Assembly (NCBI GenBank): GCA_021738625.1
Contig: JAIPBS010000004.1
Coordinates: 1-64,000, forward strand
Length of the DNA: 64,000 bases
DNA from: Bacteroidales bacterium
GTDB taxonomy: Bacteria; Bacteroidota; Bacteroidia; Bacteroidales; JAIOZK01
Direction: 5' to 3'
Both the position numbers and the translations under genes were made by a program. Below are positions 1-64,000 of this stretch, one piece after another (the stretch's first letter is position 1; the number at the start of each line of letters is the position of its first letter). The notes beneath the pieces were generated by a model. That model ran no database searches, was not told the DNA's origin, and saw nothing but the letters and a program-made list of their open reading frames with translations.

Positions 1-302
1 GACCACTTTCACACTGCAAATTAATAGAGCTTAACAGTGAACCGATCACTTGAAAGGACATTTTGTCGATGAAACGGCGCTTGATGAGTGATCGGGTCAC
101 TTTCCAGAAATTTGCCGGTGATTCGATTACTTGGGAATGTCATTTGATCAATGAAACGGCGCTTGATGAGTGATCGGGTCACTTTCCAGAAATTTGCCGG
201 TGATTCGATTACTTGGGAATGTCATTTGATCAATGAAACAGCAGTTGCTGAGTAATCGGACCACTTTTCCAAATTGGTTTAAGTGATCGGGTCACTTTCC
301 CA
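1..302. repeat. 82-bp tandem repeat array running off the left edge
   Basis: Two identical consecutive 82-bp units occupy 69-150 and 151-232. A diverged partial unit follows from 233, and a related half-unit precedes them at about 35-68. The phrase TGATCGGGTCACTTTCC occurs at 89, 171 and 284, with variants at 1-10 and around 252. No ORF of note covers the array, and it lies just after the stop of the flippase gene. Window start truncates it, so total copy number is unknown. There is no CRISPR-like repeat/unique-spacer pattern, because the whole 82 bp is conserved. Confidence 0.9.
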
Positions 303-1607
303 TCAATCCCTTCCCCGCTCCGTCTTCACCATTTTCCTCAGCTCTGTCCTCAATACCTGCCAGTCGTCTTTGCCGGGCAAGAACTCTTTTCCTTTTGCCC
401 CTGACATTTTTACAAACAGGATCAGATGATAGATCATAGAAGCCAGGTAGGCGGCAGAAGCGGCCAGGCCTGCGCCAATGATGCCCAGCCAGGGGATCAG
501 GATGAAAACGCCGGGAATGGTGATGAGCAATCCCCAGGCCGAAGAATACATATTGTATTTGGGCTTGCCCATGCCGCTGAAATAATGGGCAAAGATCATG
601 GAGGCTGAAATGGCCATCAGCCCGATGCTGAGGCTAAGGATGACCGGTTTCAATCCACCGAAATCTTCCCCGAAAACATAAGTGAAAACAGAGGAGGGGA
701 TGGCCAGGATCACCAGCAGGGCGATCAAAGTTACGAACAGGGTGAATTTTAAAAGTTGTATGCTTATGCGTTTGGCGTATTCCGGATCGCGGGTGTTGGA
801 AATCCTCGAGAATTGCACTAGTGAAATGCTTTGCCCGATGATGCGCAAACCCTCCGTTAGTTGAACCCCGGCGGAATAAACACCCAGCGCACCCACATTC
901 AGGTGGGATTTGATCACGAAAAAGCTGAAGCGCTTGTTCATCAGCTGAATGATGTTGGCGAACTGCCCCATGCTGCCAAAAGCAAGGATCTCTTTGATCA
1001 TGGCCCCCGGTTTTTCGGGTCTGGCCACTTTGATGTTTTTGAACAGCATCCCGAAACTTGTCAGGATGGAAAGCCCCAATGCAACGTAAAGGGCGATCAC
1101 ATAAGACATCACTTCATGTTTCCTGAAAACGAAGATCATCAGGGCCAATACAATGGCGGTGGTAACGATCTGCAGAGAAAACACCTGGTTGTATCGTTTG
1201 ATCTTTTCCAGTCCTACCAGGAAATTGTAGTTTGAAAGGCAAAGCGCATTCATAAAGGCCAGCAGCAATATGTGATGCTCATAACCTGTGGCAACTATGT
1301 CGGAATAAATGCCGGGAAAAAGTGCCATCAATCTGAAAATAAAGAAAAACAGCATTAAAACCACTATGGCCCAACTGTAGGAAACCAGCAGCAGTGAAAA
1401 CAGCTTTTTACGGCTGCTGAAATACACCAGTGCGCTGCCTCCCAAAAAATCGTTCAACAACAGGATTATGCTGATGTCGAGGATGATCAGGCTGATGGTG
1501 CCCACGCCCTCCTTACCCAGGTAGTTGGTTGTGATCCACAGGGTCAGCAGGGTGAGCAGGGCATTGAGCAGCCGGGTGCCGGTGGTGCCGAGGATCTTAG
1601 TCAGCAT
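303..1607 (-). CDS. Polysaccharide flippase (Wzx / oligosaccharide transporter family)
   Basis: The 434-residue protein is hydrophobic almost throughout, with about twelve predicted membrane segments. Its N-terminus (NALLTLLTLWITTNYLGKEG) is typical of the polysaccharide_synt/MATE-like flippases that move undecaprenyl-linked oligosaccharides across the inner membrane. Length fits the family (about 420-500). The start overlaps the 3' end of the upstream sugar-transferase gene by 11 nt, which indicates translational coupling in a minus-strand operon. Substrate cannot be read from sequence; an O-antigen or exopolysaccharide repeat unit is the natural inference. The 82-bp repeat array begins right after its stop. 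Confidence 0.88.
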   Translation of the reverse strand: MLTKILGTTGTRLLNALLTLLTLWITTNYLGKEGVGTISLIILDISIILLLNDFLGGSALVYFSSRKKLFSLLLVSYSWAIVVLMLFFFIFRLMALFPGIYSDIVATGYEHHILLLAFMNALCLSNYNFLVGLEKIKRYNQVFSLQIVTTAIVLALMIFVFRKHEVMSYVIALYVALGLSILTSFGMLFKNIKVARPEKPGAMIKEILAFGSMGQFANIIQLMNKRFSFFVIKSHLNVGALGVYSAGVQLTEGLRIIGQSISLVQFSRISNTRDPEYAKRISIQLLKFTLFVTLIALLVILAIPSSVFTYVFGEDFGGLKPVILSLSIGLMAISASMIFAHYFSGMGKPKYNMYSSAWGLLITIPGVFILIPWLGIIGAGLAASAAYLASMIYHLILFVKMSGAKGKEFLPGKDDWQVLRTELRKMVKTERGRD

Positions 1608-3321
1608 GGCTTTGTTGTTCTGTGTTTAGATGGAGCAATCTTTTGAATTTCCTGCCCAACTGGTACCAGAGGTTTTGCACCAGAAAAGCAAAACGTTTGC
1701 CGTCGATCACCGCCAGATCCCCTGTAAAGTTGAAGGTATGCAACCCACCGTCGAATTTCGTTCCCTGTATGGCTTTAATGCCGGATACTGTGATTTCTTT
1801 AAATTCAAAGGGGCTCAGTTTTTGAACCTGGTTGATCAGGATACGCTTACCATAAGTTTCGGCGCAGTCCTGGGCGGGACGGTAAAGTTGCCCGTTCATT
1901 CTGAAGAAACTTCCCCCAGGCCTTGCCGAGTGGATATCCGTCTTCACAGGGTTGTTGGCATGCGGCAGGTAAGGGCCTTCAAAATTTTCTGCATGGTAAA
2001 TGTAAAGATGAACGCTGGGCAGCCTTCTCTTTGTGAAGAAAAGATAAAACCGCCCGTCCTGTTCAATCAGGGTTGGATCCACGGCATCGATCCCGTCCAG
2101 CAAAACCCTGTCGAAAATAAAAGTCTCCTTTTCCTTATCAAAACGGTAAAGACGGATCTGGTTTTTTTCAAAGGTTTCGGGTATGCAATATATCTGATCC
2201 TTATGCCTGAACACAGAAGGGTAGGCCAGGTGAAAATCTTCACTGATGACGGGTTGGAATTCCGAAAACGATCTTTTGGCCGGATCGTAAGAACCCATAC
2301 TGATCCTTCCTTTTCGTTCCGGGTAGTGATAATCTTCGGCAAGGATAAATGTTTTGTTTTTGTGCTCAAAAATGAAGGGATCGGCCAGGAAGTGCTTTGC
2401 CAAGGATTTGGGATGCCAGGCTGCATCTTTCAATTGTATTTGTCCGTCATCGGAAATATGAGTTTCTGCCATGGCTATGTTCCAGTCTTCCACTTTGAAC
2501 AGCTCTTTTAGATGAAAACGTAATTTGTTTAAAATTAGCTTGCAGCAGAATCCAATGAACTGAAAATTGGAAGGTATGTGGTAAATCGGTGCTTCGCTTT
2601 GGCCCGGCCATGGGCTGAAAATACCGCTTCTGATCTCATTGCACAAAAGCACCGGCCAGGATGTGCTTTCGTAATACGCCTGGTCGATATTGGCCGAATA
2701 GCTGTGAAAGACGGTTTTGAAATAGCCTTTTTTCAGAATGACGCCGGCATCCAGCTTTTCGGTAAGCTTTTGAAGGATAACACCATTCACCGGGTCGTTT
2801 TTATAGATTTCCCAGAATGCCGGCGGACCGCCGCGGTATTTCTGCTCATCGTCGTGATGAAAGCTCCAGATACCGTATTTTGCCGCATCCAGGATTTCCC
2901 CTTTTAAAATATTGAAGCCGAAACGCAAAATAAAATCCAGGCAATGATCTTTGATCCGATCAATGTCTTTCTCTAAAAAGCTGTCGGTATGTTTTGTTTG
3001 TTTTGTCCGGCAGCGGATGGTTTCACATTCTTCGATGAGGGGATGGATCGACACCCGTTTCTTGGCTTTCGGGCGGAGCAGATAGCGGTTATAAAGATTA
3101 TAAAGCAACTTTTCCCAGGGATATGTCCTGAGTTTATTAAGAAAAGAGGTTTTATTGGGGATATTGTCATTCAGGATCAGCAGAGCTGCCTGGTTTCCAT
3201 CCTTGATCAGTTTTTCGATGCACAGGTATTGCCAGTGTTCGACCGTCAGGCTGTTCAGCATCAGCCCGAAGCGAAAGCTTTGTTGCTTCTGAATCTCTTC
3301 TTGTTTATGATTATCCGGCAT
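1597..3321 (-). CDS. Formyltransferase-like / beta-propeller glycan-modifying enzyme
   Basis: The 574-residue protein has two parts. Residues about 10-250 resemble the formyltransferase fold (LDFILRFGFNILKGEIL, then GIWSFHHDDEQKYRGGPPAF, where methionyl-tRNA and sugar formyltransferases carry the loop with N-x-H...P). Residues about 280-560 resemble the five-bladed, GH43-like propeller found at the N-terminus of plant glucosamine inositolphosphorylceramide transferases (runs such as HFLADPFIFEHKNKTFILAE and VDPTLIEQDGRFYLFF). There is no signal peptide, so it is probably cytoplasmic. It is translationally coupled to the downstream flippase, which suggests it modifies or adds a sugar during surface polysaccharide assembly. 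Whether it N-formylates an amino sugar or transfers a glycosyl group is not determined. Confidence 0.7.
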   Translation of the reverse strand: MPDNHKQEEIQKQQSFRFGLMLNSLTVEHWQYLCIEKLIKDGNQAALLILNDNIPNKTSFLNKLRTYPWEKLLYNLYNRYLLRPKAKKRVSIHPLIEECETIRCRTKQTKHTDSFLEKDIDRIKDHCLDFILRFGFNILKGEILDAAKYGIWSFHHDDEQKYRGGPPAFWEIYKNDPVNGVILQKLTEKLDAGVILKKGYFKTVFHSYSANIDQAYYESTSWPVLLCNEIRSGIFSPWPGQSEAPIYHIPSNFQFIGFCCKLILNKLRFHLKELFKVEDWNIAMAETHISDDGQIQLKDAAWHPKSLAKHFLADPFIFEHKNKTFILAEDYHYPERKGRISMGSYDPAKRSFSEFQPVISEDFHLAYPSVFRHKDQIYCIPETFEKNQIRLYRFDKEKETFIFDRVLLDGIDAVDPTLIEQDGRFYLFFTKRRLPSVHLYIYHAENFEGPYLPHANNPVKTDIHSARPGGSFFRMNGQLYRPAQDCAETYGKRILINQVQKLSPFEFKEITVSGIKAIQGTKFDGGLHTFNFTGDLAVIDGKRFAFLVQNLWYQLGRKFKRLLHLNTEQQSHAD

Positions 3322-3555
3322 GCAAGCGCATTTACAGGCAAATGTAAGATAAAATGTCTTTTACCAAAACCCTGCGAGCTTATGTTCATTAAAAAGTTTG
3401 AAGTTTGATCTTGCACTGGATGTTTGTGAATAAAACCCTCGTAGGATTGCCGGGGTGGGCTTTGTCCAAAAATCTGAAATCTGGAATTTAAAACCACGCT
3501 GGGCAATGAAAAGCCAGTTTTGAAATATTTTAATTATTAGCAAAAAAACCATCCA

Positions 3556-3843
3556 ATGGGCTACATGGGCTTCGGCATCCAAAGGTGGATTTACACCATG
3601 CGTCCGCGTAAACCCTTTTCAGGAAGGCGGCAGCGAGGGACGGGCATGGATCAGGATACACCGGCCCGAAATATGAACATTTCAGGCACTGCAATCCGCA
3701 TCCCCCAGCGTTTAAGAGAAAATATAAATCAAAGGATGAATGAAATGGGCCGAAAATGGTTGCTCGACCGAATATTTACCATGGCTTATGCAGCTATACT
3801 GATAGGGGTTGTGGTTTATGTATTGGTGAGATTTGTGTTCTAA
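3556..3843 (+). CDS. Small single-pass membrane protein, hypothetical
   Basis: The ORF encodes 95 residues: a basic N-terminal segment (RWIYTMRPRKPFSGRRQRG), a soluble middle and a C-terminal hydrophobic helix (YAAILIGVVVYVLVRFVF) that would anchor it in the inner membrane with the N-terminus cytoplasmic. It ends 50 bp before the LytS-type kinase gene on the same strand. Internal ATG codons, for example before DQDTPARN, are alternative starts. No family could be assigned. Clean layout and length speak for a real gene, but the evidence is only composition and position. Confidence 0.5.
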   Translation: MGYMGFGIQRWIYTMRPRKPFSGRRQRGTGMDQDTPARNMNISGTAIRIPQRLRENINQRMNEMGRKWLLDRIFTMAYAAILIGVVVYVLVRFVF

Positions 3844-3893
3844 CTTTAGAATGCAAAAAATAAACTACATTTGAAGCTTTATGTTTTAAAGCC
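3844..3893 (+). promoter_or_regulatory. Putative Bacteroidota promoter for the lytS/lytTR pair
   Basis: TACATTTG at 3866-3873 is an exact match to the Bacteroidota -7 consensus TAnnTTTG. A TTTA at 3845-3848 lies 17 nt upstream, at -33 element spacing (consensus TTTG). Predicted transcription would start near 3880, giving a leader of about 15 nt before the ATG at 3894. This is a pattern match only. Confidence 0.45.
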
Positions 3894-4961
3894 ATGAAAC
3901 CGGCAAAAGACATTTTGATCGGTCTAAACTTCAAACAAGTGCTTTGGGCTCAGTTTGCGGCCATCACCATTTGGTTCCTGATTTCGATCATTCAATGGGC
4001 CAATAATCCCAAAGGCAACCTGGGCATTTTAATACCAATCATTGTGAGGGGTGTCGAGGGCTTATCCATATGGGTTGCATCGGGTGTATTAGTGATCATA
4101 CTGAACGTCCTCCTTAAACGGGTCAGGCAACTCCTTGCCTTTATGCTGGTTTTCCTGATGATCTATCCGGTTGCTGTACTCGCCAATTTATTGTCAATTG
4201 GCATACGTTCGCTAATTGGATATTCGGCGCCACCCCTTGGAAATTTCTTTTTTGTGCATAGTCTGCATTTTTTTATTCCCTTATTGCTTATTCTTGTATT
4301 TGTTTCAATGCTCCACTTCAGGCACTCACTCCAAACTATGCGTATAAAGGCATTGCAGGCAGAATCCCTTTCCAGGGAGGCAAACTGGTTGATGCTGCGC
4401 TACCAGGTCAATCCCCATTTTTTATTTAACGCCCTGAATTCCATCAGGGGGCTGATCGGCCTGGATGATGAAAAGGCAAGAGAATCAATTACTGAAATGT
4501 CGGATTATTTTCGTTACAGTTTGTTTGTAAATGATAAAAGCTTGGTCAGTATAAAGGAAGAAATACAGGCTGTCAGGAGCTATCTCAATATTCAAAAAAT
4601 GCGATATGGCGAAAGGCTTGAATTCGAAATTTCAGAACAAGACAACATTTCTAAGTTTGTGATCCCGGTATTTGCCATACAAACACTTGTTGAAAATGCG
4701 GTTAAATATGGATTGAAAAGCACTGATGAAAAAGTGGCCGTCGAGCTTATGCTATTGAAATCCGGGGAGGATATAATGGTTGAGGTTATCAACACAGGCA
4801 GGCTGTTTCCTGCAAGCAATGAAGAAGGAACAGGTACCGGTCTGGAGAATTTAAGAAAACGTCTTGAAATAATTGATCCCGGAAATGAACTAAAACTTAA
4901 TCAGGAGGATGGAAAAGTGAAAGCCAGCATGATCATGAAAATCATTCCACCGGGAGTATGA
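3894..4961 (+). CDS. LytS-type sensor histidine kinase (His_kinase family)
   Basis: The 355-residue protein has four membrane helices in residues about 15-150 and no large periplasmic sensor. A coiled linker follows, then the His_kinase (PF06580) block NPHFLFNALNSIRGLIGL with the phospho-accepting His at residue 175. An HATPase_c domain follows, with VENAVKYGLK as N-box and GTGTGLENLRKRL as G-box. These kinases signal to LytTR-type response regulators, and the next gene is one, overlapping by ATGA (4958-4961). Signal input is probably membrane-embedded or from a partner protein. The downstream exported hydrolase genes are plausible targets. Confidence 0.9.
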   Translation: MKPAKDILIGLNFKQVLWAQFAAITIWFLISIIQWANNPKGNLGILIPIIVRGVEGLSIWVASGVLVIILNVLLKRVRQLLAFMLVFLMIYPVAVLANLLSIGIRSLIGYSAPPLGNFFFVHSLHFFIPLLLILVFVSMLHFRHSLQTMRIKALQAESLSREANWLMLRYQVNPHFLFNALNSIRGLIGLDDEKARESITEMSDYFRYSLFVNDKSLVSIKEEIQAVRSYLNIQKMRYGERLEFEISEQDNISKFVIPVFAIQTLVENAVKYGLKSTDEKVAVELMLLKSGEDIMVEVINTGRLFPASNEEGTGTGLENLRKRLEIIDPGNELKLNQEDGKVKASMIMKIIPPGV

Positions 4962-5680
4962 AGACCTGGGATACCATAATCGTAGATGACGAACCACTGG
5001 CCAGGTGGGAAATGCAACGGTTGCTTGAACCTTTTGGTCAAATTCGGGTTGTTGGTGAAGCTGCTTCGGTAGCGGAAGCAAATGAGCTCATCAATAGATA
5101 CACACCTGACCTTTTATTTCTTGATATTGATCTGGGTACGCAAACCGGATTCGACCTGATTGATCAAATCAATAAAAAATTCCATGTGATCTTCGTCACC
5201 GCTTATGATGAATATGCAATCAGGGCTTTTCAGGTAAACGCCCTTGATTATCTTTTAAAGCCCGTGAATCCTGAACGTCTGAACGAAAGCATTTCCAGGT
5301 TGGGTCATCCTCACCGGGATGATCCGGGTTTTTTATTAAAACCGCAGGACCGGCTTTTGATCAGCCAGAGAAATGCTTCATGTTTTATTCGGGTTGCGGA
5401 TATCTCGATTATTGAGGCGAGGGGGGATTATACATTCGTTTATACCCAAGATGGGAAAACAGGATTGACTCATCAGACAATGAAAAGGTGGATGGAACGC
5501 CTGCCTGCCGATTTGTTCCTTCAGGTCCACCGCTCTTACATAATTAATCTCGAAATGGTAAGTGAGGTGATAAAAAAGCCAGATGGAAATTCATACATCA
5601 TAATGAAAAAAACGGCAAATGAAATTCCTGTGAGCCGCACACAGCTTAGTAACATTCGAAAACGTTTCCTTCCCGGTTGA
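4958..5680 (+). CDS. LytTR-family response regulator
   Basis: The 240-residue protein consists of a receiver domain (residues 4-120) with acidic pocket DDE near residue 9 and the phospho-acceptor in LLFLDIDLG (Asp56). The conserved Lys is in LDYLLKPVNP. A LytTR DNA-binding domain follows (about 135-238; typical phrases IEARGDYTFVYT and VHRSYIINLEMV). Overlap with the kinase gene indicates a cognate pair. LytTR proteins bind pairs of short direct repeats about two helical turns apart. Exactly such a pair begins at this gene's stop codon, upstream of the exported hydrolase genes. Confidence 0.92.
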   Translation: MKTWDTIIVDDEPLARWEMQRLLEPFGQIRVVGEAASVAEANELINRYTPDLLFLDIDLGTQTGFDLIDQINKKFHVIFVTAYDEYAIRAFQVNALDYLLKPVNPERLNESISRLGHPHRDDPGFLLKPQDRLLISQRNASCFIRVADISIIEARGDYTFVYTQDGKTGLTHQTMKRWMERLPADLFLQVHRSYIINLEMVSEVIKKPDGNSYIIMKKTANEIPVSRTQLSNIRKRFLPG

Positions 5681-5713
5681 TTCGTCGAATATTACCACCA
5701 TTCGTCGAAAATA
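5680..5713 (+). promoter_or_regulatory. Phased direct repeats, candidate LytTR operator
   Basis: ATTCGTCGAA occurs at 5680-5689 and identically at 5700-5709, start-to-start distance 20 bp, close to two DNA turns on the same face. It lies in the only gap (5681-5771) between the LytTR gene and the four exported genes. A near-consensus -7 element TAAATTTT is at 5756-5763, just before the ATG at 5772. Known LytTR sites are paired direct repeats of about 9-10 bp with similar spacing. That this LytTR protein binds here is inference. Confidence 0.55.
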
Positions 5714-5771
5714 TAAGCGAATGATTAAGTTAAAAATGCAAGTTTGCAGGCATGATAAATTTTAGGCACTC

Positions 5772-6791
5772 ATGAAAGTTAACCCTGTTTTTTTTGGCGT
5801 ATTTGTATTGGGGATGCTATTGGTAAATACAAAAGCGAATTCGCAGCAGAATGTCTTTGATAGTTTGTTTGCAAAGGTTGACAGCCTTGCGAAGAATGGA
5901 CTGTATTATGAGGCACTTGGTCTGATCACCGGTCTACAACCCCAATATGCAGACAATTGGTTTGAGCTTTCAAAAGAGAAAATATATCTCAACGAGAAGC
6001 TGGGCCATAATGAAGAAAATCTCACAATTTTCAGGAACGGGCACCAAAAGGGATGGTTTTATTTTATCCATCCTGCATTGGCAAAGTATGATCCTTACAA
6101 AGAACTGCCGGGTTTTGATTCCATAGCATGGAAAGACATGGAGTTAAGGGAAGCGGCTTTAATTGATTCCCGAACCATTTATGAAGTAGAGCAGCCGTGC
6201 AATTGTTGCATGGGCAAAAGTCATCCTGTAATGCTGATTTTCCATGGGGGTGGCAGTAACCTGGCCAGGGTGAAAGAACACTGGCATTCGCCCATTTTGG
6301 ATTCATGCTTTATCAATATTTATTTGCAGTCATACAGGCATTATGATTCACAAACTTATGGGTGGCGCTCCGGCGATCCCCGGGCTGATGAGGACATTAG
6401 GAATATACTAAGAGATGTAATACAGAAATATGATGTTGATACCAATGCCATTTACCTATCGGGGATTTCGGCAGGTGGGACATATGCGCTTGATATTCTG
6501 CTTCGAAATGTAATGCCGGCAAAGGGTGGACTGCTGTTTTGCCCGGGTATGCCCTATCAGTTCGAAGAATTGTATAAAAATGAAAAGCTTAATTTTGACT
6601 TCACGCTATATATGGTGGGCGGTGAATATGATTTTTATCTTGAAAAACAGAAAATGATGCTTCCTGTTTTCAAAGAAGCAAAACTACATTACCTGCATGT
6701 TATCGTGCCAGGTTTGGATCACCGGTACCCACCGGATGAAGACTATTATATTGATGAAGCCTTGAAGTATTTTTTTAATCAATCACCATGA
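5772..6791 (+). CDS. Exported alpha/beta-hydrolase (esterase/PHB-depolymerase-like)
   Basis: The 339-residue protein has an N-terminal signal peptide (cleavage likely near ANS/QQN) and about 110 residues of helical N-terminal region. An alpha/beta-hydrolase domain follows: oxyanion-hole motif LIFHGGG (His158), nucleophile elbow GISAGG (Ser233) and a C-terminal acid/His pair in GLDHRYPP (His317). The pattern is that of secreted esterases related to polyhydroxybutyrate depolymerase and feruloyl esterase families. A CNCC cluster just before the first strand is unusual. The stop overlaps the start of the C45 gene by 4 nt, so the two are co-translated. Substrate unknown; cleavage of an ester- or thioester-linked acyl group is possible. 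Confidence 0.8.
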   Translation: MKVNPVFFGVFVLGMLLVNTKANSQQNVFDSLFAKVDSLAKNGLYYEALGLITGLQPQYADNWFELSKEKIYLNEKLGHNEENLTIFRNGHQKGWFYFIHPALAKYDPYKELPGFDSIAWKDMELREAALIDSRTIYEVEQPCNCCMGKSHPVMLIFHGGGSNLARVKEHWHSPILDSCFINIYLQSYRHYDSQTYGWRSGDPRADEDIRNILRDVIQKYDVDTNAIYLSGISAGGTYALDILLRNVMPAKGGLLFCPGMPYQFEELYKNEKLNFDFTLYMVGGEYDFYLEKQKMMLPVFKEAKLHYLHVIVPGLDHRYPPDEDYYIDEALKYFFNQSP

Positions 6792-7939
6792 AAGGAAAAT
6801 TATATTTACTGATCGTATTGTCGCTGTTGCTTTTTGCCTGCAATCCCGAGAGCTATATTGATAAAAGAAATAATCTTACAATTTTGCACTTATTTGGGAG
6901 CCCTTATGAACGGGGCTTCGACCATGGCAAATTGTTAAAGCCACAAATTGATTCCATCATCAAAAGATGGATGATTGAAGTTGAGAACACCTACCATCAG
7001 GATTTCGAGGGAGCTATAGAGGTTTTTTCTAACAATACCACTTTCAGAGATACCGTGGGTCGCTATCATCAAGAGATTATAGAGGAAATCGAAGGGATTG
7101 CTGATGGTAGTGGGCAGGCATACGAAACCATGTTGGCTTTTCAGATGAGTGAGGAAATTGAGGCTTTTGCGGAGGAGCTTGCCGAAGGACATTGCACCGC
7201 AATCAGCGTGAACAAAACAGATACGACTCCTACCATACTCGCACAGAATATGGATCCGCCACCATGGATGCATGGAGCCCCAACCTTACTGCACATCTAT
7301 GACGATGATAAGGAATTGTATGTTTATACTGTCCCTGGGTTTATCGGCCTAGACGGAATGAACTCGAAAGGCATTGGGATTGCCTTTAATGGCATTTCCA
7401 TGTTGAGTCACTCCAGGGAGGGATTGCCGGTTTCCTTTATTGTTAGAGGGGTGTTGGATTGCACATCCGAAGCTGCAGCATACAGATATATCGAGCAGGT
7501 ACCGATTGGCGTGCCACAGTGTTTTACTATTGGCGGTCCGAAAGAGGCCCGGTGTTATGAGTGTTCACCGAATGAAAAACAAATTTTTTATCCTTTTGAT
7601 GAAAAGAACATTAGCTTCCATACCAACTTCTCATTAGCCAATCGGGATTTCAACCAATACTATATAGATTTGTTAGCTGAATATGGACGCACGGTGGATG
7701 ACCCCTATTTTTGTCCGCGCTACTTTTTGTTATATGATAAAATTGAGGAATGCGATCGTCAATTAAATGCAGTAATGATTAAGGAATTACTGAGCCTGAC
7801 TGTACCAGAAATTCATCCCATATCCAATAACAATACCTACGGATGTCTTGTTATGGGGCTGTCTGAACACCCTGTACTGCATATCGCGGCGGGAAAACCG
7901 AACGAAACCGAATTTATCAGACTTTCCTTTGATGAATAA
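6788..7939 (+). CDS. C45-family acyltransferase/amidase lipoprotein (AAT-like Ntn hydrolase)
   Basis: The 383-residue product begins with a lipoprotein signal (lipobox LLFAC, lipidated Cys near residue 18). The family signature GSPYERGFDHGKLL matches the acyl-CoA:6-aminopenicillanate acyltransferase (PF03417, peptidase C45) N-terminal region. GHCTAIS provides the autoproteolytic Gly-Cys site, so Cys136 would become the N-terminal nucleophile of the beta chain; AQNMDPP corresponds to the family's N-x-D strand. Such enzymes hydrolyse or transfer acyl groups on amides. It overlaps the esterase gene upstream and precedes the solenoid gene by 5 nt. Lipidation places it at the periplasmic or outer-membrane surface. 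Physiological substrate unknown. Confidence 0.85.
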   Translation: MKGKLYLLIVLSLLLFACNPESYIDKRNNLTILHLFGSPYERGFDHGKLLKPQIDSIIKRWMIEVENTYHQDFEGAIEVFSNNTTFRDTVGRYHQEIIEEIEGIADGSGQAYETMLAFQMSEEIEAFAEELAEGHCTAISVNKTDTTPTILAQNMDPPPWMHGAPTLLHIYDDDKELYVYTVPGFIGLDGMNSKGIGIAFNGISMLSHSREGLPVSFIVRGVLDCTSEAAAYRYIEQVPIGVPQCFTIGGPKEARCYECSPNEKQIFYPFDEKNISFHTNFSLANRDFNQYYIDLLAEYGRTVDDPYFCPRYFLLYDKIEECDRQLNAVMIKELLSLTVPEIHPISNNNTYGCLVMGLSEHPVLHIAAGKPNETEFIRLSFDE

Positions 7940-7944
7940 TTGTA

Positions 7945-9888
7945 ATGAAATCACATTTTATACATATAGCATGTTTTTGTTTTGTGCTACTGGTTGATCC
8001 TTCCCTGGCTCAAAACAGAGCGAAAAATGATTCTTCCTTTCATGATTTTATCTCAGGTGAAAAATGGTTTTTTTGTGATTCATTGAAGAATTCAGGTATT
8101 GATGCAGAGGTGTTGACTGCATTCTCGGGAGCGGGTCATTTACCTGCCGGAATAAAGATTCTGTTTAGCAATCCAGGTCAAATACCCGAATTTAACTGGC
8201 ACATGGGGGAATTGTTCATTGCTTCAGCTGATCAACCATCCGGGCTATTTTATTTGGCGTACGGACTGTTAAGTATGTCTGCCGGAGGTTATGGCCCGCC
8301 CTTGAGTGGCGTAGCCCTGCCCTGGGAAAGAAATTTTTATGAATATGATGTTGATATGGTGGAGAAATTGATCAACGATGTTATAATTAAGATTGATAAC
8401 CATGACCTGACACAGTGGCGAAAGTTGCCTGATAAGCTGAAAAAATATATTTTACATTTGTTATTCAAGATGCATAGCTGTGCTGAGATGATTGCTGTTT
8501 ACCGGGAACCATTGCAGGATATAATAAGTGAAGTGGTTGAAGATGAAGGATTGTCTTTGATTCAGCGTCTTATGCGACCCTGGACCGAACGGCAGATGAT
8601 ATCATTTGAAAGTCTTGATTTAATAGATAAAGTTGATCAAAAAAAGCTTTCATTTTCAACCAGGTTGTTGATGGATGAATTTTCCCGACTGCCGAAAGAC
8701 CTGTTTATGTCGGTCGACAGTTCTTTTGAAGGCTGTTGTTTCGAAAGTGCTTGCGGCAGGGTTGCAATTACGGGTATTCAGGTTGATACCATACAAGGTG
8801 ATTATTGCCTGGTGTTGGATCTTGGTGGTAATGACCGCTACATTGGCAATATTGCCGCCTCCTCAGCGAACGTTCCTGTTAGCGTTCTAATAGACTTTCA
8901 GGGTGATGATACTTACCAAAGCGAAAATTCTCAGATCGCTTCGGGAATTGCCGGCATTGGAGCTTTACTGGATTTTGACGGAGACGATATATACTACTGC
9001 AGAAGCCATGGACTGGGATTCTCTATATTCGGTAGTTCAATTTTGTATGATTTCAAAGGGAATGATTTTTACAATAGTACTAAGGGTCATTCGCAAGCTT
9101 CGGCCTTTGTCGGGGCTGCGATGCTTATTGATAAATCGGGGGATGATATTTATTCCTGCTGCGCTTATTCTCAGGGTTTCGGTGGTTCATTGGGGGTAGG
9201 CGTATTCCTTGATTTAGAAGGAAATGACCATTACAATTGTGAACAGAGCCGGGGCGATCAACCTGCCTTTATACAGGGAGCCGGCTATGGCCGTTGTGCT
9301 GAAGCAACAGACGGTCACTCTCTGGCAGGTGGTTTTGGGATCTTTATTGAAGCCGATGGCGACGACAGCTATTTTGCAGGAAGTTTCGCACAGGGCGGCG
9401 CTTATTTTTTAGGTGCAGGTCTTTTTTATGAGAGATCAGGTGATGATACATACAACGCCCTGACACATAGCCAGGGGTATGCGGTACACAAGGGCCTGGC
9501 ATGTTTTATTGATCAAAAAGGTGATGATGTATACAATGCAGCCTGTGATCCCAGGAAAATGACCCAGGCCATCGGAGGTGGAAGGGACCATTCCGTGGGA
9601 TGGTTCCTGGAAGGGGCCGGGCAAGATACCTATCATTTCGGTAACAGAAGTGTAGGGGTTGGCGATATGAATGGCCTGGGTTTTTTTTGGGATTTCAGCG
9701 GCAGCGATCTCTATTACCATCATAATAATAACATTTACCGTAATGTTCCATCTATGGGTAAGTCATTTGACATTTTCAACGGAATGAAAACCGGATCCGG
9801 AATATACGGTAGGTTTGGATTAAGAAATCATGGAGTATTTTTGGATCAATCCGGTAACAATGCATTTTTCTCGAAAGATGAACCTTAA
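7945..9888 (+). CDS. Exported GDDxY-repeat solenoid protein, function unknown
   Basis: The 647-residue protein has a signal peptide (FCFVLLVDPSLAQ). A mostly helical domain spans about 30-285. From residue about 293 to the end there is a repeat region with at least eleven G(D/N)DxY motifs. The unit is about 26-40 residues: D-x-x-G-D-D-x-Y, about ten residues, S/A-Q-G, a Gly-rich stretch, then a hydrophobic strand L-x-D. This periodicity suggests a beta-solenoid with stacked Asp pairs, possibly binding metal. It is not the RTX nonapeptide GGxGxDxUx. The protein is cysteine-rich (GCCFESACG before the repeats, CCAY within). It lies between two Ntn-type amidase genes in one operon and overlaps the downstream one by 11 nt. 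No T9SS sorting domain is seen. Confidence 0.8.
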   Translation: MKSHFIHIACFCFVLLVDPSLAQNRAKNDSSFHDFISGEKWFFCDSLKNSGIDAEVLTAFSGAGHLPAGIKILFSNPGQIPEFNWHMGELFIASADQPSGLFYLAYGLLSMSAGGYGPPLSGVALPWERNFYEYDVDMVEKLINDVIIKIDNHDLTQWRKLPDKLKKYILHLLFKMHSCAEMIAVYREPLQDIISEVVEDEGLSLIQRLMRPWTERQMISFESLDLIDKVDQKKLSFSTRLLMDEFSRLPKDLFMSVDSSFEGCCFESACGRVAITGIQVDTIQGDYCLVLDLGGNDRYIGNIAASSANVPVSVLIDFQGDDTYQSENSQIASGIAGIGALLDFDGDDIYYCRSHGLGFSIFGSSILYDFKGNDFYNSTKGHSQASAFVGAAMLIDKSGDDIYSCCAYSQGFGGSLGVGVFLDLEGNDHYNCEQSRGDQPAFIQGAGYGRCAEATDGHSLAGGFGIFIEADGDDSYFAGSFAQGGAYFLGAGLFYERSGDDTYNALTHSQGYAVHKGLACFIDQKGDDVYNAACDPRKMTQAIGGGRDHSVGWFLEGAGQDTYHFGNRSVGVGDMNGLGFFWDFSGSDLYYHHNNNIYRNVPSMGKSFDIFNGMKTGSGIYGRFGLRNHGVFLDQSGNNAFFSKDEP

Positions 9889-10963
9889 ATCAACACTGGT
9901 ATTGTATGTACTTGCATTGCTCTTATGTTGGCATAAAACTCATGCATGCACGGTGTTTTGTCTGTCGGGCAAGCAATGCATTTTGGTGTCAAAGAATCTC
10001 GACTGGTACGCAGACCCAGGTATGATCATGCTGAATCATGCAGGTGTCCGAAAAGAAATTTTCGGTCTGGAGGGTAAAACTTTAAGTTGGGTATCCGATT
10101 ATCGGAGTGTTACATTCAATCATTTTGGAAAAGAATTTCCATTGGGGGGTATAAATCAGAATGGCCTTGTGGTTGAGGAGCTAAATTGCCCGGATTACGG
10201 ATTTAGCTCTGATCCCAGTAGGTTTTTGTCAAATGAATTTCAATTTGTGCAATACTTATTAGACAAATGTAGCAATGTGGAAGAGGTGTGTCAAAAAATC
10301 AATGGAATTCAGATTAAGCCACTGCTGGTTGCTTTGCATTATTTTGTCGCTGACCGGCATGGGAATATTGCTGTGATTGAACCCCGGAAAGATGGTTTTA
10401 TATGCTATAGCGGATCCGACCTTCCTTTAAAAGTACTAAGTAATAATAACTATCTGGAATCAATCCGGTACACCCGTAATTTTGCAGGATTTGGAGGGGA
10501 TTTACCTGTTCAAACAGAACGAAAGGGATCCAATGATCGGTTTGTTTCTGTATCAAGTTTAATAAAAGAAGCTCCTAACAAATGCTCTGTTGATTTTGCT
10601 CTTGCTCTTCTTGATACTGTGAGCCAAGAAGATACACGTTGGAGTATTGTGTATGATATTGTCGGGATGAAGATATATCTGAAATTTTACAATTGCTGTG
10701 ATTTAAAGACATTTGAGCTTGATGGTTTATTTTCAGATTCTTATCCGGATACCACCATCGGTTGCAGATTGGAAGATTGTTTTTGTATAAGATCGGATGA
10801 TTTTAAAATAATCACAACCAAAGAAAACAAAAACCTTATGAATGAAGTAATCAGCTTATTTCGTTCAAAAGCTATGCTTGAAGAAAAGCATCATCTCATG
10901 CGCGCAATGATCTTATTTGGAAACAAATTTTTGCCGACATCAACTGGCAACAACGATCGGTAA
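9878..10963 (+). CDS. Choloylglycine-hydrolase-like linear amide C-N hydrolase (Ntn)
   Basis: I place the start at the ATG at 9878, because a clean signal peptide (MNLKSTLVLYVLALLLC...THA) follows. The track start at 9830 would add 16 residues inside the preceding gene. Signal cleavage at THA/CTVF exposes a Cys as N-terminal nucleophile, the layout of exported penicillin V acylase/bile-salt-hydrolase relatives (PF02275, family C59). NLDWY follows, as in the family's RNxDW, but the usual Arg is Lys here. EELNCPDYGFSS matches the loop after the third strand. It would cleave linear amides in the periplasm or outside. Substrates in the family range from conjugated bile acids to acyl-homoserine lactones and beta-lactams, and none can be chosen from sequence. 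Last gene of the operon. Confidence 0.82.
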   Translation: MNLKSTLVLYVLALLLCWHKTHACTVFCLSGKQCILVSKNLDWYADPGMIMLNHAGVRKEIFGLEGKTLSWVSDYRSVTFNHFGKEFPLGGINQNGLVVEELNCPDYGFSSDPSRFLSNEFQFVQYLLDKCSNVEEVCQKINGIQIKPLLVALHYFVADRHGNIAVIEPRKDGFICYSGSDLPLKVLSNNNYLESIRYTRNFAGFGGDLPVQTERKGSNDRFVSVSSLIKEAPNKCSVDFALALLDTVSQEDTRWSIVYDIVGMKIYLKFYNCCDLKTFELDGLFSDSYPDTTIGCRLEDCFCIRSDDFKIITTKENKNLMNEVISLFRSKAMLEEKHHLMRAMILFGNKFLPTSTGNNDR

Positions 10964-11038
10964 TCTCCTTTGCCCTGTTCAGCTTGCTTTTTACATTTGT
11001 TTTGCATTTTTAGTAAGATTCAGTATATACTAAGCAGT

Positions 11039-13210
11039 TTATTTTTCAAAATTGTTCACTCTCTCAATCAGGTCCCGGTTTTGCTGCTGCAGTTCCCGGA
11101 TCATCTCCTGCTGCTCCTGCATGGCCTTCACCAGGTAGGGGATCATTTCGGTGGAGTAAATCCCTTTTTCACCACCTGCATTTTCTCCAACAAGTTCAGG
11201 TATTACAGCTTCCACTTCCTGTGCGATGAAACCAATTCCCTGCTTTCCGCTTTCTTTCCAGTCGAAGGTGACCGGCCTGAGTTGCATTACTTTGTCCAGG
11301 CTGGAGGAGAAGGTAATGATGTTTTCTTTGAGTCGCCTGTCGGAGGGATTGGTGTTGGTCAAAAAGCCCGAATTGGAATAAACTGTTCCGGTTGCAAGGT
11401 TATGCACCTTTACATCCCCGTCCGCCTGAACGGTCATCCTGATCAGGCTGTTGGTTCCAAATTGCAGGTCATTATTGGATTCATGCATAACATATAACGA
11501 ATTTACGTTGGCTCCGGAATAAAGATTATCCGTTTCGCCATTGAATCCGATTGCTCCTTTAAACAGCGTTCCATCCTGGCGAAATTCAAGCCTGGGGTTT
11601 TCATCTTCACCTCCGGTATTGTTATCGGTGTCTGCCTGGATGATCAGCATGGCGTCGGTTGTACTGGAAATATGCAAATGAGCTTCGGGTGAGGTGGTTC
11701 CGATGCCAACATTCCCATCCGGCTTCCATGTCATGCGTATGACTTCATTTCCTATCCATCCTTTTGTCCACAGGTGTAGCTTATTGCTTGAACCTGAATA
11801 CTGGAGTTCATACCCATAGTAATTGTTCGCTTCTTTTTCCAATAGTTGTATTGAAGCATTTTCTTCATCACCACCTGAGATTTTGAGAGATACATCCTCC
11901 GTATCCTGAATATGTAGTTTTTCTAAAGGGTTAGCGGTACCAATTCCCAATCTTTTGTTAAGCAGGTCGCCGTACAATATCTCAGGTCCCCCCAGCACCA
12001 TCTGATAGCTCCCATCGTTAACCGGAAGTTCCTGGTCAAAGCCCAGTACAATATTGTTGTGGCCAGAGCCCCAGATATTCCTGCCGGCGCCATATCCAAC
12101 AAATATGTTGTTGTAGCCCTGATTTTGGTTGTTGCCACCCCCCTGATAACCAGCACCTGAATTGGCTCCGATAGCTGTGTTTTTTATGCCATTGGTGTTG
12201 GAGGTTGAGTTGTTGTAGATTAAAGAATAGTAACCAACAGCAGTATTCAATGCCTGATAAGTAGTTCCGTTGTTTTCAAAATCCAGTTTTGATAATGCGT
12301 TGGTACCTACCGCGCAGTTATTTGAACTATTAGTGTTATTTGTAAGAGCCAGCGTTCCATAAGCTGTATTTCCATCGCCTTTATTGTTTTGTAAAACAAA
12401 TGCTCCGACTCCTGTATTGGCCTGCCCGGTTATTAGTTCATGCAGGCAATAAAAACCGATCCCTGTATTATAGTATCCTGTGGTGAGTTTCTGCAGGCTA
12501 TTGCATCCTAAAGCTGAGTTGTTGTAACCCTTTGTAAGTGAGTAGAGTGATTTTTCGCCAATACCTGTATTGGCAGCTCCTTCATGCATCTGAGTAGATT
12601 GTATGCTAAGATTCCCTGCATTTTTTCCAAGAAATGTGTTTTCGCGCCAAGCTCCATCCGGAACATAATTGTGGATAAACCTGGAAGCACCTTTATAAAT
12701 AACTCCCTCTGCATTAAGCGTATTCGGTATTTTGATTGAACCTGTTATCTCAAGTTGCTGGGTTGGATCATTGGTTCCTATCCCAATACAGCCATTATTT
12801 TCGATGGTTAATCTTTCTGAGTTTTGCGTGAAGAATCTTACATGATCTTCATCCCCGCTGGCCTCTACCTCAACTCTTGTGTCACCGTCGGCGTCGGCCA
12901 GTCGGGTAATGAGGGTGGAACTCAGCCTGATCCATTCCGCACCTGTGAAATAGTAAAAGCCGGCAGGGCTATCGGTTTGGTAAACAAGCAAGCCGGTTGC
13001 CGGGTTTGTGATGTTCCCGCGCTGGGTGGCATCCATACGGGGAATCAACAGTCCTCCGGTGGTGGATTTCACATCCAGCATGGCGGAGGCGTCGGGGGGA
13101 TCGCCGGTTTCATTTACGGCAACACCTTGTGAATACAGGTTAACAGATATGCAAATTAAAATGACTGCAAAAGCTGTATTGATCTTTTGGGGGTAATTCT
13201 GTGTTTTCAT
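11039..13210 (-). CDS. Secreted fibre-like protein with S74 intramolecular chaperone domain
   Basis: The 723-residue protein starts with a signal peptide (INTAFAVILICISVNLYSQG). The Bacteroidota surface-protein leader ASAMLDVKSTTGGLLIPRMD follows. The middle carries YadA/Hia-head-like repeats (NTGIGEKSLYSL, NSALGCNSLQKL, NTAYGTLALTNN) and several GIGTxxP beta-strand turns. The C-terminus holds a peptidase S74 domain: SDRRLKENI supplies the Ser and Lys (+5) of the autocleavage dyad, GFIAQEVEAVIPELV is the conserved helix, and a terminal coiled coil (EQQEMIRELQQQNRDL) favours trimerisation. In phage tailspikes this domain chaperones trimer folding and then cleaves itself off. By analogy this is a trimeric surface fibre. 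Three paralogues follow within 10 kb. Confidence 0.85.
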   Translation of the reverse strand: MKTQNYPQKINTAFAVILICISVNLYSQGVAVNETGDPPDASAMLDVKSTTGGLLIPRMDATQRGNITNPATGLLVYQTDSPAGFYYFTGAEWIRLSSTLITRLADADGDTRVEVEASGDEDHVRFFTQNSERLTIENNGCIGIGTNDPTQQLEITGSIKIPNTLNAEGVIYKGASRFIHNYVPDGAWRENTFLGKNAGNLSIQSTQMHEGAANTGIGEKSLYSLTKGYNNSALGCNSLQKLTTGYYNTGIGFYCLHELITGQANTGVGAFVLQNNKGDGNTAYGTLALTNNTNSSNNCAVGTNALSKLDFENNGTTYQALNTAVGYYSLIYNNSTSNTNGIKNTAIGANSGAGYQGGGNNQNQGYNNIFVGYGAGRNIWGSGHNNIVLGFDQELPVNDGSYQMVLGGPEILYGDLLNKRLGIGTANPLEKLHIQDTEDVSLKISGGDEENASIQLLEKEANNYYGYELQYSGSSNKLHLWTKGWIGNEVIRMTWKPDGNVGIGTTSPEAHLHISSTTDAMLIIQADTDNNTGGEDENPRLEFRQDGTLFKGAIGFNGETDNLYSGANVNSLYVMHESNNDLQFGTNSLIRMTVQADGDVKVHNLATGTVYSNSGFLTNTNPSDRRLKENIITFSSSLDKVMQLRPVTFDWKESGKQGIGFIAQEVEAVIPELVGENAGGEKGIYSTEMIPYLVKAMQEQQEMIRELQQQNRDLIERVNNFEK

Positions 13211-13428
13211 CGGTTTGTCTGTTATGAATGTATGATTGGTTTATTCTATAAATTAACTGGCATCTAAAAATAAACGTTTTTTGACTGTATTTCAGGTTTT
13301 TATGGCTTGAGTTAGCAAAAGGTAAAGTTGATAATATAAGAGGTTGATTTAGCGGGATGAGCGGCAATGAAAAAAGCTGTTATCGGAGCCTCCGGTTGTT
13401 TGATTTTAATTGGCTATACTAAAAAAAT

Positions 13429-13623
13429 CACTACTGTCCGGGGAAATTTTGGGAGATTCCTCGCTTCGCTCGGAATGACATGCTATTTGGGAGATACAAA
13501 GGGGGTTGGGGATAGTACGGCGGCAAAGCCGCCGTACTATCCCCAACCCCCTCCCAAGCCTCTGAAAGCACTGTCATTCCGAGCGAAGCGAGGAATCCCG
13601 TTGCGTTTAACCGGACAGTAGTG
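13429..13623 (+). mobile_element. MITE-like palindromic element, copy 1
   Basis: The 195-bp element has perfect 13-bp terminal inverted repeats (CACTACTGTCCGG / CCGGACAGTAGTG). Internal inverted arms carry GATTCCTCGCTTCGCTCGGA, and a central perfect palindrome runs through GGCGGCAAAGCCGCC. It is flanked by a perfect 9-bp direct repeat TAAAAAAAT (13420-13428 and 13624-13632), the expected target-site duplication. It has no coding capacity, so any transposase would act in trans. The arm sequence resembles dispersed CATTCCGAGCGAAGCGAGGAAT repeats common in this phylum. A second copy is at 19052-19243. Confidence 0.85.
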
Positions 13624-13822
13624 TAAAAAAATAGTAAAACATTTAACTGCAAGGAGCGTAAAGTCTCACGCAAAAGACGGCAGGATTTACCTTGTGTATT
13701 TATATGTATTTTCCGACGCGCTACATTGGTGAAATTGCTATATCTCTCAGCCTATGTAACATATTTTATAGTTTTTGAAACAATGATGGTTCCAATTCGG
13801 AAGCTTTAATTGTACTTTTATA

Positions 13823-13868
13823 CCGATTTGGAACAGCTTTGCAATGATTGACCTTCTGCTCCAATCGG
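13823..13868 (+). repeat. 46-bp dispersed motif, copy A
   Basis: The segment CCGATTTGGAACAG...CTCCAATCGG aligns without gaps to 46050-46095 upstream of nusB, 36 of 46 positions identical by my count. The ends form an imperfect inverted repeat (CCGATT/AATCGG). It ends 30 bp before the ATG of the 750-residue fibre gene. It may be a cis-regulatory hairpin or a small dispersed repeat. Confidence 0.5.
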
Positions 13869-13898
13869 TAAAATGGATTTAACAAACACGCTAAGAAA

Positions 13899-16151
13899 AT
13901 GAAGAAAATAAAAATTATTCTGACATCAGTGTTGATTATAGCCGGCTTTACCATGCAGGCACAGGTGGCCATCAACACCGACGGCAGCAATGCCGACAGC
14001 TCGGCCATGCTGGATGTAAAAAGCATTGATAAAGGCTTGTTGCCCCCGAGAGTGACAGCAGTTCAACGGGACGCCATCACCAACCCGGCGGCAGGGCTTA
14101 TCATCTATTGTACCGATAGCTCGAAATTGGAAATTTATAATGGCACAGAATGGTTAAACATGAGTGACGACGCCGATAATAATCCCACAAACGAATTGCA
14201 AACCCTTTCAGTAAACGGAGATCAGCTTGAGATCAGCAACGGCAATAATGTCAGTTTACCTGGTGATGATCTGGGCAACCATATGGCAACCCAGAACCTG
14301 AAGATGAACGGCAAATGGATTTCAGGTGATGGAGGAAACGAAGGTATCTGGATGGACAATAGTGGAAAAGTTGGGGTAGGGAGGACCAGTCCTGTTACGG
14401 ATCTGCATATTTATTCCTCCGGTTCATGGTCAAAACCTCATTTTGCTATTCAGGATGTCGATAACGATATAAGTTATTTACTGCAATCATCCGAGGGTTT
14501 GGTGTTCAGGAATCAAAATGCACAGGGTACGGAAAATGCTTTTAGTTTCCGTAGATCTGACAATGGACATTTGTTGGACATGCATTCAAATGGAAATGTC
14601 GGGATAGGAACAAGTTCTCCCGCTTCAAGACTGGAAGTTAATGGTACAGTAACAGCTACCTCTTTTGAGGGCGATGGTTCAGGATTGACCGGGGTTTCGG
14701 GTGACAATCTCGGAGATCACACGGCAACCCAAAACCTTAAAACGAATAATTACTGGATTTCAGGCGATGGAGGCAATGAAGGGATATGGATAAACAATAG
14801 CGGAAACATAGGGATCGGAACCAATAATCCTTCATACATACTTGACGTTACCGGGAATCGTATCCGGATAAAGGAAAACAGTACTGGTGATTGGATGGCT
14901 ATGCGCACGGATGGCAGCGCACTCGACTTTCAGTTCGAAGGCAACAATCTTTATATGCAAAGTACAACCTCAGGCGAACATATTTTGTTGAATCCAGGTA
15001 TCAATAACTATGTAGGGATACGCACAACCACCCCCGAAGCATCGTTGCATATTGGATACGGCAGTCCCGCCTCATTATCTGGTGGTGGCTATCTGATTGC
15101 CGGATCACTTTCTTCAAAAAACATAGGTATGGATAATGATGAGATCCAGGCCAGGAATAATGGCTCATCATCTATACTTTATCTTAACCCCGAAGGGGGA
15201 AACATTGTGTTAAATCAAAATGCAGGCAAAGTAGGTATCGGAACACTGTGGCCGGGAGCTCCGATGGAAATTGCCGCCCAATCCGACCTGCCCACCTTAC
15301 TCCTTGACAGAGCTTCCGGTGAGGCAAGCATCGAAAGTACCGACGATGACTTGATTTTGGAGAGTGGTGGCAATTCAGTCGGGATAAATTATTACTGCAG
15401 TGACGATATTGTATTGGCAAATGGTGGAGGTAAAGTGGGAATTGGAACATCAAGTCCAGGAAACTTGCTGCATGTCCATGGTAATGGAACTTCTACTGGA
15501 GGAGTAGCGGGTTATAATGAAGTAGTCGGAAGGTTTAGGTCATTTTATGGTCATACTGCTTTGTCTATAGATGTTAATGGTTTGACATATGATCCAATAT
15601 TATACTTTTCTCATAGTGGCGGTGCAAAATGGGGCATACGTAGCGATGGCAGTACGGGGGAATTTCAAATTCGCTATCAAGATAATGGGGCTAATTCTAC
15701 CTTATTCAGTCTTGATGGTGTGGGAATATGGCTTGAGGGAAGAATAGAAATGGGTGGCGACATCGAAGTTAGTGAAGATAATAGTCAATGGATAGGTTTT
15801 TTAATGGAAGCTCATGCGATGATACATTCTCATAATTTCTTAGTAACGACTAAGAATATAATTTTAAATAAATCTCATAACCTAAAACAAGGACTATCAG
15901 CCTTGTCAAAACTAACTCCTATTACCTATGAAGTTGAAAATAATGAATATTTCACTTCAAAAATCGGAATTGATCCAGTAGAATTAAAGGAAGCCATACC
16001 CGAGGCTGTGGTTATGCCGGAAAATCCGGGTGAAAATTACGGAATTGATTATAACCAAATTATCCCTGTTCTGATAAAAGGAATACAGGAGCAACAGAAG
16101 ATGATCGATGATCTGACAAAACGCATTGAGGAACTGGAAAATGAATTATAA
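13899..16151 (+). CDS. Secreted fibre-like protein with degenerate S74-type C-terminus
   Basis: The 750-residue protein has a signal peptide (IKIILTSVLIIAGFTMQAQ) and the same leader as its paralogues (DSSAMLDVKSIDKGLLPPR). A long region of repeated beta units with GIGTssP turns follows, including two near-duplicate blocks containing WISGDGGNEGIW. The final 100 residues keep the S74-like layout (LSALSKLTPITYEVEN, IGIDPVELKEAIPEAV, coiled-coil end MIDDLTKRIEELENEL). The SDRRLKEN autocleavage motif is absent; the aligned position reads NKSHNLKQGL. It probably still trimerises but should not self-cleave. It is on the opposite strand from its three paralogues. The downstream fibre gene is convergent, 92 bp away. 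Confidence 0.82.
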   Translation: MKKIKIILTSVLIIAGFTMQAQVAINTDGSNADSSAMLDVKSIDKGLLPPRVTAVQRDAITNPAAGLIIYCTDSSKLEIYNGTEWLNMSDDADNNPTNELQTLSVNGDQLEISNGNNVSLPGDDLGNHMATQNLKMNGKWISGDGGNEGIWMDNSGKVGVGRTSPVTDLHIYSSGSWSKPHFAIQDVDNDISYLLQSSEGLVFRNQNAQGTENAFSFRRSDNGHLLDMHSNGNVGIGTSSPASRLEVNGTVTATSFEGDGSGLTGVSGDNLGDHTATQNLKTNNYWISGDGGNEGIWINNSGNIGIGTNNPSYILDVTGNRIRIKENSTGDWMAMRTDGSALDFQFEGNNLYMQSTTSGEHILLNPGINNYVGIRTTTPEASLHIGYGSPASLSGGGYLIAGSLSSKNIGMDNDEIQARNNGSSSILYLNPEGGNIVLNQNAGKVGIGTLWPGAPMEIAAQSDLPTLLLDRASGEASIESTDDDLILESGGNSVGINYYCSDDIVLANGGGKVGIGTSSPGNLLHVHGNGTSTGGVAGYNEVVGRFRSFYGHTALSIDVNGLTYDPILYFSHSGGAKWGIRSDGSTGEFQIRYQDNGANSTLFSLDGVGIWLEGRIEMGGDIEVSEDNSQWIGFLMEAHAMIHSHNFLVTTKNIILNKSHNLKQGLSALSKLTPITYEVENNEYFTSKIGIDPVELKEAIPEAVVMPENPGENYGIDYNQIIPVLIKGIQEQQKMIDDLTKRIEELENEL

Positions 16152-16243
16152 GCTTATAAAGGCAGCCCTGCACCTGCCCGGTGATGTTCTCACCGAAGGT
16201 GGATGGTAGAAAAGATAGATTCTATTGAGGCTGCTATAAATGA

Positions 16244-18889
16244 TCAATTCCCGCTACCTTCCAATTTCTCCATCCGTTTCAATAACTCCTCATTCATTTG
16301 CTGCATCTGCATTATGCTGTTTTGCTGGCTGTTAATGATCTCCTGCTGTTCCTGCATGGCTTTCACCAGGTAAGGGATCATCTCGGTGGTATATATTCCT
16401 TTGTATCCATCTGGGTTTTCCCCAACGAGTTCCGGTATAACAGCTTCCAGTTCCTGTGCAATAAAACCGATACCATGCTGACCGCCTTCCTTCCAGTTGA
16501 AGGTGACCGGCCTGAGTTGCATTACCTTATCAAGGCTGAGGGAGAAAGGGGTGATGTTTTCTTTGAGTCTTCTGTCGGAGGGGGCGGTGTTAGTCAGAAT
16601 GCCATTTACCGAATAAACCGTGCCCGAACCAAGATTATGTATTTTAACCCACCCGTCATAAGTCACAGTTAGTCTTACCGTATCGTTGGCACCAAGGTGT
16701 AAATTTGAATTATATTCATTCATCAAATATAAAGCATTTCCATTTGTCCCTTCATAAATTGAACCATCCAGACCAGTATATCCCAACGCCCCCTGAACTG
16801 TCCCGCCATCCTGTCTAAGCTCCAATCGTGGGTTGTCATCTTCACCGCTGTTATCAGTGTCAGCTTCCAAAATTAAACCTGCATCCAAAGTGTTTGCAAT
16901 ATGCAGTTGGGCCAGGGGAGTGGTTGTTCCCAGGCCAACATAACCGGTTTTAAGCCAACTCATCCTGATGTCTTCGTTACCGGTATAATTTCTTGACCAA
17001 AGATGAAGTTTGTCATTGCTGCCGTCATATTGAAATTCGAAACCGTAGTCACCGGATTCGAATAGTTTTAAAGAGGATGTGTCCGCACTGCCGGCGATGA
17101 TTTTTGCCGAGACGTTGTCCGTTCCGTGTACATGAAATTTGTCCGATGGAGTATCCGTACCGACCCCCACATATCCATCGTCATCTATTCGAATTCCTTT
17201 ATTCGTGCCACCTTTCACTGATAGTTGTATATAACCGTCGGCAATTAACCAACTTGACCAAGGGCTGTTGTGTCCTGCTTCATTTTTTCCGATATAAATG
17301 GATTTTGTTGAACTGCTGGCGAAAATATTCCCATCGCCGGAGGCAAACTTAATATCTCCATTTATAGTTAGTTCTTCAGTTGGAGCAGAAGTGCCGATTC
17401 CAACTTTAGCGTTCAGGAAGTTGACCTCGTCAGTGGCCTGGTCATCAAATTCGATCCTTCCGGCAGAAGCTCCTAATCCCAACCATTGATTATCGGCGGA
17501 AGCACCTGAGAACACACTTCCGGATGTCATAGAACCGACTGCGGTGATATCTCCTGTACCGCTCCAGCTAAGTACTCCCGAGCCATCTGTTGTCAGTACT
17601 TCACCGCTTGCACCATCATCAACAGGCAAGGTGTAGGTGATATCACCACTTTGATCACCTCCCTGGAATATGGTGTGATAGGTTGGGGAAGCACCGCCTT
17701 CAATGATGCCAAAATCACCGTTTAGGGTGAGTTTTTGGTTGGGGGTTATGGTACCTACTCCCACTCTTTTATTTAGCAGGTCGCCATATATAACATTCTG
17801 GTCACCTAAAACCATTTGGTAATTGCCATCAGCATCAGGCAGGTCTTTGTCATACCCTAATACTATATTGTTGTGAGCGGTCCCTTCAATATTAATCCCT
17901 GCAGCACATCCAAGAAATATATTGTTATATCCCTGATTGTAATATCCTCCGTATCCAGCCATATATCCCAAAGCAGTATTGTTTATTCCGTTGGTATCCG
18001 AATTAGGATCTGTATAAAAAAGGCTGAGTGAACCAATGGCCGTATTACAAGCATGGTAATATTGTTCATTGTTATTGTAACCAAATGCTTTTAATGCACT
18101 CATCCCAAATGCACTATTATAACTACCATAGCTGGCAGATTTCAATGCCCATGCACCACAAGCAGTATTGCCACCTCCTCCTTTAATATTTCTCATACTA
18201 AAAAACCCTAAAGCAGTATTATATGATCCCGATGTAAGCCCCTGCAGGCAATTATATCCAATGCCCGTATTGTGATTTGCTGAAGTCATGGAAAGATTAC
18301 CTGCATTTAATCCCAGAAAAGTATTATTGCCATCTCCAATTGGTGGTTTGAAATTATGCAGAAATACCGAATTATCTTTATAGATTATTCCATTTGAATC
18401 AATTGTTGAACTAAGTGTAATTGAACCAGTTAATTCCAATTGTTTCCTGGGAGATGAGGTTCCGATCCCCACATTACCTGCAGTATCAATAATCATTCGC
18501 AGGGAATCCTTTACCTTAAAACGGATTTTGTCCTCATCAGCATTTTCCTCCACTAACACCTTTGTATCTCCATCTGCGTCTGCCAGTTGAGTGATGAGGG
18601 TAGTGCTGAGCATGATCCAGCCGGAGCCGGTATAATAGTAAAAACCCGCTGTGCCGTCGGTTTGGAATACCAGAAGTCCGGTTGCCGGATTTGAGATGGA
18701 AGCTCGCTGGACGGAATCCATTCGGGGGATCAGCAATCCTTTATTCGTTGAACTTACATCCAGCATGGCGGAAGCGTTAGCGGAATTTCCGCTTTCGTTG
18801 ATGGCCACGCCCTGGGCATTTCCTTCGAATGAATTGCTCATGATAAGCAAAGCCAGTAAGAAAAATCCCAATTGTTCTAATTTTTTCAT
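16244..18889 (-). CDS. Secreted fibre-like protein with S74 chaperone domain
   Basis: The 881-residue protein has a signal peptide (FFLLALLIMSNSFEGNAQG), the leader ASAMLDVSSTNKGLLIPRMD and YadA-like head repeats (NTGIGYNCLQGL, NTALGFFSMRNI). Modules ending in VGVGTDTPSDKFHVHG follow, then an intact S74 domain with the Ser/Lys motif SDRRLKENI and GIGFIAQELEAVIPELV, and a terminal coiled coil. Several blocks (for example SADTSSLKLFESGDYGFEFQ) are nearly identical, at nucleotide level too, to blocks in the 1406-residue neighbour. That points to recent duplication or gene conversion. Outer-membrane or extracellular location is expected, but the attachment mechanism is not evident because no T9SS sorting domain is seen. 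Confidence 0.85.
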   Translation of the reverse strand: MKKLEQLGFFLLALLIMSNSFEGNAQGVAINESGNSANASAMLDVSSTNKGLLIPRMDSVQRASISNPATGLLVFQTDGTAGFYYYTGSGWIMLSTTLITQLADADGDTKVLVEENADEDKIRFKVKDSLRMIIDTAGNVGIGTSSPRKQLELTGSITLSSTIDSNGIIYKDNSVFLHNFKPPIGDGNNTFLGLNAGNLSMTSANHNTGIGYNCLQGLTSGSYNTALGFFSMRNIKGGGGNTACGAWALKSASYGSYNSAFGMSALKAFGYNNNEQYYHACNTAIGSLSLFYTDPNSDTNGINNTALGYMAGYGGYYNQGYNNIFLGCAAGINIEGTAHNNIVLGYDKDLPDADGNYQMVLGDQNVIYGDLLNKRVGVGTITPNQKLTLNGDFGIIEGGASPTYHTIFQGGDQSGDITYTLPVDDGASGEVLTTDGSGVLSWSGTGDITAVGSMTSGSVFSGASADNQWLGLGASAGRIEFDDQATDEVNFLNAKVGIGTSAPTEELTINGDIKFASGDGNIFASSSTKSIYIGKNEAGHNSPWSSWLIADGYIQLSVKGGTNKGIRIDDDGYVGVGTDTPSDKFHVHGTDNVSAKIIAGSADTSSLKLFESGDYGFEFQYDGSNDKLHLWSRNYTGNEDIRMSWLKTGYVGLGTTTPLAQLHIANTLDAGLILEADTDNSGEDDNPRLELRQDGGTVQGALGYTGLDGSIYEGTNGNALYLMNEYNSNLHLGANDTVRLTVTYDGWVKIHNLGSGTVYSVNGILTNTAPSDRRLKENITPFSLSLDKVMQLRPVTFNWKEGGQHGIGFIAQELEAVIPELVGENPDGYKGIYTTEMIPYLVKAMQEQQEIINSQQNSIMQMQQMNEELLKRMEKLEGSGN

Positions 18890-19301
18890 GATCCTGGGTG
18901 TTTATGTTTTATTGAAAAATATTTGGTTTTTGCCTGGGAAAACAGCCCTGCGATGCTTTCAAAGAAAGATTCTTTTGAAGGGGAGTTCATGATGATTGAT
19001 TTTGATGGGTTAAATATAATAAATGAAGCTGCTCTTGTCAATAAATGAAATCACTACTGTCCGGTTAAACGCAATGGGATTCCTCGCTTCGCTCGGAATG
19101 ACATGCTATTTGGGAGATACAAAGGGGGTTGGGGGTAGTACGGCGGCAAAGCCGCCGTACTACCCCCAACCCCCTCCAAAGCCTCTGAAAACACTGTCAT
19201 TCCGAGCGAAACGAGGAATCTCCCCAAATTTCCCCGGTCAGTGAAATTAAATCTCATTTTTCTGATTATTATATTTGTAATTGTTTTGTAATGATTGGAA
19301 A
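18890..19301. other. Intergenic region holding MITE copy 2
   Basis: This 412-bp gap separates two minus-strand fibre genes. Its left part is the presumptive promoter of the 881-residue gene. The right half is occupied by the second MITE-like element (19052-19243). ORFs at 19023-19244 and 19054-19257 are translations of that palindrome. Confidence 0.7.
19052..19243 (+). mobile_element. MITE-like palindromic element, copy 2
   Basis: The 192-bp element shares the left terminus CACTACTGTCCGG and the full palindromic core with copy 1; the right terminus is eroded (CCGGTCAGTG). Flanks AAATGAAAT (19043-19051) and AAATTAAAT (19244-19252) match at 8 of 9 positions, consistent with an aged 9-bp target duplication. 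The outer arms are exchanged relative to the core when compared with copy 1. Confidence 0.8.
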
Positions 19302-22300
19302 CTAACGTTTTTCCAAATTGCTCAGTTTCTTCATCAATTCCAGATTTTGTTTTTGCAGCTCACGGATCATCTCCCCTTGCTCTTGTATGTCGGTCTTGTA
19401 TATTTGCAACTCTTTAATGATCTCCTGCTGTTCCTGCATGGCTTTCACCAGGTAAGGGATGATCTCGGTGGTATATATTCCTTTATAACCATCTGAGTTT
19501 TCCCCAACGAGTTCCGGTATAACAGCTTCCAGTTCCTGTGCAATAAAACCGATACCCTGCTGACCGCCTTCCTTCCAGTTGAAGGTGACCGGCCTGAGTT
19601 GCATTACCTTATCCAGGCTGGGGGAGAAGGGGGTGATGTTTTCTTTGAGTCGTCTGTCGGAGGAAGCTGAGTTGGATAAGATACCATTATTGGAATAAAC
19701 TGTATTGGAGCCCAGGTTGTTGATTTTGACATTTCCCCCGTCGTATATGGTTATGCATGGAGAACTGTTGGCGCCAAGGTACAATTCCGAATCGTATTCA
19801 TTCATCACATACATTGCATTGTCGCTGACTCCCGTATAAATGGCGTCATTATCACCACTAAACCCAATTGCACCAGCAACGGCGCCCCCATCCTGTTTAA
19901 ATTCAATTCGGGGATTGTCATTTTCTCCGCTATTGTCTGTGTCCGCCTCCAGAATCAGGCCTGCATCCTGGGAGTTTGCAATATGCATTTGGGCCAGGGG
20001 AGTGCTTGTTCCCAGGCCAACATAACCGGTTTTAAGCCAACTCATCCTGATGTCTTCGTTACCGGTATAATTTCTTGACCAAAGATGAAGTTTGTCATTG
20101 CTGCCGTCATATTGAAATTCGAATCCGTAGTCACCGGATTCGAATAGTTTTATAGAGGATGTGTCGGCACTGCCGGCGATGATTTTTGCCGAGACATTGT
20201 CCGTTCCTTGTACATGAAATTTGTCCGATGGAGTATCCGTACCGACCCCCACATAACCTGCGTCATTTATCCGAATCCCTTTATCGGTTCCGCCATCCAC
20301 GGAAAGCTGCACATAACTGTCGGCTATTAGCCATGATGCATAAGGACTGTCGTGACCGGCATCATTTTTCCCAATAAATATAGATTTAGAAGAACTGCCA
20401 GCGAAAATATTCCCATCACCGGAGGCAAATTTAATATCTCCATTTACAGTTAATTCTTCAGTTGGAGTGGAAGTGCCGATCCCAACCCTGGCATTTAAGA
20501 TGTTGACCTCGTCAGTGGCCTGGTCATCAAATTCGATCCTTCCGGCGGAAACTCCTAATCCCAACCATTGATCATCGGCGGAAGTACCTGAGAACACACT
20601 TCCCGAGGTCATCGATCCGACTGCGGTAATATCTCCTGTGCTGTTCCAGCCAAGTACTCCTGAGCCATCCGTTGTAAGTACCTCTCCGCTTGTTCCATCA
20701 TCTGTGGGCAAGGTGTAGGTGATATCACCACTTTGATCGCCTCCCTGGAATATGGTATGATAGGTTGGGGAAGCACCGCCTTCAATGATCCCAAAATCTC
20801 CGTTGAGGGTAAGTTTTTGATTTGGGGTTGTTGTGCCTATTCCGATATTACCATCTGTATAAATTATCATAGCTTCAGATCCATCCACATCAAAACGGAT
20901 CCTGTCTTCATCCGCACTTTCTTCCACCATTATTTTTGTGTCATGGTCCGTATCATGAATGCTGCTAAGCGTAGTTTGAACAAAGCTGCCATCAAGCGGG
21001 TCAATACTTATATTGTTGTAACAACTTAGTTTGATTATCTTGAGATCATTACTAGTATAACTTCCTACATAGGCATAATTGCCAGAAATGGCTACTGATA
21101 AAGAACTATTTATTCCAATGCTCCCAGAGAGAACTAGGCTTGCCGGATTGTTCACATTAATTACCTTAAGATCATCACTACCGTAATCCACTACATAAGC
21201 ATAATTACCTGAGACGGCTACTGATGAAGGAACCGGCCCTATCCCATAACTGCCTGAAAGAACCGGGCTTGCTGGATTGCTCACATCAATTACCTTAAGA
21301 TCATCGCTGCCCTGATCTACTACATATGCATAATCACCTAGAACAGCAACAGACATGGGAATTGATCCTATTCCCAGGCTGCCTGAAAGAACCGGGCTTG
21401 CCGGGATGCTCACATCAATTACCTTAAGATCATCGCTGCCCTGATCTACTATATATGCATGATTATCCGTAACATCAACAGCATAGGGATTTGATCCTAC
21501 TCCCAGACCACCTGATAGTGAGGGGCTTACAGGATTGCTCACATCAATTACCTTAAGATCATCACTGCTGTAATCAACTATATATGCATAAGTACCCAAT
21601 ACTTTAACAGAATTGGGATGTCCTCCTATTCCCAGGCTGCCGGAAAGGACCGGACTAACCGGATTGCTTATATCAATTATTTTAAGATCATCGCTTCCAG
21701 CGTCAACCACATATGCATAATTACCCGAAACGGTAATAGACCTGGGATGCGTTCCTAATGGCAGGCTACTTGATAGTGCTGGGCTTGCCGGATTGCTCAC
21801 ATCAATTATTTTAAGATCATCGCTCTCAGAATCTACTATATAGGCATAATTATCCGAAACAAAAATTGATCTGGGAAATTCTCCTATCCCCAACTCCCCC
21901 TGAACGGATATGCAGGAGAAATCAGGACCGGGGAGGCTATCTCCAAACAGTGATAAAAGATCAAAATTTTGCCACTGGCCTTTGCCATTGGCATCGGATA
22001 CCAAAAGCCTGCCTTCTTCCTGGTTGCCATCGGAAATTTTTATATTGCCAACTAGATGAAGGGTTTCATCAGGGCTGGTTGTACCAATACCGACATTTCC
22101 GTTTTTAAGCCATGTCATCCGAATATCTTCTTTGCCTAGATATTTTCTGGACCACAAATCAAGTTTGTCATTACTGCCGTCATATTGAAATTCGAATCCA
22201 TAGTCGCCGGCTTCAAATAGTTTTAAAGAGGATGTGTCGGCACTGCCGGCGATGATTTTTGCCGAGACGTTGTCCGTTCCTTGTACATGAAATTTGTCCG

Positions 22301-23462
22301 ATGGTGAATTTGTACCGACCCCAACATAACCAGCGTCATTTATCCGGATTCCTTTATCAGTGCCGCCATCCACGGAAAGCTGTATATAGCTGTCTGCAAT
22401 TAACCAGCTTGAATAGGGACTATCGTGTCCGGCGGTGTTTTTGCCGATGAAGATCGAGTTAGAAGAGCCACTTGCAAAGATGTGGCCATCACCTGATGAT
22501 AATTTGATGTCGCCTGCGATGGTTAGCTCCTCATCCGGGTTTGTTGTACCTATTCCGATATACTTATTGGTCAGATCACCATAAAGAAGATCTGAAGCAC
22601 CTATGATTACCTGGTTGTCACCAGCTGCATTGGGTAAATCCAAATCATAACCAACAACAATATTGTTACTACCCGAAGTTATATTATAACCTGCTTCATG
22701 ACCTATAAAAATATTATTGGTGCCCAGATTTGTTCCAACATAACCATGGCCTGCACTACTACCAATTGCTATATTATTGATGCCATTCGATGAATTTGAC
22801 GAGTTAAGATTTTGTAATGAATGTGAACCAATAGCAATGTTATATCCATAGTATTGTGTTCCGCTATTAGTAAAATCTATCTTGCCAAGTGCATAGGTAC
22901 CTATAGCAATATTATTACCTGAATTGGTGTTGCTTTCTAATGCTGAACTTCCAATGGAAATATTATATGCTCCATTATTGTTATGCAGTAACGATTTGAA
23001 ACCAATAGCAGTATTTCCATAGGCTAAATTATTTTTTAAAGCCAAATAGCCAATAGCTACATTATTCCCTTGTGAGGTTAAACTATTGAGTGCCTGATAA
23101 CCAACTCCTACATTATTAATACCAATAGTACAGGAAGTACCTGCATCCTCCCCTGCAAAAATGTTTGTTCCTGGGGTATTAATTATACCCTCATCAATTA
23201 TTTCTAACCAGTTAGCAGAATGATAAATATAAATAGATTCATTATCCGTATCATAAACCATCAACCCATCCGCAGGAGAGGCTATTGCCGTGCGCTGGGC
23301 TGTTGTCAACCTAGGAATTAACATGCCCTTTGTGTTGGATTTCACATCAAGCATGGCACTTGAATTGGGTGAATAATTGGCGTCATCGGTTATGGCCACG
23401 CTCTGGCCAACTGCGGCTGAACATATCATCAGGGCAGCCAACAAAAAAGTCAGTTTTTTCAT
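19302..23462 (-). CDS. Giant fibre-like protein: S74 domain with an inserted seven-unit LVIVD propeller
   Basis: I start the gene at 23462 (MKKLTFLLAALMICSAAVGQ, a good signal peptide); the track's 20 extra residues look untranslated. The product is about 1386 residues. In order: leader SSAMLDVKSNTKGMLIPRL; YadA-like head repeats to about residue 250; a DEELTIAGDIKL module; seven LVIVD repeats (about 520-810; units such as GNYAYVVDYGSDDLKVI), enough for one closed beta-propeller; a second copy of the earlier module; an S74 domain with SDRRLKENI; and a terminal coiled coil. LVIVD propellers are known from choice-of-anchor-type surface proteins. The duplicated modules before and after the propeller suggest it was inserted during a tandem duplication. 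An 8-bp tandem array lies about 100 bp upstream. Confidence 0.85.
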   Translation of the reverse strand: MKKLTFLLAALMICSAAVGQSVAITDDANYSPNSSAMLDVKSNTKGMLIPRLTTAQRTAIASPADGLMVYDTDNESIYIYHSANWLEIIDEGIINTPGTNIFAGEDAGTSCTIGINNVGVGYQALNSLTSQGNNVAIGYLALKNNLAYGNTAIGFKSLLHNNNGAYNISIGSSALESNTNSGNNIAIGTYALGKIDFTNSGTQYYGYNIAIGSHSLQNLNSSNSSNGINNIAIGSSAGHGYVGTNLGTNNIFIGHEAGYNITSGSNNIVVGYDLDLPNAAGDNQVIIGASDLLYGDLTNKYIGIGTTNPDEELTIAGDIKLSSGDGHIFASGSSNSIFIGKNTAGHDSPYSSWLIADSYIQLSVDGGTDKGIRINDAGYVGVGTNSPSDKFHVQGTDNVSAKIIAGSADTSSLKLFEAGDYGFEFQYDGSNDKLDLWSRKYLGKEDIRMTWLKNGNVGIGTTSPDETLHLVGNIKISDGNQEEGRLLVSDANGKGQWQNFDLLSLFGDSLPGPDFSCISVQGELGIGEFPRSIFVSDNYAYIVDSESDDLKIIDVSNPASPALSSSLPLGTHPRSITVSGNYAYVVDAGSDDLKIIDISNPVSPVLSGSLGIGGHPNSVKVLGTYAYIVDYSSDDLKVIDVSNPVSPSLSGGLGVGSNPYAVDVTDNHAYIVDQGSDDLKVIDVSIPASPVLSGSLGIGSIPMSVAVLGDYAYVVDQGSDDLKVIDVSNPASPVLSGSYGIGPVPSSVAVSGNYAYVVDYGSDDLKVINVNNPASLVLSGSIGINSSLSVAISGNYAYVGSYTSNDLKIIKLSCYNNISIDPLDGSFVQTTLSSIHDTDHDTKIMVEESADEDRIRFDVDGSEAMIIYTDGNIGIGTTTPNQKLTLNGDFGIIEGGASPTYHTIFQGGDQSGDITYTLPTDDGTSGEVLTTDGSGVLGWNSTGDITAVGSMTSGSVFSGTSADDQWLGLGVSAGRIEFDDQATDEVNILNARVGIGTSTPTEELTVNGDIKFASGDGNIFAGSSSKSIFIGKNDAGHDSPYASWLIADSYVQLSVDGGTDKGIRINDAGYVGVGTDTPSDKFHVQGTDNVSAKIIAGSADTSSIKLFESGDYGFEFQYDGSNDKLHLWSRNYTGNEDIRMSWLKTGYVGLGTSTPLAQMHIANSQDAGLILEADTDNSGENDNPRIEFKQDGGAVAGAIGFSGDNDAIYTGVSDNAMYVMNEYDSELYLGANSSPCITIYDGGNVKINNLGSNTVYSNNGILSNSASSDRRLKENITPFSPSLDKVMQLRPVTFNWKEGGQQGIGFIAQELEAVIPELVGENSDGYKGIYTTEIIPYLVKAMQEQQEIIKELQIYKTDIQEQGEMIRELQKQNLELMKKLSNLEKR

Positions 23463-23869
23463 ATTGTTTGGTTTTTGGGGTTTTTGGGTTTCGGGTGATA
23501 AATCTACCGCCCCCATCGGCAAAAGCCTGTCAGAAATGTTTCATTTTGTATAAGAAATGTTACATGGATTGTATGGATGTATGATTGTATGATTGTATGA
23601 TTGTATGATTGCATGATTGTATGATTGCATGATTTTATGATTGTATGATTGTATGATTGTATGATTGTATGATTGTATGATTGTATGATTGTATGGTTGT
23701 ATGATTGTATGGTTGTATGATTGTATGGAGGTATGATTGTATGGATGTATGATTGTATGGATGTATGATTGTATGGATGTATGATTGTATGATTGTCTTC
23801 CCTTATACCCTTATACCTTTATACCCTTATAATTTTGGTATTGGAGTGGTGGATTGGTGGGAGCTTGGC
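23463..23869. other. Intergenic region dominated by simple tandem repeats
   Basis: This 407-bp gap separates the start of the giant fibre gene from the 3' end of the hybrid regulator gene. It holds the 8-bp array (23563-23796). A short run of CCTTATAC-like repeats follows (about 23800-23830). No ORF of substance. The fibre gene's promoter must lie between the array and 23462, or within the array. Confidence 0.7.
23563..23796. repeat. 8-bp tandem array (ATGATTGT), about 29 units
   Basis: Consecutive units of consensus ATGATTGT run for about 234 bp. Variants (GGTTGTAT, GGAGGTAT, GGATGTAT, GCATGATT) are clustered toward the right end. The array lies upstream of the minus-strand giant fibre gene, about 100-330 bp before its ATG. 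Arrays of identical short units change length by slippage; whether this one affects transcription is unknown. Confidence 0.9.
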
Positions 23870-26800
23870 TTAATCGCTTTCCGAATACTTTTGGAGGTAT
23901 TCTTTGGGTGAGAGGCCGAATTGTTTCGTGAAGTTGTTGCTGAAATAGGAAGGGCTGCTGAAACCCACATCGTAGGCGATTTCTGCTATGCGGCCCTTTT
24001 TCTGTTTTAAGAGCCGTGCTGCATATCGCAGGCGAATGCTGCGAACGAACTCGGTGGCTGACTGGTCGATGAGCGCCCGGAGCTTGCGGTGCAGCTGCAC
24101 CCGGCTCATGCCGGTTGCACTGGCGAAATCTTCAACGTTGAATCCTGTTTCCGACATGTTTTGCTCTACAATCTTTTTGGCTTTTTCGAGGAAAGCGCGA
24201 TCCATTGGTGGAAATGCAGCAAATTCGGATACCTCTGCCTGGATTACTTCCCGCCTGTACAATGATTTGAGCTTGTTTCGCTGTACGATCAGGTTTTTGA
24301 TGCGCACCTTCAATTCCTGCGGATCGAAGGGTTTGGTGATGAAGTCATCTGCGCCCGTTTCCAGGCCTTCGATCTTGCTTTCCGCTGAGGCCCTCGCTGT
24401 TAAAAGAATGATAGGTATATGGGAGGTGCGCTCATCATTTTTCAATTGGTAGCACAATTGGTTTCCATCCATTTCCGGCATCATAATATCACTGAGAATG
24501 AGATCGGGTATGTATTGTAAAGATTTTTCCAGGCCGTCTTTTCCATTCACGGCCTCAAGCACAGTGTACCCGGTTTCAAGAAAACTCCTGATATAAAAGC
24601 GCAAATCGGAATTGTCTTCAACAATCAGCACAATCGGTAAATCGGAATTTATGTTTTGTTCCTTGAACACCGGGTCTGTTTCCTGTTGTTCAATTTCAGA
24701 AAGCTCTACCTGGTATTTGTCATAAGCCAGAGAAGTTACAACAATCTCATCATCCTTAAAATGCGCTTTGCCTGCAGGTAGGTAAATCCGAAATTCACTT
24801 CCTTTGCCTGCCTCACTGTCAACTTCAATTGTTCCATGGTGCAGCTCCACCAGTTCCTTTACCAGTGCCAGTCCGATGCCGCTTCCTTCATTGTTTTTTG
24901 TAAAAGGATCATTCACCTGGTAAAAGCGCTCAAAAATATGTTCAAGTCTTTCCCGGCTGATCCCGCTTCCTGTATCCCCGACTTCAATTAAAACATAACT
25001 TTTTTCTCCCGAAAGCTTTGAAAATTCTTTTTCAACATTCTTCAGGTTGATGCTGATCTCTCCACCTTCCCCCGTATGCTTAAATGCGTTTGAGATAAGG
25101 TTGTTTACGATCTCCTCGATTTTTCCCCGGTCGAAGTAAAGGGATATATGCTCTTTTTCGGAATTGAATGATAGGTTGATCTGTCTTTGCCTTGCGTAAG
25201 ATTCGAAAGATTGTACAAACAATCTGACCATCGCAACGATATTGCCTTCACTTAGCTGTAATTTCATTTTACCTGCTTCAAGTTTCGACAGGCTCAAAAT
25301 CTGATTTATTAGTTTTTCCAACCTTCTTGCATTGCGTTGCATTATACTTAGGTCCTGCCTGCATTCAGCATCGTTTTTTTTGCTTAGTAATTTTTGAATG
25401 GGCCCCAGGATCAGCGTTAAAGGGGTGCGAAACTCATGAGAAATATTGGCAAAAAAACCGGATTTCATTTTGTCAAGTTCTGCAAGTTTTTTGGTTTGCA
25501 GGTGTTCAATTGCCAGGGCCTGTTTTAATCGCAGTCTCCTAAGGTCGTATCTTCTCCATGCGATAAGCAGGAAAATCAAAAGCAATGCATAAAGCGACCA
25601 TGCCCACCACGAAAGCCACCAGGGCGGACGTATAACAAAATCGTAGGTCAGGGTATCGCTCCATTTTTCTGCTGCTCCTTTTGATTTCAGCATGAAGGTA
25701 TAGCTTCCCGGTCTGAGGTTGGTATAAATTGCCCTGGTTTCGGCGGTTAGCGGACTCCAGTTTTTATCAGCGCCTTTAAGCTTATACCGGTATTTCAGCC
25801 TATGCGGGGCCTGTAGATTAATTGCGGAAAAATTGAATTCAAGGTGATTGATATGATGTGGTATGCTCAGGTTGAGAGGATAGTTGGTAAAAGGAGAAAT
25901 CCCATCAAACCGGATCCCCTTAAGACCGTTGTCGCTATTGGTTCCTTCATCATCCTTATTAAGCTGCGACATCAACTCTCTGAAATCGATGAAAACGCGG
26001 TCGAACTCTATGTTTTGGAGTTGGATGATGGGCGCTTCAACAGGAGGATCAAGATCGTTCAAATCGATATAAGTGATGGCACGGTTATAACCATACCATA
26101 AAATGTTGTTTTGGTCAACCAGGGCTGAATTCAGGATTGCATTATTTCCTTTTAACCCGTCCTCTTCAAAAAAATCAATCATCAGCAAGCTGTCGTATCC
26201 ATCTTTGTTTCTGCTGATCAACCATTGAATGCCATCTTCCGTTCCCAGCCAGAAATTGTTTAAATGACCCTGGGCCAGGAACTTTGTTCGCGAGTATTTC
26301 AGCACATCAAAAGAGTTTTTATGTGCCCCAGATGGGGGCGTGCCTTTTATTCTGAGTTCGGTGAATCTGTTGTTGGAATCCCGTATTTCCGGATTGTAGA
26401 TACCGATCGCATAATTGCCTGTCATTCCAAACCAGATATTTCCCCTGTGGTCTTCCATGAGCGAAACAACCTTATTGCTGTTTAAAACATTTTCTGTAGA
26501 AAAATTTGTGAACCGATGTCCGTCGAAGCGGTCAACCCCATTGCTGTCTGTAGCAAACCAGATATTTCCGTTCCGGTCTTCCAGCATGTCATTTATATAA
26601 TTACCACAAAGACCTTCTTTGTTTGAATATCTTACAAAACGCTGCCCGTCTAATTTATAGGCGCCGTTTTTTGTAGTCCCTATCCAAATATTTCCATTTT
26701 TATCTTCAAGCAAAGTGGTTATGTAATTCTCATTCCGTTGGTCTGGTATGTTGTAATGAAAGAAATAATTCCCGTCAAATTTGCAAATCCCGCTGCCATG

Positions 26801-28357
26801 CGTGGCCACCCAAATATTTCCTCTTTTGTCCTGAATAACCGATGAAACGCTGTCGCCACATAAGCCTTGCTTGCGTGTGTAATAGTAAAAATTTGTGCCG
26901 TCAAACTTGCACAGTCCTCCGCCTCTTTCCTCTCCAAACCAGAGGTTCCCTTGCTTGTCTTTGATCAACGACACTGGGAAGTTGAATTCCATACCCATTT
27001 GGTTTGTGATATGTTTGAATGAATTCGGGTTGTAGCGCATGGTTCCGTTTTCGAACGAACCGAACCACAGACAGCCATCGGCGTCTTCCATGATCGAAAC
27101 AATATGGTTGCTGATTAAATTATCAGGGGATTTAAGGATTTCAATGCTGCCCGAGAGTTTATTTTGATCCTCTAGTGTAAATTTACAAACACCGCTTCCA
27201 TGGGTGGCGATCCAGATATTGTTCCGGCTGTCGATGCAGATGTCATTTATATAGTTGTTGCCTAAGCCCTCCTCTGCTGTGAGATAGTAGAAAGCTTCAC
27301 TGTCGAATACATTCACTCCTCCACCGAAAGTTCCCGCCCATAACCGGTTTTGATCATCAAAAGCAATCGAAGAAACCGTATTGTTGTTTAATCCGTCTTT
27401 GGTGTTATAATGGATAAACCTTCCCTCAGGAAAACGCTCCGAAGCTTTTTCAAACATACACATGCCCGAATCGGCGGTGCCTATCCAGATATTTCCGTCT
27501 TTATCGCTGCTGATGCATTTTATGTTGTTTGAGGGGAGACCTTGTTTCACAGTGTAATGAACAACACGGCCTTCTCCCAGGTCTTTATCGGGTTTTTCAT
27601 ATTTGATTATTCCAACCGAAGTTGTTCCAATCCACAAATTGCCAGTGTTGTCCTCAATTAAGCAATTCATGAAAGGAAGGTGGATCGGTTTATCTTCCCG
27701 GTCAAAAAAGACATTACGGAAAAATTTCCCGCCATCATATTTAATAATCAGAGATTCGTCTTTTTTTCCATAATTCAGAATATACATTTCACCTGTATCA
27801 TCAATGATAAAGGCACGGGTATTCAAAGGAAAGGCACGTTCTTTTAATTGCAGTCTTCGAAAATGTGTGAAAAAAGTACCATCAAAGCAGATCAGTTTAT
27901 TTGCCGCAAACCATATGCGTTTATCCCTATCCTGCAACATTTGGCCTGTGTATCCTCCTGCAAAACCCTGCTCGCTTCCGTAGCATCTGACATCCCGGTT
28001 TGCACCGTCTCTGAATTGTGGACGTAAGGCTTTTACCAGTGGCGGGTAATCGAACTTGAGTTCTTCTTCCATGCTTGTATAAACATCGGGCAACAAATTA
28101 TGATTTTGGCCGGGAATGTTCGTCTGCAAACTGGTATTTGCTTTTTTTAGCCGTGGAGTACCTGATTTGATGATGATATTATTAAAGGGAACAATTCTGG
28201 GATTACCGGCCAATACGACTTTTGAGTATTTGTCGCTGTGGGTGTTTTTTGTATTGTCCTGATTTATGGCCGTGAAAGGCTCCGGAGCCAAACCATATGC
28301 GATTCTTAAACTACAAGCGATCAAAAGGACATTAAATAAATAAATTACCCTGAGCAT
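23870..28357 (-). CDS. Hybrid two-component system protein (propeller sensor-kinase-receiver-AraC)
   Basis: The 1495-residue protein has an N-terminal signal peptide. Two-component-regulator propeller repeats follow at about 100-760 (recurrent DKDGNIWIGT, EDKNGNIWIGT), forming two periplasmic seven-bladed propellers. Next are a Y_Y_Y domain (about 790-880), one membrane helix (SLYALLLIFLLIAW), HisKA with SHEFRTPLTLILGP (His about 974), HATPase_c (GSGIGLALVKELV), a receiver with DLILSDIMMPEMDG (Asp about 1290) and a C-terminal AraC HTH (IAEIAYDVGFSSPSYFS). This is the complete HTCS architecture that in Bacteroidetes usually senses oligosaccharides and switches on polysaccharide-utilisation loci. 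No susC/susD or glycosidase gene is adjacent, so its target is open. Confidence 0.93.
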   Translation of the reverse strand: MLRVIYLFNVLLIACSLRIAYGLAPEPFTAINQDNTKNTHSDKYSKVVLAGNPRIVPFNNIIIKSGTPRLKKANTSLQTNIPGQNHNLLPDVYTSMEEELKFDYPPLVKALRPQFRDGANRDVRCYGSEQGFAGGYTGQMLQDRDKRIWFAANKLICFDGTFFTHFRRLQLKERAFPLNTRAFIIDDTGEMYILNYGKKDESLIIKYDGGKFFRNVFFDREDKPIHLPFMNCLIEDNTGNLWIGTTSVGIIKYEKPDKDLGEGRVVHYTVKQGLPSNNIKCISSDKDGNIWIGTADSGMCMFEKASERFPEGRFIHYNTKDGLNNNTVSSIAFDDQNRLWAGTFGGGVNVFDSEAFYYLTAEEGLGNNYINDICIDSRNNIWIATHGSGVCKFTLEDQNKLSGSIEILKSPDNLISNHIVSIMEDADGCLWFGSFENGTMRYNPNSFKHITNQMGMEFNFPVSLIKDKQGNLWFGEERGGGLCKFDGTNFYYYTRKQGLCGDSVSSVIQDKRGNIWVATHGSGICKFDGNYFFHYNIPDQRNENYITTLLEDKNGNIWIGTTKNGAYKLDGQRFVRYSNKEGLCGNYINDMLEDRNGNIWFATDSNGVDRFDGHRFTNFSTENVLNSNKVVSLMEDHRGNIWFGMTGNYAIGIYNPEIRDSNNRFTELRIKGTPPSGAHKNSFDVLKYSRTKFLAQGHLNNFWLGTEDGIQWLISRNKDGYDSLLMIDFFEEDGLKGNNAILNSALVDQNNILWYGYNRAITYIDLNDLDPPVEAPIIQLQNIEFDRVFIDFRELMSQLNKDDEGTNSDNGLKGIRFDGISPFTNYPLNLSIPHHINHLEFNFSAINLQAPHRLKYRYKLKGADKNWSPLTAETRAIYTNLRPGSYTFMLKSKGAAEKWSDTLTYDFVIRPPWWLSWWAWSLYALLLIFLLIAWRRYDLRRLRLKQALAIEHLQTKKLAELDKMKSGFFANISHEFRTPLTLILGPIQKLLSKKNDAECRQDLSIMQRNARRLEKLINQILSLSKLEAGKMKLQLSEGNIVAMVRLFVQSFESYARQRQINLSFNSEKEHISLYFDRGKIEEIVNNLISNAFKHTGEGGEISINLKNVEKEFSKLSGEKSYVLIEVGDTGSGISRERLEHIFERFYQVNDPFTKNNEGSGIGLALVKELVELHHGTIEVDSEAGKGSEFRIYLPAGKAHFKDDEIVVTSLAYDKYQVELSEIEQQETDPVFKEQNINSDLPIVLIVEDNSDLRFYIRSFLETGYTVLEAVNGKDGLEKSLQYIPDLILSDIMMPEMDGNQLCYQLKNDERTSHIPIILLTARASAESKIEGLETGADDFITKPFDPQELKVRIKNLIVQRNKLKSLYRREVIQAEVSEFAAFPPMDRAFLEKAKKIVEQNMSETGFNVEDFASATGMSRVQLHRKLRALIDQSATEFVRSIRLRYAARLLKQKKGRIAEIAYDVGFSSPSYFSNNFTKQFGLSPKEYLQKYSESD

Positions 28358-28440
28358 GGCTTCTATTTATAAACACAGTGGGTAAATATACAAAATATAG
28401 ATTGCCAGTAAGAATTTTAAGCAACATACCGGCCCAGTAG

Positions 28441-28482
28441 AATATTTTCTTCCCTATCTTTATAACATAATTTTGAAGTATT
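28441..28482 (+). promoter_or_regulatory. Putative promoter of the asparagine-synthase-like gene
   Basis: TAATTTTG at 28468-28475 matches TAnnTTTG exactly, with TTTTC about 19 nt upstream. The ATG at 28483 is only 7 nt beyond the element, so the transcript would be almost leaderless. Pattern match only. Confidence 0.4.
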
Positions 28483-30300
28483 ATGCCGGGTATCAATTTA
28501 ATCATCAACAAAGGGCAAAATAGCAGAGGCTGGATGGCGACGACGGAGCAGGCTTTGCAGGACACGAAAACAAGCGATGACTATGAGGTGAATGAATTAT
28601 ATGCCGCCCCCAACTCGCTTTTATCTGTCAGTTTGCTTCCGGATTATCCTTTCTCTAAGTTCGAGAACAATGAATATTTGCTGGTTGTTGAAGGGGACAT
28701 ATACAACAAGCAGGAAGAACGCAGTTTGTTCCTGGAGCTTGTTTCAATTGCACGAAGCCTGTTCCGCTTTGGCAGGGAAGAAGAGGTGTTGTTGAAGCAG
28801 TGGATGCAGGAGGCGAACGGGGATTACCTGATCCTGGCTGTTGAAAAGAAAACAGGCCGCTGTCTGCTGTTCAACGATCCGCTGGGGCGTTTGCCTGTTT
28901 ACCTGCATCAGGGTGTAAACTTTACAGTGGTCAGCAGGAATATTTCGTTGCTTGCCGGCTTGCTCAAACCGGCGCCGGACCGCCTGGGACTGGCAGCTTA
29001 TCTGGCTTCGGGATATAGCTGGGGGAAGAAAACCCTGTTTGAAGGTGTTGAGTATTTTCCTGCCGGCAGCCTGGCTGTTTTCGATCCCGATGGAGGAGTG
29101 GAAGTTGAAAAAATCTATCCATTCAATTTTGATAAGGTAAATGAAACCTACCGATCCGTTGATGAAGCCGCCGATCATCTGCATGAGCTTTTTCTGAATT
29201 CGATCAGACTGCGGTTTTCCAAAAAAAGAAAAAACATTTTGTCCCTCAGTGGCGGACTGGATTCCAGGGCCATACTCGGGGCCTGTCATCAGTTGGGCCT
29301 GGAAATCGACTGCAAAACTTTTATCGACTATGAAAAACAGGTTTTGAAAGATGTGCGGGTGGCCGAAAAGCTGGCTGCGGCCTTCAATGCAAATCTCGAC
29401 CTGATCGAACTGGATGCTCCGCTGGGCGAAAACTATATTCAATTGCTCAGGATGAAATACGGCCTGAATTACCTGGATATGGGATTCATCCTGCCATTCT
29501 TTAAAGAAATAAAAAAGGAAAACCTGGCTTATTTCACCGGTGACGGCGGGGATAAGATATTGCCCTCCCTGCATCCGCATGGAAAACTCTCCGGTCGGTC
29601 CGCACTGATCAATTATATCCTGAAAACACAAAAACAGTTTTCGCTGAAGCAGGTTCGCTGTCTGACCGGTATCAAACCATACCGGATCAGAGAATACCTT
29701 GAGGAAGTCCTGGATTCCTATCCCGAAGAGCGATTGGAAAACAAGCTGGTGCATTTCCTGATTTTTGAACGGGCGGGCAAGTGGTTGTTTGAAGGGGAGG
29801 ACCGCAACCGGCATTTTTTCAGGAATGTAGCGCCTTTTTATTCCCTTCCGTTTTTTGAGACTGCCATGCAGGTGCCGGAGCGCTTGAAAAAAGATTATAA
29901 AATGTTTGGGGCTTTCCTTGAAAAGATCTCACCGGAATTGAAGCGGATCGAGAATGCAAATTGGGGGTTCAGCCTGTACGATAAACGGCTTAAGCGGCTT
30001 ATGTGGCGGCAAAGGATTAAATTCGTTTTGCCGGATTTCATCAGGACACCTAAAATTTGTATTCATAAAAAACATAATTATTTGTCTGCCCAACCCGCAT
30101 CGCAAATATCGGAATGTTTTAAAAAACAGCTAGCTGCATTAAAAGGCACGCCTGTTATCGAAGGATTTAGTCGGGCGGATAAACTTTGTCCGCTCAGCAA
30201 AGACCAGTTATTCTATTTGCTTTCGGTTGCCTCAGCAGTTGAGTTGATGGAGACTGGAAAATCAAGTCTGGAGGATTACCGGTTTGAGGAGATCGGGTGA
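28483..30300 (+). CDS. Asparagine-synthase-like PP-loop enzyme lacking the glutaminase Cys
   Basis: The 605-residue protein has the two-domain AsnB layout. The N-terminal class II glutamine amidotransferase-like domain runs to about 215. The PP-loop synthetase domain has the ATP-binding motif LSLSGGLDSRAILGA (about 258) and FTGDGGDKIL. The N-terminus reads MPGI where functional AsnB proteins have MCGI, so the Cys nucleophile needed to hydrolyse glutamine is missing. Such relatives are frequent in exopolysaccharide clusters, where they may amidate sugar carboxylates or use free ammonia. It converges on a GT4 glycosyltransferase gene, which supports a surface-glycan role. Substrate unknown. Confidence 0.8.
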   Translation: MPGINLIINKGQNSRGWMATTEQALQDTKTSDDYEVNELYAAPNSLLSVSLLPDYPFSKFENNEYLLVVEGDIYNKQEERSLFLELVSIARSLFRFGREEEVLLKQWMQEANGDYLILAVEKKTGRCLLFNDPLGRLPVYLHQGVNFTVVSRNISLLAGLLKPAPDRLGLAAYLASGYSWGKKTLFEGVEYFPAGSLAVFDPDGGVEVEKIYPFNFDKVNETYRSVDEAADHLHELFLNSIRLRFSKKRKNILSLSGGLDSRAILGACHQLGLEIDCKTFIDYEKQVLKDVRVAEKLAAAFNANLDLIELDAPLGENYIQLLRMKYGLNYLDMGFILPFFKEIKKENLAYFTGDGGDKILPSLHPHGKLSGRSALINYILKTQKQFSLKQVRCLTGIKPYRIREYLEEVLDSYPEERLENKLVHFLIFERAGKWLFEGEDRNRHFFRNVAPFYSLPFFETAMQVPERLKKDYKMFGAFLEKISPELKRIENANWGFSLYDKRLKRLMWRQRIKFVLPDFIRTPKICIHKKHNYLSAQPASQISECFKKQLAALKGTPVIEGFSRADKLCPLSKDQLFYLLSVASAVELMETGKSSLEDYRFEEIG

Positions 30301-30309
30301 TGGAAATTT

Positions 30310-30375
30310 GATACACTTGCCGTGTCATTCCGAAAGCGATGAATCTCATTAAATTTACTGGACACGATTGAATTT
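30310..30375. repeat. Degenerate CATTCCGA-type repeat between convergent genes
   Basis: CGTGTCATTCCG...GATGAATCT...GGACACG resembles one arm of the MITE elements at 13429 and 19052 (CATTCCGAGCGAAGCGAGGAATC), bounded by CGTGTC/GACACG inverted hexamers. It is probably an eroded fragment of the same repeat family. Confidence 0.4.
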
Positions 30376-30397
30376 GAAATTTGGATTCAATAAGAAA

Positions 30398-31588
30398 TCA
30401 TTTAATATTGTTAATTGTTATCTCATAAATCTCAACGAATCTTCGGCCAACCGCCTCATAGCTAAAATTTTTAATTGCATATTCCCGCAGCTTTTGACTG
30501 TTGAATTCCCTGAAATGGTCCAGCATCGAATTGATTTTTTCTTCCAGATGTTGTTCGTTGCCTTTTTCAACAAGCAAGCCGGTTTGCGGATTGATTACTT
30601 CGGAAATGCCGCCCACATCAGAAGAGATTACGGGGACGCCGCACGAAAGACTTTCGTTGATCACCACCGGCATGTTTTCGTAATTGCTGAACATCAGCAT
30701 AAAGTCCGCTTGCTGAAGGGCTTCTATCAAAGTTTTATTTTCCAGTAGACCGGTAAAACGGATTGTTTTATCTGTCAGACCTTTTTCTGCTGCCAGGGAT
30801 TTCATCTGATCCAGGTTGATGCCTTCGCCTACCAGGATCAGCTCAAAATCGTCCCGCTTTTTCGAGAGCCTTTCAATTACGTTGATAATGCCTGAAATGT
30901 TTTTTGAACGGTCCTCGAAACAGGAAATATGTACAATGCATTTTTTGCCGGTATGTTGCTTTTCTGCAGGAATGAATTTATTGGTATCGACCACATTGGG
31001 CACAACTTCAAAGTTTCTGTTATGTATGCCGTGATTTTGCATGGCTTTTTTGAGGTTGCCGGTAACTGCTGTTATTGCTCCGGCCTTTTTTGCCAGTAGT
31101 TTTGTGATTCGTTTTCTGAATTTCCCGTGATAGGTATTGGTTATGGGCAGATAGCGCGACCAGTGTTCTGTGATGATGTAGGGCGTTCCGCTCAGAAGCT
31201 TCTGAAAATATGCGATGACGCCCAGGCGGGTTAGGATGTTGACATGCAGTAGGTTGGCTTTCCCCTTTTTTCTTTCGATGAGCCTGATGCCTTTTCGGTT
31301 GTATCTAAAGTATTTCCAGCCTTTTATGATTTCATTTAAAAAGGGAATTTTATAATCATGGTTCCTGTAATAGATCTTTATTGTATAAACACCATTTTCT
31401 TCGGTTTCGAATATCTCGTGTTTTTTGTATTTCAGCTGCTTGTCAGGATGGACATACAAAAGGGAAACCTTAGTATACAGTGCCACGGCTTCGGCATGAC
31501 GCTGCACGAAAAGCCCTGGCATGGGATCGTAGCGATGGGGATACCAGCGGCTGAGAAACAGAACGTGTATGTTTTTGTCAGCAGGCAT
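30398..31588 (-). CDS. Glycosyltransferase family 4 (GT-B)
   Basis: The 396-residue protein shows the GT-B two-Rossmann fold. The N-terminal acceptor domain begins HVLFLSRWYPHRYDPMPGLF. The C-terminal donor domain has the GT4 signature EALQQADFMLMFSNYENMPV followed by ESLSCGVPVISSDVGGISEV, whose Glu contacts the nucleotide-sugar. No signal peptide; cytoplasmic or membrane-associated. It would transfer a sugar from a nucleotide donor to a lipid-linked glycan. It converges with the asparagine-synthase-like gene and probably belongs to the same surface polysaccharide function as the flippase at the left edge, although about 25 kb of other genes lie between. Confidence 0.88.
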   Translation of the reverse strand: MPADKNIHVLFLSRWYPHRYDPMPGLFVQRHAEAVALYTKVSLLYVHPDKQLKYKKHEIFETEENGVYTIKIYYRNHDYKIPFLNEIIKGWKYFRYNRKGIRLIERKKGKANLLHVNILTRLGVIAYFQKLLSGTPYIITEHWSRYLPITNTYHGKFRKRITKLLAKKAGAITAVTGNLKKAMQNHGIHNRNFEVVPNVVDTNKFIPAEKQHTGKKCIVHISCFEDRSKNISGIINVIERLSKKRDDFELILVGEGINLDQMKSLAAEKGLTDKTIRFTGLLENKTLIEALQQADFMLMFSNYENMPVVINESLSCGVPVISSDVGGISEVINPQTGLLVEKGNEQHLEEKINSMLDHFREFNSQKLREYAIKNFSYEAVGRRFVEIYEITINNIK

Positions 31589-32514
31589 GAAATTGTTAAC
31601 GAAATTAAATGTTTTTAGTTATTCCGTGCTTAATCGAAACATATAAATTGTCATTTCCAGGATCGGTTCACTTGCCAGTTTAAAAAATAACGTCATTATT
31701 AGGTAAAATAACATAGATTATACTTGCCTTACTTTTTCTTTGATGAAAAAGTAACAATCTCGCCTAAGGCGAGACAAGGCTGCGTCCTGAATTGCATGAA
31801 AACTACACCCGGAATTTTTCCGCGCAATTCGAGCCGTTCGCCAGCCAACTTTTTCACTAAGATTATAGTATTTATCGGCTCACTTGCGAATTGCTTACCC
31901 ATGCCTCCGCCAAAGTTCCGGGCTTGTTTTCTAAGCAATTCATCACAAGGCCATTCCCCAAAAGCAGTCAATTATCCTGATGATCGGTCTGGCAAGAATC
32001 ACCCTTATGAAAATGGAACACATGAGCGTCAAAAAATTCATACGCGTGAATTGATTACCTGCTTGGATGGCACTAGAAATGATTCCTTGTTTATAAATTT
32101 AACTATTTTGGGTCATGCATATTGGATAATTGTTCTATTGTTCGATTGCTCAATTGTTCCAAAAAATGCAAAGTAAGCCGATCACTCGTTAGGTTGGTTG
32201 ATAATGGGTTTGACGATTCTAAGGATCGGATTACTTTCCTGTCAAAATACAATTGACACGATTTTCAGGGCAAGATATTTTGAACCACATAAGCCACATG
32301 TGAGCACATAAGAAAATGTTACTCCAACCGTTACAATACTCCAACACTCCAGTACTCCAGCATTCCAACACTTCCATTTCCCAGCCAACCAGGGTATAGA
32401 GGTATACAGGTATTAGGTTATAAGGGATTTTCTGAGCCAACCCCATTACAATCAATTACAATAAACTACAATCAATTACCATGAATTACCGCTTTGACCC
32501 GTCCTGAATTTTGT
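31589..32514. other. Long repeat-rich intergenic region
   Basis: This 926-bp spacer has no convincing gene. A perfect 10-bp inverted repeat TTACTTTTTC / GAAAAAGTAA is at 31729-31754, and TCTCGCC/GGCGAGA at 31758-31774. The ORFs at 31724-32176 (+) and 31729-31971 (-) have low-complexity, non-protein-like translations and look like the decayed dispersed repeats often mis-annotated in this phylum. From 32120 there are degenerate runs: ATTGTTC-like (about 32120-32160), ACTCCA-like (about 32325-32375) and ACAATCAATT-like (about 32440-32490). GATCGGATTACTTTCC at 32224 resembles the motif in the left-edge 82-bp array. Confidence 0.6.
31729..31774. terminator. Pair of adjacent hairpins
   Basis: TTACTTTTTC-tttgat-GAAAAAGTAA is a perfect 10-bp stem. 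It is followed after 3 nt by TCTCGCC-taa-GGCGAGA, a 7-bp stem. They could act as transcription terminators or be the end of a dispersed repeat. No coding gene ends next to them, which weakens the terminator reading. Confidence 0.35.
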
Positions 32515-33066
32515 TCACTTTTTTTGTAAACCTATTTCAGGACAAGACACCCCTCCCAGAAACCCATCAACAATCCGAATGGCATTTTTCAACCGGTTCT
32601 CACCCTGGCCGTTTACCACTTCAAAACGAAACCCTTGCTGATCAAGTTCTTTATAATAGCAGTCGAAGAAAAATTTCCTGAGATGGGGGTGTTCCCGCTG
32701 GGGATCGGGTTGCCAGGGCAGATCGACCTCCATCAACAGATAGAGGTCGTAAACATGTACTTTATACATCTTTTGTATCCAGGGATGGCAGTTGTTGTAT
32801 TTGTGCTCACTCCAGATTTTGGTCACCAGGAATTCGGTATCGCAAAAAAGCAATCCGTCGGTTTTCTTTGCAGCTTCCTCTTCCAGCTCCAGTTGATTTT
32901 TTGCGATCTGAAGGATGTCATCCTGTGTATAAGGTCTGTTTAACTGATCGATATAATCGCGTGCGATTTCAGGTACGAAAACCGTATTGAAATGACGGGC
33001 GAGCTTTTCCGCCATTTGTGATTTTCCAGTTGATTCGGGTCCGGTGATGGCAATGCGTTTAAGCAA
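32515..33066 (-). CDS. NadR-like ribosylnicotinamide kinase / AAA-type ATPase
   Basis: The 183-residue protein has the P-loop GPESTGKS at residues 8-15 and matches the C-terminal kinase domain of NadR (VPEIARDYI, LLFCDTEFLVTKIWSEHKY, DLPWQPDPQREHPHLR). The NadR adenylyltransferase and HTH domains are absent. It would phosphorylate nicotinamide riboside entering through the PnuC-type transporter, trapping it as NMN for NAD synthesis. Its start overlaps the transporter's end by 8 nt, so the pair is one operon. A thiamine-related role is possible because the first gene of the operon is a thiamine-binding family member. Confidence 0.85.
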   Translation of the reverse strand: MLKRIAITGPESTGKSQMAEKLARHFNTVFVPEIARDYIDQLNRPYTQDDILQIAKNQLELEEEAAKKTDGLLFCDTEFLVTKIWSEHKYNNCHPWIQKMYKVHVYDLYLLMEVDLPWQPDPQREHPHLRKFFFDCYYKELDQQGFRFEVVNGQGENRLKNAIRIVDGFLGGVSCPEIGLQKK

Positions 33067-33679
33067 ATTTCTGGTTCTCCTTATACATTTTATGCCATTC
33101 GATATAACCCAGAACGGCGATGATCAAAAAAACAAAATATTGAAAGCTGCTAAATACCAACCCTTTGTAAAAATACAAGGGGACACTTATGGCGTCGCCT
33201 ATGATCCAGAATATCCAGTTTTCGGTCCTTTTCAGGGCCATGAGCCACATGCCAACGATAAAGATAGCGGTGGTAAGGGAATCGAGTAAAGGTACATCGC
33301 TGTCGGTGCGTTTGAGCAGAATACTCAATCCGATAAAAAAAAAGACAAACATGATGATATTGAGGATATGATCTTTTCTCCGGCAAAATGAAACCGGCAG
33401 GGTTTCATTATCTCCCGTCTTCCTCGACCACATCACCCAACCATAAACGCTCATCACAAAGTACACCCCGTTAATGCCCATATCTGCATACAGTCTGGCA
33501 TGAAAACAGATGTAAACATAGATCACCACGCTGATGATGCCGGTGGGATAAACCAGGATGTTGGCTTTTTTCGCAAACCAAACACTCAGCAAGCCGAAGA
33601 AAACAGCAATGATCTCAAGCAGGCTGGTGTTGGCGACGTTCTGAAAAAACAGGTCTATGATCTCGTTGATGTTCATCAA
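33059..33679 (-). CDS. pnuC: PnuC-family vitamin transporter (nicotinamide riboside, possibly thiamine)
   Basis: The 206-residue integral membrane protein has about seven helices. It carries the PnuC-type phrases YPTGIISVVIYVYICFHARL, YADMGINGVYFVMSVYGWVMW and WIFWIIGDAISVPLYFYKGL. The family carries nicotinamide riboside (PnuC), riboflavin (PnuX) or thiamine (PnuT) by facilitated diffusion, with phosphorylation trapping in the cytoplasm. The downstream NadR-like kinase favours nicotinamide riboside; the upstream thiamine-binding protein leaves thiamine open. The start overlaps the stop of the upstream gene by 4 nt (33676-33679). Confidence 0.85.
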   Translation of the reverse strand: MMNINEIIDLFFQNVANTSLLEIIAVFFGLLSVWFAKKANILVYPTGIISVVIYVYICFHARLYADMGINGVYFVMSVYGWVMWSRKTGDNETLPVSFCRRKDHILNIIMFVFFFIGLSILLKRTDSDVPLLDSLTTAIFIVGMWLMALKRTENWIFWIIGDAISVPLYFYKGLVFSSFQYFVFLIIAVLGYIEWHKMYKENQKFA

Positions 33680-33927
33680 ACAACCACGTCAAGATCGGCA
33701 TTAACGATTTTTATGATGAAAACGGAATGTGGTACTTCAAAAGATTTTTTGATCTCGCTTTTCAAAATCAGCATCACTTTTTCATACTCACCAAATATCT
33801 TGGTGCTCATGCCGTCGGTCCTGACCGTTATGTCGGCGTGTGTGTTCAATCTGTCAATGAATTCTTTGATGGGGTCAACAAATTCGTCCTTCAAAGGATA
33901 ATAGCTTATTTCAACTGAGGTTTTCAT
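33676..33927 (-). CDS. YkoF/MTH1187-type thiamine-binding protein
   Basis: This is an 83-residue single-domain protein. MKTSVEISYYPL, the following helix and DGMSTKIFGEYEKVM match the Thiamine_BP/UPF0045 family, a ferredoxin-like fold of which some members bind thiamine or hydroxymethylpyrimidine. It has no signal peptide. It is the first gene of the operon with PnuC and the NadR-like kinase, coupled by an ATGA overlap. I searched the upstream region for TPP-riboswitch landmarks and saw none. Confidence 0.75.
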   Translation of the reverse strand: MKTSVEISYYPLKDEFVDPIKEFIDRLNTHADITVRTDGMSTKIFGEYEKVMLILKSEIKKSFEVPHSVFIIKIVNADLDVVV

Positions 33928-34006
33928 AATCGGTAAATTTTTAGAACAATTGAGGAGACAAATTTACAACTTACAAAAAAACATGATCATAGTTTTTGAA
34001 TCTTTA

Positions 34007-34223
34007 ATGACAAATTATTACAATTGAACCTGGAAAGCGGGGTGGTAAGCCATGTATTCGTGGAATGCGAATAACTGTTAATGATATTCTTGAATGGTTG
34101 GCTTCAGGAATGACAATTCAGGATATTTTATCTGACTTTGATGAACTCAACGCGAACGACATTTATGCAGCCTTATCGTTTGCTGCTGACAGGGAAAACA
34201 ATACAATTCAGATTGCGGTATGA
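34007..34223 (+). pseudogene. DUF433-family antitoxin, frameshifted
   Basis: This gene is missing from the ORF track. From about 34018 the + strand encodes ITIEPGKRGGKPCIRG, then RITVNDILEWLASGMT and DIYAALSFAADREN to a TGA at 34221-34223, an unmistakable DUF433 (winged-helix antitoxin) sequence. An in-frame TGA precedes it and no start codon exists in that frame. The ATG at 34007 reads MTNYYN then stop. Removing one T near 34015 joins ATG-ACA-AAT to ATT-ACA-ATT, giving the normal N-terminus, so a single-base insertion has broken the gene. Its stop overlaps the DUF5615 start as ATGA, the usual layout of this toxin-antitoxin family. Confidence 0.8.
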
Positions 34224-34271
34224 GATTTTTATTTGATCAAAACATTTCACACAAGATATTGAAATTACTAG
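34220..34271 (+). pseudogene. DUF5615 PIN-like toxin, truncated after about 17 codons
   Basis: The reading frame MRFLFDQNISHKILKLL matches the N-terminus of DUF5615 proteins (PIN-like nuclease toxins with an early Asp). It then runs into the antisense of the Spy-like gene's 3' end and stops. The remaining 80 or so residues are missing, so the toxin is non-functional. Together with the frameshifted partner this is a dead toxin-antitoxin locus. Confidence 0.7.
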
Positions 34272-34817
34272 CTATCTCCCCCTTCCTCTCTTACCTATTT
34301 CTTTCAGCCGCTCAAGCAGCATGCGTTTGAACTCCTGTTCGGTGTTGTAAAGCAATAAAACCTGGACAGGCGTCAGGACTTCTTTTAACTGTTCATGATA
34401 GGCCTTTTTAAGATCAAGCATTTCTTGAGCATGGTGCAGGCGGGCGTCGGCTATTTTTTCAGCCTCGCTGTCGCTGAGAGATTTGATACCAATTCCATTC
34501 AGATATTCTTCCCTGAACTGTTCTTCCATTTGTCGTGCCTGTTTGTGATGCTGGTGGTAAACCGGCCAGAACTGCTGCGCCTGTTCCGGGGTGAGTTCCA
34601 GCTTGTTGGTGATATAGGCTACTTTCTGGGCTTCGATTTTTTCAATCTTATCTTTCGATAAGGGAAGCTCATCCAGCGGGATTTGTGCATATGTGTTTTG
34701 CATACCTGCAAACAAGAGTATGAATAGAGGCATGATCAGGCAAAACGGTACTTGCCTTCTTCTGGCATGCTGAATTTTGTATGTTTTCATTTTGTACTTC
34801 ATTTGTGCGCAATTCAT
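34272..34817 (-). CDS. Periplasmic Spy/CpxP-like protein of an ECF sigma operon
   Basis: The 181-residue protein has a signal peptide (CLIMPLFILLFAGMQNTYAQ); the start could also be the ATG at 34790 (MKTYKIQ). The mature part is helical and charged, with two LTPxQ-type motifs (LELTPEQAQQFWPVY and VLTPVQVLLLYNTEQEF), the hallmark of Spy/CpxP periplasmic proteins that bind unfolded proteins or sense envelope stress. It follows the putative anti-sigma gene by 2 nt and closes the sigma operon. The 3' end lies against the truncated toxin remnant. Confidence 0.7.
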   Translation of the reverse strand: MNCAQMKYKMKTYKIQHARRRQVPFCLIMPLFILLFAGMQNTYAQIPLDELPLSKDKIEKIEAQKVAYITNKLELTPEQAQQFWPVYHQHHKQARQMEEQFREEYLNGIGIKSLSDSEAEKIADARLHHAQEMLDLKKAYHEQLKEVLTPVQVLLLYNTEQEFKRMLLERLKEIGKRGRGR

Positions 34818-34819
34818 AT

Positions 34820-35323
34820 TTAAAAGTAAATGTTTTGGTTTAGATCATCTGTCAGGATGTAATCGATAATGACCTCATCAGTTATTTGTTCATCATTCAA
34901 TATTAAATAGTTTTCTTCTTTAAGCAATCTAAGGTCATCCGGTGAGTCACTTTTCATAACCAGGAGCTTTATCAAATCATCTTCCGACAGATAGGAGAGC
35001 AGGTCGGTTTTTTCAGCGATGATCTCCCGATCACTGAGCTCTGCAAAAATATCTGTATTTTGAATTGATTTGTTTTTCATGAAGAGAAATCCCAGTAGCA
35101 ACAATATTGCAACCGAGGCTGCTGCAAGCATAATGCGGTAAACAGCTTTGATTTTCCCTGGTTGTCTGTTTTCACCTTTCAGGATCTTTTCCGAGATCGA
35201 AGCCGGCAGCTTTTCAAAATAACCGGCTGGTGTGACGAATGGATTTCTTTTCCCATCCGGTATTTTATTGACATTTTTATGTTTTCTGTTTTTGATCATA
35301 TGACTTGTGCTTTTGACGGCCAA
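34820..35323 (-). CDS. Putative anti-sigma factor, single-pass membrane protein
   Basis: The 167-residue protein has a cytoplasmic N-terminal part carrying NPFVTPAGYFEKLPASI, a phrase found in Bacteroidota proteins encoded directly after ECF sigma genes. One membrane helix (IMLAAASVAILLLLGFLFM) and an acidic extracytoplasmic tail follow. No zinc-binding HxxxCxxC motif is present. It sits 13 nt after the sigma gene and 2 nt before the Spy-like gene. Position and topology support an anti-sigma or regulatory partner; direct proof is lacking. Confidence 0.65.
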   Translation of the reverse strand: MAVKSTSHMIKNRKHKNVNKIPDGKRNPFVTPAGYFEKLPASISEKILKGENRQPGKIKAVYRIMLAAASVAILLLLGFLFMKNKSIQNTDIFAELSDREIIAEKTDLLSYLSEDDLIKLLVMKSDSPDDLRLLKEENYLILNDEQITDEVIIDYILTDDLNQNIYF

Positions 35324-35336
35324 ATCTTATCAAAGT

Positions 35337-35876
35337 TTAATTTTCTGTTAAGAAATTCTCGATTTTCTTTCTTGCCAGATGAAAGGATGCTTTAAGCGCA
35401 CCCACTGATGTGCTAAGTATTTCCGACATATCCTCATATTTCATTTCATCAAAATATTTCATGTTGAAAACGATGCGTTGTTTTTCAGGCAATTTAACGA
35501 GCGCCTGATAAAATCTCCCTTCAATATCCTCCCCTTTAAACCAGTTGTCGTCCTGCAGGGCATTCAGGAGTTTTTCGTTGGGATCGGAGATGAATTTTTT
35601 ACGTTTCTGTTTTTTTAGGAAAGTCAGTGTCTCGTTTGTGGCTATGCGGTATAGCCAGGTGAACAATGCAGAATCCTTCCTGAAGCGATGAATGTTCAAC
35701 CACACTTTAACAAAAACTTCCTGCACCAGGTCGTCGGCGTCTTCATGCACCATCACCATTCGCCTAATCAGCCAGTATATCTTCTCCTGGTACTTTTGTA
35801 CCAGCAGCTCAAATCCCTGCTTTTTATCACGGCCCAGGATCAGCTCGATGATCGTGTTGTCTTCGGGGGATATCAA
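35337..35876 (-). CDS. RNA polymerase ECF-type sigma factor
   Basis: The 179-residue protein has sigma region 2 (HEDADDLVQEVFVKVWLNI, then FTWLYRIATNETLTFLKK) and region 4 (LPEKQRIVFNMKYFDEMKYE, then SVGALKASFHLARKKIENFL). The length is standard for ECF factors. First gene of a three-gene operon with the anti-sigma-like and Spy-like genes, so it probably responds to an envelope signal and autoregulates the operon. Confidence 0.93.
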   Translation of the reverse strand: MISPEDNTIIELILGRDKKQGFELLVQKYQEKIYWLIRRMVMVHEDADDLVQEVFVKVWLNIHRFRKDSALFTWLYRIATNETLTFLKKQKRKKFISDPNEKLLNALQDDNWFKGEDIEGRFYQALVKLPEKQRIVFNMKYFDEMKYEDMSEILSTSVGALKASFHLARKKIENFLTEN

Positions 35877-35928
35877 TTCACAGATGTTTTCAACTTTAGA
35901 CGGGCAAAGGCCGGCAAGGTTTAAAGTC

Positions 35929-36582
35929 TTAGCGCATGTCGATCACATCCACATCCGGATATTCTTCTTCTTCAAATGTGAATGCGTTTTCCGGCAAATC
36001 GATATTGGGCTCAAAGTTGATAATTTCATAGGAGTAAACCGAACCGTTCTTGTCAAATATGGTAAAGTCGTGTATGATGTTTTCTTCCTGATCAATGGCT
36101 ACTTCTATCTTTGAATAGGTTTTGCCTTCCTCTGGCTTCAGCTCGATAACATGAACATTCTTATCGCTGCGTACTTCAGATCCAACATACTTTGATTTAT
36201 ACTTTTCGTTGTATTTGTTAAGTAGGTTGGATGGTGTGACGGACTCGTCGCTCTCCTCCAGTTTGTTTACCATCACTTCCTGGTCGTCTGCGATATAGGT
36301 CCAGATATTTTCACCGTCGCAGATTACCATCTGGCCGATGAGTTCCAGCACATACTGGTCGCCCTTAACGAGTATCTTCCCCTCTTTGCTTTCATTAAGG
36401 CCCGCTTCTTCATTCACCATGGTATATACAAATTCGGCTTTAAAATTCTCGAAACTGTTGGTGTTTTCAACGACTGCGTCGAGTATTTCCGTGGCTTTTT
36501 TGTCTCTGCTCTGAGCAAAGCCTACCGACAGGCTTATCATCAGAAAAGCGGTTAACAATACTTTGATTTTACTTGTATTCAT
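35929..36582 (-). CDS. LolA-like outer-membrane lipoprotein carrier family protein
   Basis: The 217-residue protein has a signal peptide (VLLTAFLMISLSVGFAQ). The mature sequence matches the LolA fold in order: TNSFENFKAEFVYTM, an EGKILVKGDQYVLEL strand pair, CDGENIWTYIADDQEVMVN, SPSNLL-type loop (TPSNLLNKY) and a C-terminal NFEPNIDLPENAFTFE. In other phyla LolA shuttles lipoproteins through the periplasm; many Bacteroidota carry such a gene next to ftsK, as here (17 bp away, same strand). The ECF operon follows downstream. Confidence 0.85.
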   Translation of the reverse strand: MNTSKIKVLLTAFLMISLSVGFAQSRDKKATEILDAVVENTNSFENFKAEFVYTMVNEEAGLNESKEGKILVKGDQYVLELIGQMVICDGENIWTYIADDQEVMVNKLEESDESVTPSNLLNKYNEKYKSKYVGSEVRSDKNVHVIELKPEEGKTYSKIEVAIDQEENIIHDFTIFDKNGSVYSYEIINFEPNIDLPENAFTFEEEEYPDVDVIDMR

Positions 36583-36598
36583 ATTTGTTATTCTATTA

Positions 36599-39004
36599 TC
36601 AACTATTCAGATCCTTCAAATGTTGTTCCAAAGCGAATTCATTTGCAACTTTTACTTCTCTTGCCTTGCTACCCTCGAATGGTCCTACGATTCCGGCGGC
36701 TTCCAGTTGATCGATGATCCTTCCGGCCCGGTTATATCCGAGCTTAAGCTTTCTTTGGAGCAAGGAGGTGGAACCCTGCTGGGTTTGCACGATCAGACGT
36801 GCGGCTTCCTCAAACAATTCATCCCTTTCGTTCGGGTCGTATTCGCCTGTGCTTTCCGATTCTTCATCCTCGTATTCAGGAAGGTTGTAGGCGTCGGGGT
36901 ATGCGCGCTGTGAGCCGATAAAATCAGTTACTTTCTCGACTTCTTCCGTATCCACAAAAGCACATTGCAGCCTGATCAGATCACTACCGGTTGATAGAAG
37001 CATATCCCCACGGCCGATAAGCTGATCGGCTCCTGAAAAATCCAGAATGGTTCTGGAGTCGATCTTGGAGATCACACGATAGGCTACCCTGGCCGGGAAG
37101 TTGGCTTTGATGGTTCCGGTAATAATATTGACCGAGGGTCTTTGCGTGGCGATGATCAGGTGGATGCCGATGGCCCGGGCAAGCTGTGCCAGTCGGGTGA
37201 GCGGATTTTCGATTTCCTTGCCTGCCGTCATAATCAGATCGGCAAATTCATCAATCACCAGGATCAGATAAGGCAGGAAACGATGTCCTTCGTGGGGGTT
37301 CAGCTTACGGGCGATGAATTTTCTGTTGTATTCTTTTATGTTTCTAACCTGCGCGTCTTTCAGCAAGTCATAGCGGTTGTCCATCTCAATGTTCAATGAA
37401 TTCAGGGTTCTGACCACCTGCCGGGTATCTGTAATGATGGCTTCTTCTGAATCGGGAAGTCGCGCCAGGAAGTGTCTTTCGATTTTGGAGAACAAAGTGA
37501 GTTCAACTTTTTTCGGGTCAACCATAACAAATTTAACCTGGGCAGGATGCTTTTTGTAGAGCAATGAAGTGATAATGGCATTCAGACCGACTGATTTTCC
37601 CTGGCCGGTTGCCCCTGCCATAAGAATGTGCGGCATCTTTGTCAGGTCCACTATGAAAGGTTCGTTGGATATGGTCTTGCCAAGTCCAAGCGGAAGTTCC
37701 GCTTTATTTGAGGTGAAATTCTCGGAACTGAAAATGGACCGTAGCGAAACAATTTCTGGGTTTTTGTTGGGAACTTCAATACCTATTGTACCTCTTCCGG
37801 GTATTGGGGCGATAATACGTATGCCAAGAGCGGAAAGGCTGAGCGCGATGTCGTCTTCCAGGTTTTTGATTTTTGATATCCGGATGCCGGGCGCCGGAAT
37901 AATTTCGTACAAAGTTACCGCTGGCCCGATGGTTGCCCTGATCTTTTCAATTTTGATGGAATAATGATTGAGGGTTTCAACGATGCGTTTCTTGTTTTCT
38001 TCAAGCTCTTTCTTATCCACGTTTATCTCGCCATCATCATAATATTCCAGCAAATTTAAAGGAGGATATTGGTAATGTGGAAGATCCAGTGTGGGGTCGT
38101 ATTCGGTGTCGGTAGTTTTGTGATCGATCTCTTCCACCTCGCTGTTGTCTTCTGTTTTTGCTTTCTCAATGGTGAATTCAACTCCATCATCCTGATTTGC
38201 CTCAGCTTTATCCTCTGCAGAAATTTCGGCTTTTTCCCCGCTTGCTTCCGTTTCTTCCGGCTGATCTTCAGTTTTTTCAATGCCTTCGTCTTCCTCAACA
38301 CTGAATTCAGTAGTATTGTATTTGTCTTCTTTCGGACCGGGTTTTTCCTGATCGCCATCTTCAACTACATCGCTGGCATCTTTCCTTTTTTTAAAATAAG
38401 AAGGAAAATTAAAACTAATGATGAGAATGCTAAGCAGGAAAAAGAATAAAAGGAATCCTGTGCCGATCTTTCCCAGCAGTCCTTCAAGCCAGATCACGCC
38501 TTCATAGCCGAACACGCCGCCCAGTATCGCCACTGGTGAATCTTTGAAAATAAAGGCCAGGGTTAGTGAGAGCCATACCATTAGCACCAGGGAATATTTT
38601 AGGGTTTTCCATTGCGGGAGCATCTTAATGTTCAGTGCCAGTTTGAAGCCGAAATTGAATATGATCAACAGCAATAAAAATGATGCTGCCCCAAATCCCC
38701 TGCTAATAAATAGATAGGAGAGGAATGCGCCCAATCTGCCTGTCCAGTTTTTTACTTCCGACTGACTAAAAAGGATGTCCCATATGCTTTCCAGGTTTTT
38801 GTCCAGATCAATTTTCCAGGTGGAGAAGTAAGAGATGAAGGCAAACAATAGATAAACCGACAGAAAAATAAGGGAAAATCCAATTATTTTCCTGATCTGT
38901 TCGTTGCGTCTGGATCTGGTTTCAGGGGATATCGTTTTTTTTCTGCGGGTTTTCTTTCTACCCGTTTTCTTTTGGTCCCTGAATTTGTTTGACTTTTTAA
39001 CCAT
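36599..39004 (-). CDS. ftsK: DNA translocase FtsK
   Basis: The 801-residue protein has four N-terminal membrane helices (about 35-200). An acidic, low-complexity linker follows (about 210-330; ETEASGEKAEISAEDKAE). The FtsK motor has Walker A GATGQGKS, Walker B LILVIDEFADLI and ATQRPSVNIITG. The C-terminal winged-helix gamma domain (SLLQRKLKLGYNRAGRIIDQ) recognises KOPS-like sequences. It pumps DNA and helps dimer resolution at the septum. The length is typical for Bacteroidota FtsK. It precedes the LolA-like gene by 16 nt. Confidence 0.96.
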   Translation of the reverse strand: MVKKSNKFRDQKKTGRKKTRRKKTISPETRSRRNEQIRKIIGFSLIFLSVYLLFAFISYFSTWKIDLDKNLESIWDILFSQSEVKNWTGRLGAFLSYLFISRGFGAASFLLLLIIFNFGFKLALNIKMLPQWKTLKYSLVLMVWLSLTLAFIFKDSPVAILGGVFGYEGVIWLEGLLGKIGTGFLLFFFLLSILIISFNFPSYFKKRKDASDVVEDGDQEKPGPKEDKYNTTEFSVEEDEGIEKTEDQPEETEASGEKAEISAEDKAEANQDDGVEFTIEKAKTEDNSEVEEIDHKTTDTEYDPTLDLPHYQYPPLNLLEYYDDGEINVDKKELEENKKRIVETLNHYSIKIEKIRATIGPAVTLYEIIPAPGIRISKIKNLEDDIALSLSALGIRIIAPIPGRGTIGIEVPNKNPEIVSLRSIFSSENFTSNKAELPLGLGKTISNEPFIVDLTKMPHILMAGATGQGKSVGLNAIITSLLYKKHPAQVKFVMVDPKKVELTLFSKIERHFLARLPDSEEAIITDTRQVVRTLNSLNIEMDNRYDLLKDAQVRNIKEYNRKFIARKLNPHEGHRFLPYLILVIDEFADLIMTAGKEIENPLTRLAQLARAIGIHLIIATQRPSVNIITGTIKANFPARVAYRVISKIDSRTILDFSGADQLIGRGDMLLSTGSDLIRLQCAFVDTEEVEKVTDFIGSQRAYPDAYNLPEYEDEESESTGEYDPNERDELFEEAARLIVQTQQGSTSLLQRKLKLGYNRAGRIIDQLEAAGIVGPFEGSKAREVKVANEFALEQHLKDLNS

Positions 39005-39070
39005 TAAATTCCAAGTGCTTAACCGGCTGCAAAAATAGTAAAAAACATAGGATTTACGTAAGCATTAAAA

Positions 39071-39100
39071 AATCCCCTGCCCATGAATGAACAGGGGATT
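39071..39100 (-). terminator. Rho-independent terminator of the DUF4412-like gene
   Basis: AATCCCCTG and CAGGGGATT form a perfect 9-bp stem with a 12-nt loop. On the minus strand it is followed by TTTTTAATG. It lies 20-50 bp past the stop of the gene ending at 39120 and before ftsK, whose start is at 39004, so it insulates ftsK from read-through. A-runs on both sides make it potentially bidirectional. Confidence 0.8.
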
Positions 39101-39119
39101 CATTAAAAAATTGTTCAAC

Positions 39120-39797
39120 TTACATACCGAAATTGCTTCTTAATTCTTCTTCGGTTGTAAGGGTATAACCTTCAGGGATTTCAAATTCATCATCAGAAAT
39201 CCTTTTCTTGTTTACATCGCTTGTGGTAAAAAACATAGTAAATCCCTGGTTTTTTATTTCATATTCCATGAGCATGCCCGGGATATCTTTAAAAATAGGT
39301 TTTGTAAGGTTGCTACCGGGAGACTTGATCTCCTCCGTATAAAATACGCTATAGGTGAATGTTTCCCCAGTTTCCTTGTTGCTTCCTTTAACGATTGCTT
39401 TCTTGCAATCATAACCGGCAATTTCCTTGCTTTCATCCAGGAATTCCACTTCGGTTTCGATGTTGTTGAGTTCTTTTTCAAAATCTTCTTTGCTTTGCTT
39501 CATGGCAAATTTCTGCCCCATCATGTCCATGAGTACGGTACCTGTCATTTCTTCCGTGTTCACAATGGTTTGCGTGGCGCCAAAACCGGTATTCACCTTC
39601 ACCTTTACAAAATTGCCTTTCACGTACATGGTGGCCACCTTTGGCAGGGCAGCCATGGTTTGTGCATCAAAATCCGAGTCGGGATAACTGATTTTATATG
39701 TGATGATCCCCTCGAAGGGTTTGTCCGCATAGCTGCTTCCTGTTATGACAAAAGCAAATGCGAGCGTTAACAATGTGAATTTGATTAGATTTTTCAT
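39120..39797 (-). CDS. Exported DUF4412-like protein
   Basis: The 225-residue protein has a signal peptide (LTLAFAFVITGSSYA). The mature part shows FEGIITYKISYPDSD, a Met-rich middle (LMDMMGQKFAMKQ), then EIAGYDCKKAIVKG and FYTEEIKSP, as in Bacteroidota DUF4412 or GLPGLI-like exported proteins of unknown function. These families resemble lipocalin/LolA-type beta structures. It is monocistronic, with its own terminator. No function can be assigned. Confidence 0.6.
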   Translation of the reverse strand: MKNLIKFTLLTLAFAFVITGSSYADKPFEGIITYKISYPDSDFDAQTMAALPKVATMYVKGNFVKVKVNTGFGATQTIVNTEEMTGTVLMDMMGQKFAMKQSKEDFEKELNNIETEVEFLDESKEIAGYDCKKAIVKGSNKETGETFTYSVFYTEEIKSPGSNLTKPIFKDIPGMLMEYEIKNQGFTMFFTTSDVNKKRISDDEFEIPEGYTLTTEEELRSNFGM

Positions 39798-39848
39798 GCT
39801 GTTTCTATTTACGGTTTCAAAATTAAATAATTTTCCAAAGTACTGATT

Positions 39849-41417
39849 TTACCTGACAAAGCGGAACATTTTATCCCAGCGAATTTTACCCCTGAAAAGG
39901 GATTTGTTTTTATCAAGCGAAAGCCAGACGAAGACGGCTTTGCCAACAATGTGGTCTTCAGGTACAAAACCCCAGAAACGCGAATCCTGCGAGTTGTGCC
40001 TGTTGTCGCCCATCATCCAGTAATAATTCATTTGTACCACGTATTCATTGGTTTCTTTTCCATTGATATAGATTTTTCCATCCCGGATATCCAGCTCATT
40101 GTTTTCATAAGCATGGATGACCCTCTCATACAGGGCGATGTTTTTCATGTTGAGTTCAAGGGTGTCTCCTTCTTTGGGGATATAGATCGGTCCATACCAA
40201 TCCGGATTCCAGGGGAAAGCGGTATCCTGCGGATAGATTTCCGTATAAAAATAGTTTTCAGGATAAACATATTTCATCACTTTGATCACATTGGGCAGTT
40301 GCTTGATTTTTTCAGCTGATTTGTCCGTCAGGTTAAAATCGAAAAGCATGGGATTGGCCCCTTTGAACTCGCTACGGTCAACACCCATATAATCGAGCAT
40401 GCGCAGGTTCAGCGGGTTGCCGTCCGATTGGATGTTCATATTCTGCAACCTAACCGGGTTGATCCTGCTTCCGTTGGTTTGTACAATATATTGGTATTGC
40501 TTTTTGCCCGGGTTGTTATTTGGCTGCCCGTCAATATATACAACCTGGTTTTTTATTTGAAGCGTGTCACCCGGCAGTCCGATACATCTCTTAATGTAGT
40601 TTTCTCTTTTGTCAACAGGCCGGGTAATTATTTTACCAAACTGGTAGGGATTTGTGTGTACCGACTTTCTTCCAAAAGTTCTGACCAATTCATAGTAGTT
40701 TCTTTCACTCTGAAAAGCCGTCGACAGGGTGTCTCCTGCCGGATAATTAAAAACCACGGCATCATTTCTTTCTACCTGTCCAAATCCGGGGAACCTGTAA
40801 TAAGGAAATTTGACCCATTCCAGATAAGATTTCCTGTCTTTGGAGAGGGGCATGGTATGATGCACAAACGGAAAAGAAAGCGGGGTTAGTGGCAGGCGGG
40901 GTCCGTAGCTTAGCTTGCTCACAAAAAGATAATCACCAACAAGCAGCGATTTTTCCATTGAAGAAGTTGGAATGGTATATGCCTCAAGCAGGAAAGTACG
41001 GATGATGGTAGCTGCGATTACTGCAAACAAAATGGCGTCGACCCACTCGCGCACAATGCCTTTCTTCCTTTTTGGCCGTTTGTCGGGGTCGAGATATTTT
41101 TCCTTTTCGGTCAACCCCAGCCAGGGTAAATAAACAAAAGGAAATAAAACGGCAAGGGCTTGTTGTCCCAGGCTGAATTTATTGAAACATTTCAGCATCT
41201 CAACAATCATCAACAGGTAAACAAAAACATTGATGAAAGGAATGATTAGAAAAAAATACCACCAAATGGGTTTTTTTATGATCCGCAACCAAACATATAG
41301 GTTGTAAAAAGGGATGGCGGTTTTCCAACCGGGCTCTCCGGCTTTTTCAAAAACCTTCCAGGCAAACAATGTTGGGATGGTAAATGAAAGTGGTATTAAA
41401 ATGATTAGCTGAAGCAT
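39849..41417 (-). CDS. lepB: Signal peptidase I with N-terminal membrane extension
   Basis: The 522-residue protein has about 125 residues of N-terminal membrane domain resembling DUF5684 (VFEKAGEPGWKTAIPFYNLY and three helices). The S26 peptidase follows: catalytic Ser in TIPTSSMEKSLLVGDYLFVSK and Lys in YIKRCIGLPGDTLQI, with MGDNRHNSQDSRFWGFVP near the C-terminus. A large insert between box C and box E (residues about 300-430) is usual in Bacteroidota LepB. It removes signal peptides at the periplasmic face. It is separated from the parAB-DUF5683 genes by a T9SS exoprotein gene; dapB, often present in this neighbourhood, is not here. Confidence 0.93.
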   Translation of the reverse strand: MLQLIILIPLSFTIPTLFAWKVFEKAGEPGWKTAIPFYNLYVWLRIIKKPIWWYFFLIIPFINVFVYLLMIVEMLKCFNKFSLGQQALAVLFPFVYLPWLGLTEKEKYLDPDKRPKRKKGIVREWVDAILFAVIAATIIRTFLLEAYTIPTSSMEKSLLVGDYLFVSKLSYGPRLPLTPLSFPFVHHTMPLSKDRKSYLEWVKFPYYRFPGFGQVERNDAVVFNYPAGDTLSTAFQSERNYYELVRTFGRKSVHTNPYQFGKIITRPVDKRENYIKRCIGLPGDTLQIKNQVVYIDGQPNNNPGKKQYQYIVQTNGSRINPVRLQNMNIQSDGNPLNLRMLDYMGVDRSEFKGANPMLFDFNLTDKSAEKIKQLPNVIKVMKYVYPENYFYTEIYPQDTAFPWNPDWYGPIYIPKEGDTLELNMKNIALYERVIHAYENNELDIRDGKIYINGKETNEYVVQMNYYWMMGDNRHNSQDSRFWGFVPEDHIVGKAVFVWLSLDKNKSLFRGKIRWDKMFRFVR

Positions 41418-41508
41418 GTTCTAAGGTTTAAAAATACATTTGGGCGAAATTACAAAAGTCCTGATATTAACAGTGTTAAAAATTGTTAATCGCCTGAATA
41501 TTAGCTTT

Positions 41509-42792
41509 TTACAATTTAATGATCCTTTTGGTTGTCTTTGAATTTCCATTGGATATCTCCAACAGATACAATCCGGGTTTCAGTTTTGCAATACTGTTTA
41601 AATGCTTGCTTGCTTCCAACAGGTTATTCTCTGTATCCGGGTTTTTCAATAGGCTGCTTTCGATTTGTGTTCCATTCAATGTATAAAGCGAGAGCCGGCA
41701 ACCGGCATTGTTTTTTAATTGAACAGAAATCAAAAGTTTCTCCTGAAACGGATTTGGGTAAACGCTTGCGTTCAGATTTCCTTGCCCATATTCATCGATC
41801 CCGATTTCACCACCTCCGTTGTCTGTAAACAAAATGGTGCCGTTGCTACCAACGATCCAGCCATAATCTGCGGAGCTGAAATAAATTTCGCGCAGGTTTT
41901 CGGCAGGGGCCTGGTATATTTGCCAGCTATTGCCTCCGTTTTGAGTGTAGTGTAAACGGCCATTGGCAGAACTCGCCCAACCGACCATTTGACTTTTAAA
42001 ATAGATGTCCTGGAAATAATCCTGCGGGCTGAACTGTAAACTGTCCCAACTGTTGCCACCGTTGTTCGTGAAAAACATCCTTCCGAGGGAACCGCCGGCC
42101 CAGCCATTGTTTTCATCCAGGAAAAAAACAGAGGAAAAGGAAGAATAGGCTGGGATATCGGTCAGGCCGTCCCAGCTCAGACCTGCGTTGGTTGTTTTGA
42201 GCAAGGTGGTTTGATCACCTGCAATGTATCCGACCGAATCGCTCACGAAGAAAATGTCTCTGAGCAGCGGAGCCAATTGCAGGGTGTCGGTCCAGCTTTC
42301 GCCACCATCAGTACTCCTCAGAATGAATCCATCAGAACCGATTAAAAATCCATGCAGCGTGTCACTAAAAATGATCTTGTTGACCAGGTATCCCGAAATC
42401 CTGAATTTCTCTTCCCAGCTATTGCCACCGTCCTTGCTTTTCCTGATCATTGTGATGCTTTCAGTGTTGCCAAGCGTATCCAGTATGGTGTCTTTTTGGA
42501 GGATGGTCCAGAGTTGGTCTTTATAATCGATATGTAAATTCCTGTAGCGGCTCATCGGATCTTCAAGGCTGTCTTTCATGATCCAATCGGCGCCGGCATT
42601 GCCGGTGCTGAGCAAGGTTTTCTCACCTGCGATCCAGCCTTTCGATTCATCAATGAACCGGACGCTGTGAAGGTTGTCATTGGTACCGGAGTTTTGCTGG
42701 GTCCACATGCTGTCGGGCAGCATCCTTTGCGCCTCTGTTTGAAATGAGAATAATAAAATTGCAAGGATGGGAAAGATGCTGATGTGTTTCAT
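41509..42792 (-). CDS. T9SS-secreted YCF48/BNR-like propeller protein
   Basis: The 427-residue protein has a signal peptide (IFPILAILLFSFQTEAQ). Repeated beta-propeller blades are marked by NGGNSWDS, DGGESWTD and GWAGGSLGRM-type phrases, related to photosystem-II assembly factor HCF136/YCF48 and BNR repeats. The C-terminal 80 residues are a type A T9SS sorting domain (VYPNPFQEKLLISV, then GLYLLEISNGNSKTTKRIIKL). It would be exported by the Por system and cleaved or anchored at the surface. Ligand unknown. It is inserted between lepB and the DUF5683 gene. Confidence 0.85.
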   Translation of the reverse strand: MKHISIFPILAILLFSFQTEAQRMLPDSMWTQQNSGTNDNLHSVRFIDESKGWIAGEKTLLSTGNAGADWIMKDSLEDPMSRYRNLHIDYKDQLWTILQKDTILDTLGNTESITMIRKSKDGGNSWEEKFRISGYLVNKIIFSDTLHGFLIGSDGFILRSTDGGESWTDTLQLAPLLRDIFFVSDSVGYIAGDQTTLLKTTNAGLSWDGLTDIPAYSSFSSVFFLDENNGWAGGSLGRMFFTNNGGNSWDSLQFSPQDYFQDIYFKSQMVGWASSANGRLHYTQNGGNSWQIYQAPAENLREIYFSSADYGWIVGSNGTILFTDNGGGEIGIDEYGQGNLNASVYPNPFQEKLLISVQLKNNAGCRLSLYTLNGTQIESSLLKNPDTENNLLEASKHLNSIAKLKPGLYLLEISNGNSKTTKRIIKL

Positions 42793-42851
42793 TATAAGTT
42801 TTGTTTTTATCGGTTGGCAAATTTAGTAAATGATTGCCAGATAAGCGGCCT

Positions 42852-43499
42852 TCATTTGCCAATCCTGTATGTGAGTGTTAGCCCCGGGCTAAAATGTGGC
42901 ATGTCAAGCGGATCATTCACGGCAGGGCTGAACTTTATGCTGAGGTCGTCACTGATGTCGTAATCAAACAGATGGGCGTCCACGGTAGCGTCCACAATAT
43001 TTAAAATATACCAGAGTCCTGCAAGGATATAATTAAATTCAAGATTTCTCAGATAAAAATCGCGTCCGCTGATCAACTGGTCTTCGGTATATTTGTTTAC
43101 ATAATCATTATCGATCGGGAAAAGGGTGTCTCCCCGTGTTTTATAATCGTAGGCATCCCGGTATTTTACATATTCATTTCTGTAGGTAATGATGAAATAG
43201 GTGAATACTGCAAAGCCGGTGTATACGATAGGTATTTTCCAGTACTTTTTGTTATAGGCCTGCCCTAGTCCGGGAAGCACCATGCTGTACAGGGTGGCTT
43301 TTTGCGGCGAATGCGGCGCCTTGTACGATGTGTCAAAGCGGTTAACCACACCTTCCTCCACCTGGGCAGTGGTTTGATGAGGGATGCAAACAAAGATAAG
43401 AAGCACGACAAGCAAAATCATGCTCATGTTCAAGCCTGTTTTTGTAAAAGGATGAATTTCTCTGTTTTTTTCTTTATGATCAGTTGTTTTCTCCACCAA
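42852..43499 (-). CDS. DUF5683 membrane protein
   Basis: The 215-residue protein has an N-terminal hydrophobic signal (MILLVVLLIFVCIPHQTTAQ), so the start could be one of the internal Met codons. KATLYSMVLPGLGQAYNKKYWKIPIVY follows, diagnostic of DUF5683, with a second helix (YTGFAVFTYFIITY). It overlaps parB by 20 nt. The parA-parB-DUF5683 order is conserved in the phylum, suggesting an envelope function co-expressed with chromosome segregation. Precise role unknown. Confidence 0.85.
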   Translation of the reverse strand: MVEKTTDHKEKNREIHPFTKTGLNMSMILLVVLLIFVCIPHQTTAQVEEGVVNRFDTSYKAPHSPQKATLYSMVLPGLGQAYNKKYWKIPIVYTGFAVFTYFIITYRNEYVKYRDAYDYKTRGDTLFPIDNDYVNKYTEDQLISGRDFYLRNLEFNYILAGLWYILNIVDATVDAHLFDYDISDDLSIKFSPAVNDPLDMPHFSPGLTLTYRIGK

Positions 43500-44379
43500 G
43501 CAAATCTAAGATTCTTCTGAAATCCTCGTCGGATTTGAAGGGGATAACGATGCGGCCGCTTCCTTTAGTATTTCGTTTCAGGTCGATTTCCGAATCGAGT
43601 TTTTTACTGAGCTCTTCCCGGGCTTTTTGAAAATTTTCCGGCAAAGGCTTATGGGTTGATGAGGGTTTTTCTTTTTTTCCCTTTTCCGCATGATCCTTTA
43701 CCAGCTTTTCTATCTGTCTGACCGAGAGGTCCTCCTTAATGATTCGGTCGATGATCTTCGATTGGGCGTCTTCATCATCCAGGTTGATGACGGCCCTGGC
43801 ATGCCCCATGGTGATCTGCTCTTCTTTCAGGGCCAACTGAATGGCGGGGGGAAGCTTCAGCAGACGTAGGTAATTGGTAATGGTACTCCTGTTTTTACCT
43901 ATGCGTTCACTGAGTTTTTCGTGTGTAAGCTGGCATTCTTCAACCAGTCGTTGATAGCTGATGGCTATTTCAATTGCGTTGAGATTTTCGCGGTGAATGT
44001 TTTCCACCAAGGCCATTTCGAGCATCTGCTCGTCATTTGCCACACGGATGTAGCAGGGGACCTGTTCCATGCCTGCTATCTTGCTGGCTTTCAGTCGCCT
44101 TTCGCCGCTGATTAGTTGGTAATGATCATACCCGAGTTTTCTAACGGTAAGGGGCTGGATGATGCCCTGTTCTTCAATGGAGTTGGCCAGTTCGCGCAAA
44201 GATTCTTCATCAAATTGATCCCTTGGCTGAAAAGGATTGGCTTCGATCTTGCCAATTTCAATGTCGGCAATGGCGCCAACCACGTAGTTGCCCGAAATAT
44301 CCTTGGAGGTGATGTCCGTTTCGGGGCTCGATAGAATCGCAGCAAGTCCTTTTCCAAGTGCTTTTTTCTTATTCGTCAT
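43480..44379 (-). CDS. parB: Chromosome-partitioning protein ParB (CTPase)
   Basis: The 299-residue protein has the N-terminal ParB/Srx CTPase fold (NPFQPRDQFDEESLRELANS, then ISGERRLKASKIAG with the GERR CTP-binding box), a central HTH (LTHEKLSERIGKNRSTITNY) and a C-terminal dimerisation segment (GSGRIVIPFKSDEDFRRIL). It loads on parS and slides as a clamp, working with ParA. The start overlaps parA by 11 nt. I did not find a TGTTTCACGTGAAACA-like parS site in the window. Confidence 0.95.
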   Translation of the reverse strand: MTNKKKALGKGLAAILSSPETDITSKDISGNYVVGAIADIEIGKIEANPFQPRDQFDEESLRELANSIEEQGIIQPLTVRKLGYDHYQLISGERRLKASKIAGMEQVPCYIRVANDEQMLEMALVENIHRENLNAIEIAISYQRLVEECQLTHEKLSERIGKNRSTITNYLRLLKLPPAIQLALKEEQITMGHARAVINLDDEDAQSKIIDRIIKEDLSVRQIEKLVKDHAEKGKKEKPSSTHKPLPENFQKAREELSKKLDSEIDLKRNTKGSGRIVIPFKSDEDFRRILDLLGGENN

Positions 44380-45184
44380 CCGATACGTTTATTTGTTTTT
44401 CAGCTTGATTAACATTCGTCATATTGTTGTTCTGTAGTATTTCACGGGTCAGGTTCAGGTAATTGATCGCTCCGGTGCTTTCCGCATCGTGCATAATGAT
44501 GGTTTCGCCGAAGCTCGGCGCCTCGCTCAACCTGATATTCCGGTTGATGATGGTTTCAAAAACAATTTGCTGAAAATGTGTTTTGACTTCTTCGACAACT
44601 TGTTTCGACAGGCGGAGCCGCTGGTCATGCATGGTAAGCAGAATGCCTTCTATATCCAGCTCGGGGTTCAGTCTTGATTGAACGATCTTGATGGTGTTCA
44701 GCAACTTGCCCAGGCCTTCCAAAGCGAAATATTCACATTGCACGGGTATGATAACAGAGTCCGATGCAGTTAAAGCATTAACTGTGATCAATCCGAGTGA
44801 AGGAGAACAGTCGATGATGATGAAATCGTAATCGTCTTTGATCTTATTGGTTACCTTACGCATCATCTTTTCCCTGTTTGGCATATTGATGATCTCAATC
44901 TCAGCGCCTACCAGGTCGATATGGGCAGGAAGAATATCCAGGTTCGGGGTTTTGGTTTGCAGGATGATGTTTCGAGGTTCGATGTCATCAATAACACATT
45001 CGTAAATGCTGGTTTTAATGTTTTTGGGATCAAAGCCCACACCTGCGGTTGCATTGGCCTGAGGGTCTGCATCAATGATAAGCGTTTTGTGTTCGAGAAC
45101 AGCAAAACTGGCTCCTAGATTAATGGCGGTGGTTGTTTTGCCGACACCTCCTTTTTGGTTTGCGATCGAAATAATTTTCCCCAT
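44369..45184 (-). CDS. parA: Chromosome-partitioning ATPase ParA (Soj)
   Basis: The 271-residue protein has the deviant Walker A motif KGGVGKTTTAINLG at residues about 10-23, Walker A' (LIIDADPQANAT) and Walker B (DFIIIDCSPSLGLIT). It lacks an N-terminal HTH, so it is the chromosomal Soj type. It forms ATP-dependent DNA-bound dimers that move ParB-parS complexes. First gene of parA-parB-DUF5683. Confidence 0.96.
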   Translation of the reverse strand: MGKIISIANQKGGVGKTTTAINLGASFAVLEHKTLIIDADPQANATAGVGFDPKNIKTSIYECVIDDIEPRNIILQTKTPNLDILPAHIDLVGAEIEIINMPNREKMMRKVTNKIKDDYDFIIIDCSPSLGLITVNALTASDSVIIPVQCEYFALEGLGKLLNTIKIVQSRLNPELDIEGILLTMHDQRLRLSKQVVEEVKTHFQQIVFETIINRNIRLSEAPSFGETIIMHDAESTGAINYLNLTREILQNNNMTNVNQAEKQINVSDDE

Positions 45185-45368
45185 AAACTTGATATTCTGA
45201 TGTTTTACCTGATTTCTTACAGCGCTTTATTCCTACAAAAATATAACAATTGAAATAATATCAGGCAGGGGTGCAGGCTAAGTTATTAACTGATGTTTAT
45301 AAAATGTTGATAAAAAAAATCAGCCTGGCATCCGTTGTTTTAATGATAGAATATGGACCGGTTTAAGA

Positions 45369-45839
45369 CTATTGCTTTTCTCCTTCGCCTTCTTGTTGGT
45401 CCGAACTTTGGTCAACGCTATCGGGCTGCTCCCTGGCTTGGGAATCAATATCTTTTTCTTCCTTCTTTTCCGTTTCCTCTTTACCCAGATCTTCAAACTC
45501 AACCTGCGAAACCGGGTTTTCGGCCGAAACCTCCGGTTTTGCTTTTTCCTGCGGTTGCTCAGCGGGAGATTCGGGTTCATTGCCGGCTTCAATAAACTCT
45601 ATGGTGTCTTTCAACCCACTGATGAACTTTTGAAAGTCTTCCTTGTAAAGGAAAACTTTGTGTTTTTCATAATAGAATTTCCCCTGTTCGTTGTTGAACC
45701 GCCGCTTACTCTCGGTAATGGTAAGGTAGTACTCATTCGACCTGGTTGCCTTAACATCAAAAAAATAGGTTCTTTTTCCCGCTCTCACCGTTCTTGAGAA
45801 AATTTCTTCTCTTCTCGGTTTTTTTTCAAACTCTGCCAT
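45369..45839 (-). CDS. DUF3276 (PUR-alpha-like nucleic-acid-binding) protein
   Basis: The 156-residue protein has an N-terminal PUR-like repeat (EIFSRTVRAGKRTYFFDVKA, YYLTITESKRRFNNEQGKFY, KHKVFLYKEDFQKFISGL). This DUF3276 fold in Borrelia and Bacteroides homologues binds single-stranded nucleic acid and dimerises. The C-terminal 65 residues are acidic and Glu/Gln-rich, probably disordered. It lies alone between parA and the divergent nusB gene. The overlapping + strand ORF at 45372-45797 is its shadow. Confidence 0.88.
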   Translation of the reverse strand: MAEFEKKPRREEIFSRTVRAGKRTYFFDVKATRSNEYYLTITESKRRFNNEQGKFYYEKHKVFLYKEDFQKFISGLKDTIEFIEAGNEPESPAEQPQEKAKPEVSAENPVSQVEFEDLGKEETEKKEEKDIDSQAREQPDSVDQSSDQQEGEGEKQ

Positions 45840-46049
45840 ATTGATTGATATTGATTAATAATCCTCACTTCCCTTATCGCAAAAATAAAGATATTATTGA
45901 AAAATCAAAGGTCGGTAGTAATAATATAAAAAAACTCGTTTGTCCCAGCTACAAATCATTCCCTGTTAATCACTTATGGTTTACTCCCATAAGACAAAAA
46001 AGAATGAACTAAGGTTGCATTTTTTTAGGAGTTAATTTTCAAAAGTATT

Positions 46050-46095
46050 CCGATTTAGAACAGATGTACAATGTTTGAGTTTACCCTCCAATCGG
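46050..46095 (+). repeat. 46-bp dispersed motif, copy B
   Basis: CCGATTTAGAACAG...CTCCAATCGG is ungapped-alignable with 13823-13868. It ends 5 bp before the TTG of the predicted nusB -33 element, so it sits in an activator-like position. Imperfect dyad ends. Confidence 0.5.
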
Positions 46096-46100
46096 CATAA

Positions 46101-46132
46101 TTGCATCCAACAGAAAAAGGCTCGTATTTTTG
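46101..46132 (+). promoter_or_regulatory. Putative nusB promoter
   Basis: TTG at 46101-46103, 21 nt, then TATTTTTG at 46125-46132, an exact TAnnTTTG. Transcription would begin near 46138, leaving a leader of about 97 nt before the ATG at 46235. Confidence 0.5.
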
Positions 46133-46234
46133 TAATGTTCAGTATAATACATCTTTTGCGATCCTACATGGGATTTGTTTTGAAAAGAAGATTACCTTTG
46201 CAGCAGTTTAATTACATCATTGTTCATTTTATTC

Positions 46235-47194
46235 ATGTTAAGCAGAAGGTTTTTACGTATCAAGGTGTTGCAGGCAGTTTATGCCTTTTTTCAGTCGAAA
46301 AATGATGATTTGGGCTCGGGCGAAAAACAGCTCTTGCTCGGCATCAACAAACTGTATGAACAATATATACATATCCTCAGTTTCCTGGTTGAGATTTTTG
46401 ATTTTGCCGAAGTGAGGCAGGAAGAAGGTAAGAAAAAGTATTTCCCAACCAAAGAAGACCTTGATCCCAATACCCGTTTTACAGACAATACATTTATAGC
46501 GCAGCTACGAGAAAATAAGGACTTCAGAAGGAAGGTAGACGCCTATAAAATCAACTGGTCGGAAGATGTGGAATATGTCAGAAAGATATACAATGCAATC
46601 AGACAGGGGGATCAATATAAGCATTACATGAGCAGCCCCGAAACCAGCTATAAGGCTGATAAGAAAATGGTTGAAGATATTCTGCAGGTATATATTTCAG
46701 AATCCGAATCATTGGAAAGCTATTTTGAAGACAGAAATATTTTCTGGGCGTCGGATTATTTTATTGCTATATGGATGGCTCTTAAAACGGTGAAAATGTT
46801 CAAAAAAGATTGGTCGCAAAGTAAGTCTTTGCCTGGTGTTTTTCAAACATCTGCCGAAGAGGACAATGAAGATCGTGCGTTCGTGATCGATCTCTTTAGA
46901 AAAACCATCATTCACAATGCAGATTTTGAGCAAATGATTAAAGAACGGGCGACAAACTGGGAGATCGACCGCATCGCCGCAATGGATAAGATGATCCTGA
47001 AGATGGCCATTGCAGAACTAACTGAATTTTCCAGTATTCCGATAAAGGTTAGCCTGAATGAATACATCGACATCGCCAAGATATTCAGTACGCATAAAAG
47101 CCGTGTTTTTATCAATGGCATCCTGGATAAACTCATCAACGACCTGGAGAAAGAAAATAAGATCAAAAAATCAGGAAGAGGCCTGATGAAGTGA
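46235..47194 (+). CDS. nusB: Transcription antitermination protein NusB, extended form
   Basis: I choose the ATG at 46235 (MLSRRFLRIKVLQAVYAFFQ); the track start at 46220 is a TTG. The product is about 319 residues, against about 140 in Escherichia coli NusB. The canonical first helix is at the N-terminus. The core resumes at about residue 215 (RAFVIDLFRKTIIHNADFEQ, WEIDRIAAMDKMILKMAIAE, LNEYIDIAKIFSTHKSRVFI). A helical insertion of about 150 residues lies between, as in other Bacteroidota NusB. It works with NusE (S10) at boxA for rRNA antitermination. Confidence 0.9.
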   Translation: MLSRRFLRIKVLQAVYAFFQSKNDDLGSGEKQLLLGINKLYEQYIHILSFLVEIFDFAEVRQEEGKKKYFPTKEDLDPNTRFTDNTFIAQLRENKDFRRKVDAYKINWSEDVEYVRKIYNAIRQGDQYKHYMSSPETSYKADKKMVEDILQVYISESESLESYFEDRNIFWASDYFIAIWMALKTVKMFKKDWSQSKSLPGVFQTSAEEDNEDRAFVIDLFRKTIIHNADFEQMIKERATNWEIDRIAAMDKMILKMAIAELTEFSSIPIKVSLNEYIDIAKIFSTHKSRVFINGILDKLINDLEKENKIKKSGRGLMK

Positions 47195-47222
47195 GATTCA
47201 CTTTTATATTTTACGTATCCCG

Positions 47223-49688
47223 ATGTTAACATTGTTGTTTGATTCGAGTAAGAAAAGATTGAACTGTTTTCGGCAACTGATAATGTTTTTGCTGATTGGC
47301 TTTCATTTATTTTCTGATGCCCAACCCATTATTGATACCGTTTGGACCGAAACAGACACGGTTGACCGTTATAAAAGTTTTACACTTTCGCTCGGCATCA
47401 CAACCCAGGTATCCAATGTCTTCAACTACGATAAGTTTCATCTAAGGGGTGTTTTCCAATCTCCCTCAGGAAAGCTGGATACCATTGATGGTTTTTTTTA
47501 TCAGGATTACCAAATGACGGAACCCGATGTTTTGGTGCCGCTTGGGGCGCCTTTCTGGAAAATGCGAATCGCTCCCGATGAAACAGGCGTATGGAAAGTC
47601 CATTTAATATGCTCTGATAGCACCGGTACAGTTGAGATTGCCGGTCCCGATTTTTATTGTGTTCCTTCAGGGGAAAAAGGTTTTCTAAAACTGGATGGGA
47701 ACTTTCTGAGATATGACGACGGGGAGTACTTTTTCCCGGTAGGGGAAAACCTTTGTTGGTCGGATTTTCAAAATGGATTTTACAATTACAAAAGGTGGAC
47801 AGACAGCCTGAGTCTTCACGGCGCCAATCATGTTAAGATCATATTCGCTCCCTGGTCGTTTGAGATGGAATGGGGAGAGAACAGGCTGGGAAACTACACC
47901 CATAAAATGAACCAGGCCTGGGCGCTCGACTGGGTGATGGATATGCTTGAGGAAAAAGGTATCTACTGCACCCTGGTTCCTATGATACATGATGAAGTGA
48001 GGATACAGCAACAAGGTGGCCCTTATCACTGGCAGCAAAATCCTTATAATGCCCAAAACGGAGGGCCCTGTGAAAATCCCTGGGATTTTTTCACCAATCA
48101 GGAAGCCCGGAAACTATTTAAAAGAAAGTTGAAATATATGATTTCTCGCTGGGGCTATTCTCCAAGGTTGATGACCTGGGAGCTTTTCACCGAAATCGAT
48201 AATTTTCCTTATTACGAAGAGCATTCGGCCGACATCAGGGCGTGGGTGCTTGAAATGGGAGCCTATCTTGAGCAGAACGATATCCGGCCCAGACCTTTTT
48301 CTGTTAGTTATGCCGTGAAACAGCACGACAGCCTGACCTGGCTCGACGAGCGAATAGATTACACGCAATTGCATTTATATAATGTGCCTGAAGGAGACCA
48401 GGAGCTTAACCTGTTTATAAATTCCAGGGAATACCTGAAAGCTTTTGGTAAAACGCACATAGTTGGTGAGACCGGTGCTTTTTCCTCTCCCTCGGAATTG
48501 ATTGAACTGGATCCGCGGGGACTGGCCTTTCACAATGCCCTCTGGTCATCATCCTTTACCGGTAGCTTTGCCGGCATGCTGATGTGGAACTGGGACAGTT
48601 ACATCGACACCCTTGGATTGTACCATCATTTCAATCCATTGACCGGGTTTATGAAAGCCACGGATTTGGGGCTGTACAATGAATTTGCATTGACGCCATT
48701 CACCTTCAGTGATTCCAATTTGAATATTTCCGTAAAACCCAAATACTTCAGCCTTTCCGAAAAGGCCCCTGTTGATACTTTTATTGTCGAACGGAACGGC
48801 AATTTTTATCCTGCAGAAAACCAGCTGGGTTCTGTTTTGTATGGGAAGGATATGATCGGGCAGAGCTTACGAAATCCGCCGGTTTTTCAATTGAATCAAA
48901 CACAACATGGAGAGCTGATCATTGAAACTGGTGATGTTGTGGTTTCGGGCAATCTGCTGGTAAAACTCGACGGTGAGTTAACTTTTTCAGGAGCTGTTGC
49001 GCCAAATACTGTTTATGAAATATCAATACCCGAAGGAACCCAATATATCCGGGTTGAAAATACAGGAACCGCCTTTGCCAGCTCGATTGAAATTAAATCC
49101 TATACTTTTGAAAATTATGCTCCGGTATTGAGAGCCTTTGCGATGAAAGGTGGTGATCATATGACCGGCTGGTTGCAAAACCGTTTGTATAGCTGGAAAC
49201 ATTTTTACGAAAGCACTGCAGATCCCGCTCCGGTCAGTGGATATATGCTGGCAAAGGGTCTTAGCCCCGGAAATTATGAGGTAAAATGGTGGAACCCTTC
49301 AACGGGTATGTTGGATTCGGTGAGCACCTATACAGCCGGCAGCTCGGGTTTGCAGTTGAATATTCCGGCTTTACTATGGGATGTAGCGTTTACCATCGAC
49401 AGAGTGGTTGGCATCAGCGAACAGACGGGGCAGGGATCAAATGATATCGGGATTTTTCCACTTCCCGCAAGAGACCTTTTTTATGTTGAATATGCATTGG
49501 ATGAAGCCGGGGATGTTTGTTTTGAGTTGTTTGACTTGAGTGGAAAACTACATCATTCTGAATTGATACAGCATGACTCCCGTGGAAATTATTGCCGGTC
49601 CTTCCAGGCAGAATACCCGGTAGGGATTTATTATCTTCGTGTAAGTACAAGCAGGTATACCTTATCTGAAAAGCTGATCCTCCTTTAG
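47223..49688 (+). CDS. T9SS-secreted glycoside hydrolase (DUF5060 + GH5-like barrel)
   Basis: The 821-residue protein has a signal peptide (LIMFLLIGFHLFSDAQ; an ATG at 47283 is an alternative start). A DUF5060-type N-terminal beta domain follows (RYKSFTLSLG, GVWKVHLICSDSTGT). A TIM barrel (about 165-460) carries WELFTEIDNF, supplying the acid/base Glu, and HIVGETGAFSS, supplying the nucleophile Glu. Beta-sandwich domains follow, then a C-terminal T9SS sorting domain (IFPLPARDLFYVEY, then GIYYLRVSTSRYTLSEKLILL). Retaining beta-glycanase activity is expected; beta-mannan or a related polysaccharide is only a guess. Begins 28 bp after nusB. Confidence 0.8.
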   Translation: MLTLLFDSSKKRLNCFRQLIMFLLIGFHLFSDAQPIIDTVWTETDTVDRYKSFTLSLGITTQVSNVFNYDKFHLRGVFQSPSGKLDTIDGFFYQDYQMTEPDVLVPLGAPFWKMRIAPDETGVWKVHLICSDSTGTVEIAGPDFYCVPSGEKGFLKLDGNFLRYDDGEYFFPVGENLCWSDFQNGFYNYKRWTDSLSLHGANHVKIIFAPWSFEMEWGENRLGNYTHKMNQAWALDWVMDMLEEKGIYCTLVPMIHDEVRIQQQGGPYHWQQNPYNAQNGGPCENPWDFFTNQEARKLFKRKLKYMISRWGYSPRLMTWELFTEIDNFPYYEEHSADIRAWVLEMGAYLEQNDIRPRPFSVSYAVKQHDSLTWLDERIDYTQLHLYNVPEGDQELNLFINSREYLKAFGKTHIVGETGAFSSPSELIELDPRGLAFHNALWSSSFTGSFAGMLMWNWDSYIDTLGLYHHFNPLTGFMKATDLGLYNEFALTPFTFSDSNLNISVKPKYFSLSEKAPVDTFIVERNGNFYPAENQLGSVLYGKDMIGQSLRNPPVFQLNQTQHGELIIETGDVVVSGNLLVKLDGELTFSGAVAPNTVYEISIPEGTQYIRVENTGTAFASSIEIKSYTFENYAPVLRAFAMKGGDHMTGWLQNRLYSWKHFYESTADPAPVSGYMLAKGLSPGNYEVKWWNPSTGMLDSVSTYTAGSSGLQLNIPALLWDVAFTIDRVVGISEQTGQGSNDIGIFPLPARDLFYVEYALDEAGDVCFELFDLSGKLHHSELIQHDSRGNYCRSFQAEYPVGIYYLRVSTSRYTLSEKLILL

Positions 49689-49740
49689 GAACCACCGGTT
49701 TAAAACATATGTTAACATCTATTTATATTGCATTTTTTTG

Positions 49741-49771
49741 TAATTTTGAACCAATTGCATGAAAATTGGTT
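49741..49771 (+). promoter_or_regulatory. Putative aconitase promoter with adjacent palindrome
   Basis: TAATTTTG at 49741-49748 is an exact -7 match. Immediately after, AACCAATT (49749-49756) and AATTGGTT (49764-49771) form a perfect 8-bp inverted repeat with a 7-nt loop, covering the predicted start of transcription. It may be an operator or a leader hairpin; no regulator is indicated. Confidence 0.45.
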
Positions 49772-49793
49772 TATCAGATAAAATCTTTTAATT

Positions 49794-52061
49794 ATGATAT
49801 TTGATCTCGAAATGATAAAAGGGGTGTATGCCACAATACCTCAAAAAATCAAGGAATTCAGAAGACAGGTAGGCAAACCCCTCAGCCTGACCGAAAAAAT
49901 ACTTTATACCCATCTGAGTGAGAAAATGCCACAAGAGCCTTTTGTGAGGGGCAAGAGCTATGTCAACTTCAAACCGGATCGAGTTGCTATGCAGGATGCA
50001 ACGGCCCAGATGGCATTGCTTCAGTTTATGATGGCAGGTAAAGACAATGTTGCCGTGCCTTCCACGGTGCATTGCGATCACCTGATCCAGGCCAAAGTGG
50101 GCGCTGAGGAAGATTTAGAAACCGCCAACAAGGCCAATAAAGAGGTTTTTGATTTTTTGTCTTCCGTATCCAACAAATATGGGATAGGCTTTTGGAAACC
50201 GGGAGCCGGTATCATTCACCAGGTGGTGCTTGAAAATTACGCATTCCCGGGTGGTATGATGATCGGCACCGACTCGCATACAGTAAATGCAGGCGGCCTC
50301 GGAATGGTTGCTATTGGGGTGGGTGGCGCCGATGCCGTTGATGTTATGGCCGGTATGCCATGGGAACTGAAATTTCCCAGATTGATCGGCGTAAAATTGA
50401 CCGGAGAGCTGAGCGGCTGGACTTCACCAAAAGATGTTATCCTGAAAGTTGCCGGTATCTTATCCGTAAAAGGTGGTACCGGTTCCATCCTGGAGTATTT
50501 CGGACCAGGAGCCAGGTCTATTTCCTGTACCGGCAAAGGAACGATCTGCAACATGGGGGCCGAAATCGGGGCCACAACTTCATTGTTTGGTTATGATGAA
50601 CAAATGGCCGAATATCTGAAAGCAACCGATCGGCACGAAGTAGTGGAAGAGGCCGATAAGATCGCTCAGCACCTACAGGGTGACCCTGAGGTTTACGAAG
50701 ATCCGGAAAAGTATTTCGACCAGGTTATAGAGATCAATTTATCAGAACTTGAACCGCATATCAATGGCCCGTTCACACCCGACCTGGCAACACCGGTTTC
50801 AAAGTTCGCTGAAACCGCCAGAAAGAATGCTTGGCCGATGAAACTGGAGGTTGGTTTGATCGGCTCCTGCACCAATTCGTCCTATGAAGATATCACAAGG
50901 GCGGCATCCGTGGCCAAACAGGCCATCGACAAAAAATTGAAGGTGAAATCCGAATATACGGTTACACCGGGCTCTGAGCAGGTACGCTATACCGTTGAAC
51001 GCGACGGCTACCTTCAGTTGTTCGAAGATATGGGCGGAGTGTTGCTTGCCAATGCGTGCGGACCATGCATCGGACAGTGGGCAAGACATAATGCCGATAA
51101 ACAGGAGAAGAACTCTATCATGACTTCTTTCAACAGGAATTTTGCAAAAAGAAATGACGGAAATCCCAACACGCATGGTTTTGTTACTTCTCCTGAAATT
51201 GTTACGGCTTATGCAATTGCGGGAACGCTCGATTTCAACCCCTTGACCGATTACCTGGAAAACGAGAACGGAGAAAAGGTAAAACTTGACGAACCCAGCG
51301 GGATCATGTTCCCGCCCAAAGGCTTTGCGGTTAAAGAAAAAGGTTACCAGGCTCCCGCTAAAGACGGAAGTCAGGTTAAAGTGGAAGTTGATCCCAAATC
51401 AATTCGCTTGCAAAAGCTAACACCTTTTGACCCTTGGGATGGAAATGACCTGCATAAATTGAAGTTGTTGATCAAGGCGAAAGGAAAATGTACCACCGAC
51501 CACATTTCCATGGCCGGACCCTGGCTGAGGTACCGGGGACATCTCGATAATATCTCTGACAATCTCTTGATCGGAGCCGTAAATGCTTTTAATGATGAGA
51601 CCAACCTGGTGAAAAATCAGATTACAGGAGAATACGACCCGGTGCCCGATGTGGCACGTACCTATAAAAAACTTGGAATTGATTCGGTGATCATTGGAGA
51701 TGAAAACTACGGAGAAGGCTCATCCCGTGAACACGCGGCCATGGAACCAAGATATATGGGTGTTCGGGTTGTTCTTGTCAGAAGTTTTGCCAGGATACAT
51801 GAAACCAACCTGAAGAAACAGGGTGTGCTCGCACTTACTTTCGTAGATACGTCGGATTATGACAAGGTCAGGGAAGATGATGAATTTGATATTTTGGGAT
51901 TGAGTGAATTTGCTCCCGAAAAGAACTTTAAAGTTGTTCTGCATCATAAGGATGGAAGCACCGATGAATTTGAAGTAAATCATAGCTTCAACGAAAACCA
52001 GATCAAGTGGTTTAAAGCCGGAAGCGCATTGAATCTGATAAGAAAGCTAAACAAGGAATAG
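49794..52061 (+). CDS. acnA: Aconitate hydratase (mitochondrial-type)
   Basis: The 755-residue protein interconverts citrate and isocitrate in the TCA cycle. The [4Fe-4S] ligands are the Cys in [12 protein letters not shown] and the two in [10 protein letters not shown]. The swivel domain is seen in [20 protein letters not shown]. Length and the short hinge fit the mitochondrial/Bacteroidetes type rather than the longer AcnA/IRP form; the symbol follows usage for the Bacteroides fragilis enzyme. Monocistronic by position. Confidence 0.95.
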
Positions 52062-52202
52062 ATTCTTTAGATCTTTCCTTATACTGAATGGAACATAAGA
52101 GCAATCATTGCAAACCTGTTTCGAATTGGTATAAAGATTGAAATACCGTGCAGCTTGTGGAGATTTCTCCTTTTGTATATCTTTACTGAAAAAAAATCCG
52201 AT

Positions 52203-52916
52203 ATGAAAATCAAAACCATTTTAAACACTCTGATCTTGGGCCTCCTGGTATTCGGCTTTGCGGCATGCAACTGCATTGAAGGTGAAGGACCGGTGACGGA
52301 AGAAATGCGCGATCTGAAACCGTTTAACGAAATAGAACTGGACATACAGGCCAATGTTTACCTGTATCAGGATACTGGCTTTGCCTTTAAAATGAGTGCC
52401 CAGCAAAACTTGCATGACCACATAGAAACACGTGTTTCGGGTGATAAGCTCAATATCGGAATAAGAGAATCCTGCTACCGCAGCGAAGATGAAGTGCGTA
52501 TCGAAATCAGCATACCCGAACTTGAAAAAGTAGAATTGAATGGATCCGGTAATATTAAAGGCATGACGCGTTTTGAGATTGAAGACCTTGAAATTGATAT
52601 CAATGGTTCGGGAGATATCCGTTTTGATTTGATTGGTGAGGAAATTGATGTGGATATCTCAGGCTCGGGTGATGTTCAACTGAAAGGTACAACACAAAAG
52701 TTTAAGGGCGATATTACCGGTTCGGGAAATATTAACGCCGAAAACCTGACCACTTATAAATCTGATATTGGTATTACCGGTTCAGGTAATTGCAGTGTGT
52801 ATGTACATGATTATCTGAAAATATCAATTACCGGGAGCGGAGATGTTATATATGGAGGTACTCCCGAGCTCAAATCGCATATCACCGGATCAGGTTCGGT
52901 AAAAAAACTGGATTAA
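52203..52916 (+). CDS. DUF2807 'head GIN domain' lipoprotein
   Basis: The start is taken at 52203 (MKIKTILNTLILGLLVFGFAAC), which gives a proper lipoprotein signal with lipobox FAAC; the track start at 52155 adds 16 unlikely residues. The product is about 237 residues. After RDLKPFNEIELDIQANVYL come parallel beta-helix repeats with regularly spaced (N/T)GSGd/n turns (LNGSGNIKG, ISGSGDVQL, ITGSGNINA), typical of putative auto-transporter-adhesin DUF2807. Envelope-anchored; function unknown. Its stop overlaps the convergent hybrid kinase's stop by 4 nt. Confidence 0.88.
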   Translation: MKIKTILNTLILGLLVFGFAACNCIEGEGPVTEEMRDLKPFNEIELDIQANVYLYQDTGFAFKMSAQQNLHDHIETRVSGDKLNIGIRESCYRSEDEVRIEISIPELEKVELNGSGNIKGMTRFEIEDLEIDINGSGDIRFDLIGEEIDVDISGSGDVQLKGTTQKFKGDITGSGNINAENLTTYKSDIGITGSGNCSVYVHDYLKISITGSGDVIYGGTPELKSHITGSGSVKKLD

Positions 52917-55900
52917 TCCTGTGTTCTTTTCTCGTTCTTCTTTTTCTTCAGCATGTCAAGCACACTGTCCAGTTTGTTGTTGTTGATGGGTTTGGGAATA
53001 AAGTCATCCATGCCTACCTCAATGAATTTATAGCGGTCTTCTTCAAAAGCATAAGCAGTTACGGCAACAATGGGAATTTGCGGATCAAAATCACCGGTCT
53101 CATCTTTTCTTATTTTTTCTGTGGCTTCAACACCGTCCATCACAGGCATTTGAATATCCATAAAAACAGCGTCGAACTGTTCCTCCCTGAGTTTTTGAAC
53201 AGCTTCTTTTCCATTCTCAACCAATATGCAGCTATGTCCGCGATTTCCAAGCAATCTTACGATAAGTCTTTGATTCAGATCGTTGTCCTCGGCGATGAGT
53301 AGCTTTAAATTGTCATGGCATTGCTTGCCGGTTAATTTATCATCGGGGCCTGCTACATCTATTTTGATAGCAGCGCTTCTCTTCGGCAGATCGAAAGTCA
53401 GGGTAAAGTAAAACACCGAGCCGGCATTTGGTTCACTTTCAACCCAGATTTTCCCTCCCATTCGTTCAATAAGTTTTTGGGTGATGGAAAGTCCCAATCC
53501 TGTGCCGCCGTATTTTCTTTTGGTTTCGGTATGGGCCTGTGAAAAGTTGTCGAAAATAACGTCTATGCTTTCTTGTGAGATACCGATGCCGGTATCCTCC
53601 ACCGAAAATTGAATCTTGGTTTTTCCTGAAGCCGTTTTCAAATGTTTTAGCCTAACCAAACACCCACCTTCATCCGTAAATTTGATGGCATTGCTGATGA
53701 GGTTGTAAAGTATCTGTCGCAAATGGATTTCATCCCCCTGTACCTCATCGGGTACATTTTTATCAATATGAAAATCGAGCTGCAGGTTCTTCTTTTCTGC
53801 ATTGCTTCGCAGCGATAGTATGATTTCTTCAATAAATCTCTTTATGTTGAATTTTCTGAGCTCGAATTGTACCTTGCCGGCCTCAATTTTTGAAAGGTCG
53901 AGAATATCATTAATAATATCCAGCAAATGTGTTGAGGATGATTTGATGATATCGATATATTCTTGCTGTTCTTCATCCAGTGGTGTTTCCAGGGTCAGGT
54001 CTGTCATACCGATAATGGTATTCATAGGCGTTCGGATCTCATGGCTCATGCTTGCCAGGAAATCGCTTTTGGCTTCATTGGCGTTTTCGGCGTGTTGCCG
54101 GGCTTTGACCAGTCTCGTCTCCAGCTCTTTCCGTTCGGTAATATCCCGAACCACCAGTACGACCAAACGTTTGCCATTCTTCGTGATATCCAGATTGGCC
54201 GAGATACCTTCAAACCATTTTTTGCCCGCAGGAACATCCAGTTGATATACATATTTTTGCGAAGCGTTTTTCTCAATGGTTTTTCTGATAACTTTAATGG
54301 CGTTGAGGGCTACATCATGGGGGACAACTTCGCTTATATTTTTACCGGATATCTCCTTTGCCGGTTTATACAGGTAGCTCGGATTGCTGGCAAAAACCTT
54401 TAGGATGTGCCCTTCTTCATCAAAAAGAAAACCCATATCCGGTATGGCATTGGAGAGTGCGCTGAGTAATTCTTCACTTTCGTGGAGGGCATTGCGTATA
54501 TTTTTATTCTCGGTTATGTCGATAACCACACCGGTCATGCGAACGGGCTTACCCCTGTTGTCGCGTTCAACTACACGTCCCTTGTCAAGTACCCAAATGG
54601 TACGTCCGTTTTTTTGTTTCACCCGGTATTCGACTTTATAAGATCGTGTTTCCCCTCTCAGGTGCTTTTCGATCTCCTGCCGTGCCTTTTCAGCGTCTTC
54701 TTTCACAACCCTTGTTTCCCATATTTTGTCAATGGGAATATCCTGCTTGCTTTGTAAATCGAAGATATCTATGAAGCGTTCTGATAGAAAGTATTCACCG
54801 GTGATAAAATTCCGGTCCCAGGTTCCTTCCCTGGCTGATTCGATGGCCAGACGGAGGCGTTCTTCATTGATTTCAAGTTCTTTCTGTGCTTTGATTTGTT
54901 CGGTGATCTCCAGGGCGACTCCACCTATCAGGCTTGTGATATTTTTACTATGGATTGGGAACTTAAGAAGTTTATAATAGTTTTCATTGCCAACTTTATC
55001 TCTTCCTTTGGCAATTTTTGTTATCAGGCCTTTTTCAAGTACCTGTTGATCTTCCTCTACATCTTTATCAGCATCTTCTTTACGGAAAAGGTCATGGGGC
55101 GTTTTGCCAACGATTTCCGTTGTTTCGGCTTTTTCTTTTAAATAATTGTTCGCGAAGATAAATCTGGAGTTTTTATCCTTAATGAAAACGGAACCGGGTA
55201 TTTTATCCATAAAGGTTAAAAACCGGTTTTTGGTTTCTTTCAGCTCGTCATCAACTTTTCGCTGCTGGCTAATATCGCGGCACATGACCAACAACTCAAC
55301 CGGTTTTAATTTTTCGTTGAGTACAAGGTGAACTTTTTCATGGACCCATATTACGGAATTGTCTTTTCTTACTTTCCTGAAAGTGAGCTCGCTTTTTTCT
55401 GTTTTACTGCTGAAAATTCCTGTGATTTGCTCTTTGATGTCTTTCAGGTCATCAGGATGCACGACTTTCCAGACAGATTCTCCAATCAACTCCTCTTTTT
55501 GGTATCCCAGGTTTTGTGCGCCGAATTCGTTAACATCCAGTATGATGGCACTCGGGTCAACAGAAAAATACATATCAGGAGCTTTTTCGAATAGGTTCTG
55601 ATATTTTTTTTCGCTTTCAAGCAATTTCCTTTCTGTTTTAAAATTGCTGATAGCCATGTCAATGGTAGTAATCAATTCTCCTTCATGAGGAGGTGATAAT
55701 ATGTAGCCGGCTGCTTTAACTGTATGCGCTTCAACAATCAGATTGAGTTCGCTTTCAGGGATCAACAGTATAACAGGAATGTTATCGTCATGATGTACCC
55801 GGTTGGCGAGGGACAGGCTCTTTGTTTTATCTTTAAAAAGTACATCAAGCAGCAGGATATCGATACTTTCGTTTGCAAGTAACTGTTGCAAAGCCGTTTC

Positions 55901-56008
55901 TTCTTCAGCAACGAATACTCGATAATTGTGTTTCGACAGAAGAGATTTTGTGATTTCCCTTGTGCTTTGCTTCTTGTCAGCTATTAGAACCGTATTCTGT
56001 TTCATCAT
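52913..56008 (-). CDS. Hybrid sensor histidine kinase: REC-PAS(4)-HisKA-HATPase-REC
   Basis: The 1031-residue protein has no membrane segment. Residues 5-120 are a receiver-like domain (IDILLLDVLFKD retains Asp). Four PAS domains follow (about 140-260, 265-385, 390-510, 515-640; the first begins YQNLFEKAPDMYFSVD). HisKA has FLASMSHEIRTPMNTIIGMT. HATPase_c has KYGGTGLGLSITQKLIERMG. A C-terminal receiver has LLIAEDNDLNQR and FDAVFMDIQMPVMDG. It is a cytoplasmic phosphorelay kinase, likely sensing a diffusible or redox cue. No DNA-binding output, and no Hpt partner in the window. Confidence 0.92.
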   Translation of the reverse strand: MMKQNTVLIADKKQSTREITKSLLSKHNYRVFVAEEETALQQLLANESIDILLLDVLFKDKTKSLSLANRVHHDDNIPVILLIPESELNLIVEAHTVKAAGYILSPPHEGELITTIDMAISNFKTERKLLESEKKYQNLFEKAPDMYFSVDPSAIILDVNEFGAQNLGYQKEELIGESVWKVVHPDDLKDIKEQITGIFSSKTEKSELTFRKVRKDNSVIWVHEKVHLVLNEKLKPVELLVMCRDISQQRKVDDELKETKNRFLTFMDKIPGSVFIKDKNSRFIFANNYLKEKAETTEIVGKTPHDLFRKEDADKDVEEDQQVLEKGLITKIAKGRDKVGNENYYKLLKFPIHSKNITSLIGGVALEITEQIKAQKELEINEERLRLAIESAREGTWDRNFITGEYFLSERFIDIFDLQSKQDIPIDKIWETRVVKEDAEKARQEIEKHLRGETRSYKVEYRVKQKNGRTIWVLDKGRVVERDNRGKPVRMTGVVIDITENKNIRNALHESEELLSALSNAIPDMGFLFDEEGHILKVFASNPSYLYKPAKEISGKNISEVVPHDVALNAIKVIRKTIEKNASQKYVYQLDVPAGKKWFEGISANLDITKNGKRLVVLVVRDITERKELETRLVKARQHAENANEAKSDFLASMSHEIRTPMNTIIGMTDLTLETPLDEEQQEYIDIIKSSSTHLLDIINDILDLSKIEAGKVQFELRKFNIKRFIEEIILSLRSNAEKKNLQLDFHIDKNVPDEVQGDEIHLRQILYNLISNAIKFTDEGGCLVRLKHLKTASGKTKIQFSVEDTGIGISQESIDVIFDNFSQAHTETKRKYGGTGLGLSITQKLIERMGGKIWVESEPNAGSVFYFTLTFDLPKRSAAIKIDVAGPDDKLTGKQCHDNLKLLIAEDNDLNQRLIVRLLGNRGHSCILVENGKEAVQKLREEQFDAVFMDIQMPVMDGVEATEKIRKDETGDFDPQIPIVAVTAYAFEEDRYKFIEVGMDDFIPKPINNNKLDSVLDMLKKKKNEKRTQD

Positions 56009-56176
56009 ACATCTGGCTTGACAACATCAAAAGGGTGGTTTAGATCAAATAAAGTATCAAAAATAGTAAAAAATACCGACTACGTAAATGTCATTTATTT
56101 TGTGCTGTAAATCATAATTGCCGGTTTTCTTCGTTGATAAGTTAATTTAGTTTGAGAATTACAAAACCTGCAGCTC

Positions 56177-57232
56177 GTGAAGAAATTATCATTCGTTTTG
56201 CTTTCATCATTTATTCTTTCCCTGAATATGTCCATCTTCGCACAAACGGGAGGGAACAGCACCTACGAGTTTCTGAATCTGTCCAACTCTGCCAGGATCG
56301 CCTCCATGGGGGGTAACTTCCTGGCCATTAGAGATCATGATATTGCACTTGCGGTGGCTAATCCATCGCTGATCAGCTCCGAAATGCACAACAACCTGGG
56401 ATTGAGTTTTGTGGATTATTTCGATGATGTGAGTTACGGTTTTGTAACTTACGGTCGCGATTTCGGGCGCATTGGAACCTACGCCGCCTCCCTGCAGTTT
56501 ATTGATTATGGAAGGTTTAAATGGGCGGATGAGACCGGGCAGGTGCTTGGTGAATTCAATGCCAACGAGCTGGCGTTTACATTGGGGTGGGGCAGGAGCC
56601 TGGATTCGAATTTTTCGATAGGCGCCAATTTCAAAATGATCTATTCGGCCCTGGAAAGCTATAATTCATTTGGGGTGGCTGTGGATGTCGCCGGGAGTTA
56701 TCACAATCCGGAAACCCGGTTTACAGCCTCTCTCATTGCCAGGAATATTGGATATCAGATCGTATCTTATTACGGCAGCAATCATGAACCATTGCCCTTT
56801 GAAATTCAGCTCGGCTTATCGAAACGTTTGCAGCACATGCCCTTCAGGTATTCAATTGTTTTTACCAATCTTCAGAAATGGGATCTGACTTACTCTGAGC
56901 CCGGTGCAGGAACCAATGGCAACGGATTTGGGGAAAGCAGCAATGAGCAATCGGATGTTGCTGATTTTGCAGATAAAGTTATGCGGCATGTTGTGCTGGG
57001 CGGTGAGTTTTTTATAGGTAATAATCTGAGCCTTCGCCTGGGGTACAATTACCAGCGACGACAGGAACTTAAAGTCGATACCAGGGTTTCTACCGTTGGT
57101 TTCTCCTGGGGATTTGGTATCAGAGTATCCAAATTCCATTTCAGTTATGCCCGTTCCACCTATCACCTGGTGGGGTCTCCCAACTACATCACCATCACTA
57201 CAAACCTGGGTGATTTCTATAAAAAGAAGTAA
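56177..57232 (+). CDS. porQ: Type IX secretion system protein PorQ
   Basis: The 351-residue protein has a signal peptide (SSFILSLNMSIFAQ). The sequence begins TYEFLNLSNSARIASMGGNF followed by HDIALAVANPSLI, the PorQ signature within the PorV/PorQ outer-membrane barrel family. It ends with alternating beta-strands typical of an outer-membrane barrel (RLGYNYQRRQEL). With PorU, PorV and PorZ it forms the attachment complex that processes T9SS cargo. Two T9SS-sorted proteins in the window are candidate cargo. The remaining por genes are outside the window. Confidence 0.85.
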   Translation: MKKLSFVLLSSFILSLNMSIFAQTGGNSTYEFLNLSNSARIASMGGNFLAIRDHDIALAVANPSLISSEMHNNLGLSFVDYFDDVSYGFVTYGRDFGRIGTYAASLQFIDYGRFKWADETGQVLGEFNANELAFTLGWGRSLDSNFSIGANFKMIYSALESYNSFGVAVDVAGSYHNPETRFTASLIARNIGYQIVSYYGSNHEPLPFEIQLGLSKRLQHMPFRYSIVFTNLQKWDLTYSEPGAGTNGNGFGESSNEQSDVADFADKVMRHVVLGGEFFIGNNLSLRLGYNYQRRQELKVDTRVSTVGFSWGFGIRVSKFHFSYARSTYHLVGSPNYITITTNLGDFYKKK

Positions 57233-57269
57233 AGCTGAATTGGGACGATTTTACTTTTTCGGGCTTACA

Positions 57270-57277
57270 TACTTTTG
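57270..57277 (+). promoter_or_regulatory. Putative promoter of ispH-recF-DUF721
   Basis: TACTTTTG is an exact TAnnTTTG, 19 nt before the ispH ATG at 57296. T-rich sequence around 57250-57259 occupies the -33 region. Confidence 0.4.
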
Positions 57278-57295
57278 TTAATTTTACCTGCGCTT

Positions 57296-58171
57296 ATGCA
57301 AAAGGTAAAGGTTGAAATAGAAAGCGGTTCGGGATTTTGCCCGGGTGTTGTAAATGCCATCAAACAGGCAGAACAATTGCTATCGGAATCGGATAAACTA
57401 TACTGTCTGGGTGAGTTGGTGCACAATGAAGCTGAGCTAAAAAGGCTGAAGCTTATGGGTATGAAGGTGATCGACAGGACCGATTTTAAGAAGCTCTCTA
57501 ATGAGCGGGTGCTTGTCCGGGCGCATGGTGAAGCTCCCGAAACCTATCAGATTGCCCGCGAGAACAACATTGAACTGGTGGACGCCACCTGCGGAATTGT
57601 GAAAAATCTTCAGAAGAAAATTAAGCATCAATCCCGGCAAATATATGACAGCAAAGGGCAGCTGATGATCTATGGTAAAAAGGGACATCCGGAGGTTATT
57701 GGACTGAATGGTAATATTGAAGGCCAGGCCATTGTTGTGGAGAAACCGGAAGATATTGATGCAGTTGATTTCTCCAGACCTGTTCGCTTGTTTTCCCAAA
57801 CCACAATGGATCCCGAAGGCTATGAAACCATTATTGAACTTTGCAGCAATAAAGCAATGGAAAAGGGAACCGATTTCGATTATCAGCCTTCGGTTTGCGG
57901 CTGGATGACAAAAAGGGTGGACGGTTTAAAAGATTTTGCAGGCAGGATGGATATGGTCGTTTTTGTTGCCGGCAGGCAAAGCTCCAATGGAAGGTTTCTG
58001 TTCGGCAAGATTACGGAAGTCAATAAAAATGCTTTTAAAATATCGGAAGCCGATGAGCTTGATCCTGAATGGTTCGCTGATGCAGACCGGATCGGAGTGT
58101 CGGGTGCAACTTCCACTCCGCGTTGGCTGCTTAAAAAGGTTGCAGAAAAAATCAAGGAGATGACAGGATGA
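57296..58171 (+). CDS. ispH: 4-hydroxy-3-methylbut-2-enyl diphosphate reductase
   Basis: The start is set at ATG 57296 (MQKVKVEIESGSGFCPGV); the track start at 57275 is a TTG. The product is about 291 residues. The three iron-sulphur ligands are the Cys in GFCPGV, in VDATCGIVKNL and in PSVCGWMTKR. It performs the last step of the MEP isoprenoid pathway. The late-Cys surroundings and GRQSSNGRFL match Bacteroidota IspH. The stop overlaps the recF start (ATGA, 58168-58171). Confidence 0.94.
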   Translation: MQKVKVEIESGSGFCPGVVNAIKQAEQLLSESDKLYCLGELVHNEAELKRLKLMGMKVIDRTDFKKLSNERVLVRAHGEAPETYQIARENNIELVDATCGIVKNLQKKIKHQSRQIYDSKGQLMIYGKKGHPEVIGLNGNIEGQAIVVEKPEDIDAVDFSRPVRLFSQTTMDPEGYETIIELCSNKAMEKGTDFDYQPSVCGWMTKRVDGLKDFAGRMDMVVFVAGRQSSNGRFLFGKITEVNKNAFKISEADELDPEWFADADRIGVSGATSTPRWLLKKVAEKIKEMTG

Positions 58172-59295
58172 ATTTGAAAAGCCTGATACTGACAAATTTT
58201 AAAAACTATAGCCAGCAAGAGCTGCAGTTTTCCGATAAGATCAATTGTTTTATCGGAGATAATGGGGCCGGGAAGACCAATATCCTTGACGCCATATATT
58301 ACCTTTCATTTTGTAAAAGTTATTTTAATCCCATTGATAGTCAGAATATAAGGCATGAAGAAGGCTTTTTTGCGTTACATGGCACCTATCTCACCAGTTC
58401 GGAGAAACCCGATCGGGTTAGCTGCATACAGAAACGAAACAGCAAGAAAAAGTTTAGCCTGAACAAAAAGGAATACGACCGGCTGGCCGATCATATCGGG
58501 TTGTTGCCACTTGTGATGATCTCACCATACGACCGGGATCTGATCAATGAAGGGAGTGAGTTGAGGAGAAAATACATCGACGGGGTGATCTCCCAGTTCG
58601 ACAGCCTGTATCTCAATAACCTGATTCATTACAACAAAGCTTTGCAACAGCGAAATGCCTTGCTGAAAAGGTTTTGGGAAGAGCATTATTTTGATCAAAG
58701 CAGTCTGGAGATTTGGGACGGGCAATTGATCAAATACGGTGAAAATATTTATGAGAAACGCAAAGATTTCCTTCGGAATTTTATCCCGGTCTTTCAGCAT
58801 TATTTTGATTTCATTTCTTCCGGTAATGAGCGGGTTACCATTATGTACGACTCTCAATTGCTTGAAGCCCCTATGCCGGAACTGATCAGCAAAGCCGTTG
58901 AAAAGGACCGTCTGGCCCGCTACAGTACAACGGGTATTCACAAAGATGATCTGCTTTTTGTGATCGACGGACATCCCGTGAAAAAATTCGGATCGCAGGG
59001 GCAACAAAAATCTTTTGTGATCGCCATTCGCCTGGCACAGTTTGAATACATAAAAAACATCAAAGGATATAAGCCCATTCTTTTACTGGATGATATATTT
59101 GATAAATTGGATGACAAGCGCGTACAGAAGATCATCCAATTGGTGAGCGACAACAATTTCGGACAGGTCTTCATCACCGATACCCAGCAGAAACGCATCG
59201 AAAACCTGTTTGAGAAAGTGAAAATCGATCATATGATTTACAGGATTGAGGATGGCAACGCTAAAGAAATAAAAAACAACAACCTGAACAAATGA
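58168..59295 (+). CDS. recF: DNA replication and repair protein RecF
   Basis: The 375-residue SMC-like ATPase has Walker A GDNGAGKTNIL at about residue 30, the signature-type segment KKFGSQGQQKSFVIAIRLAQ and Walker B ILLLDDIFDKLDDKR. It acts with RecO/RecR to load RecA at gapped DNA. It is unlinked to dnaA/dnaN here, as usual in this phylum. Overlaps ispH upstream and the DUF721 gene downstream by 4 nt each. Confidence 0.95.
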   Translation: MNLKSLILTNFKNYSQQELQFSDKINCFIGDNGAGKTNILDAIYYLSFCKSYFNPIDSQNIRHEEGFFALHGTYLTSSEKPDRVSCIQKRNSKKKFSLNKKEYDRLADHIGLLPLVMISPYDRDLINEGSELRRKYIDGVISQFDSLYLNNLIHYNKALQQRNALLKRFWEEHYFDQSSLEIWDGQLIKYGENIYEKRKDFLRNFIPVFQHYFDFISSGNERVTIMYDSQLLEAPMPELISKAVEKDRLARYSTTGIHKDDLLFVIDGHPVKKFGSQGQQKSFVIAIRLAQFEYIKNIKGYKPILLLDDIFDKLDDKRVQKIIQLVSDNNFGQVFITDTQQKRIENLFEKVKIDHMIYRIEDGNAKEIKNNNLNK

Positions 59296-59588
59296 TCAGA
59301 TCCAACGAACAATCATTGGGTGACGCCATCAAGGCGTTTTTGAAGGAACACCGCCTCGAAAAAAAACTGGATGAAACCCGGCTCATTCATTCGTGGGAAA
59401 ATATCGTTGGAGATATGATCGCCCGGCACACCCGGAGCATTTACATCAGGAATAAAACACTGTTTGTAAAATTGGATTCTCCCGCCCTGGCCAATGAGCT
59501 TTCTTATGCCAGAGAAAAGATCGTTAAATCACTCAACAAAGAAATTGGGAAAGAGGTGATTGCAGATGTGAAATTTTCCGGCCTTTAA
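59292..59588 (+). CDS. DUF721 protein (DciA-like)
   Basis: The 98-residue protein has the DUF721 core: LGDAIKAFLKEHRLEKKL, then SWENIVGDMIARHTRSIYIR and LFVKLDSPALANELSYAREK. The family includes DciA, the ancestral loader of the DnaB replicative helicase. Bacteroidota members are short and regularly follow recF. A replication role is therefore likely but is inferred from family and context. Confidence 0.85.
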   Translation: MIRSNEQSLGDAIKAFLKEHRLEKKLDETRLIHSWENIVGDMIARHTRSIYIRNKTLFVKLDSPALANELSYAREKIVKSLNKEIGKEVIADVKFSGL

Positions 59589-59718
59589 AAATTCTTTATT
59601 TTTTTCTTGCCCCTCTGTAATTTATTAAATATGTTTACATACTGAAATTATATTATTTATTTAATATAAATAAACTTGAACCAATTAGCCTTTTGTTTAC
59701 CAGCCAAATATGTTTGTT

Positions 59719-60996
59719 ATGAGAAGTCTTATTAGATTCATCCTGCTGGCAATGTTGTTGCCAATTTCATTTTTACTGTCAGCTCAGAATTTTGTTCCGG
59801 GCTACATTGTGGATAGAGAGGGAGATACATCCCGGGTGCTCATCCGCCATCAAAACAAACTGTCAACCCCTGAGCATATTCATATCAGGCAATCGCCAAA
59901 CAGCGAATCCCAAAAGGTGGGTGTAGAAAATATTTCCGCTTTTGGTTTGGAAGGTGATGTGTTTATCAGGGCCGTTGTTGAGCGCGATACCAGATTCAGG
60001 AATGTGAAGAACCTGGATCACAACAAAGATCCGAAACTTGTGACCGACACGGTTTTTCTGCAGCTTCTGGTGAATGGTGAAAAAAGCCTGTACCTGTATC
60101 GTGATCAGCAAAAACAAGATAATTATTATATCTGGCAGGCCGGCAGGCCGGTTCTTCTCATTTATACACAGTATTTATATGAAGATGAAACAGCCACATA
60201 CCAACGAGAAAATCAGACTTATAAAGGTCAGCTCATCAATTATATGAAAGATTGCCGGGCTGTTTTTGAAGAGATAAATAAGGCCGATTATGAAACATCC
60301 AGTTTGATCAGTGTTTTCGATTATTATTACGATAACTGCACAGAACAAAATGCTCTTGAATATGTCATTGATAAAAATAAACTTAAGCTCAAATTCCGTT
60401 ATGGGATTTTCGCTGGTTATGCCATGAGTAAGGTTCACTTTGAAGGCAACAGCGTTGGGTATTACAATCTGATCGATGCAGATTTCCCGAATTCCCATGA
60501 TTTTACGGCAGGCGGATTTATCGATTTGGTTTTTCCGTGGGGTAAGGGAAACTTTTCCCTGAACAACGAGTTGGAATTCACTCAATTTAACACCTCGGTG
60601 TATTATCTGGATTATAGAAGTGAAAATCAGCAGTATGCCTTCGACACGGATTTTGAATATGGTTTTATACGGATCAACAGCATGTTGCGTTATGCCATTC
60701 CAATCAGAAAGATCACCGTTTATGCAAATGCCGGATTATCAAATCAATTTGTGACTGAAAAACTAAATCAAACTTATTTTGTGAAAACAATAACCGGTAA
60801 CGAATACGATGAATGGCGCACCGGTATTGATACGGAACCTTATATCCAGGGTTTGCTCTTGGGGATGGATGTGAGGTATTCCGGGATTTTTGCCGAATTT
60901 CGTTACAACAGCAGTGATCAGTTAACCAGGATTACAAGTATAACGTTCAATTGGAATCAATACACATTTACAATAGGCTATATGTTTAACCATTAA
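59719..60996 (+). CDS. Exported barrel-like protein, paralogue 1
   Basis: I prefer the ATG at 59719 (MRSLIRFILLAMLLPISFLLSAQ); 59710 is possible. The product is about 425 residues. After the signal peptide, NFVPGYIVDREGDTSRVLI opens a conserved N-terminal domain. A helical middle with YKGQLINYMKDC, then alternating hydrophobic strands to the C-terminus (FAEFRYNSSDQL, then YTFTIGYMF) suggest an outer-membrane beta-barrel. The next gene encodes a close paralogue. Function unknown. Confidence 0.75.
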   Translation: MRSLIRFILLAMLLPISFLLSAQNFVPGYIVDREGDTSRVLIRHQNKLSTPEHIHIRQSPNSESQKVGVENISAFGLEGDVFIRAVVERDTRFRNVKNLDHNKDPKLVTDTVFLQLLVNGEKSLYLYRDQQKQDNYYIWQAGRPVLLIYTQYLYEDETATYQRENQTYKGQLINYMKDCRAVFEEINKADYETSSLISVFDYYYDNCTEQNALEYVIDKNKLKLKFRYGIFAGYAMSKVHFEGNSVGYYNLIDADFPNSHDFTAGGFIDLVFPWGKGNFSLNNELEFTQFNTSVYYLDYRSENQQYAFDTDFEYGFIRINSMLRYAIPIRKITVYANAGLSNQFVTEKLNQTYFVKTITGNEYDEWRTGIDTEPYIQGLLLGMDVRYSGIFAEFRYNSSDQLTRITSITFNWNQYTFTIGYMFNH

Positions 60997-61006
60997 TCTT
61001 ATCCCA

Positions 61007-62304
61007 ATGAATGAAAAGATTCAAAAAAATCCGTTAAAAAAACTTTTGCTTTGTGGGTTCGTTTTTATAAGCATGTTTGTCTTTTCTCAGGAGGAATATC
61101 TTCCGGGTTACACAATGACCGGAATGGGGATACTGCAAATGTCCTTATTAAAAATCCTTACTGGAGCTCAAGCCCCGAATTTATTCATGTGAAATCAAAT
61201 CGTCAGGGAACTGAAAATAGGCTGGGAGTGGAGGATATCCGGGGATTTGGCGTGGATGATAAGATTTATTTCTCCGCAGTTGTCGACCGCGATGTAAAGC
61301 CGCGTGAGGTAGGTTTCCTGGATAATTCCAATAAGCCGGTTCTGGTGAAAGACACTGTTTTTCTTTTGGTATTGGTCAGGGGTGAGAAAAGTCTTTATCA
61401 ATATCAAAGTGTGATTGAGAATAACAATTTTTATATCGGTAGCCGGGAAGATCCGCAATTGCTTGTCTATACCAAATATATCCGCGAAGAATACGACGGG
61501 AATTACAAACGCGAAAACGAAAAGTATAAAGGACAGCTGATTTACTACATGAATGATTGCATGGAGATGATCGAACGCATCAATAAAGTGGATTACTTTG
61601 CGCTGGATCTTTTGGAAGTTTTCGAGGATTATTATAAATATTGCGGGAGTGAAGAACGCAAGGATCAGCTTAAGGCTTCCTATCCCAATCGAAAAACAGT
61701 TGCAGGATTATTGGGTGGTTTGACTTTAGCAGCAATTGACTATCAAGGCTATGGCCTCAATTATCCTGAACTTACCAATGATCTGCCATTAACCTTTGAT
61801 TGGACCCTGGGTTTGTTTGTAGATTTTAAATTTAATCCTGATCAGGACCATCTGAGCTTTTATAATGAGCTTTCCTACACCCAGTTTTCATTTAAGGAGT
61901 ATAAGCTTGATAAGTCGGATGGAGAATACGAATACTATATCAACAGACACATTGAGAATAAATATGTTCGTTTCAATATGATGTTGCGATATTGTTTTCT
62001 GAGGGAAGCCTACGATCTTTATGTGGGAGCAGGAATATCAAACAATCTTTTAGTAGGTAAAAAGAACATCAACGAATATCAAAAAGTAGGCTTAAATCGT
62101 CAGGTACTGTATGAGGTGCGCCCAAATACCAGGGTGTATGTTCCTGGGATTACCGTGGGACTGGGGGCTAACTTCAATAAACTTGGCTTTGAGTTTCGAT
62201 TTGTCAGGACTTCTCCTCATAAGGATGTCAGATATGAAAATGTGAAAACCTTTATGAATCAATATAATTTATTGATATCCTACAAACTGGGTAAAGGAAA
62301 TTAG
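61007..62304 (+). pseudogene. Exported barrel-like protein, paralogue 2, with a frameshift
   Basis: The frame opened at 61007 encodes a signal peptide and LPGYT, matching paralogue 1 (VPGYI). The homology then continues in another frame (NDRNGDTANVLIKNP versus VDREGDTSRVLIRHQ) up to 62304. Alignment to the paralogue shows 5 nt where 6 are expected at 61112-61116, so one base is missing. The remaining 1.2 kb frame is intact and well conserved (YKGQLIYYMNDC, SYTQFSFKEYKL). The open 61051-62304 frame in the track begins with a spurious N-terminus. It is either a recent pseudogene, a sequencing error or a recoding site. Confidence 0.75.
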
Positions 62305-62325
62305 CAAAACCAGAATTGTCTGTTG

Positions 62326-62937
62326 TCATTTCACCTTAAAATCCAGCAACAATTCATTTTCTATATATGCCTTTAGTTGATCGCCTTTTTGCACGGGGCC
62401 AACCCCAGCTGGCGTTCCGGTATAGATCAGGTCGCCCGTTTTCAGGGTGAGGAATTGCGAAATATAGGCAATGATCTCATCAAAGGAAAAGATCATATCT
62501 TTCGAGTTTCCTTCCTGACGTTTTTCTTCATTTACCAAAAGACTGAAGTTGATGTTGTTGATATCCTTAAATTGACTGACAGCTCTGAATTTTCCTAAAG
62601 GCGCTGAAAAATCAAAAGCTTTGGCAATCTCCCAGGGCAATCCTTTCTTTTTGCATTCGGCTTGCAAATCCCGCGCAGTAAAGTCAATGCCGATCCCGAT
62701 CTCATTGTAAAAACTGTTTGCCAGCCGTTTGGGGATGTGCCGTCCAAGCTTGCAGATTTTTAATACCAATTCGGTTTCGAAATGGATCTCATTGGAAAAA
62801 TCCGGGTAGAAAAAAGGCTGATTTCTTCTGAGGATGGCCGAATCGGGCTTTAAGAAAAATACCGGTTTTTCCGGCAAAGGATTTTTTAGCTCTTTGGCGT
62901 GGTCGACATAATTGCGGCCTATGCAAATGATTTTCAT
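62326..62937 (-). CDS. Fumarylacetoacetate hydrolase family protein
   Basis: The 203-residue protein is the single-domain FAH type. KIICIGRNYVDHAKEL is at the N-terminus, the metal-binding Glu residues are in EIHFETELVLKI, GIGIDFTARDLQ follows, and TGDLIYTGTPAGVGPVQKGD closes the C-terminus. Members hydrolyse or decarboxylate acylpyruvates and oxaloacetate-like diketo acids with Mg2+ or Mn2+. The short form resembles acylpyruvase/oxaloacetate-tautomerase relatives. Substrate not determined by context. Confidence 0.85.
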   Translation of the reverse strand: MKIICIGRNYVDHAKELKNPLPEKPVFFLKPDSAILRRNQPFFYPDFSNEIHFETELVLKICKLGRHIPKRLANSFYNEIGIGIDFTARDLQAECKKKGLPWEIAKAFDFSAPLGKFRAVSQFKDINNINFSLLVNEEKRQEGNSKDMIFSFDEIIAYISQFLTLKTGDLIYTGTPAGVGPVQKGDQLKAYIENELLLDFKVK

Positions 62938-62939
62938 AA

Positions 62940-63027
62940 CAGATTAGATTGACGTTAGAAGTTAGAAGCCGGAAGTTAGAGATTAGAAAGTTGCTTAATC
63001 TTCAGACTTCTGACTTCAAACCGGAAA
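62940..63027. repeat. Degenerate AGAAGTTAG-type simple repeat
   Basis: The gap between the FAH and exonuclease genes contains iterated AGAAGTTAGA/GGAAGTTAGA/GATTAGAAAG units followed by CTTCAGACTTCTGACTTC. Similar low-complexity runs occur at about 23800, 32120, 32330 and 32440. Confidence 0.5.
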
Positions 63028-63849
63028 CTATCTGACTAAATTCCCCTGGTTGAAGTTTCTAAGCTTGATGGCCGTGATCACCCGCTTGGTGGAACGGGGA
63101 AACTTGGCCTTCATCATCCAGTCGTAATATTGAGGCTCTTTTGAGAAAACCTCTTCAACGGGTTTACCCTTATATTTTCCAAAATTAAAACATTCGATCT
63201 GTTTTTCGTTGAAAACGACATGTCCGACCAAATCCACATTGCGTGTGTTATACGAAAACTCATGCAGGGCTTGCATGTCGTTTTGTACGGGTTTTGAAAC
63301 TATCCCGTCGAAATCCTCATATTCCTCTTCCTTGTATCTGTCGAGTTGAGCTTTTAGTATTTCAAAGGTAGCCAATGTGTCGGCCTCTGCAGTGTGGGCA
63401 TTGGGCAGGTCTTTCTTGCAATAGAATTTGTAGGCAGCTTTCAGGGTTCTGGGCTCCATCTTGTGAAAGATGTTCTGCACGTCGATGAAACGCCGGTTCC
63501 GCAGGTCAAATTCGATATCTGCTCTCAGAAACTCCTCAACCAGTAAAGGAATGTCAAACTTGTTTGAATTGTAACCTGCCAGATCGCAATTCTCGAACAG
63601 TTGGTTCAACTCGGGCGCCAGCTCCTTAAAAGTCGGTTCGTTTTCAACATCCGCATTGGTGATCCCATGAATGGATGTGGATTCGGCCGAGATAGGAATG
63701 GTTGGGTTGATCCTGTATGTTTTCAGTTGCGAATTGCCATCCGAATGCAATTTGTAAATGCTTATTTCGACAATACGGTCGCTGCCGATATTCAAACCGG
63801 TGGTTTCCAGGTCGAAAAAGGCAATGGGTCTGGTCAGGTTTAGTTCCAT
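63028..63849 (-). CDS. DEDDh 3'-5' exonuclease (DNA polymerase III epsilon-like)
   Basis: The 273-residue protein has an N-terminal DnaQ-type exonuclease with all motifs: FFDLETTGL (ExoI), YNSKFDIPLL (ExoII) and AHTAEADTLATFEIL (ExoIII, DEDDh). It has a C-terminal extension (about 195-270) with CFNFGKYKGKPVEEVFSKEP and YYDWMMKAKFP, a putative quorum-sensing/DUF3820-like appended module common in Bacteroidota exonucleases. Role in proofreading or nucleic-acid repair is probable; it could also act on RNA. Confidence 0.9.
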   Translation of the reverse strand: MELNLTRPIAFFDLETTGLNIGSDRIVEISIYKLHSDGNSQLKTYRINPTIPISAESTSIHGITNADVENEPTFKELAPELNQLFENCDLAGYNSNKFDIPLLVEEFLRADIEFDLRNRRFIDVQNIFHKMEPRTLKAAYKFYCKKDLPNAHTAEADTLATFEILKAQLDRYKEEEYEDFDGIVSKPVQNDMQALHEFSYNTRNVDLVGHVVFNEKQIECFNFGKYKGKPVEEVFSKEPQYYDWMMKAKFPRSTKRVITAIKLRNFNQGNLVR

Positions 63850-63940
63850 ATGTTAACAGGTGTTTATTAAGTGCAAAAGCAATCCGGGTCAAGTTGATCA
63901 GGATTGCTTCAAAAAAGTATGAATTTCTTACAAAAATAGT

Positions 63941-64000
63941 TTAAATGCTTTGATTGACGTCAAAGTTTTCCAGAACTTCTTTCAATCTCCTCAGGTACAT
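63941..64000 (-). CDS. C-terminal end of a gene entering from the right edge
   Basis: On the minus strand the last 60 bases read in frame as 19 codons ending EVLENFDVNQSI followed by TAA (63941-63943). An ATG coincides with the window edge, so this may be either an internal Met or a start. The fragment is helical and charged; no family can be assigned. Confidence 0.4.
   Translation of the reverse strand: MYLRRLKEVLENFDVNQSI

Follow-up and report, generated by a model that had tools for sequence, protein, structure and literature searches.

The 1386-residue protein analysed in this study, which is encoded in a 64,000-nt window (the whole stretch of DNA examined, positions 1 to 64,000 of contig JAIPBS010000004.1 from a Bacteroidales bacterium), is likely to be a secreted, mosaic and trimeric surface adhesin fibre resembling the MAT proteins, in which a side-mounted propeller of LVIVD repeats would serve as the ligand-binding head.

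Domain organization of the fibre protein

The gene lies on the minus strand, with its ATG at 23462 and its stop codon ending at 19302 (23462-19302; all features of this protein given below are on the same strand). Its ORF, translation and Pfam matches give, from the N- to the C-terminus, a signal peptide, an N-terminal domain, fibre modules, the LVIVD propeller, further fibre modules, a Peptidase_S74 (S74) domain and a helical tail. The probable Sec signal peptide, MKKLTFLLAALMICSAAVGQ (23403..23462), was read from the sequence and has no clear lipobox. It is followed by a shared N-terminal domain beginning SAMLDVKSNTKGMLIPRLT (23133..23402). No T9SS C-terminal domain was recognised by Pfam in the 1386-aa protein.

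The fibre modules were compared using blastn against the window itself. An upstream copy (22099..22466) and a downstream copy (20026..20393) are 85% identical over 368 nt (84.8% before rounding), and a third copy, 94% identical to the second (20026-20393), is found in the neighbouring S74 gene (16921-17220). A preliminary description of this DNA had placed the propeller between two copies of one module; the copies are real, but they lie ~180 and ~610 nt away from it and do not directly abut it. A VGIGT-type loop motif, VGIGTTSPDETL (22059..22094), is one of six such motifs in the protein. In profile searches, the fibre half has matches to MAT fibres of known structure (8ond, E = 1.2e-7; 8ojn, 1.3e-4; 8ol4, 0.0034), which points to MAT-type fibre homology, and it also matches the phage fibres 6f45 and 8jov as well as phage tail-fibre PHROGs.

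The S74 intramolecular chaperone domain (19506..19661), detected by Pfam and by a genome search, is in the same chain as the LVIVD repeats (PF13884, E = 7.8e-18, 65 bits against a cut-off of 22). It contains SDRRLK (residues 1268-1273, 19644..19661), which represents the SDxxxK catalytic motif with Ser1268 and Lys1273 (motif as in PMC10769870). The domain and its motif bear out the earlier assignment of this protein to the S74 fibre chains. Beyond the S74 core, a heptad-like helical tail could be read from the sequence (19305..19505) and is expected to be released together with the chaperone.

LVIVD repeats and the predicted propeller

Pfam identified seven LVIVD stretches (PF08309, E = 2.4e-53, 177.7 bits against a cut-off of 20.2) with unit starts spaced by 43, 43, 43, 43, 43 and 42 residues, in agreement with the initial observation of seven consecutive units of about 43 residues. 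Based on Pfam, repeat analysis, AlphaFold2 and Foldseek, the propeller covers residues 515-820 (21003..21920); it is indeed located in the span proposed before (21030-21905), with borders that proved slightly wider. Units 1-6 share a mean identity of 66% at the protein level and 72% at the DNA level, and unit 7 is diverged (26-38% identity). The repeat is more than chance, because the former values compare with an average of only 9% in residue shuffles (maximum of 1000 shuffles, 13%). The same DNA array was detected independently as a 129-nt tandem repeat at 21137-21861.

The history of the blades was examined by comparison with relatives. Blade i of the window protein is 57% identical to blade i of L087, its closest relative among the matches listed, and 56% identical to the other L087 blades. 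Descent of single blades by position was rejected, as blade-by-blade identity between the window protein and its relatives carries no positional signal; such a signal is present in one close Hymenobacter pair (76 vs 45%). Since the blades are alike within the protein and show no positional match to relatives, their pattern appears to fit repeated amplification from single blades. Growth of this kind has been documented for propellers generally (PMC9218822).

An AlphaFold2 model based on an 18-sequence alignment of the window protein and its relatives has a mean pLDDT of 84.5, with values >90 through the ring and <60 in the flanks of this monomer model. The predicted ring consists of 28 strands in seven groups of four, and the N-terminal strand (protein residues 519-525, model E30-36) completes blade 7 as its fourth strand. 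At E<0.001, Foldseek matched over 1000 chains of known structure. The best matches include solved seven-bladed propellers at 2-3 Å, among them beta-TrCP (2.3 Å over ~300 columns), G-protein beta and CIAO1, and most have an rmsd of 2-3 Å over at least 300 columns. When the propeller by itself was compared with solved structures at the sequence level, the match obtained was weak (3u4y, E = 0.057). The seven LVIVD units are thus confidently predicted to form a closed seven-bladed propeller, and the closure anticipated in the preliminary description agrees with both the monomer model and the Foldseek matches.

In a Bacteroidota subset, cysteines bracket the propeller, with DFSC just before the closing strand and LSC just after the last blade. 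According to the alignment with relatives and the AlphaFold2 model, Cys517 (21912..21914) of the window protein directly precedes the ring-closing strand and Cys814 (21021..21023) directly follows the last strand of blade 7, so that both positions are at the ends of the ring-closing strands. Among the 17 aligned sequences that include the N-terminal end, six have both cysteines and 11 have neither. As related sequences are not independent, this co-occurrence is no more than suggestive. L092, which is truncated at its N-terminal end, has the cysteine on the C-terminal side. In the modelled ring, a Cys517-Cys814 disulfide probably clamps the closure.

Distribution of the LVIVD and S74 combination

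Genes for S74 'tail fibres' are present in 34 of 60 sampled relatives, and LVIVD and S74 matches at the same place were found among these 60 only in the source genome. A 396-genome sample of the phylum, in which the best loci were examined, contained one genome with three LVIVD + S74 chains (Hymenobacter jeongseonensis). We also scanned one genome per species; the best 80 of 464 were retained and 78 loci were obtained, and the counts are therefore a lower bound. At least 14 further ORFs at 12 loci, including the three Hymenobacter proteins, have LVIVD and S74 in one chain, and both domains were confirmed by Pfam in all nine of the ORFs scanned. These loci belong to Bacteroidota, Acidobacteriota (Holophagae), Armatimonadota and Verrucomicrobiota. 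An architecture singular to this genome is ruled out by these additional ORFs in four phyla, and the idea of an unusual domain combination, put forward when the DNA was first described, finds no support in that form. None of the papers found describes LVIVD with S74; the architecture is recurrent but apparently undescribed.

The H. jeongseonensis proteins L100 and L123 and the Bacteroidota MAG proteins L089, L091 and L105 have the same order as the window protein, that is, fibre module, propeller, fibre and S74. The Hymenobacter members differ from it in having no cysteine pair, and L100 and L105 carry added collagen-like repeats, unlike the window protein. L087 shares its propeller, flanks and cysteines with the window protein and has no Pfam S74 match; therefore, the propeller does not depend on S74. 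A weak Peptidase_G2 match, below the cut-off, was observed near the C-terminus of this protein (L087:870-5219), which may reflect the replacement of one self-cleaving domain by another. In addition, many proteins with an LVIVD propeller come from Chlamydiae MAGs, almost all of them of isolate K940_chlam_7 (L118, L120, L122, L133, L134, L138, L148, L150, L156, L161 and L164, and also L142), and this set is a family expansion.

Several Bacteroidota members have a module ending like GKILTSDA-G-G-WQ, then the propeller and then a stretch like ITIDP-TG-F. The propeller of the window protein is inserted after a module ending SDANGKGQWQ, and a similar arrangement is seen in Hymenobacter, with RLPVVLPDGTLGVN before the propeller and VAVNADGSL after it. 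The propeller is located at a recurrent fibre site in Bacteroidota.

Fibre repertoire and proposed role of the propeller

The source genome contains six S74 matches and 23 matches to the N-terminal domain, which is joined to S74 or Fib_succ_major tips in the chains checked. Two S74 fibre paralogues lie on the minus strand near the propeller-fibre gene: one of 881 aa (16244..18889), which has no propeller and is 78% identical to residues 858-1384, and one of 723 aa (11039..13210), identified by the genome search. Because the N-terminal domain is joined to differing tips in the chains checked, the genome is considered, on its sequence, to hold a repertoire of mosaic fibres broadly comparable to MAT. 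Elsewhere in this genome (G000:C15, ~72-79 kb), the genes L189, L190 and L197 form a fibre-like cluster with the shared N-terminal domain; two of the proteins end in Fib_succ_major, and some carry a second copy of the N-terminal domain further along the chain.

The examined neighbours of the gene encode a hybrid two-component sensor, other fibres, amide hydrolases, a glycosyltransferase and FtsK. Two of them, at 6788-7939 and 9830-10963, are N-terminal-nucleophile amide hydrolases (AAT-type and choloylglycine hydrolase-type) located close together near the fibre genes. An octanucleotide array of ~29 copies (23567-23796, unit ATACAATC on the minus strand) and, beside it, four TATAAGGG-type units at 23800-23831 take up a large part of the sequence upstream of the propeller-fibre gene. 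A specific regulatory role of this array is unsupported, as shorter arrays of the ATACAATC unit are present at more than a dozen further sites and the unit is thus a genome-wide repeat. The S74 fibre genes are also flanked by two copies of a 195-nt element, 88% identical to each other (13425-13619 and 19048-19242). The element contains a strong hairpin (CGGCGGC...GCCGCCG) as well as inverted arms similar to TCATTCCGAGCGAAGCGAGGAATC and is REP- or MITE-like.

In MAT proteins, which form fibres on the cell surface, a conserved base is combined with tips that can be exchanged, and some of these proteins end in S74 with SDxxxK; their conserved N-terminal domain (~130 aa) is beta-rich and has no PDB homologue (PMC10769870). 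The window protein shares with the MAT proteins of Bdellovibrio bacteriovorus (Bd3182 and Bd2133; PMC10769870) the signal peptide, an N-terminal domain found in many fibre genes per genome, the beta-rich fibre with VGIGT-like loops, interchangeable outer domains and, as in a subset of those proteins, S74 with SDxxxK. In contrast to them, it has a seven-bladed LVIVD propeller inside the stalk; the word 'propeller' is absent from the main text of PMC10769870. The window host is not a Bdellovibrio, and the likeness is drawn by fibre sequence. A MAT-like protein is the best reading of the matches in the fibre half and of a mosaic repertoire with a conserved N-terminal end, many members per genome and varied tips.

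Other known systems share parts of this organization. Phage tail fibres and tailspikes with S74 (6f45, 8jov; K1F endosialidase, T5 pb1) have S74, SDxxxK and a beta-rich stalk in common with the window protein, which differs from them in its signal peptide, cellular gene neighbourhood and internal LVIVD propeller. LVIVD-repeat proteins (PF08309) were initially recognised among the surface proteins of archaea and bacteria (PMC2447325); the repeat analysed here is like theirs in its 42-43-aa length, its seven units and its score above the Pfam cut-off, and differs in being inserted in an S74 fibre chain. The eCIS tail fibres (PMC12923769) likewise carry a propeller as an outward module on a fibre shaft, although their shaft is collagen, their attachment domains are different and they are fibres of contractile injection systems.

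From the named families, we infer that the fibre would be exported to the cell surface by its Sec-type signal peptide and would stand there by the conserved N-terminal domain, probably as an anchor, with a stalk of VGIGT-type beta modules. The S74 domain would template trimerisation and then cut itself off at Ser1268. In the propeller, the first strand is predicted to meet the last blade, and this meeting point would probably be pinned by the disulfide. As entry and exit of the chain lie at one point of the propeller, the domain could project sideways from the stalk. With three copies per trimer, the propellers would act as a head that binds a surface glycan or protein multivalently, and such a ligand-binding role may reasonably be assumed.

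Beta-propellers often act as interaction scaffolds, and the propeller might instead be a structural or protein-protein docking module that, for example, ties the fibres to another envelope protein. We regard this as an unlikely alternative that still deserves attention: WD40 scaffolds and BamB are among the Foldseek neighbours, and the propeller is inserted in mid-stalk and not at the tip, whereas other members of the fibre repertoire end in Fib_succ_major, which suggests that the outward-facing domains vary within this family. How the blades differ from each other does not discriminate between a binding head and a docking module. The close similarity of blades 1-6 (66% in protein, 72% in DNA) and the lack of blade-by-blade closeness to relatives (57 vs 56% for L087), which fits repeated re-amplification, could also be explained by a repeat that was amplified recently and is drifting, the fibre having no selected use for it. 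However, this is quite improbable: the window protein, L087, L089, L091 and the three Hymenobacter proteins all retain seven blades in an open frame, and different families have the cysteine bracket and the insertion site in common. The least probable reading is a prophage or phage tail fibre in place of a cellular adhesin. S74 and the stalk do strongly match phage tail-fibre families, and viral proteins with propellers exist, but the gene encodes a signal peptide, its examined neighbours are not phage genes, 23 matches to the N-terminal domain are present in the genome, and no propeller relatives were found in phage records or viral contigs.

The ligand-binding fibre remains our preferred reading. 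More broadly, and only tentatively, secreted trimeric fibres of a class not yet described may be common to Bacteroidota and several other phyla; in these, the propeller (disulfide-clamped in one subset) would be a standard plug-in head at a fixed stalk site, repeatedly re-amplified from single blades to retune binding. The recurrent insertion site and the cysteine bracket point to a natural solution for attaching a closed propeller to a trimeric stalk. The idea of MAT-type fibres, shown in a predatory bacterium, would be extended towards a large phylum in which S74 'tail fibre' genes are mostly unexplained, and the LVIVD propeller may provide a concrete head domain for such fibres.
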